From Roseomonas gilardii subsp. gilardii (GTDB lineage Bacteria; Pseudomonadota; Alphaproteobacteria; Acetobacterales; Acetobacteraceae): 64,000 nt of DNA. How positions within the stretch are numbered: the stretch's first letter is position 1; each line of letters begins with the position of its first letter. The stretch is taken from assembly GCF_023078375.1 (NCBI RefSeq), contig NZ_CP095555.1, positions 359,564 to 423,563 of the forward strand. The letters run 5' to 3'. Of the stretch, positions 1 through 64,000 are shown in pieces. The position numbers and the translations under genes are program-made. The notes under the pieces are model-generated. The model had not been told where the DNA came from, searched no databases, and was given only the letters and a program-made list of their open reading frames with translations.

Positions 1-474
1 GATGAAATCGGCCTTCGCCGCCGTGTAGGAGGCGCGGTCCCCCGGATAGAGGCTCGCCAGCGCCATCTTCTCCGCCTCATACGACCTTGCGAGGCCGGGA
101 GCGTTGCGGAGGCGGTCGCGGAAGGCGAGGTTCTGCCGCCATTTCCAGCCGTTCCATTCCACGACATGGAGATGATGCGTGCGCGGCACCCCCTTGGCGA
201 AGAACACCCCGCCCGGGACCTGCCGGCCGTCCACGTAGCCGTAGCCGATGCCATCAAGCAGGGGGCGGCAGCGGTCGGCGGCGGAAAGGCAGCGCACCCC
301 GACCATCAGATCCAGGATCGGCTTCGCGCGGATGCCCGGGATCGAGGTGCTTCCGAAGTGCTGGATGTCCACCAGCAGTCCCTGCAGCGCGGTGCGGATG
401 AGCCGCTCCTCGCTGTCATAGAGCGAAGCCCATGCGGGATCGTGTCCCACCAGGAAAACGCGGCCATCGTCCAA
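1..474 (-). CDS. GrpB/UPF0157 family protein (partial, C-terminus beyond left edge)
   Basis: 158 codons are visible and the frame is still open at position 1. Diagnostic GrpB-family segments are HDPAW near the N-terminus, IQHFGSTSIPGIRAKPILD with the nucleotidyltransferase-like GS pair, and HHLHVVEWNGWKWRQNLAFRD. GrpB proteins adopt a nucleotidyltransferase-like fold; their substrate is generally unknown. No ATG lies in frame at a sensible place. A TTG at 474 gives a normal family N-terminus, and a GTG at 507 would add 11 residues. Transcribed away from the fatty-acid gene to the right. Family call firm, start uncertain. Confidence 0.82.
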   Translation of the reverse strand, partial: MDDGRVFLVGHDPAWASLYDSEERLIRTALQGLLVDIQHFGSTSIPGIRAKPILDLMVGVRCLSAADRCRPLLDGIGYGYVDGRQVPGGVFFAKGVPRTHHLHVVEWNGWKWRQNLAFRDRLRNAPGLARSYEAEKMALASLYPGDRASYTAAKADFI

Positions 475-681
475 ACCCAGCAAGCAGCTTCGTCCCTTGT
501 TCCCGGTCCACGGCACCGATGAAGCGCCGGGCCTCGCCAGTCCCGGCAATGCGATGCGGAAGCTGGCATGGCCGATGGCGGCCCGCTGTGACCTGGCGCA
601 CATCCGGGAGGCGGCCACGGGGCCTCGCCAACCGGAGATTCCGGCCTATCCTGTGGCCAAAAGGGAAGGAGGAGGCTCGCC

Positions 682-2765
682 ATGCCGCATCACGACCATG
701 CCGTCACCGTCACGCGGGAGGACGGGATCGCGCTGATCCGCATCGACCATCCGCCGGTCAACGCGCTGTCGCAGCCGGTGCGGGAGGGGCTGCTGCGGGC
801 GCTGCGGAGCCTGGCCGCGGAGCCCTCCCCCGGGCCGTGGTGATCCATGGCGGCCCCGGCCGCTTCATCGCCGGCGCTGACATCAAGGAGATGGACCAGC
901 CGCCGGGCGAGCCGCTGCTGCCCGATCTCGTCGCCGCCATCGAGGCCATGCCGCAGCCGGTGGTGGCGGCCATGGAGGGTGTGGCGCTGGGCGGGGGGCT
1001 GGAGATCGCGCTGGCCTGCGACCTGCGCCTGGCCGGTCCCGGCCTGCGCCTCGGGCTGGTGGAAACGCGGCTGGGCCTCATCCCGGGCGCGGGCGGCACG
1101 CAGCGCCTGCCACGGCTGACCGGGGTGGCGAAGGCCATCGAACTGATCGGAGAGGCCAAGGTGCTGGGGGCCCGGGACGCGGCGGCGGCCGGCCTCGTGG
1201 ATGCCGTCGTGGAGGGCGAGTTGCTGCCGGAGGCCATCCACCGTGCCCGGTCCGCCGTGAAGCGCCGCCTTTCCGGCCTGCCCGTGCCGCCGCGCGAGCC
1301 GGAGGCCGAGGAACGGGCCAGCCAGGCGGCGCTGCGCAAGGGCAAGGGCTCGCAGGCCGTTGCCGCCGCCGTCGCGCTGCTGCGCGACACGGCCTCGCTC
1401 GATTTCGCCGCCGGATCGCGACGCGAAAGGGCGCTGTTCCTGGAATTGCGCGGCAGCGAGGAGGCCGCCGCCCTGCGCCATCTCTTCCTGGCGGAGCGGG
1501 AGGCCGCGCGGGTCCCGGGGCTGGAGGGCGTGGCGCCGCGCCCGCTGGAACGGGCCGTGGTGATCGGCGGCGGCACCATGGGAAGCGGCATCGCCATGGC
1601 CCTGGCCGATGCCGGACTGCCGGTGGCGATCGTCGAGCGCGATGCCGCCGCGGCGGAGCAATGCGCCGCCCGGCTGCGGGACGCCTATGCGGGGCAGGTG
1701 GCATCCGGCCGCCTCGATCCCGCCACGGCGGAGGAACGCCTGGGCCGTGTCACGGCGACGGCGGACTGGGGCGTGCTGCGGGAGGCGGATCTGGCGATCG
1801 AGGCCGCCTTCGAGGAGATGGAGGTCAAGGCGGACATCTTCCGCCGCCTGGATGCCATGGCGAAGCCGGGTGCGGTGCTGGCGAGCAACACCTCCTATCT
1901 CGACCTCGATGCCATCGCCCGCTTCACCGCACGCCCGCGCGACGTGCTGGGGCTGCATTTCTTCGCCCCGGCCCAGGTCATGAAGCTGCTGGAGGTGGTG
2001 CGCGGGGCGGAAACGGCGCCGGAGGTGCTGGCGAGCGGGATCGCCCTGGGACGGAAGCTCGGGAAGGTGGCCGTCGTGTCCGGCGTCTGCGAGGGCTTCA
2101 TCGGCAACCGCATCTATGCCGCCTATCGCCGCCATGCCGAATATCTGGTGATGGATGGCGCGACGCCCTGGGAGGTGGACGCGGCGCTGGAGCGGTACGG
2201 CTTCGCCATGGGCCTCTTCGCGGTCGGCGACATGTCCGGGCTGGACATCGCCTGGGCCATGCGCAAGCGGCGCGCGGCGACCCGCGATCCGCGCGAGCGC
2301 TACGTCGCCATCGCCGACCGGCTCTGCGAGGCCGGGCGCCTGGGCCGCAAGACCGGCGCGGGCTGGTACAATCATGCGGGCGGCAAGGCGGAGCCCGATC
2401 CGGCGGTGGAGGAGATCATCCGGGCCGAGCGCGCCGCCGCCGGCATCACCCCCCGCCGCTTCACGGCGGAGGAGATCCAGGACCGCCTGCTGGCCGTCAT
2501 GGTGAACGAGGCGGCGAAGATCCTGCAGGACGGCATCGCCCTGCGACCCGGGGATATCGATCTGGTGCTGGTGAACGGCTACGGCTTCCCGCGCCGGAAG
2601 GGCGGCCCGCTCCACGCCGCCGACCGCCGGGGCCTCGACGCCATGCTGGCGGAGGTGGAGGCCATGGCCGGCGACGACCCGGCCTCCCAGCCGGCCCCGC
2701 TGCTGCGCGAACTGGTCCAGGCGGGTGCCACCTTCCGGGCCTGGTCATCGCGGCCGGGGCGATAG
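682..2765 (+). CDS. Bifunctional enoyl-CoA hydratase/3-hydroxyacyl-CoA dehydrogenase (FadB/FadJ type), frame broken near 827-834
   Basis: Beta-oxidation multienzyme, about 694 residues if the frame is repaired. The crotonase domain comes first, with the oxyanion-hole segment RFIAGADIKEMD and GVALGGGLEIALACDLRLA. It is followed by an NAD-binding 3-hydroxyacyl-CoA dehydrogenase domain starting at VIGGGTMGSGIAMALADAG, then the C-terminal dehydrogenase repeats ending near GFPRRKGGPL. The ATG at 682 follows a good Shine-Dalgarno (ggaaggagga). That frame hits a TGA at 841, while the rest of the protein is one frame back. One missing C in the C5 run at 827-831 (before GGG) explains it. No partner thiolase is adjacent. 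The frame is also open upstream to 432, but that stretch has no crotonase similarity. Confidence 0.87.
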
Positions 2766-2791
2766 GGCACCCCGCCATCGCGCCCCGCTGC

Positions 2792-3031
2792 TCAGCCGGG
2801 CGCGGCGGCCTGTGGCATCGGATGGGTGTTCGCCGCCCGCCACTGGCGCTGGACCTCCGCATCCACCTCGTCGGCTTTCTGCCCGGGGCGGACGGTGACC
2901 TCCGCGCCATGCAGCGCGAAACGGACCGGCCTGCCGAGCTTCCCGGCCTTCTCGACACAGCGCGTGATGACATGCGGCAGATAGTCGGTCGGCTGGGTGG
3001 GATATTCGACGACATCCGGAACGGCGGTCAT
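2792..3031 (-). CDS. Small conserved-looking hypothetical protein (79 aa)
   Basis: A compact ORF starting MTAVPDVVEYPTQPTDY and ending in an Ala/Pro-rich tail. Its composition (acidic and basic residues mixed, several Tyr, Val, Thr) is more protein-like than the Arg/Ala/Pro-rich shadow frames around it. It sits between the convergent end of the beta-oxidation gene and the K+ transporter promoter region. No signal peptide, membrane segment or recognisable domain. A longer in-frame extension to 3457 exists but runs antisense through the transporter start and is not supported. Function unknown. Confidence 0.55.
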   Translation of the reverse strand: MTAVPDVVEYPTQPTDYLPHVITRCVEKAGKLGRPVRFALHGAEVTVRPGQKADEVDAEVQRQWRAANTHPMPQAAAPG

Positions 3032-3164
3032 GCGGGCGTTTCCTGATCGTTGACGCGGAAAGCCTGGACGAGCGGCGGCGACCGCGTCAAGGCACCGCCG
3101 CCGTGTCACGGTGCCCTCCCTGGCTTGACCCTGCGGCGGATTGGTCAACAAGCTGAGATTGGCC

Positions 3165-4604
3165 ATGGTCCAGGGAGGCTCACGGTTGCGACCACGTGGC
3201 GGGAAGGGCGGCGCCTCCCATATCGGCCTGCCGCCGGCGCTGCTCCGCGCGGCCCCGCTGTCGCGGAGCGCCTTCGGAGGCATGCTCCGGCATCCGACGC
3301 GGGTGATCCCGCTCGCCTTCCTGGTGGTGATCCTGCTGGGCACCGGGCTGCTGATGCTGCCCCCGGCGCGGATGGACGGGCAGGGAGCCCCGTTCCTCAC
3401 CGCCCTCTTCACCGCGACCTCGGCCACCAGCCTGTCCGGCCTCTCGGTCGTGGACATGGCGACCTACTGGGCTTTCCCGGGGCAGGTGGTGATCCTGCTG
3501 CTGATGCAGGCCGGCGGGCTGGGCATCCTCACCGGCGCGACCCTGCTCGGCCTGCTGGTCCGGCGGCGCATCCGGCTGTCCTCGCGGCTCATGACGCAGG
3601 CGGAGACGCAGGTGATCGCGCCCGGGGACGTCGCCGCGATCCTGCGGCTGGTGCTGGCGATGACGCTGGGGACCGAGCTGCTGGTGGCGTCGGCGCTGTG
3701 CCTGCGTCTCCGCCTCGCCTATGGCATGGGGTGGGGCGAGGCAGGCTGGACCGGCCTCTTCCACGCGGTCTCCGCCTATACCAATGCGGGCCTGTCCACC
3801 TATGGCGACAGCCTGGTGCGCTTCGGCGCGGATCTCGCGGTGACGGGCCCGGTGATGGTGGCGGTGCTGGTGGGCGGGATCGGGGTGCCGGTGGTCCATG
3901 ACCTGCGCCGCGCGCCGCTGGAGCCGAAGCACTGGAGCCTGCACACGCGGCTTACCCTGATCGGCAGCGCCGTGCTGCTGCTGCTCGGCTGGGCCGGGGT
4001 GCTGGCCTATGAATGGGGCAATCCGGCCACGCTGGCGGGGCTGCCCGTGCAGCAACGTGTGCACGGCGCCCTGTTCCATGCGGTCATGACACGCTCGGGC
4101 GGGTTCAACACGGTGGATGTCGCGGCGATGCGGCCGGAGACACTGATTCTCAGCAGCGCGCTGATGCTGATCGGCGGCGGCAGCGCCAGCACGGCGGGCG
4201 GCATCCGGGTGACAACCTTCGTGCTGCTGGGCCTGGCCGTCTGGGCGGAGGTCCGGGGATCGCCCGATGTCAACGCCTTCGGCCGCCGGCTGCCGGAATC
4301 CCTGTTGCGGCAGGCGCTGACCATCGCCCTGCTGGCGATCGCCGTGGCCGGCGCCGGCGCCCTGCTGCTGCTGTCGCTGACGGACCTGCCGACGGAGAAG
4401 GTGCTGTTCGAGGTGGTCTCCGCCCTGGCGACGGTGGGGTTGTCCGCGGGCGTTTCCGCCGATCTGCCCATGCCCGGGCTTGTGGTCGTGGTGGGGCTGA
4501 TGTTCCTGGGCCGGGTGGGCACGGTGACCATCGCCACGGCCCTGGCGCTGCGGGGCGCCCGGGCCACCTACCGCTATCCGGAGGAGCGCACCATCGTTGG
4601 CTAG
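3165..4604 (+). CDS. TrkH/KtrB-family potassium uptake membrane protein
   Basis: 479 residues from ATG 3165 (a TTG at 3141 is also in frame). It has the four-fold pore-loop architecture of the TrkH/KtrB superfamily. The selectivity-filter loops are visible as SATSLSGLSVVD, AVSAYTNAGLSTYG, AVMTRSGGFNTVD and SALATVGLSAGV, each with the conserved glycine. About eight hydrophobic helices surround them. K+ is taken up across the inner membrane, gated by the cytoplasmic partner encoded immediately downstream, whose TTG start overlaps this stop codon. The pairing of this membrane subunit with a single-RCK partner of about 220 residues is typical of Ktr-like systems. Confidence 0.9.
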   Translation: MVQGGSRLRPRGGKGGASHIGLPPALLRAAPLSRSAFGGMLRHPTRVIPLAFLVVILLGTGLLMLPPARMDGQGAPFLTALFTATSATSLSGLSVVDMATYWAFPGQVVILLLMQAGGLGILTGATLLGLLVRRRIRLSSRLMTQAETQVIAPGDVAAILRLVLAMTLGTELLVASALCLRLRLAYGMGWGEAGWTGLFHAVSAYTNAGLSTYGDSLVRFGADLAVTGPVMVAVLVGGIGVPVVHDLRRAPLEPKHWSLHTRLTLIGSAVLLLLGWAGVLAYEWGNPATLAGLPVQQRVHGALFHAVMTRSGGFNTVDVAAMRPETLILSSALMLIGGGSASTAGGIRVTTFVLLGLAVWAEVRGSPDVNAFGRRLPESLLRQALTIALLAIAVAGAGALLLLSLTDLPTEKVLFEVVSALATVGLSAGVSADLPMPGLVVVVGLMFLGRVGTVTIATALALRGARATYRYPEERTIVG

Positions 4605-5267
4605 GAATTCCGTGAAGGCCGATGCGGGCGTCGTGGTGATTGGGCTCGGCCGCTTCGGCGGGGCCGTGGCGCGATCCCTGGTCCGCACGGGGCATGAGGT
4701 GCTGGGGATCGACGAGGACCCCGCGCTGGTGCAGCGTTGGGCGGACGACCTGACGCATGTGGTGCAGGCGGACACGACCGATGCCGACACGCTGCGCAGC
4801 CTGGGGGTGGCGGAGTTCCAGCATGTCGTGGTGGGCATCGGCACCAATCTGGAGGCCAGCGTGCTCACGGTGCTGGCGCTGAGCGAGATGGCCATCCCGC
4901 AGATCTGGGCCAAGGCGCTGACGGTCAACCATGGGCGCATCCTGGAACGCACGGGCGCGCACCACGTCGTCTATCCCGAAATGGCGATGGGCGAGCGCGT
5001 GGCGCATCTGGTGACGGGCAAGATGATCGACTTCATCGAGTTCGACGACGGCTTCGCCATCGTGAAGACCCGCGCGCCGGCCGAGGCGGTGGGCCGGACC
5101 CTGGAGGAATCCGCCCTCCGCTCGCGCTACGGCATCACCATCGTGGGCGTGAAGCGGAGGGGGCCGACTTCACCTATGCCCGGCCGGACACCCGGGTGGA
5201 GGCCGGGGACCTGCTGATCGTCTCCGGCCCGACCGGGCTGGTGGAGGCTTTCGCCGCGCGGACCTGA
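4597..5267 (+). CDS. TrkA/KtrA-type K+ channel regulatory subunit (RCK_N + RCK_C), frame broken near 5155-5163
   Basis: Cytoplasmic NAD(H)/ATP-binding gating subunit for the adjacent TrkH-like pore. RCK_N starts VVVIGLGRFGGAVARSL (Rossmann GxGxxG) with the acidic VLGIDEDP at the end of beta-2. The RCK_C domain follows FIEFDDGFAIVKTRAPAEA. The first frame stops at 5217, but the expected ending (GADFTYARPDTRVEAGDLL and on) continues one frame back to a stop at 5267. A single G missing from the G-rich stretch at 5156-5163 restores about 223 residues. Start is TTG 4597 overlapping the trkH-like stop, or GTG 4612. Confidence 0.85.
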
Positions 5268-5296
5268 TGGCGCAGTGGCCCCCGTGCCGATGCCGG

Positions 5297-6904
5297 TCAG
5301 GGCGCCACCGGCAGTTCGATCACCGCATCGGCCTGGTCGAAGTCGCTGAGCAGGATCTCGGCCCGCAGGGTCCAGCGCCCGGGCAGCGCCAGTTCCGGCC
5401 CCTCCAGCACGAAGTGCCCCGGCGCCGCCTCCCGCAGCGGGCGGCGGATGCCGGCGACGCCTGCCCCGGGCTGCGACATCTCCAGCCAGACCTCCTTTGC
5501 CGTGAAGGCGCTGCCATCCGGGCGGGCCAGCCACAGATCGATGCGGTTCTGTCCGGCCCGGGCCGGGCGCGCCTGAAGGGTGACGGAAAGCCCCGCCACC
5601 TCGGTCGCGATGGTGGTGCCATCCCTTTCCGCGGCGCCCGCCATGGCATGGTGATGGCCATGCGCCTCCGGCTGATGCGGGGAGGTCATGCTCAGCACGG
5701 CGGTCGCGGCCAGAACCAGCACCCCCATCCCGGCCTCGGCCACGATGCTCCGGCGCAGGGCCAGGGGGGCGGAGGAGCCCCCCAGCGCCAGGGCCGGCGT
5801 AAGGCGCCGGTGGTTCAGGCCGGCCAGGGCCAGCAGCAGGGCCGCGCCGCCGGCCTTCGCCAGCAGCAGCCTGCCATAGACCGTCTCCAGGAGGGCGGAA
5901 GGGCTGGGCAGGTGCAGCGCGGCCTGCGCCACGCCGCTCAGCAGGAGCAGCGCGACGGCCGGGACGGCGATGCCGGCAAAGCGACGCACGGCGGGCAAGG
6001 CGGCCGCCCCGTCCCGGCGCAGCAGCGCCCAGAGCGGCAGGAAAGCCCCCAGCCAGAAGGCGGCGGTGAGCGCGTGGAGGGTGAGCAGGAGGCGGGCCGG
6101 GACGCCGCCCGTGGCGGCATGGCCGGACAGGCTCAGCCCGGCCGCCGCCAGGACGGCGCCCGCCACGCCGAGGGCGCGGGCCGGGCGCCCACCCTGTCCG
6201 CCGAGGGCGATCCCCGCCAGGACGAGGCCGGAGGCCACGACGACATCGCGCGCGAAGACCGTGGAGGCGCCGGCGGCGATCCAGGTCTGGCTTTGCAGGA
6301 GCGCGCCGAGGCCGGGCGCCGCCTGCATGCCGCCGCCCTGGACCCCGATGCCGAGGATCGCCGCCAGGACGCCGGCACAGGCACCCACCCGCATCCAGCG
6401 CAGCGCAGCCGGGGGCGGCGGCGCGACGAGAGCGCGGAACAGGGCGCCTCCCGCGCCGAGCGCGAAGCCCAGATACAGGACGAAGCGCAGGACCTCCGCC
6501 GCCTCCGTCCAGATCGCCGCCACAACCGGGGCCTCGCCAACCCTCTCCGGCGCCATGCCGATGCCGAAGGCGATGGCGCCGCTGACCGGATGCCCGTCGG
6601 CGGAGATGATCCGGAAGCTGGCGAGATAGGTGCCCGGCGGCAGTTGCGGCGGCAGCGCCGCCCCGATGGAGGCACTCTCCCCGCCTGCCCCATGGGACAG
6701 GACCACCACGCCCGCCGGCCCCGCCAGGCGGAGATCGAGCGGCGTCACCGCCTCGTCGAAGCGCAGCACCAGCCGGTCCGGCGGCTGCGCGAGGCTGGCG
6801 CCGTCCGCGGGTTCGCTGCCCAGCAGCGCGGCATGGCCCCAGGCGCCGGAAAGCGGCGCCAGCCACAGGCCGCAGAGCAGGAGCAGCGAAAGCAGGCGGC
6901 GCAT
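5297..6904 (-). CDS. Copper resistance fusion: CopC domain + CopD membrane domain + YtkA/FixH-like tail
   Basis: 535 residues. A signal peptide ends near AWGHAA; the mature N-terminal His followed by ALLGSEPADGA is the CopC copper-site arrangement, with ADGHPVSG later in the same beta-sandwich (to about residue 125). Eight or so hydrophobic helices of CopD follow (about 135-415), including LLLTLHALTAAFWLGAFLPLWALL with the conserved His. A periplasmic His-rich linker (EAHGHHHAMAG) leads to a beta-rich C-terminal domain resembling YtkA/FixH (RAGQNRIDLWL). It probably binds Cu in the periplasm and moves or delivers it across the membrane. Last gene of a minus-strand copper cluster with YcnI and PCuAC. 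Confidence 0.88.
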   Translation of the reverse strand: MRRLLSLLLLCGLWLAPLSGAWGHAALLGSEPADGASLAQPPDRLVLRFDEAVTPLDLRLAGPAGVVVLSHGAGGESASIGAALPPQLPPGTYLASFRIISADGHPVSGAIAFGIGMAPERVGEAPVVAAIWTEAAEVLRFVLYLGFALGAGGALFRALVAPPPPAALRWMRVGACAGVLAAILGIGVQGGGMQAAPGLGALLQSQTWIAAGASTVFARDVVVASGLVLAGIALGGQGGRPARALGVAGAVLAAAGLSLSGHAATGGVPARLLLTLHALTAAFWLGAFLPLWALLRRDGAAALPAVRRFAGIAVPAVALLLLSGVAQAALHLPSPSALLETVYGRLLLAKAGGAALLLALAGLNHRRLTPALALGGSSAPLALRRSIVAEAGMGVLVLAATAVLSMTSPHQPEAHGHHHAMAGAAERDGTTIATEVAGLSVTLQARPARAGQNRIDLWLARPDGSAFTAKEVWLEMSQPGAGVAGIRRPLREAAPGHFVLEGPELALPGRWTLRAEILLSDFDQADAVIELPVAP

Positions 6905-6914
6905 GGACCCCGCC

Positions 6915-7409
6915 TCAGCCCTTGGGCGTGATGCGGACGGCGAAGGCCGGGGCGCGCAGCGTCCCGCCGGATGCGGAGGGCCGCTCGATCCAGCGGGTCA
7001 CCTTGCCGCCCTCGCAGTCCTGCACGACGGGGAAGTAGACGGTCTGGCCCGCCTCCTTCGGCGTCTGCACCCGCAGGATGAACTCCTGGTAGAAGGCGTC
7101 CGGCAGATTGCCGCCCTGCCAGGCGACCTCCTTCACCGGGGCGCTCTCGCCGTGGCCGCTGGTGGCGGTGCCCTCGGTGACCAGGCTCAGGGTCCAGCCG
7201 GCCACGGGCATCGGCTTCACGTTGCGGAATCCCTCTGGGATCTGCACGCGGATGCCGGTGGTGGCCGCGCCGTCGCAACCATGCGGCACGCGGATGGCCA
7301 CGCGGAGGTAGCTGTCCGCCGGCATGGTGGACTGGTCCAGCGTCACATGCGCGGCGGCCGGGAGGGCGAGGAGGCTGGCGCCGAAGGCGATGGCGAGGCG
7401 GTTGAGCAT
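6915..7409 (-). CDS. YcnI family periplasmic copper-associated protein
   Basis: 164 residues from the ATG at 7409. The signal peptide MLNRLAIAFGASLLALPAAA is cleaved so that the mature protein begins at or next to His (AHVTLD), the hallmark of YcnI/DUF1775, where the N-terminal histidine helps bind copper. RVPHGCDGAATTGIRVQIPEG and the later WQGGNLPD match the family core. The shorter start is preferred because it gives a clean signal peptide; the frame is open to 7514. It lies 10 bp before the CopC-CopD fusion and downstream of PCuAC, the usual copper cluster order. Confidence 0.9.
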   Translation of the reverse strand: MLNRLAIAFGASLLALPAAAHVTLDQSTMPADSYLRVAIRVPHGCDGAATTGIRVQIPEGFRNVKPMPVAGWTLSLVTEGTATSGHGESAPVKEVAWQGGNLPDAFYQEFILRVQTPKEAGQTVYFPVVQDCEGGKVTRWIERPSASGGTLRAPAFAVRITPKG

Positions 7410-7443
7410 GGTTGGTCTCCGTGGTTTCGGGCGTGGAAGGGGG

Positions 7444-7914
7444 TCAGGAATGGCCATGCGGGCCGGTGGCGCCCGCCGCCTGCACCGGCACCTGCACGGT
7501 GATGGCGCCGGCATGTTCGAAGGTCAGGGTGACGGGGACGGCCTCGCCCACCCGCAACGGGGCCGAGAGGCCCACCAGCATGAGGTGCAGGCCGCCGGGG
7601 CGCAGGGTCACGCTGCCGCCCGCCGGGATCTCGATGGCCTGAACCGGCTGCATGCGCATGACATCGCCGTCGCGCACCGTGGTGTGCAGTTCCGCCGAGT
7701 GGGGCAGGGGACTGCTGGCGGACAGCAGGCGGTCCGGCGCGGCGCCGGTGTTCCGGATGGTCAGGAACACGCCACCCGTGCCTCCCTGCACGGCCGCCCG
7801 GGCCCAGGGCTGCTCGATGCTGATGGAGCCCGGCTGCTGCGCCCGGGCGGGAAGGGCGGGCAGGAGAGGCGACAGGAACAGGGCCGGCAGCAGCCGGCGG
7901 CGGAGCAGTGTCAT
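7444..7914 (-). CDS. Periplasmic copper chaperone PCu(A)C family
   Basis: 156 residues with a signal peptide (basic start MTLLRRRLLP, hydrophobic core, cleavage near ARA-QQ). The Cu(I) site motif H(M)-x10-M-x21-H-x-M is recognisable in HSAELHTTVRDGDVMRMQPV and, further on, PGGLHLMLVGL. It ends with His-containing GPHGHS. PCuAC proteins take periplasmic Cu(I) and help metallate cytochrome oxidase CuA or CuB sites. It is 34 bp upstream of ycnI-like on the same strand, so probably co-transcribed. Confidence 0.92.
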   Translation of the reverse strand: MTLLRRRLLPALFLSPLLPALPARAQQPGSISIEQPWARAAVQGGTGGVFLTIRNTGAAPDRLLSASSPLPHSAELHTTVRDGDVMRMQPVQAIEIPAGGSVTLRPGGLHLMLVGLSAPLRVGEAVPVTLTFEHAGAITVQVPVQAAGATGPHGHS

Positions 7915-8101
7915 GACGGGGTTTCCTTAGCGCTGGACGGGACTCTGGTCCCGGCATGCGGCCGCGGATGCGCGGCGGGTGGCGATCAGGCGGGCTGGGA
8001 GGGGAAGGGCCGCATGCGGGCCGGGAAGAAGCCCAGCCGCGCGGCCCGCATGGCGAATGGCCGCGCGGGCAGGAAGCCCGGGCGGTGGCCATGGTCAGGG
8101 A

Positions 8102-8488
8102 TCAGGCGATGGGAGGGGCGCGGGGCTGTTGCGGCGGGCCGCGCGGCGGGATCGGCGGCAGGCCGGGCAGGGCGATGTCATGCGCGACCGCCACGAAGAC
8201 CGTGGGCGGCGCCATCGCGCAGGGCGGCGCCGAAGGAAGTGCGATCCCCGCATGCTGGCACATCGGGCAGCCCGGATGAACCGTGGTCTTCGGAACCTCC
8301 TTGCCGTCCCGGTCCACCAGGATGGTGCGGTGGAAACCGGAGGGGCTGCACAACTCCACGAGCTGCGCGGCGGCGGTGCCCGTGTAGGGGCGAAGACAGG
8401 AGGGCAGCGCCGCCGACCAATGCAGGCAAAGCAGTACGGCCACAAGGCTCAGGAGAAGGCGGCGAACCTGGCGCATGGGTGGCCGCAT
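8102..8488 (-). CDS. DUF2946-like small exported protein
   Basis: 128 residues (124 from the second Met at 8476). A single N-terminal hydrophobic helix (LLLSLVAVLLCLHWSAALP) is followed by a short Cys/His/Pro-rich domain: LVELCSPSGFHR, a CPMC pair with a following His (CPMCQHAG), and a later Cys. The tail is Pro/Arg-rich. DUF2946 proteins are small membrane-anchored or periplasmic proteins found beside copper and TonB genes; their role is unknown. The CxxC-His cluster next to PCuAC and YcnI makes metal binding plausible but this is inference. Starts 5 bp after the DUF2332 gene stop. Confidence 0.6.
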   Translation of the reverse strand: MRPPMRQVRRLLLSLVAVLLCLHWSAALPSCLRPYTGTAAAQLVELCSPSGFHRTILVDRDGKEVPKTTVHPGCPMCQHAGIALPSAPPCAMAPPTVFVAVAHDIALPGLPPIPPRGPPQQPRAPPIA

Positions 8489-8493
8489 ACGTA

Positions 8494-9657
8494 TCAGCCG
8501 CGGCGGGCCTTGTCACGACCGGACACCTCGCCGGGGCCTTGTTCGGACGTCAGCACCCCGACCGCCCTTCCGGGCCGCTTCCCCACTCCTTGCGTCGCGC
8601 TGTCCAGCCAGCTCACCTGGCTGCCATGGGCATGCGCCGTGGCGAGGCGGCGCTCCTCGCCGCCCGGCCAGAGGGTCAGGCGCAGTTCCGGCCGGGCCTC
8701 GGGCGTGGAGGGCTCGAAGCGGAGCCAGGCGAGCGGCGCCTGCGGCGTGGCGCGCGCGCCGGCGTCCCGGAGGGCTCCGGCGATGTCCTCGCGCGTCCCC
8801 CCGGGCATGTATTGCCACATGATGGAATGGTACAGGACGGTGGTGCAGCCATCCGCCGGCTCGGCCAGCCCTGCCCGGACCCAGGGGGCCGCGTCGGCCT
8901 GCTCCACGCGCTGCCCGCAGGCCCGCGCCACGGCGATGGCGCCCTCCAGCCGGGCGAGGCGTTCGCGCTGATCCGCCCAGACATAGGCGCGCAGGCGGAG
9001 GCGCTGGACAGGGTCCTCCAGGTCGATCGGCGAGAGGTCGCAGGCCCGGCGCGAGGCCACGCGCAGCGGCGCATCCAGCGGCGGCAGCCCGCCCTCCCAG
9101 GCGGGAGCCAGTTGCACCGGACTGGCGGGATCGCCCCATGACGCCTCGCCCAGCCGGTAGTGGAAGCGGTCCCAGACCGTGTTGAGGCCCGCGCTGGCGC
9201 CGATCTCCAGCAGCCGCAGCGGCAGGCCGGTGTCCCGCGCGATCCGCAGGAAGCCGCCCAGCAGCACGCCCGAACGCCCGACCTCGTTGGTTTGCGGCGG
9301 GGAGGCCAGGAAGCCCTCGATGAAGGCGCGATGTGCCGCGAGGACTCCGGGCAGCAACGGGGCGAGCCGTTCCGGACCCGCCTCCGCATGGGGCGGATAA
9401 GCGGCAGCGAGTTCCGGCGCCGCGCCGCTCAGCACCAGCGCATGCAGCGCGCCCGCCAGCCGCAGCGGCAGCGCATCGGCCACCGGGTCGCCAGGCCATC
9501 CCCCCACCAGTGCCGCGACGGGGCCACCAGCCGTGAGATCCGCGGCGAGCAGGCGCAGCAGTCCGGCCGTGAAGGGCGAACCGAGGCTGTCGCACCAGCC
9601 GATCTGCTTGGCGAAGCTGGCGAGAAGCTTTTCCTGTTGCGCCGGCTGCCCGGACAT
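8494..9657 (-). CDS. DUF2332 family protein (methyltransferase-like fold)
   Basis: 387 residues from ATG 9657, which has a strong Shine-Dalgarno (aggagg, 5-7 bp upstream). Family hallmarks are GWCDSLGSPFTAGLL near the N-terminus, TNEVGRSGVLLGGFL, LRLLEIGASAGLNTVWDRF (a SAM-binding-like glycine motif) and TTVLYHSIMWQYM. The body ends at the usual HAHGSQVSWL; a 30-residue tail of ordinary frame-shadow composition follows, so the true stop could be earlier if a small indel is present. Function of DUF2332 is unknown. It heads the minus-strand copper group by position only. Confidence 0.8.
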   Translation of the reverse strand: MSGQPAQQEKLLASFAKQIGWCDSLGSPFTAGLLRLLAADLTAGGPVAALVGGWPGDPVADALPLRLAGALHALVLSGAAPELAAAYPPHAEAGPERLAPLLPGVLAAHRAFIEGFLASPPQTNEVGRSGVLLGGFLRIARDTGLPLRLLEIGASAGLNTVWDRFHYRLGEASWGDPASPVQLAPAWEGGLPPLDAPLRVASRRACDLSPIDLEDPVQRLRLRAYVWADQRERLARLEGAIAVARACGQRVEQADAAPWVRAGLAEPADGCTTVLYHSIMWQYMPGGTREDIAGALRDAGARATPQAPLAWLRFEPSTPEARPELRLTLWPGGEERRLATAHAHGSQVSWLDSATQGVGKRPGRAVGVLTSEQGPGEVSGRDKARRG

Positions 9658-9723
9658 CCACGCCTCCTGTGCTTGACGGGGCAAGGAGGATCGCGGCAGG
9701 GATTGTCGTCAATCTTGATCGAG

Positions 9724-10899
9724 ATGATCAACATCGCCGCGCCCGCCCCTCCCCATCTGACCGCCCAGGACGCCACGGCACGCCTCGGCGTCTCGCGGCA
9801 GACCCTCTACAGCTATGTGAGCCGTGGCCTGGTGCGTGCCGTCGCGGCGCCCGGCGACCCCCGCCGCAGCCTCTACGACGCCCAGGACGTGGCCCTGCTG
9901 CTGGAACGCCGTGGGCGCGGCCGCGCGCGGCGGGACATCGCCGCTTCCACGACCGATTGGGGGGAGCCGGTGCTGCGCTCCTCGCTCACGCTGATCGATG
10001 GCGGCGGCTTCCGCTATCGTGGCCGGGATGCGGTCGCCCTGTCGCGGCGGGCCCCGCTGGAGGAGGCGGCCTCCCTGCTCTGGGATTTCCCGGTCGCTCC
10101 CTTCGCCCCGCCGGAGGAACCTCCCCCGGCAGGGGAACGGCCGCTCGAACGCGCCCTGCGCGCGGTGGCGGCCGAGGCGGCCCGCAGTGACTGGGCGCTG
10201 TACCCACCCCGGATCGCGGCGGGCGCGGCCCGGCTGCTGGGCCTCGTGGCGCAGGCCGTGGCCGGGGGCGGGAGGGTGGGGACGGCATGGCCGCGCATGA
10301 GCGGCTGGCCACCGCCTGGGGTCTCGACAGCCGGGGAAGCGACCTGCTGCGCCGCGCCCTGGTGCTCTGCGCCGACCACGAGCTGAACGCCTCCGCCTAT
10401 GCCGCGCGCGTCGTCGCCTCCACCGGCGCCTCCCTGGCCGCCTGCGTGCTGGCCGGTCTCGCCGCCCTGTCCGGCCCCCGGCATGGCGGCATGACAGACC
10501 GCGTCCGCGCCCTGGCGGCGGACCCGGAGGTGCTGCGCGACCCGGTCAGGGCCCTCGGTGCCCGGCTCGCACGGGGAGGAGATCCCGGGCTTCGGCCACC
10601 GCCTCTATCCGCAGGGGGATCCACGGGCCGGGGCGCTGCTGGACGGTTTCCCGGTCCCGGACACATGGCGGGAGATGATCCGGGCCGCCGAGAGTCTGAC
10701 CGGCCTCCGCCCGACCGTCGATGTCGCCCTCGCGCTGATGGAGGAATGCCTGCCGCTGCCGCCGGGGGGCGGGCTGGGCATCTTCGCCGCCGGCCGGACC
10801 GTCGGCTGGATCGCCCATGCCCTGGAACAGCGGGCCGATGGCCGGCTGATCCGGCCACGCGCCCTCTATGCCGGGCCGGAGGCCGCCGGCGGACGTTGA
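9724..10899 (+). CDS. Citrate synthase-like protein with N-terminal MerR-type HTH; two frame breaks (10278-10281 and 10565-10580)
   Basis: About 391 residues when repaired. The N-terminus is a helix-turn-helix of the excisionase/MerR kind (LTAQDATARLGVSRQTLYSYVSRGLV, then SLYDAQDVALLL). A citrate synthase-fold domain follows: RSSLTLIDGGGFRYRGRDAVAL, LCADHELNASAYAARVVASTG with the catalytic His, GPRHGGM, and PGFGHRLYPQGDPRA with a second catalytic His. Frame 1 fails in the G4 run at 10278-10281 (one G missing). A second shift, +1 or -2, lies about 290 bp later. The protein could be a methylcitrate/citrate synthase variant or a CoA-ester-sensing regulator. Divergent from DUF2332. Confidence 0.75.
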
Positions 10900-10908
10900 G
10901 GGGCGCCG

Positions 10909-10943
10909 CGATCGAAAACGAATGCCCACGACCGAAAACGAAT
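10909..10943 (+). promoter_or_regulatory. Two direct repeats upstream of the ACS-family carrier, candidate operator
   Basis: The element cgATCGAAAACGAAT (10909-10923) recurs as cgACCGAAAACGAAT (10929-10943). The two are offset by exactly 20 bp, close to two helical turns, and differ at one base. Each carries a CG-AAAA-CG core. They sit in the 106-bp gap before the MFS gene, 63 bp from its ATG. A-rich blocks of this kind are unusual in this DNA. Tandem binding by a regulator is inferred. Confidence 0.5.
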
Positions 10944-11005
10944 AACCGGCCTCTTCTCCCGTACACCAAAATGATCCGGCCGTGAGAAACCAAAGGGAGG
11001 GGCCG

Positions 11006-12340
11006 ATGGCATCGCCATCATTCACCAGGGAAAGAACCCCGTCGGTTCGCAACATGCACGGGCTCTCTCCCGCCGCCCGCTGGCTGGTGCTGCTGCTGCT
11101 CGCGCTTGGCGTGCTCATCGCTTTCGTCGACCGGACCAGCATCTCCTCCGCCCTGGCCGACCAGCCCTTCATCCGGCATTTCGGCCTGTCCAGCGTCGAT
11201 CGCGGCTGGCTGAACTCCGCTTTCTTCTGGTCCTATGGCCTCGTCCAGATCCCGATGGGCTGGGTCGTGGACCGCTATGGCGTGAAGTGGCCCTATACCG
11301 TCTGCTTCGCGATCTGGTGCGTCGCGACGGCCGCGATCGGCCTGACCGACGCCTTCGCCAGCCTGCTGCTGCTGCGTCTCGTGATCGGCGCAGCGGAAGC
11401 CATCGTGGTGCCCGCCAGCTATCGCTGGATCCGGGACAATTTCAGCGAGAAGCGGAGCGGCACGGCGGTCGGCATCTTCTCCATGGGCAACAAGCTCGGC
11501 CCCGCCATCGGCGCCCCCGCCGCGGCCTGGCTGATCGTCAACTATGACTGGCGGACCATGTTCGTCCTGACGGGCATCGCCGGCTTCGTATGGCTGATCC
11601 CCTGGATTCTGGTGGTCCGCAACGACTGGCCGAGCGCCGGGAAGCGCGCCAGCACACAGAACCGGGGCGCCACCGTGCCCTTCGCCAACATCATCCGGAG
11701 CCCGGTCGTCTGGGGCGCGATGATCAACAACTTCTGCTACGGCTATTTCACCTTCTACTGCATGAGCTGGATGCCCGCCTATCTGGTGGAACAGCGCGGC
11801 CTGTCGCTGGAGCAGTCGGGGCTCTACACCTTCTTCAGCTTCGCCGGCATCGCCATCGTGGCCGTCGCCGCCGGCTGGGCCGCCGACAAGCTGATCGAGC
11901 GCGGCGGCGATCCGGTCTTCGTGCGCAAGGCCTTCGTCACCGCGGGCTTCGTCGGCGCCTCGACCGTGCTGCTCGGCGCCTGGGCGGAAACGCTGGAGAT
12001 GGCGCTGTTCTGGAACGTGTTCTCGCTGTCCTTCCTGGGGCTGAACACCGCGAACAACCTCGCCCTGTGCCGCCTGACCCTGATCCCCAAGCCGGCTGTC
12101 GGCCTTGTCACGGGCGTGCAGCAGGTCGCGACCAGCCTGGCTGGCGGCGTGGCGGCCAGCCTGTCCGGCTGGCTGCTGCATATCAGCGGCAGCTACGACC
12201 TCCCGATGATGGTGATCTTCGTCTTCCTGCTCATCGGCGCGGCGACGACCTGGATTCTGCTGCGGCCGGAATGGGCGCCGAAGGTGTCGGAGGACGTGGC
12301 CGTCCCCGGCGCTGCAAAGCCGGCCCCGGCCGGCGGCTGA
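11006..12340 (+). CDS. MFS transporter, anion:cation symporter (ACS) family
   Basis: 444 residues, twelve predicted membrane helices. The first helix ends in FVDRTSISSALAD, the ACS-family signature region with the aspartate and arginine. GWVVDRYGVKWPY is the MFS loop-2/3 motif, and RLVIGAAEAIVVPASYRWI matches ACS members such as phthalate, hexuronate and glucarate carriers. ATG 11006 is chosen because gggaggggcc lies just upstream; a GTG at 10982 is in frame but lacks this. The substrate is probably an organic anion. It is monocistronic and faces the secreted esterase gene across a hairpin. Confidence 0.88.
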   Translation: MASPSFTRERTPSVRNMHGLSPAARWLVLLLLALGVLIAFVDRTSISSALADQPFIRHFGLSSVDRGWLNSAFFWSYGLVQIPMGWVVDRYGVKWPYTVCFAIWCVATAAIGLTDAFASLLLLRLVIGAAEAIVVPASYRWIRDNFSEKRSGTAVGIFSMGNKLGPAIGAPAAAWLIVNYDWRTMFVLTGIAGFVWLIPWILVVRNDWPSAGKRASTQNRGATVPFANIIRSPVVWGAMINNFCYGYFTFYCMSWMPAYLVEQRGLSLEQSGLYTFFSFAGIAIVAVAAGWAADKLIERGGDPVFVRKAFVTAGFVGASTVLLGAWAETLEMALFWNVFSLSFLGLNTANNLALCRLTLIPKPAVGLVTGVQQVATSLAGGVAASLSGWLLHISGSYDLPMMVIFVFLLIGAATTWILLRPEWAPKVSEDVAVPGAAKPAPAGG

Positions 12341-12351
12341 CGCCATCCCGG

Positions 12352-12389
12352 AAAACGCCCGGCACCGCAGGCCGCGGCGCCGGGCGCTT
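12352..12389. terminator. Hairpin between convergent MFS carrier and esterase genes
   Basis: CGCCCGGC (12356-12363) pairs perfectly with GCCGGGCG (12379-12386) around a 15-base loop that is itself G+C-rich. It is flanked by AAAA on the left and CTTC on the right. It lies between two converging stop codons, so it could terminate both strands, although no real U-tract follows. Confidence 0.45.
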
Positions 12390-12407
12390 CGCCTCCGGGC
12401 TCCGGCG

Positions 12408-14126
12408 CTAACCGGGCGGGCGGCACTCGAAGCTGCCGATGTCCTGCGGGTCGCCCTGGCCCTTGTAATGCGCTTCCAGGGGATAGGCGCAGAGCGGGCG
12501 GCTGCGCCCCGGAAAGGCACGGCCCCTGGCCGGCAGGGCCTCCGGCGCCTGTCCCGCCTCGACCCAGGCCTCGATCGCGGCGAGCGGGTCGAAGTCGTCC
12601 AGGGCCGGGCCGCCGCCGCAGTGGTTCATCCCCGGCACCACGAACAGGCGCGCCCAGCGCGCCAGGGCCGCATCGCCGCCACTGTCCTGCCCCAGGGTGT
12701 GCCAATAGGCGCGCAGGTCGTCCGCCGAAAAGACCGGATCGCTGTTGCCGTGGAAGACCAGCAGCTTGCCGCCCCGTGCGACGAAGCTCGACAGCAACGT
12801 GGCGGTGGCGTCGTTGATCGCCGCCGTCTGCGCCGTCTGTGCCGCGATGCGGTCGAAGTCCACCTCCTCCAGCCGCAGGCCTGGCTTCGGCGGAGTCATG
12901 AAGTAGAGGCCCAGCGATGCGGCGGCCAGGGTGGCGTTGCGGGCGTTCGGGGTGCCCGTCGGAGAGGTGCCGAGCTTCCAGGCGCGCCAGCCCGGCGCGG
13001 AGATCCCGGCATCCCAGGGCCAGGTGCTGTAGAGCGGCTGGCCCTGGCCATCCCGGGCACCGCCGAAGACGCTCCGCAGGGCCTCCAGCTTCGCCGGGGC
13101 GAGGCAGGACTGGGTCTGCCCCGCGCCGCAGGCCAGGGTGGCGGGATCGAAGCGGCAGGCGGACATCGCATCGATGCTGCCATCCGCCAGTCCGTCCAGG
13201 GCGTCGCACTGCTTCAGCACCCCCTGGGAGACGAGCTGCAGGTCCTCGGGCGTCAGCGCCGATGCGAGGATCGGCCGGCCCTGCTCGTCGCGCGGCGCGG
13301 CGCGGTTCAGGGCCTGCACGTCCCAGGCCTGGGCGATGGCGGCACGGCTCAGCCGGAAGCCCGGATTGCCCGCGACCACCCCGTCGAAGAGGGTGGGAAA
13401 GCGCTGCGCCGCCATCAGCGCGGTCCGCCCGCCATTCGAGCAGCCCATGTAGTAGCGGTGCTCGGGCGGCCGCCCCTCATAGGCGCCGATCAGGCTGAGC
13501 GCCGTCTCCGTCACGCGGCCGATCGCGGCATAGGCGTGGTCGATCCGCGCCTGCTGATCGACGCCGAAGGAGGCATCGCTGCTGTCCGCGCCCTGGTGGC
13601 CGGAATCCGTCGAAACGACGGCATAGCCCCGGTTCAGCGCCGGTGCCGCCGTCGCGCCCGCGACCGGAATGGCCCCGACGGCATCGCTGACCACCCCATC
13701 CATGCCGCCGCCGCCCTGGAAGAGGAAGCGGCCGTTCCAGTCCTCCGGCATGCGGAGCTGGAAGCCGATGCCGAAACTCCGCTGATCCACTCCTTGGCCC
13801 ACCCCTTGGCGCGGCGCGATCATCCCTTCCACGAGGCAATGCGCCGGCATGGCCGCCTGGGCGCGCGCCGCCCCGGTGAGGGCGGCCCGGCCCGGGTTCT
13901 CGGCGGGAAGCTGCCCGGCCGGCACGGCCTCCGCGCGGGTGATCCGCAGATCGGGGCCGGCAAGGGCCGTCAGGCTGGCGCAGTCCCGCGCCCCGGCGGC
14001 CCGGGCCGCCGGGGCGGACAGCAGGGCGAGGCCCAGGCCGGAGATCCCGAGACCCAGTATCGCGAGGCCCGGGGCGAACATGCCCCGCCCGATCAGGGCC
14101 CGGCCGCGTGTCGTGTCGCTCCGCAT
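12408..14126 (-). CDS. Secreted tannase/feruloyl esterase family hydrolase
   Basis: 572 residues. An N-terminal export signal (hydrophobic stretch LAILGLGISGLGLALLSAPAARA) precedes a full tannase/FaeB-like alpha/beta hydrolase. The nucleophile serine is near residue 230 in GCSNGGRTALMAAQR. The later FHGNSDPVFSADDLRAYW carries the likely acid and PGMNHCGGG the catalytic histidine. Paired cysteines occur around both motifs, as in family members with a CS-D-HC arrangement. It would release ferulate or gallate-type acids from plant polymers outside the cytoplasm. On the minus strand with DUF3237, an aromatic-acid carrier and MarR, next to the ferulate-degrading operon, which supports a feruloyl esterase role. 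Confidence 0.85.
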   Translation of the reverse strand: MRSDTTRGRALIGRGMFAPGLAILGLGISGLGLALLSAPAARAAGARDCASLTALAGPDLRITRAEAVPAGQLPAENPGRAALTGAARAQAAMPAHCLVEGMIAPRQGVGQGVDQRSFGIGFQLRMPEDWNGRFLFQGGGGMDGVVSDAVGAIPVAGATAAPALNRGYAVVSTDSGHQGADSSDASFGVDQQARIDHAYAAIGRVTETALSLIGAYEGRPPEHRYYMGCSNGGRTALMAAQRFPTLFDGVVAGNPGFRLSRAAIAQAWDVQALNRAAPRDEQGRPILASALTPEDLQLVSQGVLKQCDALDGLADGSIDAMSACRFDPATLACGAGQTQSCLAPAKLEALRSVFGGARDGQGQPLYSTWPWDAGISAPGWRAWKLGTSPTGTPNARNATLAAASLGLYFMTPPKPGLRLEEVDFDRIAAQTAQTAAINDATATLLSSFVARGGKLLVFHGNSDPVFSADDLRAYWHTLGQDSGGDAALARWARLFVVPGMNHCGGGPALDDFDPLAAIEAWVEAGQAPEALPARGRAFPGRSRPLCAYPLEAHYKGQGDPQDIGSFECRPPG

Positions 14127-14130
14127 GGCG

Positions 14131-14745
14131 TCAGACCAACCTGAAGACGCGGATCAGCACGGCGGCGCGGGCTGGCCGCAGGCTGTCCAGCGTGCCGACA
14201 TAGACCCCCTTGTTCAGCCAGCCATGGGGGCCTTCCGGCGCGGTGATGTCCAGCACGGAGAAGGCATAGCGCGGCCCGCCCGGCGGATCGTCCACCGTGA
14301 CGTGGTTGTTCACGGTGATGACGGCGCCGTCCTCCGTCTGCAACTCGTAGAGGGCGTTGAGCTGGCGCACCCCGTCGCGCCGCACGAGCTGCCGGTCCGC
14401 CCCACCGGGCAGGACCTTGCCACGCAGCCGGGGGCCCCGGAACTCGCCCCCCGTGATCGGGACCATCCGCCGCTCGCCCAGCGGCCCGTTGCCGAGCGCC
14501 ATGGTGGGTGAGAGGTCGCAGATCGCCTCATAGACGAATTCCGTCCGGGGCGCCGCCATGGGGATCTGCGGCGCCAGGGAAACATACTCCTCCGCCCTGG
14601 CTTCGGCGCCGGGCAGTGCGGCGGCCAGGCCGCCCCCTGCGAGGGCGGCAAGCAGCATGCCCCGGCGCCCCGGCGGAACGCGCCCCGCCTCGTGGCCAGC
14701 GGGATGCCCGTGAGTGGAAGCCGGATCGTGCATGTCGCGCTCCAT
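14131..14745 (-). CDS. DUF3237 domain protein with Tat-like signal
   Basis: 204 residues. A twin-arginine-like leader (GRRGMLLAALAGGGLAAALPGAEA) precedes a DUF3237 beta-barrel: EFVYEAICDLSPTMALGNGP, RRMVPITGGEFRGPRLRGKVLPGGAD, and VTVDDPPGGPRYAF. DUF3237 proteins are small barrels repeatedly found in aromatic-degradation clusters but without a settled activity. The gene lies between the aromatic-acid carrier (stop 3 bp away) and the secreted esterase (4 bp away), so it is almost certainly co-transcribed with both. An exported location fits an accessory role in ester cleavage or substrate capture; that is inference. Confidence 0.82.
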   Translation of the reverse strand: MERDMHDPASTHGHPAGHEAGRVPPGRRGMLLAALAGGGLAAALPGAEARAEEYVSLAPQIPMAAPRTEFVYEAICDLSPTMALGNGPLGERRMVPITGGEFRGPRLRGKVLPGGADRQLVRRDGVRQLNALYELQTEDGAVITVNNHVTVDDPPGGPRYAFSVLDITAPEGPHGWLNKGVYVGTLDSLRPARAAVLIRVFRLV

Positions 14746-14748
14746 GAC

Positions 14749-15975
14749 TCAGGCCGCCCGGACCGGTTGCAGCGGCGGCACCGAAGGGCGGCGCGTCACC
14801 AGGACATAGGCGGACAGGCCGCCCAGAATGGCGATCGGCACGATGCCCATGAGCACCTCGCCCGGGGAACGGCCGGAGGCCACGAGGCCGCCCGCGAGCA
14901 GCGGCCCCGCGACCGAGCCCAGCCGCCCGGCGGCCACGGCCAGCCCGACGCCCGTGCCCCGCACCGCCGCCGGATAGCATTGCGGCGCCAGGCCATAGAG
15001 GATCGCCTGGACCGCGATCACCGCCGCCCCGGTGAAGGCGCCGGCCAGCACCGTCAACGGCAGGTTCGCCGGCAGCACCGCCAGCAGCGCCAGGGCGAGG
15101 ACCAGCGCGCCGAAGGCCGCGACAACGGTGCTGCGGCGGCGCGTGCTGTCCAGCGCGCGGCCCGTCAGCAGGCTGCCGGCGGAACCGGCGACATTGAAGG
15201 CGATCTGCACGATCCCGGCCTGCGCCGGGCTGAAGCCGCGCGAGACCAGCAGCGCCGGCAGCCAGTTCAGCAGCAAATAGAGCACCAGCAGGGAGAAGAA
15301 AAAGCCGATCCACAGCGACAGCGTGGAGACCAGCATGCCGGGGCCGACGATCTCCCGCATCGCGCCGGTGGTACGTGCCGTATCGGCGGCAGTGACCGCC
15401 GGAACGCGCAGGTCGGGCAGCAGGGCGAGCAGAGCCGGGATGATGGCGAGCGGCAGGATGCCACCGATCAGGAAGACCTCCTGCCAGCCGCCATGCAGGC
15501 CGAACAGCGGGACCAGGCTGGCGACGGCGCCGCCCAGCGGGATGCCCGCATACATCACGGCCACGGCGGAGCCGCGCCGCTCCGGCGGGGCGGCCTCGGC
15601 GGCGATGGCGACGAGGTTGGGCAGGGCGCCGCCGAGGCCCACGCCGGTCAGGAAGCGCAGCACCGCCAGTTCCGTGAAGCCGCTCACGAAGGCCGTGGCG
15701 ATGGAGAAAACACCGAAGGCGAGCAGCGCGAGCACCAGGCCCATGCGGCGCCCGAAGCGGTCGGCGATGCGGCCGCCGGCGATGGCGCCGAAGATCAGCC
15801 CGAAGGTGGCCGCCGAGAAGAACATGCCCATCTGGGCCGGCGTCAGCCCCAGGGCCGGTGCCAGCTTCGGCGCCGCCACGCCAGCGGCCTGGATGTCGAA
15901 GCCCTCGATCATCGCGGCGAGAAAGCACAGCCAGAGGGCCCGTCGGTCCGGGGCCCCGGAGAGTGTCTTGTCCAT
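14749..15975 (-). CDS. MFS transporter, aromatic acid:H+ symporter (AAHS) family
   Basis: 408 residues and twelve membrane helices. AAHS markers are IEGFDIQAAGVAAPKLAPAL in helix 1 (the D-aromatic motif required in PcaK-type carriers) and GGRIADRFGRRMGLVLAL in the loop between helices 2 and 3. It probably brings hydroxycinnamates or benzoates across the inner membrane by proton symport. It is transcribed just upstream of the DUF3237 and esterase genes and just downstream of marR-like, so uptake and polymer hydrolysis would share control. Confidence 0.88.
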   Translation of the reverse strand: MDKTLSGAPDRRALWLCFLAAMIEGFDIQAAGVAAPKLAPALGLTPAQMGMFFSAATFGLIFGAIAGGRIADRFGRRMGLVLALLAFGVFSIATAFVSGFTELAVLRFLTGVGLGGALPNLVAIAAEAAPPERRGSAVAVMYAGIPLGGAVASLVPLFGLHGGWQEVFLIGGILPLAIIPALLALLPDLRVPAVTAADTARTTGAMREIVGPGMLVSTLSLWIGFFFSLLVLYLLLNWLPALLVSRGFSPAQAGIVQIAFNVAGSAGSLLTGRALDSTRRRSTVVAAFGALVLALALLAVLPANLPLTVLAGAFTGAAVIAVQAILYGLAPQCYPAAVRGTGVGLAVAAGRLGSVAGPLLAGGLVASGRSPGEVLMGIVPIAILGGLSAYVLVTRRPSVPPLQPVRAA

Positions 15976-16044
15976 GTTTCCTTCCCTTATCCGGGCCGGC
16001 CGGTGCGCGGCTGCCCGTCCCCTGCGGTCCCGCCTCGGAACCGC

Positions 16045-16527
16045 CTAGTCTTCCTCGTCCTTCCAGATGCGCTGCAGCAGGCCGAGCAATGTGGCCTGCT
16101 CCGCTTCCGTCAGGCGATGCAGAAAACGATCCTCATGCCGCCTGATCCGGGCGCGGATCCGGGGCATGGCGGATTTCGCCGCCGCGGTCAGGAAGAGGAG
16201 CTGGATGCGCCGGTCCTCCTCATGCGCCACGCGCTCGATCAGCCCCTGCTCCTCCATCTCGTTGATCAGCGGCACCATGTTGGCGCGCTTCATGCCGAGG
16301 CGGCGGCAGAGCTCCGTCGCGGTGATGCCCGGCCGCTCCGCGATGGTGGACAGCATGCCATAGGTCACCGGGCGCAGGCCGATATCCGCGAATTCCACCA
16401 CGAAGTCGTTGAGTGCGAAGGCCGATGCGCGGCGCAGGTTATAACCGATCAGCTCCCCGAGCCTCTCGCCATCCCGCCCGGCCTGTGCCGCGGGTTTGCC
16501 GCGCTTGCGATCCGTGATTCCGACCAT
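16045..16527 (-). CDS. MarR family transcriptional regulator of the hydroxycinnamate cluster
   Basis: 160 residues from ATG 16527 (a GTG-type or second start up to 16548 is possible). A winged helix-turn-helix spans about residues 50-115: ITATELCRRLGMKRANMVPLI for the recognition helix region and HEEDRRIQLLFLT for the wing with the conserved D-R. MarR relatives next to CoA-ligase/hydratase-lyase genes (FerC, CouR, FerR types) repress until hydroxycinnamoyl-CoA binds. The palindrome at 16572-16586 lies between this gene and the divergent catabolic operon and is the obvious binding site. Role inferred from context. Confidence 0.87.
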   Translation of the reverse strand: MVGITDRKRGKPAAQAGRDGERLGELIGYNLRRASAFALNDFVVEFADIGLRPVTYGMLSTIAERPGITATELCRRLGMKRANMVPLINEMEEQGLIERVAHEEDRRIQLLFLTAAAKSAMPRIRARIRRHEDRFLHRLTEAEQATLLGLLQRIWKDEED

Positions 16528-16555
16528 GGCCCATGAGGCGATCCGCAATCGGTGC

Positions 16556-16590
16556 TTGTCAAGGCGAAAATGTTATGAGACATAACTATT
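16556..16590 (+). promoter_or_regulatory. Promoter/operator of the hydroxycinnamate operon (MarR palindrome)
   Basis: GTTATG-AGA-CATAAC (16572-16586) is a perfect inverted repeat with 6-bp arms. It starts 11 bp downstream of TTGTCA (16556-16561), a reasonable -35 element, and overlaps where the -10 would fall (the CATAACTAT region). This placement would let the divergent MarR protein block RNA polymerase. The stretch is A+T-rich against a 70% G+C background. The aldehyde dehydrogenase ATG is 32 bp beyond the palindrome with GGGGAGG as ribosome site. Confidence 0.72.
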
Positions 16591-16617
16591 GGGCCTGGTG
16601 GCTACGGGGAGGTTCTG

Positions 16618-18078
16618 ATGCAGCGCAATGACGCCGTGTTCCTGCGGATCGCGGGCGAGAAGAAGCAGGCCGCCGACGGACGGTGGTTCGAGAGGCGCAA
16701 CCCGGTGACGGGTGAGGTCGCGACGCGCGCCGTGGCCGCGAACGCGGCGGAAGCCAGGGCCGCCGCCGAGGCCGCCGCGAAGGCGCTGCCGGACTGGGCC
16801 GGGACGGGGCCGAATGCCCGCCGCCTCTTGTTGCTGAAATCCGCCGATGCCGTGGCCGCGAAGGCCGGGGACTTCGTCGCGGCGATGATGGAGGAGACCG
16901 GCGCGACGGAAAGCTGGGCGCGCTTCAACGTCATGCTCGCCGCCGGGATGCTGCGTGAGGCGGCGGCCCTGACGACGCAGGTCGCGGGCGAGGTGATCCC
17001 GTCTGACAAGCCCGGCTGCCTCTCCATGGCCATCCGCGAGCCAGCGGGCGTGGTGCTGGGCATCGCGCCCTGGAACGCGCCGGTGATCCTGGCCACGCGC
17101 GCCATCGCCACGCCGCTGGCCTGCGGCAACACCGTGGTGCTGAAGGCTTCCGAGACCTGTCCGCGCACCCATGCGCTGATCGTCGAGGCGCTGGAGGAGG
17201 CGGGGATGCCCGCCGGCACCGTCAACCTCGTCACCAATGCGCCGGAGGATGCCGGGGAGGTGGTCGGCGCGCTGATCGACCATCCCGCGGTGCGGCGCAT
17301 CAACTTCACCGGCTCCACCAAGGTCGGCCGCATCATCGCGGAGCGCGCGGCACGCAACCTGAAGCCCGTCCTGCTCGAACTGGGCGGCAAGGCGCCGCTG
17401 CTGGTACTGGAGGATGCCGATCTGGACGAGGCGGTGAAGGCCGCGGCCTTCGGCGCCTTCTTCAACCAGGGCCAGATCTGCATGTCCACCGAGCGGATCA
17501 TCGTCGTGGAATCCGTGGCCGGGGCCTTCCTGGAGAAGTTCCGCGCCAAGGCCGCGACGCTGGTGGCCGGCGACCCGCGCGAAGGCCGGGCGCCGCTGGG
17601 CGCGGTGGTGGACCGGCGGACGGTCGAGCATGTGCAGGGGCTGGTGCGGGACGCGGTCGCGCAGGGCGCGCGCTGCCTCACCGGTGGCGAGGCCGAGGGC
17701 GTGCTGATGCCGGCCACCGTGGTGGATGGCGTCACCAGCGGCATGAAGCTCTATGCCGAGGAAAGCTTCGGCCCGGTCGTCGCCATCCTGCGCGCGAAGG
17801 ATGAGGAGGACGCCATCCGCCTCGCCAATGACAGCGAATACGGCCTCTCCGCGGCGGTCTTCACGCGGGACACGGCGCGTGGCCTGCGCGTCGCGCGCCG
17901 CATCCGCAGCGGCATCTGCCATGTCAACGGCGCCACGGTGCATGACGAGGCGCAGATGCCCTTCGGCGGCACGGGGGCCTCGGGCTATGGCCGCTTCGGC
18001 GGCAAGGCCGGCATCGCCGAATTCACGGAGCTGCGCTGGATCACCGTCGAGACCCAGCCCGGCCATTTCCCGATCTGA
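16618..18078 (+). CDS. vdh: NAD(P)-dependent aldehyde dehydrogenase, vanillin dehydrogenase type
   Basis: 486 residues, complete ALDH fold. PWNAPVILATRAIATPLACGN, the NAD-binding FTGSTKVGR, the general-base Glu in LLELGGKAPLL, and the catalytic Cys in FNQGQICMSTER are all present; FGPVVAILRAKDEEDAI and MPFGGTGASGYGRFGG close the domain. ICMSTER and the C-terminal segments are typical of vanillin and salicylaldehyde dehydrogenases. In this operon it would oxidise the vanillin or 4-hydroxybenzaldehyde released by the downstream hydratase-lyase to vanillate or 4-hydroxybenzoate. First gene after the MarR palindrome. Confidence 0.9.
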   Translation: MQRNDAVFLRIAGEKKQAADGRWFERRNPVTGEVATRAVAANAAEARAAAEAAAKALPDWAGTGPNARRLLLLKSADAVAAKAGDFVAAMMEETGATESWARFNVMLAAGMLREAAALTTQVAGEVIPSDKPGCLSMAIREPAGVVLGIAPWNAPVILATRAIATPLACGNTVVLKASETCPRTHALIVEALEEAGMPAGTVNLVTNAPEDAGEVVGALIDHPAVRRINFTGSTKVGRIIAERAARNLKPVLLELGGKAPLLVLEDADLDEAVKAAAFGAFFNQGQICMSTERIIVVESVAGAFLEKFRAKAATLVAGDPREGRAPLGAVVDRRTVEHVQGLVRDAVAQGARCLTGGEAEGVLMPATVVDGVTSGMKLYAEESFGPVVAILRAKDEEDAIRLANDSEYGLSAAVFTRDTARGLRVARRIRSGICHVNGATVHDEAQMPFGGTGASGYGRFGGKAGIAEFTELRWITVETQPGHFPI

Positions 18079-18104
18079 CACCTACAACACGGAGGAAGAC
18101 TGCC

Positions 18105-18938
18105 ATGGAACAGCAACAGGACAGCACGGTGGCCTTCGATGTCGAGGACGGCATCGCCTGGGTGCGCTTCAACCGCCCGGAGAAGCGCAACTGCATGAGC
18201 CCGGCGCTGAACCGCCGGATGATGGAGGTTCTCGACGAGCTGGAGTTCCGCGACGATGTCGGCGTCCTGGTCCTGACGGGCGAGGGCACGGCCTGGTCGG
18301 CGGGCATGGACCTGAAGGAGTATTTCCGCGAGACCGAGGCCCAGGGGCTCGGCGCCGTGCGGCGCTCGCAGCGTGAGTCCTATGGCTGGTGGCGCCGCCT
18401 GCGCTGGTACCAGAAGCCGACCATCGCCATGGTCAATGGCTGGTGCTTCGGCGGCGGCTACGGCCCGCTCTTCGCCTGCGACCTCGCCTTCGCCGCCGAC
18501 GAGGCGCAGTTCGCCCTGTCGGAGATCAACTGGGGCATCCTGCCGGGCGGCGGCGCCACCAAGGTCGTGGTGGATCTGCTGTCCTTCCGCGATGCCATGT
18601 ACCATGCCCTGACCGGGGAGCTGATCGACGGGCGCAAGGCCGCCGAATGGAAGCTCGTGAACGAGAGCGTGCCGCTGGCGCAACTGCGCGAGCGCGTCAC
18701 GGAGGTGGCGCGGACCCTGCTGAAGAAGAACCCCGTCGCGCTGAAGGCGACCAAGGACGCCATCCGCCGCGTCTCCGAGATGACCTACGAGAATGCGGAG
18801 GACTATCTCGTCCGCGCCCAGGAAGCGGCCAACTTCCACGACAACACCGGCCGCAAGGAAGGCATCCGGCAGTTCATCGACGAGAAGAGCTACAAGCCCG
18901 GCCTCGGCGCCTATGACAAGAACCGCGGCGAAGCCTGA
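18105..18938 (+). CDS. ech: p-Hydroxycinnamoyl-CoA hydratase/lyase (feruloyl-CoA hydratase-aldolase)
   Basis: 277 residues of the crotonase superfamily. WSAGMDLKEYFRE and NGWCFGGGYGPLFACDLAFA form the oxyanion hole, LSEINWGILPGGG carries the catalytic glutamate, and the ending QFIDEKSYKPGLGAYD is characteristic of HCHL enzymes. The enzyme hydrates feruloyl-CoA and splits the product to vanillin plus acetyl-CoA without beta-oxidation. It lies 26 bp after vdh and 37 bp before the CoA ligase, with ggaggaagac as ribosome site. Among the most secure functional calls in the window. Confidence 0.94.
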   Translation: MEQQQDSTVAFDVEDGIAWVRFNRPEKRNCMSPALNRRMMEVLDELEFRDDVGVLVLTGEGTAWSAGMDLKEYFRETEAQGLGAVRRSQRESYGWWRRLRWYQKPTIAMVNGWCFGGGYGPLFACDLAFAADEAQFALSEINWGILPGGGATKVVVDLLSFRDAMYHALTGELIDGRKAAEWKLVNESVPLAQLRERVTEVARTLLKKNPVALKATKDAIRRVSEMTYENAEDYLVRAQEAANFHDNTGRKEGIRQFIDEKSYKPGLGAYDKNRGEA

Positions 18939-18975
18939 GCAACGGGCCGTCCAGGACATCGAGGGAGACCGATCC

Positions 18976-20475
18976 ATGCCTCTCCGGGCCTCACCGGATC
19001 CGGTGGCGCTGCATGCGCGCCTGCAGCCGGACCGTCCCGCCTGCACCGACCTCGCCACCGGCCGGAGCTGGACCTATGCGGCGCTGCACGAGGCGATCCG
19101 GCGCATGGCCACCGTGCTGGCCACGCAGCTCGGCCTCGCGGCCGGGCAGCGCGTGGCCGTGCTGGCCCGCAACAGCGCCGACCTGGTGATCCTGCAACAG
19201 GCCTGCATGCGGAACGGGCTGGTCTTCGTGCCGCTGAACTGGCGCCTGTCGCGGGCGGAGCTGGAGGTGATCCTCGCCGACTGCCAGCCCTCCCTGCTGG
19301 TGCATGACAGCGAGGAAGGCGCCATCCCCCTGCCGGATGGCCGCCTCCTTCCCCTGGCGGAGCTGGTGGCAAGGGCGGAAGACAGCCCGCCGACGCCACC
19401 GGCCCCTCTCCCGGATGCCGGGGCACCGTCGATCATCCTCTACACCTCCGGCACCTCGGGCCGTCCGAAGGGCGTCATCATCACCGAAGCCAATGCCATG
19501 GCCACGGCGGTGAATTTCGGGGTGCTGGGGCGCGTCAGCCATCGCAGCGTCTTCCTCTGCGACTCCCCGATGTTCCACGTCATCGGCCTGATCACCAGCC
19601 TCCGCGCCCCGATGCTGGCGGGCGGGGCGATGCTGGTCTCGCCCGGCTTCGATCCCGTCGCCACCAATGACCGGCTGGGGGACCCGGCCCTGGGGGCCAC
19701 GCACTACTTCTGTGTCCCGCAGATGGCGAAGCGCCTGCGCGAGCAGGCGAATTTCGACCCCACCCGCTGGCGCTCGCTCACCGCGCTCTTCACCGGCGGC
19801 GCGCCGAACCCCGCTGCGGATGTCCGCTGGTGGCTCGACCAGGGTGTGCCCATGGTCGATGGCTTCGGCATGACCGAGGCCGGCACGGTGCTGGGCATGC
19901 CCATCGAGCCCGGGCTGATCGCCGCGAAGGCCGGTGCGGCCGGGCTGCCTGCCCCCATGATCCAGCTCCGCCTGGTGGACGAGGCCGGGCGGGACGTGGC
20001 GGATGGAGAGGCTGGCGAACTGCTGCTGGCCGGTCCGAGCATCACGCCCGGCTACTGGAACAGGCCGGAGGAGACGCGGCGCGCCTTCACACAGGATGGA
20101 TGGTTCCGCACGGGCGATATCGGCCGCCGTGACGCGGACGGCTACGTCACCCTGGTGGACCGCCGCAAGGACATGTTCATCTCGGGCGGCGAGAACGTCT
20201 ATCCGGCCGAGGTGGAGATCGTGCTCGGCGAGCATCCGGACGTGCAGGATGTCGCGGTGCTCGGCGTGGCGGATGCCACCTGGGGGGAGGTGGGGCGCGC
20301 CTTCATCGTGCCCAGGACGGGACGGGGCGACATTCCCTCGCGGAGCCTGATCGCCCACTGCGAGGCCCGGATCGCCCGCTACAAGATCCCCAAGGAGTTC
20401 ATCATCGTGGAGAGCCTGCCGCGCACGGCCTCGGGGAAGCTGCAGAAGCACGTGCTGCGCCGGGAGGACGGCTGA
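18976..20475 (+). CDS. fcs: Feruloyl-CoA synthetase (4-hydroxycinnamate-CoA ligase)
   Basis: 499 residues of the ANL adenylate-forming family. The P-loop is ILYTSGTSGRPKGV, A5 is VDGFGMTEAG, A7 is GWFRTGDIG, A8 is DRRKDMFISGGENVYPAEVE, and the A10 lysine is in PRTASGKLQKHVL. It activates ferulate or coumarate to the CoA thioester consumed by the adjacent hydratase-lyase. The Fcs assignment depends largely on that neighbour and on the MarR context; the sequence alone gives acyl-CoA ligase. ATG 18976 follows gagggagacc. Confidence 0.88.
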   Translation: MPLRASPDPVALHARLQPDRPACTDLATGRSWTYAALHEAIRRMATVLATQLGLAAGQRVAVLARNSADLVILQQACMRNGLVFVPLNWRLSRAELEVILADCQPSLLVHDSEEGAIPLPDGRLLPLAELVARAEDSPPTPPAPLPDAGAPSIILYTSGTSGRPKGVIITEANAMATAVNFGVLGRVSHRSVFLCDSPMFHVIGLITSLRAPMLAGGAMLVSPGFDPVATNDRLGDPALGATHYFCVPQMAKRLREQANFDPTRWRSLTALFTGGAPNPAADVRWWLDQGVPMVDGFGMTEAGTVLGMPIEPGLIAAKAGAAGLPAPMIQLRLVDEAGRDVADGEAGELLLAGPSITPGYWNRPEETRRAFTQDGWFRTGDIGRRDADGYVTLVDRRKDMFISGGENVYPAEVEIVLGEHPDVQDVAVLGVADATWGEVGRAFIVPRTGRGDIPSRSLIAHCEARIARYKIPKEFIIVESLPRTASGKLQKHVLRREDG

Positions 20476-20488
20476 TGGGAAGGCTGCC

Positions 20489-22129
20489 GTGACCGATCCC
20501 GCCGCCACCCTGGCGCTCCTGCTGGATCAGGTCATCGACGGCGCCACCGCGCGCCCCGATGCGGAGACCACGGCCGCGATCCTGGAGGAAGCCCGGAGCT
20601 TCGCCGAGGCGCGGCTGGCACCACTGGCCTCCGTGGCCGACCGGGAGGGTTGCCGCCTGGAGGATGGGCGGGTCCGCACCGCGCCGGGCCATGCGGCAGC
20701 CTGGGCGGAATTCGCCGGGGCGGGCTGGGCCGGGCTGACCGCCGCCGAGGATGCGGGCGGGCAGGGGCTCCCCCTGGCCCTGGCAACGGCGGTGCAGGAG
20801 GTCTTCGACGCCGCGAACCCGGGTTTCGGCATGCTGGCCCTCAACGCCCGCTGCGCGATCCGCCTGCTGGAGCGGCATGGCGACCCGGGGATGCGGGAGA
20901 CCTGGCTGCCGGCGCTCGCCGCCGGTCGCTGGGGCGCGACGATCTGCATCTCGGAAGCCCAGGCGGGCTCCGATGTCGGGCGCATCCGCACGCGGGCGGT
21001 GGATCAGGGCGACGGCACCTGGCGCCTGAGCGGGGAGAAATGCTGGATCTCCTATGGCCACCACGATCTGGTGGAGCGGATCGGGCATTTCGTGCTGGCC
21101 CGCATGCCAGGGGCGCCGGCCGGCACGCGGGGCCTCTCGCTCTTCCTCGTTCCCGACCGGCTGGAAGGCGGCGGGCGCAACGGCGTGGAGGTCCTGCGGA
21201 TCGAGGAGAAGCTCGGCCTGCACGGCTCGCCCACCTGTTCCCTGGCCTTCGAGGAGGCACGGGCCTGGCCGGTCGGCCCGGCGGGGCGCGGGCTGCCCAC
21301 GCTCTTCGCGATGATCCAGGCGATGCGCCTGGGCGTGGCGGCCCAGGGCGCGGCGGTGGCACAGGCGGCCGCGGCCCTGGCCGAAACCTATGCGCGCGAG
21401 CGTTTCCAGGGTGGTGACCCCGCCCTGCCGCCGGTGCCGATCACGCGCCACGCGGAAACGCGCCGGCTGCTGCTGGACATGCGGGTGCGGGCGGAAGGCG
21501 CGAGGCTTCTCGCCCTCCAGGCCGCTTCCTGGCTGGACGCGGGCGATGCCGGGGATGCGGAGGCGGCCGCCCGGGCCGCCATGCTCCTGCCGCTGGCGAA
21601 GAGCCTGGGGGCCGAGGCGGGCTTCGCCAATGCCGATGCCGCGATCCAGGTGCTGGGCGGCGCCGGCTATGTGCGGGAATGGCCGGCGGAGCGCCTGTTG
21701 CGGGACAGCCGGGTCTTCTCGATCTACGAGGGGACGACCGCCATCCAGGCACAGGACCTGCTGCACCGGCGGGTCCTGGCGGAAGGGGGCCTGTTCGTGC
21801 TGCGCGATCTGCTGGCACGGCTGGAACCTTCGGCCACGCTCTCCTCGCCTGTCCTGGAGATGGCGGCGGCGCTGGCGGAAGCGCCGGCCAGGCGGCGCGA
21901 GGCCGCGGCCCTGCCCTTCCTGCGCCTGCTGGGCCTGGCCTGCCTGGATGGACTGCTCCACCGCGCCGGCCGGCGGGCCGCTCCGCTGGCCGGTCGCTAT
22001 CAGGCCCTCGCCGGGTTCCATGCCGCCATGGCACCGGAACAGGCCACCCTGCTGGCCGCCCAGTGCCGGCGGGACGACCTCGATGCCGCCTTCGATCTCG
22101 CCTTCCCGGAGGCGGAGCTTCCGCCATGA
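20489..22129 (+). CDS. Acyl-CoA dehydrogenase of the hydroxycinnamate operon
   Basis: 546 residues from a GTG at 20489 preceded by gggaagg. N-terminal helical, middle beta and C-terminal helical domains are clear: ICISEAQAGSDVGRIRTRA (FAD/substrate segment), QVLGGAGYVREWPAERLLRDSRVFSIYEGTTAIQAQDLLHRRVL (acyl-CoA dehydrogenase C-terminal signature, shown by its first and last residues). The long C-terminal extension (about residues 430-546) is as in the larger acyl-CoA dehydrogenases. Ferulate clusters of pseudomonads carry an acd gene beside fcs and ech, where it may take side-chain-reduced (dihydro) phenylpropanoyl-CoA back into the pathway. 13 bp after fcs. Confidence 0.88.
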   Translation: MTDPAATLALLLDQVIDGATARPDAETTAAILEEARSFAEARLAPLASVADREGCRLEDGRVRTAPGHAAAWAEFAGAGWAGLTAAEDAGGQGLPLALATAVQEVFDAANPGFGMLALNARCAIRLLERHGDPGMRETWLPALAAGRWGATICISEAQAGSDVGRIRTRAVDQGDGTWRLSGEKCWISYGHHDLVERIGHFVLARMPGAPAGTRGLSLFLVPDRLEGGGRNGVEVLRIEEKLGLHGSPTCSLAFEEARAWPVGPAGRGLPTLFAMIQAMRLGVAAQGAAVAQAAAALAETYARERFQGGDPALPPVPITRHAETRRLLLDMRVRAEGARLLALQAASWLDAGDAGDAEAAARAAMLLPLAKSLGAEAGFANADAAIQVLGGAGYVREWPAERLLRDSRVFSIYEGTTAIQAQDLLHRRVLAEGGLFVLRDLLARLEPSATLSSPVLEMAAALAEAPARRREAAALPFLRLLGLACLDGLLHRAGRRAAPLAGRYQALAGFHAAMAPEQATLLAAQCRRDDLDAAFDLAFPEAELPP

Positions 22130-22222
22130 CGCGAAAGACACCCGTCCGGCTCTCCATCCCTTAGGCTTGGCAGCGAAATGAGCGGGGGATATGGTCGGCT
22201 TCATTGAGGGCAGCGTATAGGG

Positions 22223-22235
22223 CGCAACCATTGCG
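22223..22235. repeat. Short inverted repeat before the GGDEF/EAL gene
   Basis: CGCAA-CCA-TTGCG is a perfect 5-bp-arm palindrome inside the 123-bp gap between the acyl-CoA dehydrogenase and the c-di-GMP gene. It ends 17 bp before the GTG start, so a protein bound here would interfere with transcription or initiation. Short enough to be chance. Confidence 0.3.
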
Positions 22236-22252
22236 GGATCTTTCATCTGCGC

Positions 22253-25026
22253 GTGCCAGTTGCGCCTAGGAGGGAGCGGGATCCGTCCAGGCTCCTGACA
22301 GCCTGTGGCATCGCGCTCGCCGTCCTGCTGGTCGTTGCCACCCTCGTCCTGACAAAGGACCTGCGGACCCGTGCCATCAAGGCCGGCACGGAGGAACTGG
22401 CACGGACGGCCCTGATGCTGGCCGACCAGTCGGAACGGATCTTCCAGTCCCTGGATCTGGTGGAGATCGGGCTGATCGAGCAGATCCGTGCCCGCCCCGG
22501 CACCGCGACGCCCGAGGGGATGGCGCGGCTGAGGGATTCCGTGGAACTGCATAAGGCATTGCGCGAACAGGCTGGCCGCCTGCCACAAGTCGAGACGATC
22601 GCCCTGTTCGATCATAAGGCGCGGCCGCTGAACTCCTCGCGGCTCTTTCCGGTTCCCGATGTCAGCTTCGCCGACCGCCACTATTTCCAGGAACTGTTGC
22701 GGCCGGACGGGCCGGACAGCCTGATCAGCGATCCGGTGCTGAGCCGGAGCACCGGGAACTGGACCATCTACGAGGCCCGGCGCCTGAAAGGCCCGGAAGG
22801 GCAGTTCCTGGGCTTCATCATGGGCGCCATCCGCCTGAGTTCCTTCGAGGCCTTCTACCGCAATGTCACGAGCCATGCGGACGAGGCGATCACGCTGATC
22901 CGCCGCGACGGCATGCTGCTGGCGCGCCACCCTCTCGTCGCCGAACCGCATCCGAGGGATTTCGGGAGCGCCCTGGCAGGGCTGATCCTGCCGGCCCCGG
23001 GGCAGGCGGCCGTGTTCCGGCTGAGGAGCGCGCTGGACGGCCGTGACCGCGTCTTCGCGGCGCGCGTCCTGGAGCATTTTCCGATCATCCTCGCGGCGAG
23101 CACCACCGAGACAGCGATGCTGGAGGGCTGGCGGCGTCAGGCGGCCGCCCTGGGAGTCGGCGCGCTGCTGCTGGAGCTGGGCATGGCCGGGCTCGTCCTC
23201 CTGGGGCGCCGCCAGATGCGGGCGCATGTCCTGCTCGCCAGGGCGGAGGCCGCGGAGGCGAAAGCCGCCCACGAGGCGGTGGAGGCGCAACTGGCCCTGG
23301 CGCGGGAGCGGGAAGCGGCCGAACGCGCCCTGCGGCTACAGGATCTGCGCTTCCGCACCGCCCTGGAGAACATGGTCCAGGGTCTCTGCATGGTGGACGA
23401 TGCCTGGACGGTACAGGTGATGAATCCCCGTCTCCTCGCCATGCTGCGCCTGCCGCCGGACGAGCCCGTGCTGGGCCAGCCGCTGCGGTGGATCGCGCGC
23501 CGCAGCCTCCTGCGGGGTGGGCTCCGCGGCCGGGACATCGGATCGCTGGCGTCCTGGCTGCGGGCGAGGCGCCGCGGCGGCCTGCCGCCGGAGGAGCAGT
23601 CCTCCTTCACCTGGGTGCTCGCCGATGGCCGTGCCCTGTCCGTCCTTCTCCGCAGCATGGCCGATGGCGGCTGGATGGCCAGCCTGGAGGATGTGACGGA
23701 GCGCCGGCAGACGGAGGCCCGCATCATTCACATGGCGCGCCACGATCCACTGACCGGACTGCCCAACCGCGCGCTGTTCGGCGAAAGGCTGCGGGAGGCG
23801 GTGGCGGCGGGGCGGGGATGCACCCTGTTCTGCCTCGACCTGGACGGCTTCAAGGAGGTCAACGACACGCTGGGCCATCCGGCCGGTGACGCGCTGCTCC
23901 GGATCGTCGCGGAACGGCTGCGGCACCTGTTGCGCGATACCGATACCGTGGCCCGTCTCGGAGGGGACGAGTTCGCCGTGCTGCTGACCGATGCGCGGCA
24001 TGGCGAGGCAGCCATCCCGCTCGCGGAGACGATCATCGCGGCGCTCGGCCATCCCTACGACATCGGCGGCCGGCAGGCGACGATCGGTGCCAGCCTGGGC
24101 ATCGCCACGCTCGTACCGGGGGATACCGGCGATGAGGACATGCTACTGCGCCGCGCGGACCTTGCCCTTTACCATGCCAAGGGTGCTGGCCGGCGCTGCC
24201 ACCGCCTCTTCGTTCCAGCGATGGAGACAGCGATCCAGCTTCGCCGGCAACTGGAGGCCGATCTTCGGCACGCTCTGCGCGGCGGAGAATTTTTGCTTTA
24301 CTATCAACCTGTTTTCAGAATTCATTCAGGCGAGTTGACAGGTTTCGAAGCACTTTTGCGCTGGCACCATCCGATCCGTGGCTTGGTCATGCCGGGGGAT
24401 TTCATCCCCTTCGCGGAGGAGAGTGGCCTGATCGTCCCTATCGGCGCCTGGGCCTTGCGGGAGGCATGCCGGGAAGCGGCGGGGTGGCCGGGCGGGCTCA
24501 AGGTGGCGGTTAACCTGTCGGCCGCGCAATTCGGCCAGGGGCGGGACCTCGTGACGCAGGTCCGGGCCGCCCTGGCCCAGTCCGGATTGCCTTCCACCCG
24601 GTTGGAACTGGAAGTGACCGAGAGCGCGCTGCTCGCCGATACGGCGGAGACGCTCGCGATCCTGCAGGAGTTGCGCGCCCTGGGGATCGGTATCGCCCTG
24701 GATGATTTCGGCACGGGCTATTCCTCTCTCAGCTACTTACGGAACTTTCCTTTCACCAAGGTTAAGATCGACCAATCCTTCGTGCGGGACATGGGGCAGC
24801 ACCCGGACAGCGCCGCCATCGTCCATGCCGTGGTCGGACTGGGCAGGAGCCTGGGGATGCTGACCCAGGCCGAAGGCATCGAGACGGAGGAGCAGCGCCG
24901 GCTGCTGCTGTCCGAAGCCTGCGACGAGGGGCAGGGCTATCTCTTCAGTCCCCCCGCCCGGCCGCGGAGATCCTCGGCATGCTGGATGGCCTGGCCCGGA
25001 AGCAGGGCAGCGAGGAGGCGGCGTGA
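22253..25026 (+). CDS. Membrane sensor with PDC-like, PAS, GGDEF and EAL domains; frame broken at 24950-24955
   Basis: About 924 residues when repaired. Two membrane helices (about 16-37 and 297-320) bracket a periplasmic PDC/CACHE-like sensor containing PVPDVSFADRHYFQELL and GFIMGAIRLSSFEAFY. A coiled segment and a PAS domain (LENMVQGLCMVDDAWTVQVMNPR) follow. The GGDEF domain has an intact RLGGDEFAVLL active site, and the EAL domain has FEALLRWHHP and IALDDFGTGYSSLSYL. It could both make and break c-di-GMP. One C missing from the C6 run at 24950-24955 diverts the last about 25 residues; the repaired frame ends LDGLARKQGSEEAA at 25026, whereas the frame as read runs on to 25132. GTG start. 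Confidence 0.88.
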
Positions 25027-25168
25027 CTGGCCCGCGACCAGTTCCGGGGGGCGTCGCAACGCACCGGAACGGCCCAGGGAGCCTGGAGCCAGGACGATGA
25101 TTCCAACGAGTCCGGCCCCGCCGCGGTATTAGCATCATCATGACATGTCAGATGGCTGCCGTCTGGCC

Positions 25169-26203
25169 TCACGGAAGGGCAGCCACCTTTCCGCCCGCCG
25201 GCAGCAAAGGGATGGGCTGCGCGGAATCGATCACGACCATCGCCCGTCCAGCCAGTGGAGAAGGGCTGCGATCGGGCAGGAGCAACGCCCGGAAGCGGAT
25301 ATCCTCCACCGCTGCCCGCTCGTAGTCGCGGTCGATCACGCCATGCCGGTCGAAGAAGCGGTTCAGCACCGCAGGAATGCGCACGCAGCCCTGGCTGGCG
25401 GGCCGTCCCAGCCGTTGCTCCAGGCGGTCCGGATCGGTGGCATGCATCTCCAGCCGGATGTCGCCCCGCTCGCGATCGGCACGCCAGCCCTTCTCGGCCG
25501 ATTGCCAGCCGAAATCCCAGACCCGCATCCCCTTCACGCCATAGCCGCGGATATGGTTCTCGTTGAAAGTGCCCTGTGCGCGAAAGCCCAGGATCGCATC
25601 CGTGTTGAGGAACACCCCGACCGGCGTGATGTAGTGGTCGAAACGCTCGGTCTCCCCGGTGGAAACGCGGGCACGGCCGATCACGGCCCAGGGCGCGTCG
25701 GGCCGGGCCGCCACCAGCCACAGGACCTGCACGCGGGGGTTCCGGTCCACGACCACGACCAGTTGCGGCCGGTCGATGACGAGCTTGCCGCTGGCGGCCA
25801 CCACGGCGGCAGCGCGTTGCGGCATCAGCGCCTCGCCCGGTGCCGCGGTGGTCAGCCGTGACGGCACCTCGCGGGCGAAATCCGCCCTGAGCCGCGCGAT
25901 CTCGGCCTCGGTGGCCGCAGCGGACAGGGGCGGGTCCTCCGGCGGGACGGCAGGGGCCGGCATCTCCGGCAGCGGCACGGGAAAGGTGGCCGGGCCGGTT
26001 CCGTGCGGCATCTGGAGGGAAGAGTCCGGAGGGGCCAATCCCGGCAAGGCCGGCGGCGTGGCCGCGACGAGGGCTCCCGACGGCTGCGCCACGGATGGTG
26101 TGCAGCCCGCCAGGGCGATCGCCAGCGCCCATCCGAGCCTGGGGAAGCCTGAGGAGCCGAAGCGGGGTTTGGGGGCGGGGAAGTGACGCGACGAAATGGC
26201 CAT
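25169..26203 (-). CDS. L,D-transpeptidase (YkuD domain) lipoprotein
   Basis: 344 residues from ATG 26203 (a GTG at 26257 would add 18). The leader WALAIALAGC is a lipobox, so the protein is probably anchored to a membrane facing the periplasm. A Pro/Ala-rich linker (to about residue 95) precedes the catalytic domain. The YkuD signature is LEMHATDPDRLEQRLGRPAS followed by QGCVRIP, with His, Ser, Cys and Arg all in place. Such enzymes make 3-3 peptidoglycan cross-links or attach proteins to the wall. Convergent with the GGDEF/EAL gene. Confidence 0.88.
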   Translation of the reverse strand: MAISSRHFPAPKPRFGSSGFPRLGWALAIALAGCTPSVAQPSGALVAATPPALPGLAPPDSSLQMPHGTGPATFPVPLPEMPAPAVPPEDPPLSAAATEAEIARLRADFAREVPSRLTTAAPGEALMPQRAAAVVAASGKLVIDRPQLVVVVDRNPRVQVLWLVAARPDAPWAVIGRARVSTGETERFDHYITPVGVFLNTDAILGFRAQGTFNENHIRGYGVKGMRVWDFGWQSAEKGWRADRERGDIRLEMHATDPDRLEQRLGRPASQGCVRIPAVLNRFFDRHGVIDRDYERAAVEDIRFRALLLPDRSPSPLAGRAMVVIDSAQPIPLLPAGGKVAALP

Positions 26204-26359
26204 CGACACTCGCTTGGCCGCCCGTGTCGCGGGCTGGCTTGTTGGAATGGGTTTCACCCTAACATCGGAACTCCGGATTCCAGGGCCGCGTCACATGGAA
26301 GTTGAACACGCTGTGATCCGGCGGCCACAACACGGCGCGAGGTCCTGGCCGGACAGGGG

Positions 26360-27301
26360 TCAGCCCGGCCGGCCCCCGCGCAGGACGAGCATGGTGGCGC
26401 CCACCACCATGGCGGAACCCAGGAGCACGTCCGCGGTGGGCGCATCTCCAAAGCAGAGCCAGCCAATGGCGATCGACCAGAGCAGGCCGGTGTACTGCAC
26501 CGGTGCCAGGGCGGCTGCGCCGGCATAGGCGAGGGGGCGCATGATGAGATACTGGCACAGGCCGGAAGCCAGACCCATGCCGATCAGCCCCGTGAGGTCG
26601 GCATCCGACGGACTCTCCCAGGAGAAGAACAGCGTCGGCAGCAGCATCAGCGAGGAAAGGGCCAGGAACCAGACCGCGACCCCGGCCGTGTGATCCGTCA
26701 TCGACAGGGCACGAAGCTGGAGCATGTTGATGCCGCCGATGAAGGCGGCGGCCAGCGAGAAGAGGGCGCCGCCCTGCGCCAGGCCGCCTCCGCCCGGCTG
26801 CACCACCACCAGGACCCCGGCGAAGCCTGCCAGGACCGTGAGCCAGGACAGGAGCGAGACCTTCTCGCCCAGCAGCGGCGCCGCGAGCAGGATGACGACC
26901 AGCGGCCGCACGAAGGAGATCACGGTGGCCTCGGCCAGCGGGATCAGCCGGAAGCCGGTGAAGGACAGCATCAGCATCGCGGTCATGGTCAGCGCGTGCG
27001 CCAGATGCCGGGGCATCTTCCGTGTCCGCAGCCGGTGCAGGCTGCCGGTCATCACCAGCACCAGGATCAACGGGGGCAGGGCGAAGGCATTCCGGAAGAA
27101 GACGATCTGGTTCACCGGAAAGCGCGCTGCCTGATCCTTCACCACGCCGTTGAGGACAGAGAAGAGCGCGATGCCCAGCAGCATGATCAGCACCGCCTTG
27201 CGCAGGTTCCGCTGGTCAGGGTCCGGGACGACGCCCGTGCCGATGGCGCCCTGGCCACACGATCCTGGCGCAACATCGCCTGCGGTGCCGGATGCCTTCA
27301 T
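26360..27301 (-). CDS. DMT superfamily (EamA) permease
   Basis: 313 residues from ATG 27301. Ten hydrophobic helices in two EamA repeats: first from LRKAVLIMLLGIALFSVLNGV, with PLAEATVISFVRPLVVILLAA ending it, and second from GGALFSLAAAFIGGINMLQLRALS. EamA proteins export small metabolites or amino acids; the substrate here is not predictable. Longer in-frame starts to 27415 add a soluble Arg-rich stretch not seen in the family. Divergent from the MFS gene at 27608 across a 306-bp spacer. Confidence 0.86.
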   Translation of the reverse strand: MKASGTAGDVAPGSCGQGAIGTGVVPDPDQRNLRKAVLIMLLGIALFSVLNGVVKDQAARFPVNQIVFFRNAFALPPLILVLVMTGSLHRLRTRKMPRHLAHALTMTAMLMLSFTGFRLIPLAEATVISFVRPLVVILLAAPLLGEKVSLLSWLTVLAGFAGVLVVVQPGGGGLAQGGALFSLAAAFIGGINMLQLRALSMTDHTAGVAVWFLALSSLMLLPTLFFSWESPSDADLTGLIGMGLASGLCQYLIMRPLAYAGAAALAPVQYTGLLWSIAIGWLCFGDAPTADVLLGSAMVVGATMLVLRGGRPG

Positions 27302-27607
27302 GTGTCCGATCCCCCAGACGTGGCGCAGACCTTCATGCCCGGTGCGACTATAGGCCCGAAGCACGGGAGGGACAGGCATCAGGAATGGCCTGAAACGTCT
27401 TCCCATCCAGAGCAATGCCCAGATGCCGTGCGGAGTATGCGTTGCTGCCCGCGTCGCATGCAGCAGTACGGGGGGCGGGACGGGGGGCCATCATGCCTTC
27501 GCGATCGCGAAAGTTCGATAATATTTGTTATGTAAAATTTTTATGTTTCCTGCGGCATGGATCTGCCGGTGTCTGCCATCGCGCCACATCATGTTAGGCA
27601 TGGCAGC
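27302..27607. promoter_or_regulatory. Divergent intergenic region with perfect palindrome and A+T-rich promoter patch
   Basis: A 306-bp gap between the divergent EamA and MFS genes. TTCGCGATCGCGAA (27498-27511) is a perfect 14-bp palindrome. It is followed at once by a markedly A+T-rich stretch (about 27512-27550: GATAATATTTG, TGTAAAATTTTTATG) that probably holds the promoter of the MFS gene, whose ATG is at 27608. The left 180 bp are ordinary G+C-rich sequence in which I see no gene. Confidence 0.5.
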
Positions 27608-28858
27608 ATGCAGAAAGCACCCTTCGCCTCAACCCTGTCGGTGATCGTCGCGCTGCTCGCGGGCTTCGGCCTGCTGCAGATGGGCAACACGCTGCAAGGC
27701 ACGCTCCTGGCCGTGCGTGGCGGCATGGAAGGTTTCTCGCCCACGGCGATCGGCCTGATCGGCGGCGCCTTCTCCGCCGGCCTCATGATCGGCTCGCTCG
27801 CCGCCAGCCGGCTGATCCTGCGGGTCGGCAAGACCCGCAGCTTCGCCGCGCTGGCCTCGACAGCATCGATGGTGCCGCTGATCCATCTGCTCTGGGTCGA
27901 TCCCGCGGCCTGGGTCATCGCGCGCATGCTGACCGGCTTCTGCTTCGCCGGCCTGTTCATGGTGGTGGAAAGCTGGCTGAACGGCGCCGCCGCCAACGAG
28001 GTCCGTGGCCAGATCCTCTCCATCTACGGCATGACCGGGCTGGTCGCGGGCGTGGTCGGCCAGCTCCTGCTGCCGGCCGCCGATCCCGACGGCTTCGCGC
28101 TCTTCGCCCTGGTGTCGATCATCCTGACCACCGCGGTGCTGCCGGTCACGCTCTCCCAGGCCCAGGCACCGCCGCTGCCGGCCCAGCCGGTGCGGATCAA
28201 CCTCTTCCGGCTCCATGCCCAGTCGCCCTTCGGGCTGGTCGCGGCCTTCCTCTGCGGCATCAGCGCGGGCTCCTTCTTCGCGCTCGGCCCCCTGCTGGCG
28301 CAGTCCATCGGGCTGCCGCAACAGGGCATCGCGATCTTCATGGCCGCCGGCGCGCTGGGTGCCGCGGCGATGACCTGGCCGCTCGGCCTGCTGTCGGACC
28401 GGATCGACCGCAGGCTCCTGGTGGTGATCATCGCGTTCATCGCCGTGGGCGTGCTGGGCGCCATGGCCTTGTTCACCCCCTCCGGCGCCTCGGCCTGGGT
28501 GTATTTCGGGCTGGTCTTCGTCTTCGGCGGGCTGGTGGTGCCGACCTACAGCGTGGTCCTGGCCCATGTGAACGATTCCGTTCCGCCCGAGGAATTCGTG
28601 GCGGCCTCGGGCGGGATGCTGCTCGTCCAGGGGGCCGGTGCGGCGATCGGCCCCCTGGCGATCGGGGCCGCGATGTCCGCCTTCGGGCCGCGCAGCCTGC
28701 CCTGGATGACGGTGCTGGCACAGTTGCTGATCGCCTTCTACGGCATCTGGCGGATGACGCGCGATGCCGCTCCGGCGCGGAAGGAAGAGTTCCACGTGCA
28801 GTCGCCGACGCCGGTGGGGACGGAGCTCATCCGCGTGTCGCAGGAAGCGGCGCGCTGA
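27608..28858 (+). CDS. MFS transporter, YcaD-like
   Basis: 416 residues and twelve helices. MGNTLQGTLLAVRGGMEGFSP at helix 1-2, the LILRVGKTRSFAAL loop and WLNGAAANEVRGQILSIYGM resemble the YcaD/UMF23 branch of the major facilitator superfamily, whose substrates are unknown. ATG 27608 is preferred over an in-frame start at 27557 because the extra residues are not hydrophobic or conserved-looking. Next gene on the strand is ung, 61 bp away. Confidence 0.85.
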   Translation: MQKAPFASTLSVIVALLAGFGLLQMGNTLQGTLLAVRGGMEGFSPTAIGLIGGAFSAGLMIGSLAASRLILRVGKTRSFAALASTASMVPLIHLLWVDPAAWVIARMLTGFCFAGLFMVVESWLNGAAANEVRGQILSIYGMTGLVAGVVGQLLLPAADPDGFALFALVSIILTTAVLPVTLSQAQAPPLPAQPVRINLFRLHAQSPFGLVAAFLCGISAGSFFALGPLLAQSIGLPQQGIAIFMAAGALGAAAMTWPLGLLSDRIDRRLLVVIIAFIAVGVLGAMALFTPSGASAWVYFGLVFVFGGLVVPTYSVVLAHVNDSVPPEEFVAASGGMLLVQGAGAAIGPLAIGAAMSAFGPRSLPWMTVLAQLLIAFYGIWRMTRDAAPARKEEFHVQSPTPVGTELIRVSQEAAR

Positions 28859-28919
28859 GCCGGTGGCCCCGGCGCCCGCTTTGGCGGATAACGCGCCGCC
28901 ACAATGGGGGAGTCACGGC

Positions 28920-29663
28920 ATGGTCCCGGATCGGAAGGATGCGGAGGGGAAATCCCCCTGGGCGGAAGCCCGGGCGACACTTCCCGGGTCCTGGCGGGAT
29001 GCCATCGGCGCCGAGTTCGACACCCCCTATATGCGGGCGCTCGCAGCCTTCCTCCAGGCCGAGGCAGCCGCGGGCAAGACCATCTTCCCGCAGCCCGGGC
29101 GGATCTTCGCCGCCCTGAGACGGACCCCTCTGGACGCGGTGAAGGCCGTCATCCTCGGCCAGGACCCGTATCACCGGCCCGGACAGGCCATGGGCCTCTC
29201 CTTCTCCGTGCCGCCGGGGGTGCGGGTGCCCCCTTCCCTGCGGAACATCCACAAGGAGCTGGAAAGCGACCTCGGCATCCGCCCCCCGCCGCATGGCTGC
29301 CTGACCGCCTGGGCGGATGCCGGCGTCCTCCTGCTCAATACCGCCTTGACCGTGGAGGAAGGACGCCCCGGCAGCCATGCCCGGTCCGGCTGGCACCGTT
29401 TCACCGACCACGTCCTGGCCGCCGTGAACGCGCGACCCGTTCCCACGGCCTTCATCCTCTGGGGCAATGATGCGCGGCGCCGGGCGCCGCTGCTGGATGG
29501 CGACCGGCACCTGCTCCACCAGTCGGAGCATCCCTCGCCGCTGTCCGCCTATCGCGGCTTCTTCGGCTCCCGCCCCTTCTCCCGGGTCAACGGCTTCCTG
29601 GCCTCGAAAGGGCTGGAACCCGTGGACTGGCGCCTGGAGCATCCGGACCGGGACGTGGCCTGA
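28920..29663 (+). CDS. ung: Uracil-DNA glycosylase, family 1
   Basis: 247 residues. The catalytic water-activating motif GQDPYH is at about residues 80-85 and the DNA-intercalation loop HPSPLSAYRGFFG starts near 204; LLLNTALTVEEGRPGSH and FILWGN are family-typical. It removes uracil from DNA as the first step of base-excision repair. One departure: the usual QAHGL after the active site reads QAMGL here. Start ATG 28920; the open frame extends upstream into the MFS gene without similarity. Convergent with the M20 peptidase gene. Confidence 0.95.
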   Translation: MVPDRKDAEGKSPWAEARATLPGSWRDAIGAEFDTPYMRALAAFLQAEAAAGKTIFPQPGRIFAALRRTPLDAVKAVILGQDPYHRPGQAMGLSFSVPPGVRVPPSLRNIHKELESDLGIRPPPHGCLTAWADAGVLLLNTALTVEEGRPGSHARSGWHRFTDHVLAAVNARPVPTAFILWGNDARRRAPLLDGDRHLLHQSEHPSPLSAYRGFFGSRPFSRVNGFLASKGLEPVDWRLEHPDRDVA

Positions 29664-29686
29664 CGCCGGTCCCGGCCCCCGCGCCG

Positions 29687-30922
29687 TCAGGCGGCCAGCA
29701 GGTCCGCCAGGGTCAGCGCCACCACCTCGGTCGCCTTGCGCAGGTCGCTGAGCGGCAGCCGCTCATCCGCGCGGTGCGCATTGGCATCCTCGATGGTCCG
29801 GGGCCCGGCGCCGTAGAGCGCGGCGGGGATGCCATGGGCCGCATAGAGGCGCGCATCGGTGTAGAGCGGGACGCCCTTGGCGGTGATCGGCTCGCCCATG
29901 ACCTGGCTGGCATGGCGGCACAGAGCCTCGACCAGCCGGTCGCCGCCCGGCAGCGGCTTCAGCGGCTCGGCCAGCAGGATGCGGCGCACCTCGGCCCGGG
30001 CCTTCGGGAAGGCCGCGGCGGCATCGGCGATGACCCGGCGCAGCTCCGCCTCCGCCTCCGCCGGATTCTCCTCGGGGATCATGCGGCGGTCGAGCCGGAG
30101 CGTGACGCGGTCGGGCACGACATTGGTGTTGATGCCGCCCTTGATCAGCCCGACCGTGAGCTGCGGCGAGCCGATGCCCGCGATGGCGGAGGTCTTCGCC
30201 GCCAGCCCCTTCCGCCACTCGTACAGGGCCGAGAGGATCGCCGTGGCGGCCTCCAGCGCATCCACGCCGGTGAAGGGCATGGCCGCATGGGCGGAACGGC
30301 CGTTCACCTCCACCTCCAGATGCAGGCAGCCATTATGGGCGGTGACCACATTGTAGGAGAAGCCGGCGCTCAGCACGAGATCAGGCTTGGTGATGCCCTC
30401 GCTCAGCAGGAAGCCCGGCCCGACCTCGCCGCCCGCCTCCTCGTCATAGGTCAGGTGCAGCTCCACCGTGCCCGACAGCGGCGCGCCGGATGCCTCCAGC
30501 GCCCGGAGCGCCCAGGCATAGGTGGCGAAGTCGGATTTCGACACGGCGACGCCGCGGCCATACATCCAGCCATCCACCACCTCGGCGCCATAGGGATCGC
30601 GGGTCCAGCCCTCGCCCGGCGGCACGACGTCGCCATGGGCGTTGAGGGCGATCACCGGCCCCTCCCCCGAACCGAAGCGGCGGCGCACCACGAGGTTGGT
30701 GACGCTGATCATGCCATGCGCCCGCACCAGCGCCTCCGGCACGGCATGAAGCTCCACCTCATGGCCGAGGGCACGCAGCAGCCCGGCGGTGCGCTCGGCA
30801 TGCGGGCGGCAGTCGCCGGGCGGGTTGTCGGAGGGCATCCTGACCAGCTCGGCGAGGAACTCCGCCTGGGCGCCCTGTTCCCGGTCGAGGAAGGCGCGGA
30901 TCGATTCCTGGTGGGACATCAT
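29687..30922 (-). CDS. M20 family metallopeptidase/deacylase (ArgE/DapE-like)
   Basis: 411 residues. The two-zinc site is recognisable: ALNAHGDVVPPGEGW (His, Asp), a later YDEEAGGEVG glutamate pair, and the dimerisation domain with NGRSAHAAMPFTGVDALE. The C-terminal half gives YTDARLYAAHGIPAALYGAG and NAHRADERLPLSDL. It hydrolyses an amide, probably an N-acyl amino acid or dipeptide. Its ATG-ATG start overlaps the stop of the upstream carbamoylase-like gene (ATGA), so the two are translationally coupled and likely act in sequence. Confidence 0.9.
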   Translation of the reverse strand: MMSHQESIRAFLDREQGAQAEFLAELVRMPSDNPPGDCRPHAERTAGLLRALGHEVELHAVPEALVRAHGMISVTNLVVRRRFGSGEGPVIALNAHGDVVPPGEGWTRDPYGAEVVDGWMYGRGVAVSKSDFATYAWALRALEASGAPLSGTVELHLTYDEEAGGEVGPGFLLSEGITKPDLVLSAGFSYNVVTAHNGCLHLEVEVNGRSAHAAMPFTGVDALEAATAILSALYEWRKGLAAKTSAIAGIGSPQLTVGLIKGGINTNVVPDRVTLRLDRRMIPEENPAEAEAELRRVIADAAAAFPKARAEVRRILLAEPLKPLPGGDRLVEALCRHASQVMGEPITAKGVPLYTDARLYAAHGIPAALYGAGPRTIEDANAHRADERLPLSDLRKATEVVALTLADLLAA

Positions 30923-32187
30923 GCTCTCTGGAAAATCCGGGGTTGAAGGTTCTGCAGGGTCTCGAGGAGCAGGCGCAGCGCGGCCAGGGCGTCGGCCTCC
31001 GTGATCGCCTCTCCCGGATGATGGCTGATGCCGCCCTCGCAGCGGACGAAGATCATGCCGATGGGGCACAGCCGGGCCATGGCCAGCCCGTCATGCCCGG
31101 CACCGCTCGGCAGGCGGAACGGGCGGAGGCCGCACCGGCCGCTGGCGCGTTCCAGCGCCTCGATCAGGCCAGGGTCGCAAGGGGCCGCCGCCTCGTCATA
31201 GGTCGGCCGCAGTGACAGGGTCACGCCCCGGCGCGCCGCGATCGCGGCCAGATCCCGCCGCAGGCGTTCCGTCGCCGCGGCCCGCTGGGCGTCGCGGGGG
31301 CTGCGGAGGTCGATCGTGAAGCGGGCGCCGCCGGCGATGACATTCACGGCCCCTGGGATCGCCGTGACCTGCCCGACCGTCGCGACGAGATCCGGCTCCT
31401 CCAGCGCCAGGCGCTCCACCGCCAGGACCATCTCCGCCATGGCCGCCACGGAGTCACGGCGCAGATGCATCGGCACGGTGCCGGCATGGCCGGCGGTGCC
31501 GCCGACCTCGGCCACGAAGCGCGTGGCGCCGCTGATCGCGGTGACGATGCCGGTGGGCAGGCCCTCGGCCTCCAGCACCGGCCCCTGCTCGATATGGACC
31601 TCCAGATAGGCCAGGACCTGCTCCGGCCTGCGGGCCAGGGCCGGGATGGCCGTGGGGTCGGCGCCGAAGCGGTGGAGCGCCTCGCGCAGGCTCACCCCCT
31701 CGGCATCGCGGCTCTCCAGCGCAGCGGGGTCGAAGCCGCCGGCGATGGCGCGCGAGCCGGTCAGGGTCACGGGAAAGCGCACGCCCTCCTCGTCGCCGAA
31801 GGCCAGGACTTCCACGGCATAGGGCAGACGCCGGCCCGCCGCATGCAGGGCCGCCACCGCCTCGATGGCCACCAGCACGCCCAGCATGCCGTCATAGCGC
31901 CCGGCATGGCGCACCGTGTCGATATGCGAGCCCAGCAACAGCGCGGGCAGGCCGGGTTCCCGGCCCTCATAGCGGCCGACCACGGTGGCGGCCGCATCGA
32001 GCGAGACCGCCATCCCGGCCTCCCGCATCCATTCGGCCACCCGATCCGCCGCCGCGCGATGCTCCGGCGTGAGATAGAGGCGGGTGAGGCCATCCTCCTG
32101 GGCCGTGAAGCGGGCCAGCTCGTCCAGCCGGCGCATGAGCCTGGAACCCGGAACGGCCGTCACCTCACGCGCGATGTCCTGACTCAT
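30919..32187 (-). CDS. Zn-dependent M20 hydrolase, allantoate amidohydrolase/N-carbamoyl-amino-acid hydrolase type
   Basis: 422 residues from ATG 32187, which has AGGA 5 bp upstream (longer starts to 32253 exist). It has GSHIDTVRHAGRYDGMLGVLVAIEA, FGDEEGVRFPVTLTGSRA, EVHIEQGPVLEAEGLPTGIVTAI, a bacterial-dimerisation GTAGHAGTVPMHLRRD, and SGAGHDGLAMARLCPIGMIFVR, the full set of the hydantoinase/carbamoylase family. It would open a carbamoyl or ureido amide; allantoate and N-carbamoyl amino acids are both possible. First gene of a two-gene unit divergent from a LysR regulator, with a palindrome between. Confidence 0.9.
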   Translation of the reverse strand: MSQDIAREVTAVPGSRLMRRLDELARFTAQEDGLTRLYLTPEHRAAADRVAEWMREAGMAVSLDAAATVVGRYEGREPGLPALLLGSHIDTVRHAGRYDGMLGVLVAIEAVAALHAAGRRLPYAVEVLAFGDEEGVRFPVTLTGSRAIAGGFDPAALESRDAEGVSLREALHRFGADPTAIPALARRPEQVLAYLEVHIEQGPVLEAEGLPTGIVTAISGATRFVAEVGGTAGHAGTVPMHLRRDSVAAMAEMVLAVERLALEEPDLVATVGQVTAIPGAVNVIAGGARFTIDLRSPRDAQRAAATERLRRDLAAIAARRGVTLSLRPTYDEAAAPCDPGLIEALERASGRCGLRPFRLPSGAGHDGLAMARLCPIGMIFVRCEGGISHHPGEAITEADALAALRLLLETLQNLQPRIFQRA

Positions 32188-32257
32188 GCCGGTCCTGGCC
32201 CCCATGATCGGCTGTTCCCTCGCGGCGCGGCAGGTTGGGCGAAACGAGGCCATAGGG

Positions 32258-32272
32258 CCAATATATTATTGG
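32258..32272. promoter_or_regulatory. Palindromic operator candidate for the divergent LysR regulator
   Basis: CCAATA-TAT-TATTGG is a perfect 6-bp-arm inverted repeat, 15 bp overall. It lies 70 bp before the hydrolase start and 37 bp before the lysR-like ATG. The size and dyad fit the LysR T-N11-A class of recognition site, and the stretch is strongly A+T-rich relative to its surroundings. Confidence 0.62.
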
Positions 32273-32309
32273 ACTTGATGCATTCGCCGTATCTATCAAT
32301 GAAACGGGC

Positions 32310-33209
32310 ATGGAACTGCGACACCTGCGCTACTTCGTGGCCGTGGCCGAGGCGTTGAGCTTCACCGCCGCGGCAGCCCGGCTGGGCCTGTCGCAACCCC
32401 CTCTCAGCCAGCAGATCCAGGACCTGGAGCACGAGTTGCAGACCCGGCTGCTGCGCCGGAGCAGCCGCAAGGTCGAGCTGACCGAGGCGGGGGAAGCCTT
32501 CCTGATCCAGGCCCGCGCCATTCTCGCCCAGGCCGAGGAAGCGGCCGGACAGGCCCGCGCCATCGGCCAGGGGCGGCGGGGCCGGCTCGATATCGCGTTG
32601 ACGGGTTCGGTGCTGCTGGGGCCCCTGGCCTCCCTGGTGGCGGGGTTCGAGGCACGCTTCCCCGAGGTCGAGGTGCGCCTGCACGAGATGCCACCGCAGG
32701 AGCAGCAGGAGGCGCTGCATGCCCGCCGCGTCGATCTCAGCTTCCAGCGCTGGCCCCCGGAGGATGACGGGCTGGTGGCGGAGCGCGCCTGGGCGGAGGG
32801 GGTCTGCGTGGCGCTGCGGGACGACCATCCGCTGGCCATGCGCGACGGCCTGCGCCTTGTGGATCTGCGGGAGGAAAGGCTGGTCTTCCTGCGCCTGCGG
32901 GATCTGCGCTTCGCCTGCTACCTGCGGGATGCCTGCATCACGGCGGGTTTCGCGCCCCGGATCTCGCAGCAGGTCGTGGAGGCGCATTCCCTGCCCAGCC
33001 TCGTCGCGGCGGGCTTCGGCGTGGCGCTGGTGCCGGAAAGCCAGACCCTGCTGTCGCGCCAGGGCGTCCTCTATCGGCGGCTCATCGCCCCTTCACTGGT
33101 GGCCGACGTCCAGATGATCCGCCGGCCCGACCACAGCGCCGTGGCCGCCCGCTTCCTGGGCTTCGCCCGGGAGTTTCTCGGCCGGCAGGACCATGCCTGG
33201 GGCTGGTAG
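32310..33209 (+). CDS. LysR family transcriptional regulator
   Basis: 299 residues. The N-terminal winged helix-turn-helix is MELRHLRYFVAVAEALSFTAAAARLGLSQPPLSQQI (residues 1-36, shown broken by its key parts: LRYFVAVAE, SFTAAAARLGLSQPPLS), then a coiled linker and a two-lobed periplasmic-binding-like effector domain starting at GRRGRLDIALTGS. It is divergently arranged with the M20 hydrolase pair, which is the likely target; the inducer would be a substrate or product of those hydrolases. Confidence 0.9.
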   Translation: MELRHLRYFVAVAEALSFTAAAARLGLSQPPLSQQIQDLEHELQTRLLRRSSRKVELTEAGEAFLIQARAILAQAEEAAGQARAIGQGRRGRLDIALTGSVLLGPLASLVAGFEARFPEVEVRLHEMPPQEQQEALHARRVDLSFQRWPPEDDGLVAERAWAEGVCVALRDDHPLAMRDGLRLVDLREERLVFLRLRDLRFACYLRDACITAGFAPRISQQVVEAHSLPSLVAAGFGVALVPESQTLLSRQGVLYRRLIAPSLVADVQMIRRPDHSAVAARFLGFAREFLGRQDHAWGW

Positions 33210-33215
33210 CCGCGC

Positions 33216-33238
33216 CGGGGGAGGACGCGCCTCCCCCG
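33216..33238. terminator. Hairpin between convergent LysR and SDR genes
   Basis: CGGGGGAGG (33216-33224) pairs perfectly with CCTCCCCCG (33230-33238) around the loop ACGCG. It starts 7 bp after the LysR stop and ends 8 bp before the SDR stop on the other strand. No U-tract is visible on either side, as is common in high-G+C genomes. Confidence 0.6.
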
Positions 33239-33246
33239 CCACAGGA

Positions 33247-33999
33247 TCAGGCGGCGGTCAGTCCCGAACCGAGGAAGCCGCCATCCACCGCGAGGACATG
33301 CCCCGTGATGTAGCTGGCATCCTCCGAGCACAGGAAGGCCGCGGCCCCCGCCATCTCCTCCGGCAGCGCGTAGCGGCCCAGCGGCGTGCGCTGTGCCCAG
33401 CCGGCCCGGCTTTCCGGGGAATGCATCCGGCGCACCAGCGGCGTGTCCACCGGGCCGGGGGCCAGCACATTGACGCGGATACCACTGGCGGCAAGATCGA
33501 CCGCCATCACCTTGCTCAGCGTGACCACGCCGCCCTTGGAGGCACCGTAGGCGGAGCGATGGAAGTTGCCGGTCATGCCCGAGACGCTGGCGATGTTCAC
33601 GATGGAGCCGCCGCCGCCCTCCCGCATCGCGCGGGCGCAGGCCTGCCCGACCACGAAGGTGCCGCGCAGGTTGACGGCAATGATGCGGTCGAAAAGCTCG
33701 ACCGGCGTGTCGAGAAAGTCCCGCTCCGTCCCCGTTCCGGCCGAGTTGACCAGGCAGTCCAGCCGCCCATGGCGGTCGAGGACCTGCGCCACCAGCTCCC
33801 GCACCTGCTCCGGATCGGACACATCCGTCCGGATCGGGTCGATCTCCTGGCCGGAAAGCCGCTCCGTGTTCGCCGACAGGTCCGCGGCGACGACCCTGGC
33901 GCCTTCCTCCAGGAGGCGGCGGGCAATGGCATCGCCGATGCCGGAAAGCCCGCCGGTGACGATGGCGACCTTGCCTTCAAGACGGTTCCGCATGCTCAT
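33247..33999 (-). CDS. Short-chain dehydrogenase/reductase
   Basis: 250 residues, classical SDR. The cofactor motif is VTGGLSGIGDAIA (TGxxxGIG), followed by ADLSAN suggesting NAD preference, NSAGTG, the catalytic Ser in ASVSGMTG, and YGASKGG with Tyr and Lys. The C-terminus ends HVLAVDGGFLGSG. Its ATG overlaps the stop of the TRAP permease gene (ATGA), so it is the last gene of the TRAP operon and probably oxidises or reduces the imported acid or its derivative. Confidence 0.9.
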   Translation of the reverse strand: MSMRNRLEGKVAIVTGGLSGIGDAIARRLLEEGARVVAADLSANTERLSGQEIDPIRTDVSDPEQVRELVAQVLDRHGRLDCLVNSAGTGTERDFLDTPVELFDRIIAVNLRGTFVVGQACARAMREGGGGSIVNIASVSGMTGNFHRSAYGASKGGVVTLSKVMAVDLAASGIRVNVLAPGPVDTPLVRRMHSPESRAGWAQRTPLGRYALPEEMAGAAAFLCSEDASYITGHVLAVDGGFLGSGLTAA

Positions 34000-35888
34000 T
34001 TTCCTCCCAGGAAGCCGATCGAGATCCAGGGCACGGCGGCGACGAGGATCGTGCCCAGCAGCAGCGCGCCCATGTAGGGCCAGATCTTCCGCATGCCCGC
34101 ATCCGGGCTGATCTTGCCGATGGCGCAGGCGGCGTAGTAGCCGACGCCGAAAGGCGGCGCGAAAAGGCCGAGGCCCATCGCCAGGATCACCACCATCGCA
34201 TAGTGCACCTCGTGGATGCCCATGCTCCGCGCGATGGGGAACAGCAGCGGCCCGAACAGCACGATGGCGGGAATGCCCTCCAGCACGCTGCCCAGGATCA
34301 TGAAGGCCAGGATCGACACCGCCATGAAGCCGATGGCACCCCCCGGCAGCGATCCCATGAGCTGCGCCAGATCGCGCGAGAAGCCGGACTGGGTCAGCGC
34401 CCAGGCCATGCAGCTCGCCGCGCCGATGATCAGCAGGATCGAGCCCGACAGCGCCGCCGTGTCCACCAGCATCGGATAAAGGCGCCGCCAGTCGAAGCGG
34501 CGATAGAGCAGCAGCCCGGCCAGCACGCCATAGGCGATGCCGATGGTGGAAACCTCGGTCGCCGTAGCGACGCCCTCCACCACCGCAGCGCGGATCAGGA
34601 AGGGCAGCGCCAGCGCCGGCAGCGCCACCAGCAACGCGCGGCCGACCACGCGCGCGCCGGCCTTGCGCACGCCGCTCATATCCTCGTGGCGCGCCCGCTT
34701 CCAGGCGATCAGGCCCAGGGCCAACGCCAGGACGAAGGCCGGCAGGAGCCCACCGGTGAAAAGGGCCGCGATGGAGATGCCGGTCACGGAGCCGATGGTG
34801 ATCAGCACGATCGAGGGCGGGATGGTCTCGCTCATCGCCCCGGAGGCCGCGAGCAGGGAGATCATCTCCCCCTCGTCGCAGCCGCGCCGCTTCATCTCGG
34901 GGAACAGCACGGGCGCCACCGCCGCCATGTCCGCCGCCTTGGCGCCGGAGATGCCGGAAACGAGGTACATGGCGGCGAGCAGCACATAGTTCAGCCCGCC
35001 CCGGACATGGCCGAGCAGCGAGGCGAGGAAGTTCACCATGGCCGCCGCCATGCCCGTCATCTCGATCAGCGCACCGAGGAAGACGAAGAGCGGCACGGCG
35101 AGCAGGATCAGCGTGCTCATCCCCTCATCCATCCGGCCCACCAGGACCAGCAGCGGCACGCTGGTGGTGGTGGCGAGATAGGCCAGCGTCGCCAGCCCGA
35201 AGGAGAAGGCGATCGGCACGCCCGACAGCACGCCGGCCATCAGCAGCACGACGAAGAACACCACGAGATTGCCGTGCCCCATGGCCTTCAGGGCGGGCGC
35301 GGTGAGCCACAGCGCCGCCGCCAGCACGGCCAGGACGGCGCAGACCAGCAGCAGGTCCCGCAGCCGGTGCTGCGCCAGGCGCAGCAGCGAGGTCGCCAGC
35401 ATCAGCGCCACGCCCACCGGCAGGGCGGCGGCGCGCACCATGTTCGACCACCCCAGGGCCGGGGTCTCGATGAACCACTCCTCCTCCGCATACTCCATGG
35501 CATGCGGCAGGAGCAGCAGCAGGAAAAGCGCGCCGGCGCCGACCGCCAGGGCCTGCATCGCCGCCTGGGTGGAAGGCGAGCGCTTCGAGATCAGCGCGGT
35601 CAGCCGCATGTGCTGGCCGCGTTGCAGGGCGATCACCGCCCCCAGCATGGCCAGCCAGAGGAAGAGGATGGAAGCCAGCTCATCCGACCAGATGATGGGC
35701 TGGTGGAAGACGAAGCGGGCCACCACCCCGGCGAGCAGGATGCAGATCTCCGCCAGCACGATCAGCGCGGCGGGCACGGCCACCAGATGGCACAGCAGAC
35801 GATCCGCCCGCCGCAGCAACCCGCCCACCGCCCCCGCCAGGGCAGGGGCGCCGGGATGGGCCAGGGGCGACTCCGCGATGGAACTCAT
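33996..35888 (-). CDS. TRAP transporter fused small and large permease (DctQ-DctM)
   Basis: 630 residues from ATG 35888. The N-terminal about 170 residues form the four-helix DctQ domain (RFVFHQPIIWSDELASILFLWLAMLGAV). The rest is the DctM large subunit with 12 or so helices, including LAVPLFVFLGALIEMTG, SGISGAKAADMAAVAPVL, SGAMSETIPPSIVLITIGSV and GLFAPPFGVGYY. The fusion is common in some TRAP families. With the upstream DctP it forms a Na+-driven importer of an organic acid. Its start overlaps the dctP-like stop by four bases. Confidence 0.92.
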   Translation of the reverse strand: MSSIAESPLAHPGAPALAGAVGGLLRRADRLLCHLVAVPAALIVLAEICILLAGVVARFVFHQPIIWSDELASILFLWLAMLGAVIALQRGQHMRLTALISKRSPSTQAAMQALAVGAGALFLLLLLPHAMEYAEEEWFIETPALGWSNMVRAAALPVGVALMLATSLLRLAQHRLRDLLLVCAVLAVLAAALWLTAPALKAMGHGNLVVFFVVLLMAGVLSGVPIAFSFGLATLAYLATTTSVPLLVLVGRMDEGMSTLILLAVPLFVFLGALIEMTGMAAAMVNFLASLLGHVRGGLNYVLLAAMYLVSGISGAKAADMAAVAPVLFPEMKRRGCDEGEMISLLAASGAMSETIPPSIVLITIGSVTGISIAALFTGGLLPAFVLALALGLIAWKRARHEDMSGVRKAGARVVGRALLVALPALALPFLIRAAVVEGVATATEVSTIGIAYGVLAGLLLYRRFDWRRLYPMLVDTAALSGSILLIIGAASCMAWALTQSGFSRDLAQLMGSLPGGAIGFMAVSILAFMILGSVLEGIPAIVLFGPLLFPIARSMGIHEVHYAMVVILAMGLGLFAPPFGVGYYAACAIGKISPDAGMRKIWPYMGALLLGTILVAAVPWISIGFLGGK

Positions 35889-36895
35889 GCCAGCCCCCCG
35901 ACCGCATCCTCCAGGGTCTTCCAGGCGGCGTCGCCGAACTTGCCCTTCCACTCGGCATAGAAGCCGGCCTTGCGCAGGGTGTCGCGGAAGGCCGCGGGAT
36001 CGGTGTCGTTGAACTGCAGCCCGGCGGTGGAAAGCTTCTCGCGCAGCTCGGCGTTCAGCTTCGCCACATCCTCGCGCTGCTCCTTCGCCGCCCGCGCGAA
36101 TTCACGCGAGGCCACGTCCTGCACATCCTTCGGCAGCCGCGAGAAGGCGCGCTGGTTGGCCAGCAGCCAGAACCCGTCCCACATATGGTTGGTGACGGAG
36201 CAGTATTTCTGCACCTCGTAGAGCTTGGCGGCCTCCACGATCGCGAGCGGGTTCTCCTGCCCATCCACGATCCTCGTCTGCAACGCCGAATAGACCTCGT
36301 TGAAGTTGATCGAGGCCGGCGCGGAATCGAAGGCCCGGAACATCGAGGTCCAGAGCGGGCTGACCGGCACGCGGATCTTCATGCCGCGCAGGTCGCCGGG
36401 ATCGCGGACCGGCTTGGTGCTGGTGGTGATCTGCCGGTAGCCGTTGTCGAAGATGTGCTCGAAGGCCATGATGTTGCGCTTCGCGATCTCGGCCCGGATG
36501 AGCTTGCCCAGATCGCCATCCATGGCGGCGAAGACCTGCTGGCTGTCCTTGAAGGCGAAGCCGACGCCGTTGATGGCGGCGACCGGCACCAGCGTGGACA
36601 GGATCAGCCCGGACAGCGTGAAGAATTCCAGCGCGCCGGAGCGCACCTGGCTCAGCATGTCGGTGTCGTTGCCGAGCTGGCTGTTGGGAAAGAGCTGGAT
36701 CTCCAGCCGCCCCCCGGTCGCGGCCTTGATCCGCTCCGCGGCCTCGGCGTTGCGGGTGTTCAGCGGATGCGTCGCCGGAAGGTTCGTCGCCAGCTTGTAG
36801 CTGAACTCCGCCGCATGGGAGGGGCGTGTCCGCAGGGCCACGAGCGGGAGGGCCGTGGCGCCGACGAGCAGGGAGCGGCGTGGGATGAATGTCAT
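35885..36895 (-). CDS. TRAP transporter solute-binding protein (DctP family)
   Basis: 336 residues. A Tat-like leader (PRRSLLVGATALPLVALRTRPSHA) ends near AAEF. DctP signatures are ATNLPATHPLNTRNAEAAERI, GRLEIQLFPNSQLGND, GMKIRVPVSPLWTSMF with the ligand-binding Arg, and ASINFNEVYSALQTRIVDGQEN. It captures an organic acid in the periplasm for the fused permease downstream. First gene of the operon, divergent from the IclR regulator with a palindrome in the 246-bp spacer. Confidence 0.92.
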   Translation of the reverse strand: MTFIPRRSLLVGATALPLVALRTRPSHAAEFSYKLATNLPATHPLNTRNAEAAERIKAATGGRLEIQLFPNSQLGNDTDMLSQVRSGALEFFTLSGLILSTLVPVAAINGVGFAFKDSQQVFAAMDGDLGKLIRAEIAKRNIMAFEHIFDNGYRQITTSTKPVRDPGDLRGMKIRVPVSPLWTSMFRAFDSAPASINFNEVYSALQTRIVDGQENPLAIVEAAKLYEVQKYCSVTNHMWDGFWLLANQRAFSRLPKDVQDVASREFARAAKEQREDVAKLNAELREKLSTAGLQFNDTDPAAFRDTLRKAGFYAEWKGKFGDAAWKTLEDAVGGLA

Positions 36896-37043
36896 TGGAA
36901 CGGTTTCCCCATAACAACGTGGTCACGACGGGGTCTTTCTGCCCCATGGTCCAGCAACTTCGTGTCCGTGCCTCGCGAGGTCCGGGAAGAAAGTTGCTCC
37001 GGTTCCGGAATATGGACCTCGAAAAGAGCGCCATGATTTTGCT

Positions 37044-37072
37044 TTGACGGACTTGTCTATAAGACATAGTTT
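37044..37072 (+). promoter_or_regulatory. Palindrome and promoter elements between dctP-like and iclR-like genes
   Basis: TGTCT-ATA-AGACA (37054-37066) is a perfect 13-bp inverted repeat immediately downstream of TTGACG (37044-37049), a plausible -35 for rightward transcription. A palindrome at this position in a divergent spacer would suit an IclR dimer controlling the TRAP operon, its own gene, or both. The surrounding 60 bp are A+T-rich compared with the genes. Confidence 0.55.
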
Positions 37073-37141
37073 TTCAGACGGGAAGCAGCGAATTTCCAAG
37101 AGAAGTCAAGGTCCACATGTTGGAATATTTTGCGTTGCACC

Positions 37142-37996
37142 ATGTCTGAGCGTGCTCAACTGTCCGGCACGCAGAGCCTGGAACGGGCCATCGGGCTGCT
37201 GCGCCTCGTGGCCGGGCATGGCGGCCGGGGCGCGCGGCTGATCGACCTCACCCAGCATTCCCGCCTCAGCAAGCCCACGGTGCACCGCCTGCTGCGCGGC
37301 CTGGAGCGGCAGGGGCTGGTGGAACAGGACCGCCTCAGCGAACGCTACCATCTCGGGCCGGAGGCCTTCGTCATCGGCTCCCTGGCGGCGGACCGCTATG
37401 GCGTCCACCGTGCCGCCCTGCCCTCCCTCGTCCGCCTGGCGCAGGCGAGCGAGGACACCGCCTTCCTGTCCGTGCGGCGCGGCTGGCACGTGGTCTGCCT
37501 GCACCGGGAGGAAGGCCCCTTCCCCATCCGCTCCCATGTGCTGCAGGCGGGCGACCGGCATCCGCTGGGCGTCGGCGCCGGCAGCCTGGCGATCCTCGCC
37601 ACCCTGCCCGATGACGAGGTCGAGGAGATGATCGCCGCCTGCGCCGCGGAGTTCGCCGAGGAGCGCTACCGCAGCTTCACGCCGGACATCCTGCGCGCCT
37701 CCGTGGCCCGCACCCGCGCCGAGGGCTTCGCCTTCAACCCGGGCCATCTCACCGCCGGAAGCTGGGGCGTCGGCGTGGCGATCCTGGACCGGCAGGGACG
37801 CTGCGAAGGAGCCCTGTCCATTGCCGCGATCGACAGCCGCCTGGGCGATGCCCGGCGCCCGCAGATCGCGGCCCTTCTCGCCGCCGAGGCCAGACGGGTC
37901 AGCGACCTGCTCGCCCGCCCCAGCGGCGCCACGAACATCTCCGCCGCGCTGCGCCGCCCGGCGGCCCAAACCATGAGGAAACCGAACCATGACTGA
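37142..37996 (+). CDS. IclR family transcriptional regulator
   Basis: 284 residues from ATG 37142. The N-terminal helix-turn-helix is TQSLERAIGLLRLVA followed by LSKPTVHRLLRGLERQGLVEQD; the effector domain carries GSLAADRYGVHRAALPSL, LHREEGPFPIRSHV and HPLGVGAGSLAILA, the IclR ligand-pocket region. Its end overlaps the thiolase start by 8 bp, so it is co-transcribed with the catabolic genes and divergent from the TRAP operon. It probably controls both in response to an aromatic or aliphatic acid. Confidence 0.9.
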   Translation: MSERAQLSGTQSLERAIGLLRLVAGHGGRGARLIDLTQHSRLSKPTVHRLLRGLERQGLVEQDRLSERYHLGPEAFVIGSLAADRYGVHRAALPSLVRLAQASEDTAFLSVRRGWHVVCLHREEGPFPIRSHVLQAGDRHPLGVGAGSLAILATLPDDEVEEMIAACAAEFAEERYRSFTPDILRASVARTRAEGFAFNPGHLTAGSWGVGVAILDRQGRCEGALSIAAIDSRLGDARRPQIAALLAAEARRVSDLLARPSGATNISAALRRPAAQTMRKPNHD

Positions 37997-39158
37997 AGCC
38001 TGCATCGTCGGCTGGGCGCATTCCCCCTTCGGCAAGCTGGAGGACCCGGATGCCGAAAGCCTGATCGCGCGCGTGGCGGGCGCGGCCATCGCCGACGCCG
38101 GCATCGCACCGGGCGAGGTGGACGCGGTCTTCGTCGGGCAGTTCAACAACGGCTTCAGCCGGCAGGACTTCCCGGCTTCGCTGCCGATGCAGAGTGTGCC
38201 GGAGCTCCGCTTCAAGCCGGCGACGCGCTGCGAGAACGCCTGCGCCTCCGGCTCCGCGGCGATCTACGCGGCGCGCGACTTCATCGCCGCCGGCCGCGGC
38301 CGCCTGGCACTGGTGATCGGGGTGGAGAAGATGACCGCCACACCGGGACCGCAGGTGGGCGACAACCTGCTCGGCGCCTCCTACCGGCGGGAGGAAGGCG
38401 ACATCCCCGGCGGCTTCGCCGGCGTCTTCGGCCGCATCGCCGAGAACTACTTCCAGCGCTTCGGCGACCAGACGGACGCCCTGGCCGCGATCGCCGCCAA
38501 GAACCACCGCAACGGCGTGGACAATCCCTATGCGCAGATGCGGCGCGACCTGGGCTTCGAGTTCTGCCGCACGGCCTCGGAGAAGAACCCCTATGTCGCC
38601 GGGCCGCTGAAGCGCACGGACTGCTCCCTGGTCAGCGACGGCGCGGCGGCGCTGATCCTGGCCGATGAGGAAACCGCCTGCGCCATGGAGCACGCCGTGC
38701 GCTTCCGCGCGGCGGTGCAGGTGAACGACTACCTGCCGCTGTCGCGCCGCGATCCGACACGCTTCGAGGCCGGCGCCCAGGCCTGGCAACGCGCCTTCGC
38801 CGATGCGGGGATCGGCTTGAACGACCTCTCCTTCGTCGAGACGCATGACTGCTTCACCATCGCGGAGCTGATCGAATACGAGGCCATGGGGCTGGCGCCG
38901 CATGGCCAGGGCGCCCGCGTGGCGCTGGATGGCATCACCGCCCCGGATGGGCGGCTGCCGGTGAACCGTTCCGGCGGGCTGAAATCGAAAGGCCATCCGG
39001 TGGGCGCCACCGGCGTCTCGATGCATGTGATGGCGGCGATGCAACTCACGGGACGGGCGGGCGACATGCAGCTTCCCCGTGCCGACCGGGGCGCCGTCTT
39101 CAACATGGGCGGCGCGGCCGTTGCCAATTACGTCTCCATCCTGGAGCGCCTGTCGTGA
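37989..39158 (+). CDS. Thiolase family protein (SCP2/acetyl-CoA acetyltransferase-like)
   Basis: 389 residues. The acyl-accepting Cys is in RCENACASGSAAIYAARD, and the C-terminal active region is GGLKSKGHPVGATGVSMH. An ETHDCFTIAELIEYEAMGLAP segment matches the SCP2-thiolase branch rather than biosynthetic thiolases. The canonical second Cys near the C-terminus (CxG) is not seen; NMGGAAVANY stands in that place, as in SCP2-type relatives. It could cleave a 3-ketoacyl-CoA or form one. Starts inside the iclR-like end and its stop overlaps the CoA ligase GTG. Confidence 0.88.
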   Translation: MTEACIVGWAHSPFGKLEDPDAESLIARVAGAAIADAGIAPGEVDAVFVGQFNNGFSRQDFPASLPMQSVPELRFKPATRCENACASGSAAIYAARDFIAAGRGRLALVIGVEKMTATPGPQVGDNLLGASYRREEGDIPGGFAGVFGRIAENYFQRFGDQTDALAAIAAKNHRNGVDNPYAQMRRDLGFEFCRTASEKNPYVAGPLKRTDCSLVSDGAAALILADEETACAMEHAVRFRAAVQVNDYLPLSRRDPTRFEAGAQAWQRAFADAGIGLNDLSFVETHDCFTIAELIEYEAMGLAPHGQGARVALDGITAPDGRLPVNRSGGLKSKGHPVGATGVSMHVMAAMQLTGRAGDMQLPRADRGAVFNMGGAAVANYVSILERLS

Positions 39159-40783
39159 GCGGCCTCGCCCCCCTCGGCGGCGTCGTGCCGGCCACGAAGC
39201 GCGTGATGAACCTGTCGCACTTCCTGCGGCAGGCCGCCCGGCGCCACGCGGACGAAACGGGCTTCGTCTGGGGCACGCGGCAATGGAGCTGGGCGGAGAT
39301 GGACCGGCGCGTGGACGCCATGGCCCATGCCCTGGCGGCGCGCGGAATCCGCAAGGGCGACCGCGTGCTGGTGCAGTCCCGCAACTGCAACCAGCTCTTC
39401 GAGAGCATGTTCGCCTGCTTCCGGCTCGGCGCCGTCTGGGTGCCGACCAACTTCCGCCAGACGCCCGCCGAGGTCGCCTATCTGGCGGAATCCAGCGGCG
39501 CCTCGGCCATGCTCTGCGGCGCGGAGTTCCCGGACCATGCCGCCGCGGTGCGCGGGGCGGCGCCGGATCTCCGCCTGACCGTCTCCATCGGCGGAAACGG
39601 GGTGGGCGAGGATTACGACGCCCTGGTGGAGCAGCATCTCGGCACCCCCTTCCCGCCCGCCGATGTCGAGCATGACGATCCCTGCTGGTTCTTCTACACC
39701 TCCGGCACCACGGGACGGCCCAAGGCCGCCGTGCTCACCCATGGCCAGATGGGTTTCGTCGCCACGAACCACCTCTGCGACCTGATGCCGGGAATGAGTC
39801 CGGCGGATGCCTCCCTGGTGGTCGCGCCCCTGTCGCATGGCGCGGGCATCCACCAGCTCGCCCAGGTCGCCAGGGCGGTGAAGACCATCCTGCCGGCGGG
39901 CGACCGCCTCGACCCGGACGAGGTCTGGGGATTGGTGGAGCGCTGGCATGTCAGCAACATGTTCACGGTGCCGACCATCGTGAAACTGCTGACGGAGCAT
40001 CCGGCCGTGGATGCCCACGATCATTCCTCGTTGCGCTACGTCATCTATGCGGGCGCGCCCATGTACCGCGAGGACCAGAAGCACGCCCTGCGCAAGCTCG
40101 GCAAGGTCCTGGTCCAGTATTTCGGGCTGGGCGAGGTCACGGGCAACATCACCGTCCTGCCGCCTGCTCTGCATGAGGCGGAAGATGGCCCCGGAGTCCG
40201 CATCGGCACCTGCGGCTACGAGCGCACCGCCATGCAGGTCTCCATCCAGGACGAGTCCGGCCGCGAACTGCCGCCCGGCGAGACGGGCGAGGTCTGCGTC
40301 TGTGGCCTGGCGGTCTTCGCGGGCTACTACAACAACCCGGAGGCCAATGCGAAAGCCTTCCGCAATGGCTGGTTCCGCACCGGCGACCTCGGCCATCAGG
40401 ACAGCGAGGGCTTCCTCTACATCACCGGCCGTGCCTCGGACATGTACATCTCCGGTGGTTCCAACGTCTATCCGCGGGAGGTGGAGGAGAAGCTCCTGAC
40501 TCACCCCGCCCTGGCGGAGGTCGCGGTGCTGGGCATGCCGGACCGTGTCTGGGGCGAGGTCGGCATCGCCGTGGCCGTGCCCCATCCGGGCATGTCGCTG
40601 AACGAGGCGGAACTGCTCGCCTGGATGGAAGGGAGGATCGCCCGGTACAAGCTGCCGAAGCGGGTCTTCTTCTGGGAGGAACTGCCGAAATCCGCCTATG
40701 GCAAGATCACCAAGAAACTCGTGCGGGAGGAATTGCAGGCCCGCGGCTGCCTGGCGCAACCCGAACAGCCGGTCTCGGCCTGA
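39155..40783 (+). CDS. Acyl-CoA synthetase (ANL family)
   Basis: 542 residues from GTG 39155, overlapping the thiolase stop. ANL motifs are FFYTSGTTGRPKAAVLTHG, QYFGLGEVTGN, GWFRTGDLGHQD, GRASDMYISGGSNVYPREVE and the A10 lysine in KSAYGKITKKLV. It activates a carboxylic acid, probably the one imported by the TRAP system, for cleavage by the adjacent thiolase. The substrate cannot be read from the sequence. LGEVTGN replaces the more common GMTE motif, as in several medium-chain and aryl acid ligases. Confidence 0.9.
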   Translation: MSGLAPLGGVVPATKRVMNLSHFLRQAARRHADETGFVWGTRQWSWAEMDRRVDAMAHALAARGIRKGDRVLVQSRNCNQLFESMFACFRLGAVWVPTNFRQTPAEVAYLAESSGASAMLCGAEFPDHAAAVRGAAPDLRLTVSIGGNGVGEDYDALVEQHLGTPFPPADVEHDDPCWFFYTSGTTGRPKAAVLTHGQMGFVATNHLCDLMPGMSPADASLVVAPLSHGAGIHQLAQVARAVKTILPAGDRLDPDEVWGLVERWHVSNMFTVPTIVKLLTEHPAVDAHDHSSLRYVIYAGAPMYREDQKHALRKLGKVLVQYFGLGEVTGNITVLPPALHEAEDGPGVRIGTCGYERTAMQVSIQDESGRELPPGETGEVCVCGLAVFAGYYNNPEANAKAFRNGWFRTGDLGHQDSEGFLYITGRASDMYISGGSNVYPREVEEKLLTHPALAEVAVLGMPDRVWGEVGIAVAVPHPGMSLNEAELLAWMEGRIARYKLPKRVFFWEELPKSAYGKITKKLVREELQARGCLAQPEQPVSA

Positions 40784-40832
40784 TGCCGCGCCTCGTCCTC
40801 AGGCAAGACTGACTCCGGGAAGGAAACCGATC

Positions 40833-41388
40833 ATGGGATATTCCGTCACGGCGCATGTCCCCAGGCCCAGGCTGCTGCATCACCGGGGCATCTTCAACCC
40901 GGTGCGCATCCAGAGCCTGCACGGCCATGCCGCGCGCCATATCCGGCTCGCGCTGCAAGCCGGGGCTGAGCCTCTTCGATGCGCTGGTCCGCCCGCTGGC
41001 GGAGGCCGGCATCACCAGCGCCTCCACCACCATCCTGGGGGGCTATTTCGAGAGCCTGCAATATTGCGTGGCCCCGCCCGATCCGTCCGGGCAGGCGCTG
41101 ATCGCCTACAGCGCGCCCATCGATGCGGGGGCGGCCTATATGGTCTTCGGCAATGCCACGCTGGGCCGGAGCCTTCAGGACAGGCCGCTCGTGCATTGCC
41201 ATGCGACGATCCGCACCGCCTCGGGCGCGGTCAAGGGCGGGCATGTGGTCACGGAAGCCTGCATCGTCGGCCCTGTCCCGATCCCGGTCCTGGTGACCTC
41301 CCTCGACGAGTTCGAGCTGCGGCAGGCCCATGATCCGGAAACCAACATCCCGCTTCTGCAACCGCACAGGATTCCCCGGAATGTCTGA
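40833..41388 (+). CDS. PPC/DUF296-like protein, frame broken at 40962-40965
   Basis: About 184 residues when repaired. The first frame gives MGYSVTAHVPRPRLLHHRG to LALQAG; one extra G in the G4 run at 40962-40965 then shifts to the frame reading LSLFDALVRPLAEAGITSAS, LVHCHATIRTASGAVKGGH and ending HRIPRNV. The HCHATI and GGH segments with histidines resemble the PPC (DUF296) barrel, whose bacterial members are trimers of unknown function, some binding metal. It overlaps the start of a second PPC-type gene, making a tandem pair behind the CoA ligase. Confidence 0.65.
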
Positions 41389-41773
41389 TGCCATCACTGT
41401 CGAGAACGGCCAGATGGGGCGCGTCGCCTATGCGCGGATCGCGCCGAACGAGGATCTGGTCCTCGGTGTCGAGAAGCTGTGCCTGGCGGAAGGCTTCCGC
41501 AATGCCTTCGTGCGCGGGGCGCTGGGCAGCCTCAACGATGCCTGCCTGGGCACGCTCGACGGGCGCTACATCCATGTCCAGGGGCCGGCCGTGGAGGTCG
41601 TGAGCATCGCGGGCGAGGTCCGCTCCGGCCAGGACGGCGCCACGCGCGCCGCCCTGACCGGGGTGGTGGCGGACACGGAAGGGAACGTCTTCGGCGGCCC
41701 CTTCGTGCCCGGATCGAATCCCGTCTGCATGACCTTCGAGGTCACGCTGGAGGAATGGCTGCCCGCGCCGTGA
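41381..41773 (+). CDS. PPC/DUF296 domain protein
   Basis: 130 residues, a single PPC domain: RIAPNEDLVLGVEKLCLAEG, NAFVRGALGSLNDACLG, VEVVSIAGEVRSGQDG and GGPFVPGSNPVCMTFEVTLEEW. Bacterial PPC proteins form trimers of a mixed beta-sheet barrel; a biochemical role is not established. Its ATG overlaps the preceding PPC-like gene, so the two could form a heteromer. Membership of a CoA-ligase/thiolase operon hints at a metabolic function. Convergent with the alpha/beta hydrolase gene, 3 bp away. Confidence 0.8.
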   Translation: MSDAITVENGQMGRVAYARIAPNEDLVLGVEKLCLAEGFRNAFVRGALGSLNDACLGTLDGRYIHVQGPAVEVVSIAGEVRSGQDGATRAALTGVVADTEGNVFGGPFVPGSNPVCMTFEVTLEEWLPAP

Positions 41774-41776
41774 CCG

Positions 41777-43410
41777 TCACTCCGCCGGGCGCGTCGTGCT
41801 TTCCCAATAGGGCGGGCTGGAGGCGACGAGGGCCTTGAGATCCGCCGGGGCCTTCGCGCCCTGGACGGCGGGCCGCCCCAGCACGGCCGCCGTCGCGAAG
41901 GCGACCATGCGTTCGCCGGCCAGCCGCATGTTCTCCGGCGCCTGGGTGTTCAGCGGATGCGGGCCGCGGAAGACGAAAATCTCCTTCGGCTCCCGCGCGC
42001 GCCGATAGGCATCGAGCGAACCCTCCAGCCCCTCCACATAATCCCAGATGCCCTTCGCGATCAGCAGGCCGGGCCATTGGGCGATGCCGGCGAAGACCTC
42101 CGAGTCCGGGTAGTAGGTGGTGTTGCGCTCGATCCGCAGGGCGGCCTCGACCATGTCATGCCCCGCCATGCGATAGCCGAGGCCGCCCGAATTGGGGCCG
42201 TAGAGGATGGCGCCACGGATATTGCTCCAGCCCAGCGGCGGCTTGCAGGGCTGGTCGGGCTGGTCGCGGTCGCAGTCGGCCACGAAGTTGCGGTGCATGG
42301 CCCAGGCCGTGGCATAGGAGCCGCGCGAATAGCCACCCAGCACCACCGGGATCTCCCGCGCCTTCATCCCGGCCATGAGCCTGCCGCCGGCGGCGGGGCC
42401 GGACAGGATCTCGCCCTGTGGCGTCAGGATGCGCAGGCCCTTGCCGCTTTCCATCTGCTCCAGCTCGCGTACCATGTCGCGGCCCTGCTCGGCGGTGTTG
42501 AAGCCGTTGACGCCGCCCGAGATGCCGTTGCCGCGCCGGTCCGTGATCAGGACATCGAATCCCGCCTCGTTCAGCGCCCAGACAAAGCCACGCCAGTGCC
42601 GCATGCCCGGCTGCTCGCCCTCCCCCTCGCCGAGGCATCGACGACATAGCGGCCCTCCGCATCCCGGGCCACGCCGGTCGCCCGGGGGTCGTCGGTGGCG
42701 GTCAGTTCGCTGCCACCGCCATTGTTCATGATGACCAGAGCCCGGCGCCGCGCGCCCGCCCCATCCTCGATCCCTTGCCCCTCCAGATACCAGCCGCGCA
42801 GCCGGATGGGGTCCCGCAGCCCGAGATGCAGGCGCTCGTAGCTGTCGCGCGGCACCGTGAACTCGACCGTGTGGGTGCGCGCCTCGGCGCCGGCGATCGG
42901 CTCGGCGAAAGGCTCCCGCGCGAAGAAGACCGGGCGGCGGATGGCGCGCAGGTCCACCTCGCCATCCTGGTCGATGCGGCCCACGGGATCGACGCTGCCG
43001 GTGCGGCGCGGTTCGAAACTGGTGAAGCCCTCGGCAGCCTTGCGCGCCGGCCCGGCGCAGGCGGGATTCTCGCGGCACTGCGCCCAGCGCTGCCGGATGC
43101 GCGCATCGGTGAATTCCCGTGCGTAGAAATCGTTCGGGCCATACCCCGGCGGCACGAGCTGGTTCGTGGGCATGAAGGGCAGGCACTGCTCGCGCCCCCC
43201 AGCGGCGATCCGGTAGCCGGGCAGGTCGGCATTGCGGTCGAAATTCACATGCGTGCTGCAATCGGACGGCACCGTGCCCTGGTTCACCGGCAATGGGTTG
43301 GCCGGCGGCGGATTCGCCGGCTGCGCCACCTGCGCCAAGCCGGGCTGCACAATGCCCAGTGCCAGCGCGAGGCCAGCCATGCCGAGGGTCGGTCGCACCA
43401 CATCCTCCAT
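41777..43410 (-). CDS. Secreted large alpha/beta hydrolase-like protein, frame broken near 42615-42640
   Basis: About 544 residues when repaired. Signal peptide MEDVVRPTLGMAGLALALG to about GLAQ, a Pro-rich linker, then a 230-residue N-terminal region containing NGGGSELTATDDPRATGVARD. The C-terminal hydrolase part has FDVLITDRRGNGISGGVNGFN and nucleophile elbow GGYSRGSYATA (GxSxG), with FRGPHPLN late. The N-terminal frame (from 43410) and C-terminal frame (to 41777) join at VVDASARG/GEQPGMRHW; one missing C on the plus strand around 42629-42631 repairs it. Resembles oligomer or polyester hydrolases in scale, but the substrate is unknown. Divergent from the ThDP enzyme. Confidence 0.75.
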
Positions 43411-43564
43411 GACAGCCGCTTTCTGACGCGCGGCCCAGGCTGGCAGGCTAGCGGCTGGAGGCGCGGCTGTGGAGGGCCTCGCCCGCGAGGGCCGGGGCCT
43501 TGCGGCCCTTGCCAGGCACGCGCAGTCTGCGCGCCCGAGACTGTCACGGGAGAGACGAACCGCC

Positions 43565-45106
43565 ATGAACGGTGCCCATAGCCTTGTCCATACGCTGCTC
43601 CAGTCAGGCGTGGACACCTGCTTCGCCAATCCGGGCACCAGCGAGATGCATTTCGTGGCGGCGCTGGACCAGATCCCCGGCATGCGCTGCGTCCTGGGGC
43701 TGCAGGAGAATGTCGTCACCGGCATGGCCGATGGCTATTGGCGCATGGCGCGGAAGCCTGCCTGCACCCTGCTGCATTGCGGCCCCGGACTCGCGAACGG
43801 GCTCGGCAACCTCCACAATGCCCGGCGCGCCCGCAGCGGTATCGTCAATGTCGTGGGCGATCAGGCGACCTATCACCGCCCCTATGACGCGCAGCTCACC
43901 GCCGATACCGAAGGTTGGGCCCGGCCCGTTTCCGCCTGGGTCCGCACCAGCATGGCCGCCGCCGATGTCGGGCGGGACGCCGCGGTGGCCGTGCAGGCCG
44001 CCCGCACCGCGCCGGGGCAGATCGCCACGCTGATCCTGCCCTCCGATGCCTCCTGGAACGAAGGCGGCGTGGTGGTGGAGCCCCTTCCCGTGCCACCGGC
44101 CCCGGCACCCGACCCGGCGGCTGTCCGGACCGCCGCGCGCATCCTGCGCGAAAAGCGGAACGTCCTGATCCTCCTCGGCGGCGCCGCGCTGGGCGAGAAG
44201 GGCCAGGATCTGGCCTGGCGCATCGCACAGGCCAGCGGGGCGAAGCTGCTGGGCGAGATGTCCAATGCCCGCGTGTCCCGCGGCCGCGGCCGCCCGCAGC
44301 TGGAGCGCGTGCCCTATGTCGCCGATGTCGCCATCCAGGCCCTCGCCGAGTTCGAGCACCTGATCCTGGTGAACGCCAAGGCGCCGGTCGGCTTCTTCGC
44401 CTATCCCGGCAAGCCCTCCACGCATTACCCCCCCAACGCCCAGGTCCATGTGCTCAGCCGCTACGAGCAGGATGCCGAGGCGGCGCTGATGGCCCTCGCC
44501 GATGAGCTGGGCGCCCCCCGCGCCGAGATCCCCGATCCCGGCCCACGCCCGGAACCGGTGCGCGGCGCGCCGACGCCGGAAGGGCTGGCGCGCACCGTGG
44601 CCGCCCTGATGCCCGAGGGCGCCATCATCTCCGACGAAAGCGTCTCCTACGGACGGGGCTTCTACCCCCAGACCCATGCCGCGCCGCCGCATGACTGGCT
44701 GCAACTGACCGGCGGGGCGATCGGGGACGGCATGCCCGTCGCCACAGGCGCCGCCATCGGCGCGGGCGGGCAGCGGCGCGTCATCAGCCTCCAGGCGGAT
44801 GGCTCGGCCATGTACACCTTGCAGTCTCTCTGGACCCAGGCGCGGGAAAGGCTGCCGGTCACCACCATCATCATCGCCAACCGGAAATACCAGATCCTGC
44901 TGGGCGAATATCTGGGTGTGGGCGCCAATCCCGGCCCGACCGCGATGAATATGCTCGACCTGGGCAACCCGGACCTGGACTGGGTCAAGCTCGCCGAGGG
45001 GATGGGCGTCGAGGCCGCCCGGACGGAAAGCCTCGACGGGCTGGCGGATCTCCTGGCGGGGAGCCTCGGCCGGAACAGCCCCTTCCTGATCGAACTGCTC
45101 GTGTAA
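43565..45106 (+). CDS. Thiamine diphosphate-dependent enzyme (acetolactate synthase/benzoylformate decarboxylase-like)
   Basis: 513 residues with the three-domain ThDP fold. The cofactor-activating Glu is in GLQENVVTGMADGYWRM, the middle domain begins near LPVPPAPAPDPAAVRTA, and the ThDP/Mg motif is ISLQADGSAMYTLQSLWTQARE (GDGS-like with Ala-Asp-Gly-Ser) ending in NRKYQILL. Helix GGAIGDGMPVATGAAIG is typical. It could decarboxylate a 2-keto acid such as benzoylformate or condense two. No small regulatory subunit is adjacent, arguing against branched-chain amino acid synthesis. Its neighbours suggest catabolism of a keto acid. Confidence 0.86.
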   Translation: MNGAHSLVHTLLQSGVDTCFANPGTSEMHFVAALDQIPGMRCVLGLQENVVTGMADGYWRMARKPACTLLHCGPGLANGLGNLHNARRARSGIVNVVGDQATYHRPYDAQLTADTEGWARPVSAWVRTSMAAADVGRDAAVAVQAARTAPGQIATLILPSDASWNEGGVVVEPLPVPPAPAPDPAAVRTAARILREKRNVLILLGGAALGEKGQDLAWRIAQASGAKLLGEMSNARVSRGRGRPQLERVPYVADVAIQALAEFEHLILVNAKAPVGFFAYPGKPSTHYPPNAQVHVLSRYEQDAEAALMALADELGAPRAEIPDPGPRPEPVRGAPTPEGLARTVAALMPEGAIISDESVSYGRGFYPQTHAAPPHDWLQLTGGAIGDGMPVATGAAIGAGGQRRVISLQADGSAMYTLQSLWTQARERLPVTTIIIANRKYQILLGEYLGVGANPGPTAMNMLDLGNPDLDWVKLAEGMGVEAARTESLDGLADLLAGSLGRNSPFLIELLV

Positions 45107-45142
45107 GGCGTCCGGCCCCGGCCGCCGGGGCCGGTCAGGAAT

Positions 45143-45841
45143 TCAGCGCAACCCCATGGCGCGGTCGCGGGCGCTGTTCACATGATCGCCCATGGCGTCC
45201 GCGGCCTTCTGCGGATCGCGCGACCGGATGGCCGCGATCACCGCGAGATGCTCCTCCATGGTCGGCAGCAGGACGGTCTCGTTCAGCCGGGTCTGTTCCT
45301 GCTTGATCAGCCGGATTTTGATGGAATTGACGCGGTAGATATCGGCGATGATGGAGTTGTTCAGGGCATTGATGATGCTGGTGTGAAGGCTCCAGTCGAT
45401 GTCCTGGGCATGCTGCACATGCGCGTCGGTGATCCCGGCGCCCGCGGCCGCCGCCCGGCATTCGTCGATGATGGCCCGGTGCTCGCGCTCCAGCGCCGCG
45501 ACCGTCTCGTCGCTGGCCGTCCGGGTGAAGCTCGCCACGGCCTCCCGCTCCAGGAAGAGGCGAAGCTGGAAGGCTTCCCGGATCAGGCCCAGATCGACAT
45601 GGGGAATCTGCATGCCGCGATTGGGAACGGTGCGGACCAGCCCCTCCGCCTCCAGGCGCGGGATCATCTCCCGGATCGCCGCGAGCGGAAGCTGCGTCAT
45701 CTCCACCAGCTCCCGCTGGGAGATGAACTGTCCCGCGCGCAGGTCGCGCGCGAGCAGATGCCTCGTGAAGCTGTCATAGGCCCGGGAGCGCAGATTGGGC
45801 GAATCCCGGTCCATCAGCGCCTGTTCGACGATGGCGACCAT
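45143..45841 (-). CDS. GntR family regulator, FCD (FadR) subgroup
   Basis: 232 residues from ATG 45841 (GTG 45850 is possible and would give TAGTG overlap with the aldolase stop). The winged helix is FISQRELVEMTQLPLAAIREMIPRLEAEGLV; the all-helical FCD effector domain follows with LRLFLEREAVASF, HTSIINALNNSIIADIY and MEEHLAVIAAIRSRD, containing the metal-site histidines. It is the last gene of a two-gene unit with the DHDPS-family aldolase and the probable regulator of the divergent sugar-acid genes. Confidence 0.9.
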   Translation of the reverse strand: MVAIVEQALMDRDSPNLRSRAYDSFTRHLLARDLRAGQFISQRELVEMTQLPLAAIREMIPRLEAEGLVRTVPNRGMQIPHVDLGLIREAFQLRLFLEREAVASFTRTASDETVAALEREHRAIIDECRAAAAGAGITDAHVQHAQDIDWSLHTSIINALNNSIIADIYRVNSIKIRLIKQEQTRLNETVLLPTMEEHLAVIAAIRSRDPQKAADAMGDHVNSARDRAMGLR

Positions 45842-45849
45842 CCCCGGCA

Positions 45850-46737
45850 CTATCCTCCGAAGATCGCCTGTATCCGCGCCACGAGCGTCCCTGCCTCCTC
45901 GGCCGACAGGGGCCGCAGCGGGGCACGCGTATTGGCCCAGGCGGGGTCGCCGGTGCGCGCCGCGACCAGCGCCTTCACGGCGGGCGTGACGGGATACTTC
46001 AGCAACTCGTCCACGGCCTGACTCATGGCCGCATCCACCTCACCCGTGCCGATCATCCGCAGCAGCCGGTCGGGATGGATATTGGCCATGCCGGAGATCG
46101 CCCCCTGCGCGCCGATCCGCACGGCCTGCGCCAGGCGCCGCTCGTCGCCGATGAGGATGACGAGGTCGCGATGCGCGGCCAGCAGCGCCTGCGCATAGGG
46201 CCAGTCGCCGGAGGAATCCTTCACCCCCAGGATCGCCCGCGGATAGGCTTCCCGCAGGCGGGTGATCAGGGAAACCGGAAGCGGCACCGCCGTCACCGAC
46301 GGGATGTTGTAGAGGATGACATCCCGCGCCATCTCGCCAAGCCCGTCCAGGAAGGCGCTGAACCACCGGAAGAGCCCCTCCTCGCTCGGATTCTTGAAGT
46401 AGAAGGGCGGCGCCAGGAGGATGGCCCGGCAGCCATGGTCATAGGCCAGGCGCGCCTGTTCCAGCGCATCCTCCATCGCCGAGGCGGCGACGCCCGCCAC
46501 GACGGAACGGCGGAAGTCGAACCCCGCCTCCCCCAGGGCCGAGAAGATCGCGCGCCGGGCGGAAAGGCCGATCGAGGCCCCTTCCCCCGTCGTGCCGAAG
46601 ACCGTGACGCTGCTGCAACCCTGCTCCAGGCACCAGCCGGCCTGCGCGACCAGACGCGCGAGATCCACGGCGCCATCGGTGCCGAAGGGTGTCGTGAGGG
46701 CGCAGGAGAGACCGAAATTCTGGGTGTCCCGGGGCAT
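45850..46737 (-). CDS. Dihydrodipicolinate synthase/N-acetylneuraminate lyase family aldolase
   Basis: 295 residues from ATG 46737. Class I pyruvate aldolase features are VFGTTGEGASIGLSA, the Tyr in VILYNIPSVTAVPL and the Schiff-base Lys in ILGVKDSSGDW. The family includes 2-keto-3-deoxy sugar acid aldolases as well as DapA. Position opposite a sugar ABC transporter and fucose-type enzymes makes a keto-deoxy sugar acid the likely substrate, splitting to pyruvate and an aldehyde. ATG 46737 is used; the open frame reaches 46845. Confidence 0.87.
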   Translation of the reverse strand: MPRDTQNFGLSCALTTPFGTDGAVDLARLVAQAGWCLEQGCSSVTVFGTTGEGASIGLSARRAIFSALGEAGFDFRRSVVAGVAASAMEDALEQARLAYDHGCRAILLAPPFYFKNPSEEGLFRWFSAFLDGLGEMARDVILYNIPSVTAVPLPVSLITRLREAYPRAILGVKDSSGDWPYAQALLAAHRDLVILIGDERRLAQAVRIGAQGAISGMANIHPDRLLRMIGTGEVDAAMSQAVDELLKYPVTPAVKALVAARTGDPAWANTRAPLRPLSAEEAGTLVARIQAIFGG

Positions 46738-46780
46738 GTGTTCCACTCCCTTCGCCCCTGACAGGGCGGCGTTATGAAGC

Positions 46781-46809
46781 CAACATGTTACTCCCCTCAA
46801 ACCATGTTG
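46781..46809. promoter_or_regulatory. Inverted repeat between aldolase and ABC transporter genes, candidate GntR operator
   Basis: CAACATG (46781-46787) and CATGTTG (46803-46809) are exact inverted repeats 15 bp apart. The left half itself contains the palindrome AACATGTT. The pair lies 44 bp upstream of the aldolase start in the 225-bp divergent spacer, close to where its promoter should be. A FadR-type dimer binding here would co-regulate the aldolase/regulator unit and possibly the transporter operon. Confidence 0.55.
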
Positions 46810-46962
46810 CAAGCTTCTCGCGGGGCGGCTATGGGAATCGCTCATGGATGACCGCCGCCTCCGTCACGGGAAGGCGGCGAGCCCCGGAGAGGGCTGGGCG
46901 GCGACAACCGTCCCGAAGATCCGGCTGGGCGGGTGATGCCGCCGAGGGAAGTGGAGGAACGT

Positions 46963-48318
46963 ATGGCGGAGCTGCGCATGCCGACGCGTCGGCGGCTTCT
47001 CGGCACAGGAGCGGTACTTGGCGGTCTCGGCCTGGCCGGTGGCCTGACGGGCACGCGGCCTTCCTTGGCCCAGGGTGCGGGCGGAAGCGGGGTCAACTGG
47101 CGCAAGCACGCCGGAACGACCATCGAGGTCTCGCTCATCAAGAGCCCGCGCGGCGACATCCTGCAGCGCTACCAGAAGGAATTCGAGGACCTCACCGGCA
47201 TCAAGGTGAATGCCGAGCAGACGCCGGAGCAGCAGCAGCGGCAGAAGGCCACCATCGAGCTGGCCTCCGGCAAGCCCAGCTTCGACGTGGTGCATCTCAG
47301 CTACCACGTGCAGAAGCGGCAGTTCGAGAAGGGCGGCTGGCTGGCCGACCTCACACCCTACATCAACGACCGTGCCCTGACGCCGCCGGACCTGCTGTCG
47401 GACTTCTCCGAGGCCGGGCTCACCTTCGCGCGCGACGGCAAGACCATCGGCGGCCTGCCCTGGTCCGTGGACTACTGGATCCTGTACTGGAACAAGGATC
47501 TCTTCGCGCAGAAGAAGATCGCCTTCCCGACCACCTTCGATGAGATGGTCGCGGCCGCCGAGGCGCTGACCGATCCGCGCAGCCGCACCTATGGCTTCGT
47601 GGCGCGCGGGCTGCGCAACGCCAACACACCCGTCTGGACCACCTTCATGCTCGGCTATGACATGCCGTCGGTGGATGCGAAGGGCGAGCTGCGCACGGAC
47701 ACGCCCGAGGCGATCGAGGCGGCGAAGCTCTACCAGAGGCTGCTGAGCAAGTCCGGCCCGCCGGGCATCTCGGGCTTCAACTGGGCGGAATGCCAGTCCG
47801 CCTTCCTCCAGGGCCGCATCGGCATGTGGCTGGACGGCATCGGCTTCGCCCCGCCGCTGGAGGACCCGGAGAAGTCCCGCGTCGTGGGCAAGGTCGGCTA
47901 CGGCGTGATGCCCAGGGGCCCCAAGGTGCAGGCCGCCGGCACCTTCGGCGACGGCATCGGCGTCGCCGCGGCCTCGGCGAAGAAGGAAGCCGCCTATCTC
48001 TACTGCCAGTGGGCGGTGTCGCGGGAAATGGGCGCGCGCCTGCTGCAGACCGGCTCCGGCGTGCCCTTCCGCAACTCCGTGCTGACGGATCCCGAGGTGC
48101 GCAAGGGCGTGAAGATGCCGGGCGAATGGGTGGATGCCGTGGCGCAGTCGGCGGCGGTCAGCCGCCTCGCCCTGCCGGTCATCATCCCCGTCACCGAGTT
48201 CCGTGACGTCTATGGCGTGGCGCTCACCAACATGATCTCCGGCGCCGACCCGGCCGCGGAGCTCAAGCGCGCGACCCAGGAGTTCCGGCCGGTGCTGGAG
48301 CGGAGCGAGCGGGCATGA
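46963..48318 (+). CDS. ABC transporter substrate-binding protein (CUT1 sugar family)
   Basis: 451 residues from ATG 46963, with ggagg 6 bp upstream. A Tat leader (PTRRRLLGTGAVLGGLGLAGG) precedes the extracellular solute-binding family 1 fold: EVSLIKSPRGDILQRYQKEFE, GIKVNAEQTPEQQQRQKATIEL, PWSVDYWILYWNKDLFA and GRIGMWLDGIG. It binds an oligosaccharide or monosaccharide for the two permeases that follow. Head of a seven-gene unit with four-base overlaps; the divergent spacer holds the inverted repeat described above. Confidence 0.9.
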   Translation: MAELRMPTRRRLLGTGAVLGGLGLAGGLTGTRPSLAQGAGGSGVNWRKHAGTTIEVSLIKSPRGDILQRYQKEFEDLTGIKVNAEQTPEQQQRQKATIELASGKPSFDVVHLSYHVQKRQFEKGGWLADLTPYINDRALTPPDLLSDFSEAGLTFARDGKTIGGLPWSVDYWILYWNKDLFAQKKIAFPTTFDEMVAAAEALTDPRSRTYGFVARGLRNANTPVWTTFMLGYDMPSVDAKGELRTDTPEAIEAAKLYQRLLSKSGPPGISGFNWAECQSAFLQGRIGMWLDGIGFAPPLEDPEKSRVVGKVGYGVMPRGPKVQAAGTFGDGIGVAAASAKKEAAYLYCQWAVSREMGARLLQTGSGVPFRNSVLTDPEVRKGVKMPGEWVDAVAQSAAVSRLALPVIIPVTEFRDVYGVALTNMISGADPAAELKRATQEFRPVLERSERA

Positions 48319-49270
48319 GCGGGGCCGCCTCGGCCAGCTCGCCGGCGGAGCCGCAGGCGGCGCCGGGCGAGGCGGCCCTTTCCGGTGGCGGCACCGACCG
48401 GCGCCGCCGCGCCTACTGGGCCTTCGTGCTCCCGGCCCTCTTCACCGTCTGCGCGGTGATCCTCTTCCCCTGGGTCTTCACCCTGTGGATGAGCCTGAAC
48501 GAGTGGCGGGTGGGCGAAAGCCACCATTTCGTCGGGATGGCCAACTACCTCCGCCTCGCCGGGGATGCGCGCTTCCTGGAATCGCTCTGGCACACGCTGG
48601 TCTACACGGTGCTGTCCGTGGTGGCGCCTCTGGTGCTGGGCACGGCGGCGGCGCTCTTCTTCCACAAGGAGATGCCGCTGCGCGGGCTGTTCCGGGGCAT
48701 CTTCGTCATGCCGATGATGGCGACGCCGGTCGCCATCGCCCTGGTCTGGACGATGATGTTCCATCCGCAGCTCGGCGTGCTGAACTACCTGCTCTCCCTG
48801 GTCGGCATCGAGCCCCAGGAATGGGTCTTCCACCCGAACACGGTGATCCCCTCCCTGGTGCTGGTCGAGACCTGGCAGTGGACGCCGCTGGTGATGCTGA
48901 TCGTGCTGGGCGGCCTCGCCTCGCTGCCGCAGGAACCCTACGAGAGCGCGCAGATCGACGGCGCCAATGCCTGGCAGCGCCTCCGCTACCTCACCTTGCC
49001 GATGCTCAGCCCCTTCCTGATGGTGGCTGTGATCATCCGCACCATCGACGCCTTCAAGAGCTTCGACATCATCTACGCCATCACCCAGGGCGGCCCGGGC
49101 ACGGCCTCGGAGACGATCAACCTGTATCTCTACAGCGTGGCCTTCGCCTACTATCAGGTGGGCTACGGCTCCGCCATCGCGGTGGTGTTCTTCCTCTTCA
49201 TCGTGCTGCTGTCGCTTCTGCTGCTGCATCTGCGCCGCCGCGCGGATCGCGCCGTGCGGGGGCCGCCTGA
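48315..49270 (+). CDS. ABC sugar permease, MalF/UgpA type; frame broken at 49258-49262
   Basis: About 318 residues when repaired, six to seven membrane helices from AYWAFVLPALFTVCAVILFPW. The EAA coupling loop is YESAQIDGANAWQRLRYLTLPML. As read, the frame misses its stop and runs another 1,240 bp to 50513 in a non-coding frame of the next genes. One G missing from the G5 run at 49258-49262 explains this: restored, the protein ends RAVRGAA with TGA at 49268-49270, overlapping the ATG of the next permease. The apparent 732-residue fusion should be ignored. Confidence 0.87.
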
Positions 49271-50091
49271 TGGCACGCATGCTGATGCGCAAGATCGGGA
49301 TGATCCTCTGCGGGCTGCTGGTGGTCTCGCCCGCCCTGCTCTTCTTCGTCTGGATGCTGTCCCTCTCGCTGAAGTTCGAGATCGACAACGGCGCCTATCC
49401 GCCGATCCTGATCCCCGACCGGATCGCCTGGAAGAACTATACCGGCGTTTTCGAGAGCAACAACTTCCTGCTGTATTTCTGGAACAGCATCGTCGTCACC
49501 GGCACCGCGACGCTGCTGGCGCTGCTGGTCGGCGTGCCCGCGGGCTACGGCATCGCGCGGCTGGGGGCGCACCGCTCGGCGGTGGTGATCATGATCGCCC
49601 GCATGACGCCGGGCCTGTCCTTCCTGATCCCGATGTTCCTGCTCTTCCAGTGGCTGGGCCTGCTCGGCTCCCTGGTGCCGCAGATCGTCATCCATCTCGT
49701 GGTCACGGTGCCGATCGTGATCTGGATCATGATCGGCTATTTCGAGACCACGCCGCTGGAGCTGGAGGAGGCCGCCATGATCGACGGCGCCAGCCAGTGG
49801 GAGATCTTCCGGCAGGTGGCGCTGCCCATCGCGCGGCCCGGGATCGTGGTGGCCTTCATCCTCTCGGTCATCTTCTCCTGGAACAACTTCGTCTTCGGCA
49901 TCGTCCTCGCCGGACGCGAGACGCGGACCCTGCCGGTCGCGGTCTACAACATGCTGTCCTTCGAGCAGGTGAGCTGGGGGCCGCTGGCCGCCGCCGCGCT
50001 GGTGGTCACGCTGCCGGTGCTCATCCTCACCATCGTGGCACAGCGCCAGATCGTCGCCGGGCTCACAGCGGGGGCGGTGAAGGGTGGCTGA
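49270..50091 (+). CDS. ABC sugar permease, MalG/UgpE type
   Basis: 273 residues, six helices from IGMILCGLLVVSPALLFFVWM. The EAA loop is LEEAAMIDGASQWEIFRQVALPIARPG, the conserved docking site for the ATPase. It forms the heterodimeric channel with the preceding permease. Its start overlaps that gene's repaired stop, and its end overlaps the aldo/keto reductase GTG, a typical tightly coupled operon. Confidence 0.92.
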   Translation: MARMLMRKIGMILCGLLVVSPALLFFVWMLSLSLKFEIDNGAYPPILIPDRIAWKNYTGVFESNNFLLYFWNSIVVTGTATLLALLVGVPAGYGIARLGAHRSAVVIMIARMTPGLSFLIPMFLLFQWLGLLGSLVPQIVIHLVVTVPIVIWIMIGYFETTPLELEEAAMIDGASQWEIFRQVALPIARPGIVVAFILSVIFSWNNFVFGIVLAGRETRTLPVAVYNMLSFEQVSWGPLAAAALVVTLPVLILTIVAQRQIVAGLTAGAVKGG

Positions 50092-51109
50092 TCCCCGCCC
50101 CGTCCTGCCCGCGCGCGCCCTCGGCCGCTCCGGGCTGGCGGTCTCCGCCATCGGCTTCGGCGCCGCCCCCCTGGGCGATCTCTATGCCCGGCTGGATGAG
50201 CGCCTGGCCATCGGGGCCGCCGTCGCCGCCATCGAGCAGGGCGTCACCCTGCTCGACACCTCGCCGCTCTATGGCCACGGCCTGTCGGAGCATCGCTGCG
50301 GCACGGCCCTGCGGATCACGGGCCGTGACGGCGTGGTGCTGTCCACCAAGGCCGGGCGCTGGCTGGACCCGCGCCAGGGGCGCGGCGACGGCTCGGGCTA
50401 TCTCGGCGGCCTGCCGCACCAGGCGGTGGTGGATTACTCCTATGACGGCACGCTGCGCAGCGTCGAGCAGTCGTTGCTCCGCCTGGGCACGGACCGGATC
50501 GACCTGCTGCTGATCCACGACGTGGACCGCTGGACTCATGGCGATGCCGTCGGGCAGCGTTTCCGCGAGGCGATGGAGGGCGCCTATCCCGCCCTGGACC
50601 GGATGCGCCGCGAAGGCGTGGTGAAGGCCATCGGCGTCGGCGTCAACGAGAGTGCGATGTGCGCCCGCTTCGCCCGCGCCGGCGATTTCGACGCCATGCT
50701 GCTCGCCGGGCGCTACACGCTCCTGGAACAGGGGGCGCTCGACGATATCCTGCCGCTCGCCCTGGAAAAGGGCATCGGCATTCTGCTGGGCGGCGTCTTC
50801 AACTCCGGCATCCTGGCGACCGGCGCCGTCCCGGGGGCGAAGTACAACTACCGGGACGCGCCGCCCGCGATCCTCGGCACGGTGCGCCGCATCGAGGCGG
50901 TCTGCGCCCGGCATGGCGTCCGCCTCGCGGATGCGGCCCTGCATTTCGGCCTCGCGCATCCGGCCGTCTCCTCCGTGGTGCTGGGGGCGGGCAGCCCGGA
51001 GGAGGTCCAGCGGAACCTTTCCGCCCTGGAACGGCCGGTTCCCGCCGCCTTCTGGGCCGAGATGCGGGACACCGGCCTGCTGCGCCCAGACGCACCCGTC
51101 CCGGCATGA
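50084..51109 (+). CDS. Aldo/keto reductase, aldose (L-fucose type) 1-dehydrogenase
   Basis: 341 residues from GTG 50084. The AKR tetrad is present: Asp and Tyr in [14 protein letters not shown], Lys in VLSTKAGRW, His in [17 protein letters not shown]-like [21 protein letters not shown] and LILGG-like FNSGILATG match the D-threo-aldose/L-fucose dehydrogenase branch. It would oxidise the aldose to its lactone, the substrate of the next enzyme. Between permease and lactonase genes with overlaps on both sides, strongly implying one pathway. Confidence 0.87.
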
Positions 51110-51993
51110 CCGCCGCGCCCCCGCCCCGGATCGACGCGCACCAGCATTTCTGGGCCCTGTCCCGGGGCGACTATGGCTGGCTGACGCCGGCGATGGCGGC
51201 GATCCACCGGGATTTCGGCCCCGGGGATCTGGCCCCCCTGCTCCGCGAGGCCGGGATCACCGGCAGCATCGCCGTCCAGGCCGCGCCCACGGAGGCCGAG
51301 ACCCGATACCTGCTCGGCATCGCGGCGGCGGAATCCGGTGTCCTCGGCGTGGTCGGCTGGAGCGACCTGGAAGCCCCCGACGCCCCGGACAATCTCCGGC
51401 GCCTGGCGGCGGACCCGCTGCTGGTCGGGTTGCGGCCGATGCTCCAGGACCTCCCCGACGACGACTGGCTGCTGCGCCCGGCGCTGCTTCCGGCCCTGGA
51501 GGCGATGCAGGCCCTGGGGCTGGTCTTCGATGCCCTGGTGAAGCCCCGCCACCTGCCCCATCTGCTGCGCTTCGCCGAGGCCCATCCCGACCTCCCGATC
51601 GTCATCGACCATCTGGCCAAGCCCGCCATCGCGGAAGGGCCGGGCTCCCGGTCCTGGCAAGGCTGGGCGGATGGCATGGCGGCGCTGGCGCGGCTGCCGC
51701 ATGTCCATTGCAAACTCTCGGGCCTGGCGACCGAGGCCGCGCCCGGCTGGACCGCCGGGGATCTGCGTCCCTACCTGGCCCTCGCACTGGGCCATTTCGG
51801 GCCGGACCGCATGATCTGGGGCAGCGACTGGCCCGTGCTGCGCATGGCGGGAACCTATCCCGGCTGGTGCGCGGCCACCGCTTCGCTCCTCGCCCCTCTG
51901 CCGCCAGGGGCACAGGCCGGCATCCTCGGCGGCAATGCGGCGCGGATCTATCTCGGCAAGCGGGGGCGCCAAGGAGGGCAAGAGCCATGCTGA
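51106..51993 (+). CDS. Amidohydrolase_2 family lactonase (L-fuconolactonase type)
   Basis: 295 residues, TIM-barrel amidohydrolase. [18 protein letters not shown] is the signature opening of the COG3618 fucono- and rhamnono-lactonases; [11 protein letters not shown] and [10 protein letters not shown] supply further metal-site or catalytic residues. It hydrolyses the 1,5- or 1,4-lactone made by the aldose dehydrogenase to the aldonate. ATGA overlap with the reductase gene; the following FucU ATG lies within its last codons. Confidence 0.9.
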
Positions 51994-52432
51994 AGACCAT
52001 CCCTCCCCTCCTGACGCCGGACCTGCTCTGGGTCCTCGCCTCGATGGGCCATGGCGACGATCTGGTCCTGGTGGATGCCAACCATCCCGCCACCGCCATC
52101 GCCCGCTCCACGGCCTCGGGGCGCCTCGTCAGCCTTCCGGGCCTGCGCATGGCCGATGTCGCGGCGGCGATCCTGACCCTGCTGCCCATCGACGACTTCG
52201 AGCCCGGCCCGGTCCGGCGCATGGAGGTGGTAGGCGCCCCCACCACGATCCCCCCATCCAGCGCGAGGTCCAGGCGGTGCTGGACCGGGCGGTGCCGGGA
52301 CTGGCCATGCAGGGGCTGGAGCGCTTCGCCTTCTACGAGGCCGCCCGCAGGGGCTTCGCCGTGGTCCAGGTCGGCGATGCCCGCCCCTATGGCTGCTTCC
52401 TGTTGCGCAAGGGCGTCATCGCCGGACACTGA
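51987..52432 (+). CDS. fucU: L-fucose mutarotase (RbsD/FucU family), frame broken at 52250-52255
   Basis: About 148 residues when repaired. It begins [34 protein letters not shown], whose GHGD and DANHP parts are the FucU active-site signature, and closes with [24 protein letters not shown] and KKGV-like RKGVIAGH. One C missing from the C6 run at 52250-52255 breaks the frame at TTIPP; restored it reads [20 protein letters not shown] onward to TGA 52430-52432. FucU interconverts alpha and beta L-fucose, feeding the dehydrogenase. Its presence is the best evidence that the sugar is fucose-like. Confidence 0.87.
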
Positions 52433-52457
52433 ACACGAAAAAGGGGAGCGAGGGGAA

Positions 52458-53537
52458 ATGGCGTCCGTCACCATCAACAATGTCCGCAAGGCCTATGGCG
52501 CTCATGCCGTGATGCACGGCGTGTCCATCGACATCCCCGATGGCGCCTTCGTCGTCCTTGTCGGCCCCTCGGGCTGCGGCAAGTCCACCCTGCTGCGCAT
52601 GGTCGCCGGGCTGGAACCGATCACGGGCGGCACGATCAGCATCGGCCCGCGCGTCGTGAACGACGTGCCGCCCAAGGATCGCGACATCGCGATGGTGTTC
52701 CAGAACTACGCGCTCTATCCGCACATGACGGTGGCGGAGAACATGGCCTTCGCCCTGAAGCTGAAAAGGGCGAGGCCCGAGGAGATCCTGCAGAAGGTGC
52801 GCCCGGCGGCGGAGATCCTGGGCCTGTCCAAGCTGCTCGACCGCCTGCCGCGCCATCTCTCGGGCGGGCAGCGGCAGCGTGTCGCCATGGGCCGCGCCAT
52901 CGTGCGCAACCCGGCCGTCTTCCTCTTCGACGAGCCCCTGTCGAACCTGGATGCCAAGCTCCGCGTCCAGATGCGCACGGAGATCAAGGCGCTCCACCAG
53001 CGGCTCCGCACCACGATGATCTACGTGACGCATGACCAGATCGAGGCCATGACCATGGCCGACCGGATCGTGGTGATGCAGGACGGGCGCGTGGAACAGA
53101 TCGGCGTGCCCCTGGAACTCTATGACCGCCCGGCGAACATCTTCGTGGCCAGCTTCATCGGCTCGCCCGCCATGAACCTCCTCCCCGGCACGACCGTGGA
53201 GGGCGGCGTGCAACTCGGCGACGGGACGGTCCTGCCGCTGCCCGCGGGCTCGCCGGTCGCGCCCGGGCGCCGCGTGACCTACGGCATCCGTCCCGAGCAC
53301 CTGCTGGTCGGCGAGGGTGGCCTGCCGATGGTGGTGGAGGTGATGGAGCCCACGGGCTCGGAAACCCAGGTCTTCGGCATGCTGGGCGGCCATCGCTTCA
53401 TGGGCAGCTTCCGCGAGCGCATCCAGGCCGCGCCCGGCGAGGTGCTCCCGATCCACTGGGACACGCGCCTCGCCCATCTCTTCGATCAGGCCGACGGGCT
53501 GCGCCTGGAAACCGTCCGGCAGGACCTCGCCGCCTGA
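52458..53537 (+). CDS. ABC transporter ATPase, MalK/UgpC family
   Basis: 359 residues. Walker A is [19 protein letters not shown], the Q-loop is [14 protein letters not shown], the signature is [16 protein letters not shown], Walker B is [16 protein letters not shown], and the switch His is in [15 protein letters not shown]. The C-terminal 120 residues are the OB/TOBE regulatory domain ([11 protein letters not shown]). It powers the two permeases upstream. It is separated from them by the three sugar-oxidising genes, which shows the catabolic genes are embedded in the transport operon. ATG 52458, with gagggga upstream. Confidence 0.95.
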
Positions 53538-54001
53538 AGGGGCCGGAGCCAGCGGCTCCGGCTACCGCCGGTACTTCGGCCGCGCCGCGCGTTTCCGGCG
53601 TCACGCCCGCCGTGTACCGCACGGCGCCGTTCTGGGCCTGCGCGTTCTGCTGGTCCATCTGATCGCGCGTGATGACCGGGAGGGATTGCGGCGTCTCCAG
53701 CACCGGTGACCAGTAGCAATCCAGCCAGCACCCCGTCGAACCGGACCCGTGAACTGGCTTCACCGGGCATCATGATGCCCCCGCAACATATTCAACTTTA
53801 TGGCTTTTCGAATCGCCCGCCGCCTTATAGAGAATGCCAATCGTTCGCAATATCCTGAAAGAAACTGCCCCCGGCATGGCAGGCAACGGGGTGTTGCAAG
53901 CGGGGCGCTGCCCCGTCCCCTGGGCATGGCCGAGCCAAAGAAAGGTGTTACATCAGGGGGCGATAGCTTTATACACCAGCGTCAATCATGGGATATGAAC
54001 A
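53538..54001. other. 464-bp gap: terminator, possible small degraded minus-strand ORF, Fur-like box
   Basis: Left part: the ATPase terminator. On the minus strand, a stretch with real-protein composition (VITRDQMDQQNAQAQNG and VRYTAGVTPETRG, from about 53685 to 53585) suggests a small gene, but no single frame gives both an exported start (a hydrophobic VLAGLLLVTGAG occurs one frame away) and a sensible stop. A natural end (RPKYRR then TAG near 53565) lies in a third register. It may be a small exported protein split by indels. Right part (53770-53900) is A+T-rich, with TGCCAATCGTTCGCA at 53835-53849, and a CGGGGC/GCCCCG hairpin at 53901-53915. I see no other gene. Confidence 0.4.
53542..53562 (+). 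terminator. Strong hairpin after the ABC/fucose operon
   Basis: GCCGGAGCC (53542-53550) pairs perfectly with GGCTCCGGC (53554-53562) around the loop AGC. It begins 5 bp after the ATPase stop and probably ends the seven-gene transcript. There is no U-tract (the next bases are TACCGCC). Confidence 0.62.
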
Positions 54002-54792
54002 TTGAAGGCCATCGTCTTGTGTGCTGGCCAGGGGCGCCGTCTCCTGCCGTTTACGGAGCGGACCCCGAAATGTCTCCTTCCCGTGGGCGGCAAACCCATT
54101 CTCGGCTGGCAGCTTCTGGGCCTGTCCGAGGCCGGGATCGAGGAAGTCACGCTCGTCACGGGTTTCAGGGCCGAGACGATCGAGGCGGCACTGCCCGGCA
54201 TCACGCCCAAGGGCCTGACGGTCCGGACTGTCTTCAATCCCTTCTTCGGCGTCGCCGAGAATATCGGCAGTTGCTTCCTGGTCCGTGACCTGCTGCGAGC
54301 CGGCGACACGGTGCTGCTGAACGGCGACACCCTGTTCGAACCTGCGGTACTGCGTCACCTGCTGTCGGCCCCCGCCGCGCCCATCACCGTCACGATCGAC
54401 CGCAAATCCCATTACGATGCCGATGACATGAAGGTCTCGGCAGATGGGGCGAGCCTGCGCGCCATCGGCAAGACCCTGACTCCGGACGAGACGAACGGTG
54501 AATCCATCGGCATGCTGCGCTTCCAGGGCACGGGCGGCGCGCTCTTCGCCGATGGGCTGGAGGCCGTGCTGCGTCAGCCGGAGGGGCTGCGCCGCTGGTA
54601 CCTCTCCGTCATCCACGCCATCGCCCAGATGGGTCATCAGAGGAGCCATCAGGGAGGCCATCAGGGGGGCAGGTCCGTGTGACCTCCATCCAGGGCCTGA
54701 GCTGGGGCGAGGTGGACTACCCGGACGATCTCGCCGAGGCGGAGGCGCTTGTCCGCTCCTGGGCCATGCCCGCCCCGGCCCTGGCCGGCTGA
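54002..54792 (+). CDS. NTP-sugar/phosphoalcohol nucleotidyltransferase, frame broken at 54664-54669
   Basis: About 263 residues when repaired. MKAIVLCAGQGRRLLPFTER followed by TPKCLLPVGGKPIL is the nucleotidyltransferase signature; LLNGDTLFEP holds the metal-binding Asp. HYDADDMKVSADG and ETNGESIGMLRF recall LicC-like cytidylyltransferases that activate phosphocholine or other phospho-alcohols. A 12-bp tandem repeat (CATCAG at 54635, 54647, 54659) precedes a G6 run; the frame as read stops at 54682. One G more gives VTSIQGLSWGEVDYPDDLAEAE and a stop at 54790-54792. TTG start with a weak ribosome site. It may supply an activated headgroup for the lipid locus. Confidence 0.8.
54635..54669 (+). 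repeat. 12-bp tandem repeat plus G6 run inside the nucleotidyltransferase gene
   Basis: Three imperfect 12-bp units (54632-54643, 54644-54655, 54656-54667) each contain CATCAG at an exact 12-bp period, encoding His-Gln-Gly/Arg repeats. They run straight into GGGGGG at 54664-54669, where the reading frame breaks. The inserted His-Gln units are not part of the nucleotidyltransferase fold as I know it. Confidence 0.7.
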
Positions 54793-54805
54793 TGCCGAGG
54801 TGACG

Positions 54806-56548
54806 ATGCTCCCGACGCGCCATTCGCTGCCCCGGCGGCTGGGCTCCTTCGCCACCCTGCCCGACGCACTGGACTATGCCGCCGGCGGGGAAACGGGGCT
54901 GGGCTTCCATGACGGCCGCGGCGAACTGACCCAGGCCCTGCCCTATCGCAGGCTGCGCGAAACATCGCGGCAACTGGCCAGGCGGCTGACCGGCGCGGGG
55001 CTGGAACGCGGGAACCGCGTGGCCATCATCGCCGAGACGCGGCCCGACGTGGTGGAAGCCTTCATGGCCTGCCAGTATGCCGGCCTCGTGCCGGTGCTGC
55101 TGCCCCTCCCGGTCGCCTTCGGCGGGCGCCAGACCTATATCGAGCATATCTCCCGGCTGACCCTGGCGGCACGCGCCTCGGCACTCTTCGTGCCAGAGGC
55201 CCTCCAGCCCTGGCTGGCGCCCTTCGCCGCCGAGGCCGGGCTGACGGTCTTCGGAACCGTGGCGGGACTGGCATCGGCCCCGGAAAGCGCCGCGGAACCG
55301 GTCCCGCTGGGCGAGGACGAGATCGCCTATCTCCAGTTCTCCTCGGGCAGCACGCGCTTCCCCATGGGCGTCGCCGTCACGCAGCGCGCCCTGATGGAGA
55401 ACATCCGCGCCATCCTGCGGCACGGGCTCCAGGTGGGTCCGGAGGACCGCGCGGTGTCCTGGCTGCCGCTCTACCACGACATGGGCCTCGTGGGCTTCCT
55501 GCTGGCGCCCCTCGCCGGGCAGGTGACGGTGGACTACCTCTCGCCGCAGGAATTCGCGCGGCGGCCACAGCTCTGGCTGCGGCTGATCTCCAGCAACCGC
55601 GCCACCCTCTCCTACAGCCCCAGCTTCGGCTACGAGCTGTGCACCCGGCGGGGGCGGCCGGACCCGGCCAAGGGGCCGGCCCTCGACCTCTCCTCCTGGC
55701 GCGCCGCGGGCATCGGGGGCGACATGATCCGGCCGCATGTGCTGGCGCGCTTCGCCGAGACCTTCGAGCCGGACGGCTTCCGCGCCGGGGCCTTCGTGCC
55801 CAGCTACGGCATGGCCGAGGCGACCCTGGCCATCAGCTTCGCGCCACTGGGCAAGGGGCTGGCGACGGATATGGTGGACCTCGACCGGCTGGAGCGTGAG
55901 GGCACCGCCATGCCCCCAGGGGATGGGTCGCGGCTTCGGGAATTCGCGCTGTGCGGCCCGCCGGTCCCGGGCACCGAGCTGGAGATCCGCGATGCCACCG
56001 GCGCCCCGCTGCCCGAGCGGCAGGTGGGGCGCGTCCTGGTGCGCGGGCCGGGGCTGATGCAGGGCTATGACGAGAGGCCGGAGGAAAGCACGGCCGTGCT
56101 CTCAGCGGATGGCTGGCTCGACACGGGCGACCTCGGCTACCGCCTGGGCGGGCAGATCGTGATCACCGGCCGCGCCAAGGACCTGATCATCGTCAACGGC
56201 CGCAACGTCTGGCCACAGGACCTGGAATGGTCCGTGGAGCAGTCGATCGCGACAGCCCGCAGCGGCGATGCCGCCGCCTTCTCGGTGGAGGAGGACGGGA
56301 CGGAGCAGGTGGTGATGCTGATCGAGGCACGCGGCGCGCCGGACAATGGAGAGCGCGAGCGGCTGGCCACCGAGGCCGCCGGCACGCTGCGCGCACGCCA
56401 TGGGGTCGAGGCGCGGATCGTGCTGGTGCCGCCGGGCAGCCTGCCGCGCACCTCCTCGGGCAAGCTCAGCCGTACCCGGGCGCGCAGCCTCTATCTGGCC
56501 GGTCACTTCACGGCGGGGGCCAGCGCGCTCGTGGCCCTGCCGGAATGA
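54806..56548 (+). CDS. Fatty acyl-AMP ligase / acyl-ACP synthetase (FAAL-like ANL enzyme)
   Basis: 580 residues from ATG 54806 (GTG 54800 possible). FAAL-type features are YLQFSSGSTRFPMGVAVTQ as the P-loop, WLPLYHDMGLVGFLLAPL, PSYGMAEATLAISFAPLG, and WLDTGDLGYRLGGQIVITGRAKDLIIVNGRNVWPQDLE, with C-terminal lysine in RTSSGKLSRTRARS. LYHDMGLVG and SYGMAEATL are typical of fatty acyl-AMP ligases that load an acyl carrier protein rather than CoA. The dedicated ACP at 62688 is the obvious acceptor. Its end overlaps the epimerase-like gene (ATGA). Confidence 0.87.
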   Translation: MLPTRHSLPRRLGSFATLPDALDYAAGGETGLGFHDGRGELTQALPYRRLRETSRQLARRLTGAGLERGNRVAIIAETRPDVVEAFMACQYAGLVPVLLPLPVAFGGRQTYIEHISRLTLAARASALFVPEALQPWLAPFAAEAGLTVFGTVAGLASAPESAAEPVPLGEDEIAYLQFSSGSTRFPMGVAVTQRALMENIRAILRHGLQVGPEDRAVSWLPLYHDMGLVGFLLAPLAGQVTVDYLSPQEFARRPQLWLRLISSNRATLSYSPSFGYELCTRRGRPDPAKGPALDLSSWRAAGIGGDMIRPHVLARFAETFEPDGFRAGAFVPSYGMAEATLAISFAPLGKGLATDMVDLDRLEREGTAMPPGDGSRLREFALCGPPVPGTELEIRDATGAPLPERQVGRVLVRGPGLMQGYDERPEESTAVLSADGWLDTGDLGYRLGGQIVITGRAKDLIIVNGRNVWPQDLEWSVEQSIATARSGDAAAFSVEEDGTEQVVMLIEARGAPDNGERERLATEAAGTLRARHGVEARIVLVPPGSLPRTSSGKLSRTRARSLYLAGHFTAGASALVALPE

Positions 56549-57513
56549 CCGGCGCCCCGCTGGTCGCCGTCACGGGCGGGACCGGCTTCCTCGGGCGCCA
56601 TGTGGTCGCGGCGCTGGCGGCACAGGGCTGGCGGGTGCGGATGCTGGTCCGGGGCGCACCCGCGCCCGAAGGGGTTCCGGTGGAAGCTGTGCGGGGCGAC
56701 CTCGCCGATGCGGTGGCCCTGTGCCAACTGGTGGCCGGCGCCCAGGCGGTGGTGCATCTGGCCGGGCTGACCAAGGCACGGCGGCCCTCCGAATTCCTGG
56801 CCGTGAACCGGGATGGCAGCGCCCGGCTGGCGGAGGCGGTGGCCCAGGCGGCGCCGGAGGCCCGCTGCGTGCTGGTCTCCTCCCTGGCGGCGCGGGAGCC
56901 ACGGCTTTCCCCCTATGCCGGCAGCAAGCGGGCGGGCGAGCAGGCCGCCGTGGCGGCGCTGGGGCCGGCGGGACGCTGGGTGGTGCTGCGGCCCTCGGTG
57001 ATCTACGGACCTGGGGACCGGGAAGGGCTGCTGCTGCGCCGCCTGGCGGCCTCCGCCATCGTGCCGGTGCCGCGCGCGCCGGAGCCGCGGATCGCCATGG
57101 TGCATGCGCGGGACGTGGCGGGCGCCATCGCGGCCCTCTGCCGTTCCGGCCCCCAGGCAGGTCTGCTGGGCGGCACCTTCGAGATCACGGATGCGCGGCG
57201 CGAGGGCTATGGCTGGCGCGAGCTGCTGCACCGCCTGGCGCGGGAGCTGCGGCACCGGCCGCGCTTCCTGGAGGTGCCGGACGCGGCCATGCTGGCGGCG
57301 GGCGCGGCGGCGGATGGCTGGGCCCGGCTGACCGGGCGAAGCGGCCTCTTCGGCCTCGGCAAGGCGCGGGAGATCCTGCACCGGGACTGGGGCTCCGACG
57401 CGGAACGGCAATTGCCGGAGACGGTCTGGACGCCGGGCATCGGCTTCGAGGAAGGGCTGCGGGACACGCTGGCCTGGTGGGCCAGCCTCGGCCTCGCCCC
57501 GGCGCCGGGCTGA
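56545..57513 (+). CDS. NAD-dependent epimerase/dehydratase family reductase (ceramide reductase-like)
   Basis: 322 residues, extended SDR. VAVTGGTGFLGRHVVAALAAQ is the cofactor motif, HLAGLTKARRPSEFLAVNRDG follows, and YAGSKRAGEQ carries the YxxxK pair; VLRPSVIYGPGDREG and the flexible C-terminal part complete it. In alphaproteobacterial sphingolipid loci an SDR of this type (CerR in Caulobacter) reduces the 3-keto group during ceramide assembly. That role is inferred from the adjacent acyl ligase, carrier protein and SPT-like enzyme. Confidence 0.82.
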   Translation: MTGAPLVAVTGGTGFLGRHVVAALAAQGWRVRMLVRGAPAPEGVPVEAVRGDLADAVALCQLVAGAQAVVHLAGLTKARRPSEFLAVNRDGSARLAEAVAQAAPEARCVLVSSLAAREPRLSPYAGSKRAGEQAAVAALGPAGRWVVLRPSVIYGPGDREGLLLRRLAASAIVPVPRAPEPRIAMVHARDVAGAIAALCRSGPQAGLLGGTFEITDARREGYGWRELLHRLARELRHRPRFLEVPDAAMLAAGAAADGWARLTGRSGLFGLGKAREILHRDWGSDAERQLPETVWTPGIGFEEGLRDTLAWWASLGLAPAPG

Positions 57514-57561
57514 ACCGGGGATCAACCATGTCCGGAAGCACGGATCGCCCAATACCCTGCC

Positions 57562-57977
57562 CTATGGCGTCTCCCCGCCCATGCGCGTCGCCTCGTAGCG
57601 ATAGCCGCAGCCGCCACCCGTCCGCGCGGCGCCAATGGTGGGAATCTCCTCCGCGGTCAGCCGGTCGCCGGCGATCCGCCCCGCGGCCCGGCGCTCCGAT
57701 CCATCCCGGTCCAGCGCGATCTCGCCATGCGGCGTCACGGTGCCGGTCATGATGGGGCGCTGGACGGCGGAATGGCGGTGGCGCGAGGTCCGCAGCTCCA
57801 CCAGCCCATCCCGGATGCGGAACCAGACGGTGCGGGGCTCCTTCCGGCAGCCCGGCGCCGTGCCGATCGAAATCTGCTGGCCCTGGTACAGGCCGTCGAA
57901 GCGTGCCAATGCCGGCGCCGCCCCCTCCCCCTTCCCTCCCCGGCACACCCCGCCAGCAGAGGGACCATCAGCAGCAT
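57562..57977 (-). CDS. Small lipoprotein-like hypothetical, frame broken near 57921-57941
   Basis: About 138 residues when repaired. A short leader MLLMVPLLAGCAG is a lipobox (LAGC) in one frame. The body, LARFDGLYQGQQISIGTAPGC, FRIRDGLVELRTSRHRHSAVQ and TGTVTPHGEIALDRDG, with paired cysteines late (GGGCGYRYE), is one frame away. A single base missing in the G/C homopolymer-rich tract at 57921-57941 joins them. The fold looks like a small beta-rich periplasmic domain; function unknown. Antiparallel to the surrounding lipid genes, nested between the reductase and the glycosyltransferase. Confidence 0.6.
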
Positions 57978-58010
57978 GAGCGTGGCCAGCCCTGGGCCAC
58001 GGAGGAACGG

Positions 58011-58961
58011 ATGACCCAATCCGCCACGGCTTCCGCCCATTTCGCCGATCGCCCGGTCGTCTTCATCCACACCAACGCCAAGCAGCGGCTGGGGGCCCTG
58101 GTTTCGGCGCATTCCTTCCGGCGCAACGCGCGGCAGCCGGAGGGATTCGAGGTGCGGCTGCTGGAAGCGGAGCATTCGGCGCCGCTCCGTGCCGCCGAGG
58201 GGCGGAGCTTCCTCCGCGCCGGCCACAGCCGCATTTGGCGTATGGATGACCTGCAATCCTTCACCCCTCTCCGTTTCGCCGTGCCCGACGCCATGGGGCA
58301 CCAGGGCCTGGCGCTGGTGGTGGACCCCGATGTCTTCGCGGTGGGCGATGTGGGCGAGCTCTTCGCCCGCGACCGCGAGGGCAAGGCCATATGGTGCCGG
58401 GCGCGGCCCGGGCACAATGGCGCGGCGGAATACCTCGCCACCAGCGTGATGCTGCTGGATTGCGCGCGCCTGCCGCACTGGCGCTTCGGACCGATGCTGG
58501 AGGACCTCCTCGCGAAGCGGCTGGACTATGTGGAGCTGATCGAGCTGCGGCGGGAGAAGCGCGAGACCATCGGGCTGCTGGAATCCGTCTGGAACGATTT
58601 CGACCGGATGGAGGCGGATACACGCCTCCTGCACACGACCAAGCGGCGGACGCAGCCCTGGAAGACCGGGCTGAAGGTGGATTTCACCGTGCGCGAACGC
58701 GGCTTCGGGCCGATCCCGGCGGCGGTGGTGCGCCCCCTCCTGCGGCTCTGGACCTCCCAGGCCCGCTACAAGCCGCATCCGGACAAGCGGCAGGAGGCTT
58801 TCTTCTTCGCCATGCTGGCGGAATGCCTGGACGAAGGGTCGGTCACCCGCGCGGAGGTCGAGCACGGGATCAGGGAGAAGCATATCCGCCCGGATGCCCT
58901 GGCGCTCGCGGATCGCTGCCGTGGCCAGTTCCCCCGGCCCCTGTCGGCAGCAGCGGCCTGA
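58011..58961 (+). CDS. Putative GT8-like glycosyltransferase
   Basis: 316 residues, start ATG 58011 with ggagg 6 bp upstream. VVFIHTNAKQRLGALVSAHS opens a nucleotide-diphospho-sugar transferase-like fold. ALVVDPDVFAVGDVGELF parallels the DxD metal motif of family 8 enzymes (DADTLV in others), and YLATSVMLLDCARLPHW parallels their SGVMLID segment. HTTKRRTQPWKTG near residue 210 parallels the closing His-Lys-Pro-Trp motif. The similarity is by pattern only, so the family is tentative. Its tail overlaps the ELM1-like gene on the other strand by 92 bp. Confidence 0.65.
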   Translation: MTQSATASAHFADRPVVFIHTNAKQRLGALVSAHSFRRNARQPEGFEVRLLEAEHSAPLRAAEGRSFLRAGHSRIWRMDDLQSFTPLRFAVPDAMGHQGLALVVDPDVFAVGDVGELFARDREGKAIWCRARPGHNGAAEYLATSVMLLDCARLPHWRFGPMLEDLLAKRLDYVELIELRREKRETIGLLESVWNDFDRMEADTRLLHTTKRRTQPWKTGLKVDFTVRERGFGPIPAAVVRPLLRLWTSQARYKPHPDKRQEAFFFAMLAECLDEGSVTRAEVEHGIREKHIRPDALALADRCRGQFPRPLSAAAA

Positions 58962-60048
58962 TGCGGTCCACCGCCGCCACCGCCACCTGCGGCGGCAGGG
59001 ACCTTCCTGCCGTCAGTTCGTGATGCTCCAGCCCCTGCCAGAAGAACCACAGATCGCGCGGCCAGCCGGCCCAGCCGCCCCGCACCAGCCGGCCCCAGGC
59101 CCGGCCCGGAAGGCGCAGCCAGGGCGGCGCCGTCCGCCCGGCATCCGCCAGCCGCAGGGCACGCATGGCGCGGAGCCAGACACCGCCGGGCCAGCTCGCC
59201 CGGACGGGGATCAGGGTGACGGGCTTCCCGGTCGCCACGGCTTCCGAGACCATGGCGACGCTGTCGGCGGTGACGGCGATCCCGTCGGCCAGGGCGAGCA
59301 GCCCGGCATAGGGGTTCCGCTCGCCCGTGCCTTCCAGCAGGGCCGCGGGCACCGGCGCCCCGGCGAGGAGGCCGCGCAAGCGCCCGGTCAGGGCAGCGGG
59401 CGTGCGGCGGCTGGCGATGGCCAGGACGCTGCCACCCTCCTCCTCCGCCCGGGCGAGCAGCACGCGGCAGGCCCGCTCCACCTCCCCCGGGTCCAGCCGC
59501 CAGGGCCAGGACGGTCCCCCGAGGAGAAGCGCGCGGCGGGGCGCCGGGAAAGGCGCCAGGGCTCCGCGCCAGGCCACCGCGGCCTCGGCCAGCCGGGCGG
59601 CGGTCTGGCGAGTCAGGGAAAGCGGCTGTTCCAGGACATGGGGGCCGGCCGGCACGCCATATTGCGGTGTCGTCACCACCAGGTCGAAGCGGCCGGGATG
59701 GCAGCGTGGCCGCCCGATCTGGACGATCCGGCTATGCCCCGCCGAGCGGGCGCGGACCCAGCGCGCGGCCGGCACGCTGCGGCGCCCGACGCCGATCACC
59801 AGTTCCGGCCAGGGCGGCCCGAGCCTCGCGCGGGAGGCCGCATCGAGGCTGAGCAGTCCGATATCCCCCAGGCGGGTGGGCCAGAGGCGCAGCAGGTTGT
59901 GGCGCAGGGGGATCGCCTCCACCGTGCCGCCACAGGCATCGGCCACGGCCTCGGCCAGCGCCAGAACCTGGTTGTTGTCGCCGGTGCGGGGGCCAAGCAG
60001 CGCCCAGATGCGCGGCCCCCTATCCATCCTGCTGTCCGTCTCGCCCAT
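58870..60048 (-). CDS. ELM1/GtrOC1-family protein (mitochondrial fission ELM1-like)
   Basis: 392 residues from ATG 60048 with GGAAAG upstream. IWALLGPRTGDNNQVLALAEA, ELVIGVGRRSVPAARWV, VVTTPQYGVPAGPHVLE and VTADSVAMVSEAVATGKPVTLIP match the bacterial ELM1 family, which has a GT-B-like glycosyltransferase fold. Bacterial members lie in lipid or envelope gene clusters; function is not proven. Transcribed against the flanking genes. The last about 25 residues overlap the GT8-like gene end. Confidence 0.85.
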   Translation of the reverse strand: MGETDSRMDRGPRIWALLGPRTGDNNQVLALAEAVADACGGTVEAIPLRHNLLRLWPTRLGDIGLLSLDAASRARLGPPWPELVIGVGRRSVPAARWVRARSAGHSRIVQIGRPRCHPGRFDLVVTTPQYGVPAGPHVLEQPLSLTRQTAARLAEAAVAWRGALAPFPAPRRALLLGGPSWPWRLDPGEVERACRVLLARAEEEGGSVLAIASRRTPAALTGRLRGLLAGAPVPAALLEGTGERNPYAGLLALADGIAVTADSVAMVSEAVATGKPVTLIPVRASWPGGVWLRAMRALRLADAGRTAPPWLRLPGRAWGRLVRGGWAGWPRDLWFFWQGLEHHELTAGRSLPPQVAVAAVDRIRPLLPTGAGGTGHGSDPRAPGHPGGYASP

Positions 60049-60106
60049 GCGCTCTTTCCGGGGGGCGCGGAGGATGGGCGCGGGCGGGGATGCCGGCAAG
60101 GCCACG

Positions 60107-60148
60107 CCATGCGCATAGCCCCATGCGCATAGCCCCATGCGCATAGCC
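60107..60148 (+). repeat. Exact triple tandem 14-bp repeat spanning the GT4 start codon
   Basis: CCATGCGCATAGCC occurs three times back to back (60107-60120, 60121-60134, 60135-60148). Each copy carries ATG CGC ATA, and 14 is not a multiple of three, so the three ATGs (60109, 60123, 60137) are in three different frames. The third opens the glycosyltransferase gene. The first two each open an eight-codon mini-ORF (ending TAG in the following copy). Confidence 0.93.
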
Positions 60149-61279
60149 TATGTCGCGGGCACAGCCCTGCCTTCCCGCGTCGCGAGCGCGGTGAACGTGA
60201 TGAGCATGTGCCGCGCCTTCGCCGCCGCCGGGCACGAGGTGACGCTCTATGCGCGCGGGCGGCAGGCGGATGCGGAGGCGGTCTTCGGGGCCTTCGGCAT
60301 GCCCCGCTGCTTCGAGCTGGTGCTGCGGGCGCCGCCGCATTTGCCGCTGGCGAAGAACCTGCTCTACCCCGCGCTGGCCGCGCGGGAGATGGCCGCGCGG
60401 CCAGCGCCGGACCTGCTCTATGGGCGCCATGCCTATGCGCTGGCGGCGGCGGTCACGCGCAGCCGGGCACCCTTCGTCTACGAGGCCCATGCGCTGCCGC
60501 TGCGGCGGGCCCGGCGCATGGCGGAATCCTGGCTGTTCCAGCACCGGCGGATGGCGCTGATGGTCGCCATCTCCCAGAGCCTCGTGGAAGACTACGCCGC
60601 CCGGATGCCGGCCCTGGGCGGGCGGCCGGTGATGGTGGCGCATGACGGCGCCGACCCTGTGGCGGAGCCCGGCCCGCCGCCCGCGCCCTGGCCGGGCCGG
60701 CCGGGCGCCCCGCAACTGGGCTATGTCGGGCACCTCTATCCCGGCAAGGGGATGGAGATGGTGGCCGCCCTCGCCGCGGCCCTGCCGGAATGCGACCTGC
60801 ACGTGGTCGGCGGCACGGAGCGTGACCTGGCCACCTGGCGGCAGCGTTGCGCGGGGCGGGCAAACCTGCACCTGCACGGGCATGTGCCACATGCGCGGGT
60901 CCCGGCCCATCTGGCGCGCTTCGACCTGCTGCTGGCACCGCCCTCGCCCAGCGTGGCCTCCGCGGCGGGGCGGGAAATCGGGCGCTGGATGTCGCCGCTC
61001 AAGCTCTTCGAATACATGGCGGCGGGAAAGCCGATCCTCGCCTCCGACATCCCGGCACTGCGCGAGATCCTGGTGGATGGCCGGACGGCGCTCCTGCTCC
61101 CGCCCGGAGATGCGGCGGCCTGGGCGGCGGCGGCGCGGGCACTGCTGGGCGATCCGGCGCGGGCGGCCGCCCTGGCGGCGGAGGCGAAGGCGGTCCTGCT
61201 GCGCACCTATACCTGGGAGGCCCGGGCGGCCCGCATCCTGGCCCGGGTCGCGGCCCATCCGCCGGAGGGCCGGCCATGA
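60137..61279 (+). CDS. Glycosyltransferase family 4 (GT-B)
   Basis: 380 residues from the third ATG of the 14-bp tandem repeat. N-terminal Rossmann half MRIAYVAGTALPSRVASAVNV resembles acceptor-binding domains. The donor half has LGYVGHLYPGKGMEMV and SPLKLFEYMAAGKPILASDIPALRE, the GT4 E-x7-E type region. It would transfer a sugar to a lipid or glycan on the cytoplasmic face. ATGA overlap with the flippase gene downstream supports export of the product. Upstream translation signals are poor and replaced by the repeat. Confidence 0.88.
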   Translation: MRIAYVAGTALPSRVASAVNVMSMCRAFAAAGHEVTLYARGRQADAEAVFGAFGMPRCFELVLRAPPHLPLAKNLLYPALAAREMAARPAPDLLYGRHAYALAAAVTRSRAPFVYEAHALPLRRARRMAESWLFQHRRMALMVAISQSLVEDYAARMPALGGRPVMVAHDGADPVAEPGPPPAPWPGRPGAPQLGYVGHLYPGKGMEMVAALAAALPECDLHVVGGTERDLATWRQRCAGRANLHLHGHVPHARVPAHLARFDLLLAPPSPSVASAAGREIGRWMSPLKLFEYMAAGKPILASDIPALREILVDGRTALLLPPGDAAAWAAAARALLGDPARAAALAAEAKAVLLRTYTWEARAARILARVAAHPPEGRP

Positions 61280-62625
61280 CCCCGGCGGCGAGCACGGCCA
61301 CCGCCGACGCGCTGTTCCGCCGCATCCTGCGGAATGCCGGGCTGGTCCTGGGGGGCAAGGCGGCGACGGCGCTGCTGAACCTGGCCGCCTTCGGCCTGGC
61401 CATGCGGAGCCTCGGCGCGGCGGAAATGGGCGTGCTGGTGCTGGTGCACGGCTTCGCCCAGACGGCCTCCTCGCTCGTGAAGTTCCAGTCCTGGCAGGCG
61501 GTGCTGCGCTACGGCGCCGGCAGCCTGGGGCCGGAACGGCGGCCGGCCTTCCAGGCCCTGCTGCGCTTCACCTTCGGGCTGGATATCGGCTCCGGGGTCG
61601 TGGGCAGCCTCGCCTGCGCCCTGGCGGCCTGGTTCCTGGGCCCTTCCTTCGGCTGGCCGCCGGAGGTGGTGCCGCTGGCGGCCCTCTACGCCACCAGCAC
61701 CGCCTTCCTGGTGACCGCCACGCCGATCGGGCTGCTGCGCCTCTTCGACCGCTTCGACCTTCTGGCCCGGCGGGATGCCATGGGGGCCGGGTTCCGCCTG
61801 GCGGGCGCGGCGCTGGCGGCGGCCTGCGGCGCGGGGCTGCCGGGCTTCCTCGCGGCCTGGTACCTCGCGACGGTGCTGGGCGGGATCGTGCTGATGGCGG
61901 CGGCCTGGCGGGAAGTGTCGCGCCGCGGCCTGCTGCGGCGGGAGGCAGGCGCCCCCCGCCTGGGCGCGGCGGAGGCGCATCCCGGCATCTGGGGCTTCGC
62001 CTGGTCCACGAACCTGATGACCACGCTCTCCCTCGGCTCGACCCATCTGGCGACGCTCTGCGTGGGGTGGATGCTGGGCCCCACGGAAGCGGCGCTCTTC
62101 TCCCTGGCGCGGCAGATCGGGGAGGCCGCCCTCAAGCCGAGCCGCTTCCTCACACCCGCCCTCTATCCGGAACTGGCCCGCCTGGCGGCGGCGCGGGACC
62201 GGGCCGCGCTGCGCCGGCTGCTGCGCCGGGGCCTCGCCCTCTCGACCCTCGTGGCCCTGCTGTTCCTGCTGGTCCTGGCCGTGCTGGGGGAATGGCTGCT
62301 TCGCCTCGTGGGCGGGGCGGAGGCGGGCGGCGCCTACCAAGTCATGCTGCTCCTGGCGGCGGCGGCCTCCATCAGCTTCGCCGGTTTCGCGCTGGAACCC
62401 CTGCTCGTCTCGATGGAGCGGCACGGCCTGGCGCTGCGGCTGCGGGCCATCGCCACGGCGGTCTACGTGCCCCTGGCCCTGGCCGGGCTGGCATGGCTCG
62501 GGCTGCCGGGCGCGGGGGTGGCCTCCATCCTGTCGGCGCTGCTGCTGCTGGCGGGGCAGGCCATGCCTGCCATGCAATGGCTCTCCACCCCCGCCCGCTC
62601 CACCGGCAAGGGAAACTTGCATTAA
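61276..62625 (+). CDS. Polysaccharide/lipid flippase (MOP superfamily, Wzx-like)
   Basis: 449 residues with about 12-14 hydrophobic helices, from AGLVLGGKAATALLNLAAFG to the C-terminal LSALLLLAGQAMPAM. FGLAMRSLGAAEMGVLVLVHG and ATLCVGWMLGPTEAALFSLARQ resemble the MATE/MOP polysaccharide transporter family. Beside a glycosyltransferase and lipid genes, it probably flips a lipid-linked glycan or glycolipid to the periplasm. A 62-bp gap with caaggaagac precedes the ACP gene. Confidence 0.85.
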   Translation: MTPAASTATADALFRRILRNAGLVLGGKAATALLNLAAFGLAMRSLGAAEMGVLVLVHGFAQTASSLVKFQSWQAVLRYGAGSLGPERRPAFQALLRFTFGLDIGSGVVGSLACALAAWFLGPSFGWPPEVVPLAALYATSTAFLVTATPIGLLRLFDRFDLLARRDAMGAGFRLAGAALAAACGAGLPGFLAAWYLATVLGGIVLMAAAWREVSRRGLLRREAGAPRLGAAEAHPGIWGFAWSTNLMTTLSLGSTHLATLCVGWMLGPTEAALFSLARQIGEAALKPSRFLTPALYPELARLAAARDRAALRRLLRRGLALSTLVALLFLLVLAVLGEWLLRLVGGAEAGGAYQVMLLLAAAASISFAGFALEPLLVSMERHGLALRLRAIATAVYVPLALAGLAWLGLPGAGVASILSALLLLAGQAMPAMQWLSTPARSTGKGNLH

Positions 62626-62687
62626 ACTTCATGAAGGGTTTAGTCGGGCGCGGCCGGGGGCTGTGGCTGGAAATCAAGGAAGACAAC

Positions 62688-62939
62688 ATGCTGGATGAAC
62701 AGGCCGCCCTACGGGAAATCACCGCAGCCCTGGAAGAAACCGGAAAGCTGGCCGGCCCTGTCGGCATGGACACGAACATCCTCAAGGACCTGAATTTCGA
62801 CTCCGTCGGGGCGGTCGATTTCATCATGGTGCTGGAGACCCGCCTGAACATCATCATCCCGATGGACCGGATGACGGAGATCGAGACCATCGGCGACCTT
62901 GTCCGGGTCGTGACCAGCGATCCCAGTCTGGCGTCCTGA
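62688..62939 (+). CDS. Dedicated acyl carrier protein
   Basis: 83 residues with the four-helix ACP pattern. The phosphopantetheine serine is Ser39 in LNFDSVGAVDFIMVLE (DS motif). The sequence is acidic overall. It is too diverged and too far from fab genes to be the housekeeping AcpP. Stop (62937-62939) and the next ATG (62942) are two bases apart, so it is translated with the SPT-like enzyme; in Caulobacter and relatives such an ACP feeds acyl chains to serine palmitoyltransferase. Confidence 0.9.
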   Translation: MLDEQAALREITAALEETGKLAGPVGMDTNILKDLNFDSVGAVDFIMVLETRLNIIIPMDRMTEIETIGDLVRVVTSDPSLAS

Positions 62940-62941
62940 CC

Positions 62942-64000
62942 ATGCTCTCCAGGTTCCGTGCCTTGCACGAGGAACACGCGGCCGTGGCCGCGGCCGGGCG
63001 CAGCCCCTTCGGCGTCGCCTTCGACGCCGTACTCTCCGCCACCGAGGCCATGCTGGACGGGCGGCGCATCCTGCTGCTCGGGACCAACAACTATCTCGGC
63101 CTGACACTCGATCCCGACGGCATCGAGGCCGCCGTGACCGCGACGCGGGAGCAGGGGACCGGCACCACGGGGTCGCGCATCGCCAATGGCACCTACGGGG
63201 GCCATGCGGCGCTGGAAACGCGCCTCGCCGCCTTCCTGAAGCGCCGCTCCGCCATGGTCTTCACCACAGGCTACCAGGCCAATCTCGGCGCGCTCTCCAC
63301 GCTGGCCGGGCGGGGCGACCACCTGCTGCTCGACGCGGACAGCCATGCCAGCCTCTATGACGGGGCGCGGCTGGGCCATGCCCAGGTGACCCGCTTCCGC
63401 CACAACGACCCCGACGACCTGCGCCGCCGCCTCCGGCTGCTCTCCTCCCAGCCCGGGGAAAAGCTGATCGTGGTCGAGGGCATCTACAGCATGCTGGGCG
63501 ACGTCGCGCCGCTGCGGGAGATCGTGGAGGTCAAGCGCGAGGCCGGGGCCTGGCTGCTGGTGGACGAGGCGCATTCGCTCGGCGTGCTGGGCCGGAACGG
63601 GCGGGGGCTGGCGGAGGCCGCGGGCGTGGAGCCGGAGGTCGATTTCGTCGTCGGCACCTTCAGCAAGAGCCTGGGCGCGATCGGCGGCTTCCTGGCCTCG
63701 GACCATGACGGCTTCGACGCGCTGCGCCTCGCGGCGCGGTCCTACATGTTCACCGCCTCCCTGCCGCCTTCCGTCACCGCCTCGGTGACCCGGGCGATCG
63801 AGGCCGTCGAGGCACGGCCCGAGCTGCGCGAGGCGCTGCGGCGGAACGGCCGGCACCTGCATGCCGGGCTGGTGGCGGCGGGCCTCGCGGTGGGGGCCAT
63901 GCCGAGCCCGATCGTCTCCCTCCTCATGCCGGACCGGGAAACCGCGGTCGTCTTCTGGAACCGGCTGCTCGCGGAAGGGGTCTACACCAACCTCGCCCTC
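62942..64000 (+). CDS. spt: Serine palmitoyltransferase-like PLP enzyme (alpha-oxoamine synthase), partial
   Basis: 353 residues visible; the right edge cuts off the C-terminus (family length about 400). The alpha-oxoamine synthase pattern is LLGTNNYLGLTLDPDG, GTGTTGSRIANGTYGGHAALE, VFTTGYQANLGALSTLAG, DHLLLDADSHASLYDGARL, VDEAHSLGVLG, and the PLP lysine at residue 242 in GTFSKSLGAIGGF. The ANGTYGGHAALE and DADSHASLYDG segments favour serine palmitoyltransferase over KBL, ALAS or BioF. It condenses serine with an acyl thioester to start sphingoid base synthesis. Coupled to the ACP gene two bases upstream. Confidence 0.88.
   Translation, partial: MLSRFRALHEEHAAVAAAGRSPFGVAFDAVLSATEAMLDGRRILLLGTNNYLGLTLDPDGIEAAVTATREQGTGTTGSRIANGTYGGHAALETRLAAFLKRRSAMVFTTGYQANLGALSTLAGRGDHLLLDADSHASLYDGARLGHAQVTRFRHNDPDDLRRRLRLLSSQPGEKLIVVEGIYSMLGDVAPLREIVEVKREAGAWLLVDEAHSLGVLGRNGRGLAEAAGVEPEVDFVVGTFSKSLGAIGGFLASDHDGFDALRLAARSYMFTASLPPSVTASVTRAIEAVEARPELREALRRNGRHLHAGLVAAGLAVGAMPSPIVSLLMPDRETAVVFWNRLLAEGVYTNLAL

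What the first reader, a model, noticed from the sequence alone, without database searches (positions are those of the whole stretch)
54002..64000. Probable sphingolipid (ceramide/glycosphingolipid) locus with headgroup and export genes
A serine palmitoyltransferase-like enzyme sits two bases after a dedicated ACP. In the same 10 kb are an ACP-loading fatty acyl-AMP ligase and an NAD-dependent reductase, the four-part core reported for alphaproteobacterial ceramide synthesis (Caulobacter spt, acp, acpS-type ligase, cerR). What is not standard is the surrounding set: a LicC-like nucleotidyltransferase, a GT8-like and a GT4 glycosyltransferase, an ELM1-family protein and a Wzx-like flippase. Together they suggest a locus that makes, decorates and exports a sphingolipid. 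A ceramide N-acyltransferase (CerS) is not visible and may lie to the right.
Basis: partly seen in the sequence, partly recalled or inferred. Interest (0 to 1): 0.85.

Follow-up and report, generated by a model that had tools for sequence, protein, structure and literature searches.

The report
Plasmid sphingolipid-making gene cluster in Roseomonas
A large plasmid of a skin-type Roseomonas bacterium carries what looks like a complete set of genes to build, decorate and export a sphingolipid, including an unnamed sugar-adding enzyme family that tends to occur with sphingolipid genes in other bacteria.

Summary
Window 54002-64000 encodes CpgD/LicC-like, AasR, CerR, GT8-like, ELM1, GT4, Wzx-like, AcpR and SPT. 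The window ends where a circular 423,563-bp replicon was cut inside spt; its first bases complete spt in frame and continue the cluster (C2:1-12019): GT39-like, CpgC, CpgB, CpgA, phosphatase, DUF2141, HIT, LptF2/LptG2, hydroxylase, predicted ceramide synthase, CofC-like. It is a Caulobacter-type phosphosphingolipid cluster, so the LicC-like gene and flippase are standard parts. Eight of 15 genomes of the genus keep the order. The unusual part is the sugar block. The GT8-like protein ('hypothetical' in databases) folds like LgtC. Of 385 sampled alphaproteobacterial genomes 13 have it, and all 13 have spt (36 of the other 372 do); among 50 genomes reached through the gene itself, 7 showed no spt. 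ELM1 lies nearby in 41 of 79 loci, and a diverged relative is fused to ELM1 in a Pseudomonas plasmid sphingolipid cluster. Best reading: these enzymes glycosylate the phosphoceramide headgroup before Wzx/Lpt export. No lipid or enzyme was measured. Three of 22 cluster genes are frame-split in this assembly, possibly by sequencing error. Known kind, new variant.

The parts
54002..54682 (+). CpgD-like (LicC-like) nucleotidyltransferase; predicted CTP:phosphoglycerate cytidylyltransferase; frame lost after about codon 214 at a 12-nt x3 repeat (54635-54670)
   Evidence: PF12804/PF00483; 89% to R. mucosa, 58% to Diaphorobacter, 49% to Pseudomonas cluster CpgD-like proteins; R13/K23/D109 keep the spacing of the CpgD active-site residues R16/K26/D112 given in PMC12275187; frame split, repeat
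54806..56548 (+). AasR-like fatty acyl-AMP/ACP ligase loading AcpR
   Evidence: NF006624 803 bits, cut-off 600; 45% to the E. coli B-type locus, 49% to Diaphorobacter; closest solved 3pbk fatty acyl-adenylate ligase
56545..57513 (+). CerR-like NAD-dependent reductase
   Evidence: PF01370 85 bits; 34-47% to CerR-like proteins of three other sphingolipid loci
57562..57977 (-). small predicted lipoprotein of unknown role, frame-split near its N-terminus here
   Evidence: R. mucosa homologue of 141 aa with a lipobox-like start (motif recalled); 40% to a gene before Wzx in R. haemaphysalidis; split
58011..58961 (+). GT8-like glycosyltransferase (unnamed family; D105-P-D107 invariant in the 56 aligned sequences)
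58870..60027 (-). ELM1-family putative glycosyltransferase; 3' end overlaps that of the GT8-like gene
   Evidence: PF06258 195 bits; 37-40% to ELM1 of the Pseudomonas fusion and Diaphorobacter
60137..61279 (+). GT4 glycosyltransferase
   Evidence: PF13692/PF00534/PF13439
61276..62625 (+). Wzx/MOP-like flippase
   Evidence: PF13440 33.6 bits; 59% to R. haemaphysalidis and 33% to the E. coli B-type sphingolipid-locus flippase
62688..62939 (+). AcpR, dedicated acyl carrier protein (83 aa; start placed by the R. mucosa homologue)
   Evidence: PF00550 35.7 bits; 95% to R. mucosa AcpR over 83 aa
62942..64000 (+). serine palmitoyltransferase, first 353 of 401 codons; the rest is C2:1-144 plus stop across the replicon junction
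   Evidence: NF047599 575 bits; in-frame junction; tree; same gene uncut in G102 and R. mucosa HV3

Best explanation
A plasmid-borne cluster of 22 genes (about 22 kb) makes a phosphosphingolipid, decorates it with sugar and exports it to the outer membrane. AasR charges AcpR with a fatty acid; SPT joins it to serine; CerS and CerR complete dihydroceramide; the hydroxylase may hydroxylate a chain. CpgB phosphorylates ceramide, CpgC activates or extends the phosphate, CpgD makes CDP-glycerate and CpgA uses it (the Caulobacter CPG2 route). The GT8-like, ELM1 and GT4 enzymes add sugars on the cytoplasmic face, Wzx flips the lipid, the GT39-like enzyme may add a further sugar in the periplasm, and LptF2/LptG2 carry it outward. 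Shown here: gene content, order, homology, conservation, the predicted GT8-like fold and its strong association with spt-bearing genomes. Inferred: every biochemical step, the sugar's identity and site, and export.
For: Core enzymes pass curated or homology tests. Junction closes in frame, with the same order uncut in G102 and R. mucosa HV3. Order kept in 8 of 8 SPT-bearing genomes of the genus. GT8-like present in 13 of 385 class genomes, all 13 among the 49 with SPT (p 5e-13, not corrected for kinship; 7 families). In the phylum sample of 299 it is in 2, both with SPT; in the family sample of 299 it is in 5, all 5 with SPT. A diverged relative is fused to ELM1 inside a CpgA-D/LptFG/SPT plasmid cluster of Pseudomonas; the pair sits in a full SPT/Cpg cluster on a plasmid of Diaphorobacter typed as conjugative IncP. 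Predicted fold GT8/LgtC.
Against: No lipid or activity data. Of 50 GT8-like genomes searched, 7 showed no SPT (mostly metagenome-assembled genomes, so gaps are possible). ELM1 as a family is common without SPT (108 of 137 class genomes), so ELM1 alone says little. Only 26 of 79 GT8-like loci have a core sphingolipid gene within the fetched stretch (20 of 73 outside the six Roseomonas/Pararoseomonas/Siccirubricoccus loci; many contigs are short), so elsewhere the gene is often unlinked. R. haemaphysalidis and R. marmotae have the phosphosphingolipid cluster without the GT8-like/ELM1/GT4 block. CpgD, the lipoprotein and LptG2 are frame-split here. CpgC has no Pfam or PDB match. LptC2 was not looked for. 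Assignments to Caulobacter CC numbers rest on published descriptions, not on a sequence comparison with Caulobacter. The genome searches score only a few candidates per genome, so absences are soft.
Confidence: 0.7

Rival explanations
1. The ceramide and phosphosphingolipid genes are real, but the GT8-like/ELM1/GT4/Wzx/GT39 genes build or modify another surface glycan (lipooligosaccharide or exopolysaccharide) and are neighbours only.
For: GT4 and Wzx families are broad glycan families; the genome keeps LpxC and a second LptF/LptG pair on the chromosome, so it should also make lipid A; two Roseomonas plasmids lack the GT8-like/ELM1/GT4 block yet keep the rest; 7 of 50 GT8-like genomes showed no SPT; the best fold match, LgtC, acts on lipooligosaccharide (recalled).
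Against: In three samples every genome with GT8-like also has SPT (with 114; 115 with 116; 28 and 38 with 59); GT8-like/ELM1 recur in plasmid SPT/Cpg clusters of a beta- and a gammaproteobacterium; Wzx is also in the E. coli B-type and Rahnella sphingolipid loci.
Confidence: 0.22
2. In this strain the cluster is decaying: CpgD, the lipoprotein and LptG2 are broken, so at most ceramide or CPG is made.
For: 3 of 22 cluster genes are frame-split against R. mucosa HV3.
Against: 2 of 41 aligned genes outside the cluster are also split, no clear difference (p 0.33), which fits sequencing or assembly indels; the other 19 cluster genes align in one frame over 97-100% of their length at 81-96% identity.
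Confidence: 0.15
3. The PLP enzyme is a Kbl/BioF-type alpha-oxoamine synthase and the locus makes something other than a sphingolipid.
For: BioF, Kbl and ALAS models match at lower scores.
Against: SPT equivalog above cut-off; closest structures are SPTs (3e-113 against 4e-58 for the best Kbl); the tree keeps 35 SPT rows apart from 4 others (E. coli Kbl and BioF and two chromosomal matches of this genome; 100/99); AcpR, AasR, CerR and CerS are linked.
Confidence: 0.02

Closest known systems
Caulobacter crescentus CC_1152-CC_1168 ceramide/CPG2 cluster (PMC11324152, PMC12275187)
   Same: aasR, cerR, acpR, spt, cerS; ceramide kinase, CpgC-, CpgA-, CpgD- and CofC-like genes; phosphoesterase; LptF2/LptG2; a flippase
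   Different: Here on a 424-kb replicon and enlarged by GT8-like, ELM1, GT4 and GT39-like genes, a linked FA_hydroxylase-family gene, and DUF2141 and HIT genes; LptC2 not looked for
Roseomonas mucosa plasmid clusters, e.g. HV3 NZ_CP025058
   Same: Same gene order, 81-96% protein identity
   Different: CpgD, lipoprotein and LptG2 are annotated there as whole genes; the record annotates the genes one by one, not as a sphingolipid cluster
Diaphorobacter sp. JS3051 pDCB2 cluster, plasmid typed conjugative IncP
   Same: SPT, AcpR, AasR, CerR, CerS, CpgA-D-like, CofC-like, HIT, phosphoesterase, LptF/G, GT8-like, ELM1
   Different: Adds P450, a short NRPS-annotated protein, a PPTase, a second CDP-alcohol transferase and an ABC transporter; no Wzx, GT4 or GT39 hit
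Pseudomonas sp. JS425 pPNP1 cluster
   Same: SPT core, CpgA-D-like, LptF/G
   Different: GT8-like and ELM1 are one fused 780-aa protein; IS elements and a class 1 integron lie around the cluster; plasmid typed IncP but non-mobilizable
E. coli B-type sphingolipid locus (yghO-aasR-cerR-acpR-spt; PMC9386255; E. coli PN43 record)
   Same: Five-gene ceramide core, LptF/G, Wzx-like flippase
   Different: No CpgA-D and no GT8-like/ELM1 hit
GT8 glycosyltransferases (LgtC, GlyE, glycogenin)
   Same: Predicted fold and a DxD motif
   Different: 9-18% identity; the window protein has no PF01501 hit; a separate family found mainly in SPT-bearing genomes

Membership tests
Proteobacterial ceramide core (spt, acpR, aasR, cerR, cerS) | Serine palmitoyltransferase | tested here: met
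   NF047599 575.4 bits, cut-off 500; tree; H135, D208, H211, K242 invariant in A3 (catalytic roles recalled)
Proteobacterial ceramide core (spt, acpR, aasR, cerR, cerS) | acpR directly before spt | tested here: met
   PF00550 35.7 bits; 2-nt gap
Proteobacterial ceramide core (spt, acpR, aasR, cerR, cerS) | AasR-type ligase nearby | tested here: met
   NF006624 803 bits; 45% to the E. coli B-type ligase
Proteobacterial ceramide core (spt, acpR, aasR, cerR, cerS) | CerR | tested here: met
   PF01370; 34% to the E. coli B-type homologue
Proteobacterial ceramide core (spt, acpR, aasR, cerR, cerS) | CerS (GNAT/YghO type) | tested here: met
   C2:10152-11243, 48% to YghO over 364 columns; PF00583 31.6 bits
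Caulobacter-type CPG2 phosphosphingolipid cluster | CpgB ceramide kinase (DAGK family) | tested here: met
   PF00781 39 bits; family met, substrate not tested
Caulobacter-type CPG2 phosphosphingolipid cluster | CpgA, CDP-alcohol phosphotransferase | tested here: met
   PF01066 45 bits; 45-55% to two other clusters
Caulobacter-type CPG2 phosphosphingolipid cluster | CpgC | tested here: inconclusive
   Conserved family next to or near CpgB in other clusters (35-58%), no Pfam or PDB match; not compared with CC_1161 by sequence
Caulobacter-type CPG2 phosphosphingolipid cluster | CpgD cytidylyltransferase | tested here: inconclusive
   Family and active-site spacing fit, but the reading frame is lost near codon 214 in this assembly
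Caulobacter-type CPG2 phosphosphingolipid cluster | Second LptF/LptG pair | tested here: met
   PF03739 on C2 and on C1; LptG2 is in two frames here
Caulobacter-type CPG2 phosphosphingolipid cluster | LptC2 | not tested
   No search made
Caulobacter-type CPG2 phosphosphingolipid cluster | Ceramide phosphoglycerate in lipid extracts | not testable with these tools
   Needs mass spectrometry
Glycosyltransferase family 8 | GT-A fold of GT8 with DxD | tested here: met
Glycosyltransferase family 8 | Score above the PF01501 cut-off | tested here: not met
   No hit for the window protein up to E 0.1; 24 of 56 members hit weakly, best 6e-5. Filed as GT8-like, not as a GT8 member

The most novel reading that the evidence does not exclude
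The GT8-like family, with an ELM1 partner, is a dedicated bacterial sphingolipid glycosyltransferase pair. It turns the known phosphoglycerate-ceramide into a glycosylated, in some bacteria probably sulfated, LPS-like surface lipid, and it moves between bacteria as part of plasmid-borne synthesis-and-export clusters, a version of which sits in the skin commensal R. mucosa. That would give a first biochemical role to part of the ELM1 family and to a family now annotated as hypothetical.
Probability: 0.5. Interest if true: 0.75.

Novelty: new variant of a known kind. Interest (0 to 1): 0.6.

Why it matters
A review (PMC10456496, passages read) reports that sphingolipids of R. mucosa may have contributed to its benefit in atopic dermatitis. 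I found no paper in the held library naming the bacterial genes (searches; passages of six of the listed papers opened), and the primary paper is not held. This cluster, on a plasmid here and absent from 7 of 15 genomes of the genus, makes the question testable by comparing natural strains. The GT8-like/ELM1 link also gives a testable function to an unannotated enzyme family. One IncP plasmid typed as conjugative carries such a cluster, although all 12 Roseomonas plasmids found are typed non-mobilizable.

Tried and rejected
Kbl/BioF identity for the PLP enzyme: rejected. The first tree had 15 relatives translated on the wrong strand and was discarded; one search replaces it. Its Kbl/BioF-type branches are long (4-5), so only the split between the two groups is used.

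AF2 on the single GT8-like sequence failed (pLDDT 39); the 56-row alignment worked.

CpgC as a Tam41-like cytidylyltransferase: suggested by a recalled motif resemblance, not supported by Pfam (asked up to E 10) or by the PDB profile search; left as a guess. ELM1 sequence against PDB: no match up to E 1. Viral contigs: no SPT relative.

ELM1 as a sphingolipid marker on its own: rejected, 108 of 137 class genomes have it. Decay of the cluster: not favoured over sequencing error, but not excluded.

Literature: searches for Roseomonas or Acetobacteraceae with sphingolipid genes, for ELM1 with bacterial sphingolipids, and for horizontally moved SPT clusters gave no paper on the point among those listed or opened. 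Lists were capped (e.g. 20 of 26) and most listed papers were not opened. Absence in this library is not absence in print.
Full report
Where it is. The window is the last 64 kb of contig C2 (423,563 bp) of a two-contig, 4.62-Mb genome. The window's spt is 92% identical to that of ten R. mucosa-type plasmid records (nine R. mucosa, one Roseomonas sp.). I take the organism to be a Roseomonas close to R. mucosa.

The cut. spt runs off the window end, which is also the contig end. The first bases of C2 continue spt in frame to a stop, giving 401 aa. The gene is whole in G102 and in R. mucosa HV3. C2 is therefore most simply a circular extrachromosomal replicon linearised inside spt. In G130 the cluster is on a 5.47-Mb contig, presumably the chromosome, so the replicon is not fixed.

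Gene content. Window: CpgD-like, AasR, CerR, a small lipoprotein, GT8-like, ELM1, GT4, Wzx-like, AcpR, SPT. Beyond the junction (C2:1-12019): GT39-like, CpgC, CpgB (DAGK), CpgA (CDP-alcohol transferase), metallophosphoesterase, DUF2141, HIT, LptF2, LptG2, FA_hydroxylase family, CerS (GNAT) and CofC/MobA-like. Family evidence is and cross-locus identities. The HIT and GT39 names are those of the R. mucosa record; my Pfam scan of a 124-aa part of the HIT gene gave no hit, and the GT39-like protein only a sub-threshold PMT_2 hit. The genes before CpgD (an ABC transporter set) and after the CofC-like gene (a CitE-like gene, name recalled) look unrelated.

Comparison with the known pathway. PMC11324152 (abstract, sections 4, 8 part 1, 9, 13 and passages read) describes 17 Caulobacter genes: five for dihydroceramide, six for CPG2, four for transport (LptC2, LptF2, LptG2, a potential flippase) and two thought unrelated. 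PMC12275187 (passages read) shows that CpgD makes CDP-glycerate from CTP and phosphoglycerate, and gives CpgB as ceramide kinase. PMC9386255 (abstract and section 13 read) covers AcpR/AasR and loci in E. coli BL21, Gluconobacter and others. The window's 'non-standard' LicC-like gene fits CpgD: R13, K23 and D109 have the spacing of its active-site residues. The flippase has relatives in the E. coli B-type and Rahnella loci. What lacks a counterpart in those accounts is the GT8-like/ELM1/GT4 block and the GT39-like gene.

Conservation. Eight of 15 genomes of the genus have an SPT-level match (409-459 bits; the next matches are at 233 or below). All eight have the same order including GT8-like, ELM1 and GT4; GT39-like is in 7 of 8 and the hydroxylase in 6 of 8. 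R. haemaphysalidis and R. marmotae plasmids have the phosphosphingolipid cluster with Wzx but without GT8-like, ELM1, GT4, GT39-like or hydroxylase. In the family samples, 36 of 120 genomes have SPT at E 1e-90 and 5 of 299 have GT8-like; those five all have SPT.

The cleaner test is the class sample: of 385 genomes, 13 have GT8-like (one a contig-edge fragment) and 49 have SPT; all 13 are among the 49. Fisher p is 5e-13, or 4e-12 without the window's genome. Genomes are not independent; the 13 fall in 7 families. In the phylum sample GT8-like is in 2 of 299, both with SPT. These searches score only a few candidates per genome, so some absences may be misses.

Partner and mobility. In Pseudomonas sp. 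JS425 plasmid pPNP1 a 780-aa protein joins a diverged GT8-like half (32% over 146 columns, E 3e-11) to an ELM1 half (37%), inside a cluster with SPT, AcpR, AasR, CerR, CpgA-D-like and LptF/G. Diaphorobacter pDCB2, typed as conjugative IncP, carries GT8-like and ELM1 with a full SPT/Cpg cluster. pPNP1 is typed IncP but non-mobilizable, and all 12 Roseomonas plasmids with SPT are typed non-mobilizable, so mobility is suggested by distribution rather than shown for Roseomonas. ELM1 in general is widespread (108 of 137 class genomes), so only the pairing is informative.

Integrity. Against R. mucosa HV3 proteins, 5 of 63 aligned genes are split between frames in this assembly: CpgD, the lipoprotein and LptG2 in the cluster (3 of 22), and two outside (2 of 41) (p 0.33). 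Ten further HV3 proteins found no match of 55% identity or more in the 84 kb compared. Sequencing or assembly error is the simplest cause but was not shown. The genome has chromosomal LpxC and a second LptF/LptG pair, so lipid A synthesis is expected alongside.

Mechanism, graded. Strong: ceramide synthesis. Good: phosphorylation and phosphoglycerate headgroup by analogy with Caulobacter. Moderate: glycosylation by GT8-like/ELM1/GT4. Weak: which sugar, in what order, and the role of GT39-like. Export by Wzx and Lpt2 is inferred, as it is in Caulobacter.

Why care. A review (PMC10456496, passages read) says that production of sphingolipids by R. mucosa may have contributed to its therapeutic impact in atopic dermatitis; the primary paper was not held. 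Two reviews that hold both 'Roseomonas' and 'serine palmitoyltransferase' use the second term for the host enzyme (passages). A 2020 taxonomic study (PMC7179689, passages read) still treated sphingolipids as apparently restricted to Sphingomonadales within Alphaproteobacteria; the 49 of 385 class genomes with SPT, including this family, say otherwise at gene level.

Noticed in passing
window 60107-60148: A perfect 14-nt x3 tandem array (CCATGCGCATAGCC) overlaps the GT4 start codon and the gap to the divergent ELM1 gene; copy-number change could alter the GT4 start.
   Followed up: no
window 54635-54670: A 12-nt x3 array with an indel lies where the CpgD frame is lost; the R. mucosa HV3 gene is annotated whole.
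   Followed up: partly
window 41780-43401 (-) and 51987-52429 (+): Two genes outside the cluster are also frame-split against R. mucosa HV3, which would fit assembly indels.
   Followed up: partly
L083, L108, L131 and others of L069-L147: A sulfotransferase-like family (one member checked: PF00685, E 4e-23) is in 32 of 79 GT8-like loci, and a family without a Pfam hit that looks like an oxygenase (recalled) in 21 of 79: possible sulfated glycosphingolipids elsewhere.
   Followed up: partly
L063 (Pseudomonas JS425 pPNP1), L064 (Diaphorobacter pDCB2): Near-complete sphingolipid clusters sit on IncP-typed plasmids, with IS elements and an integron (pPNP1) or mercury genes (pDCB2) on the same stretch.
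   Followed up: partly
plasmid collection: SPT-like genes are in 24 plasmid records at E 1e-55, including E. coli (two of the three are chromosome-sized records), Klebsiella, Rahnella, Sphingomonas and Priestia; only some contexts were opened.
   Followed up: partly
class sample: Exploratory: a shorter ELM1 subtype (profile match ending near 255-268, 140-230 bits) appears in 9 genomes of the 137-genome sample, 8 of which have SPT; the criterion was chosen after seeing the data.
   Followed up: no
genus sample: The cluster is present in 8 of 15 genomes of the genus and is on a 5.47-Mb contig in one (G130) but on the 424-kb replicon here, suggesting movement between replicons.
   Followed up: partly
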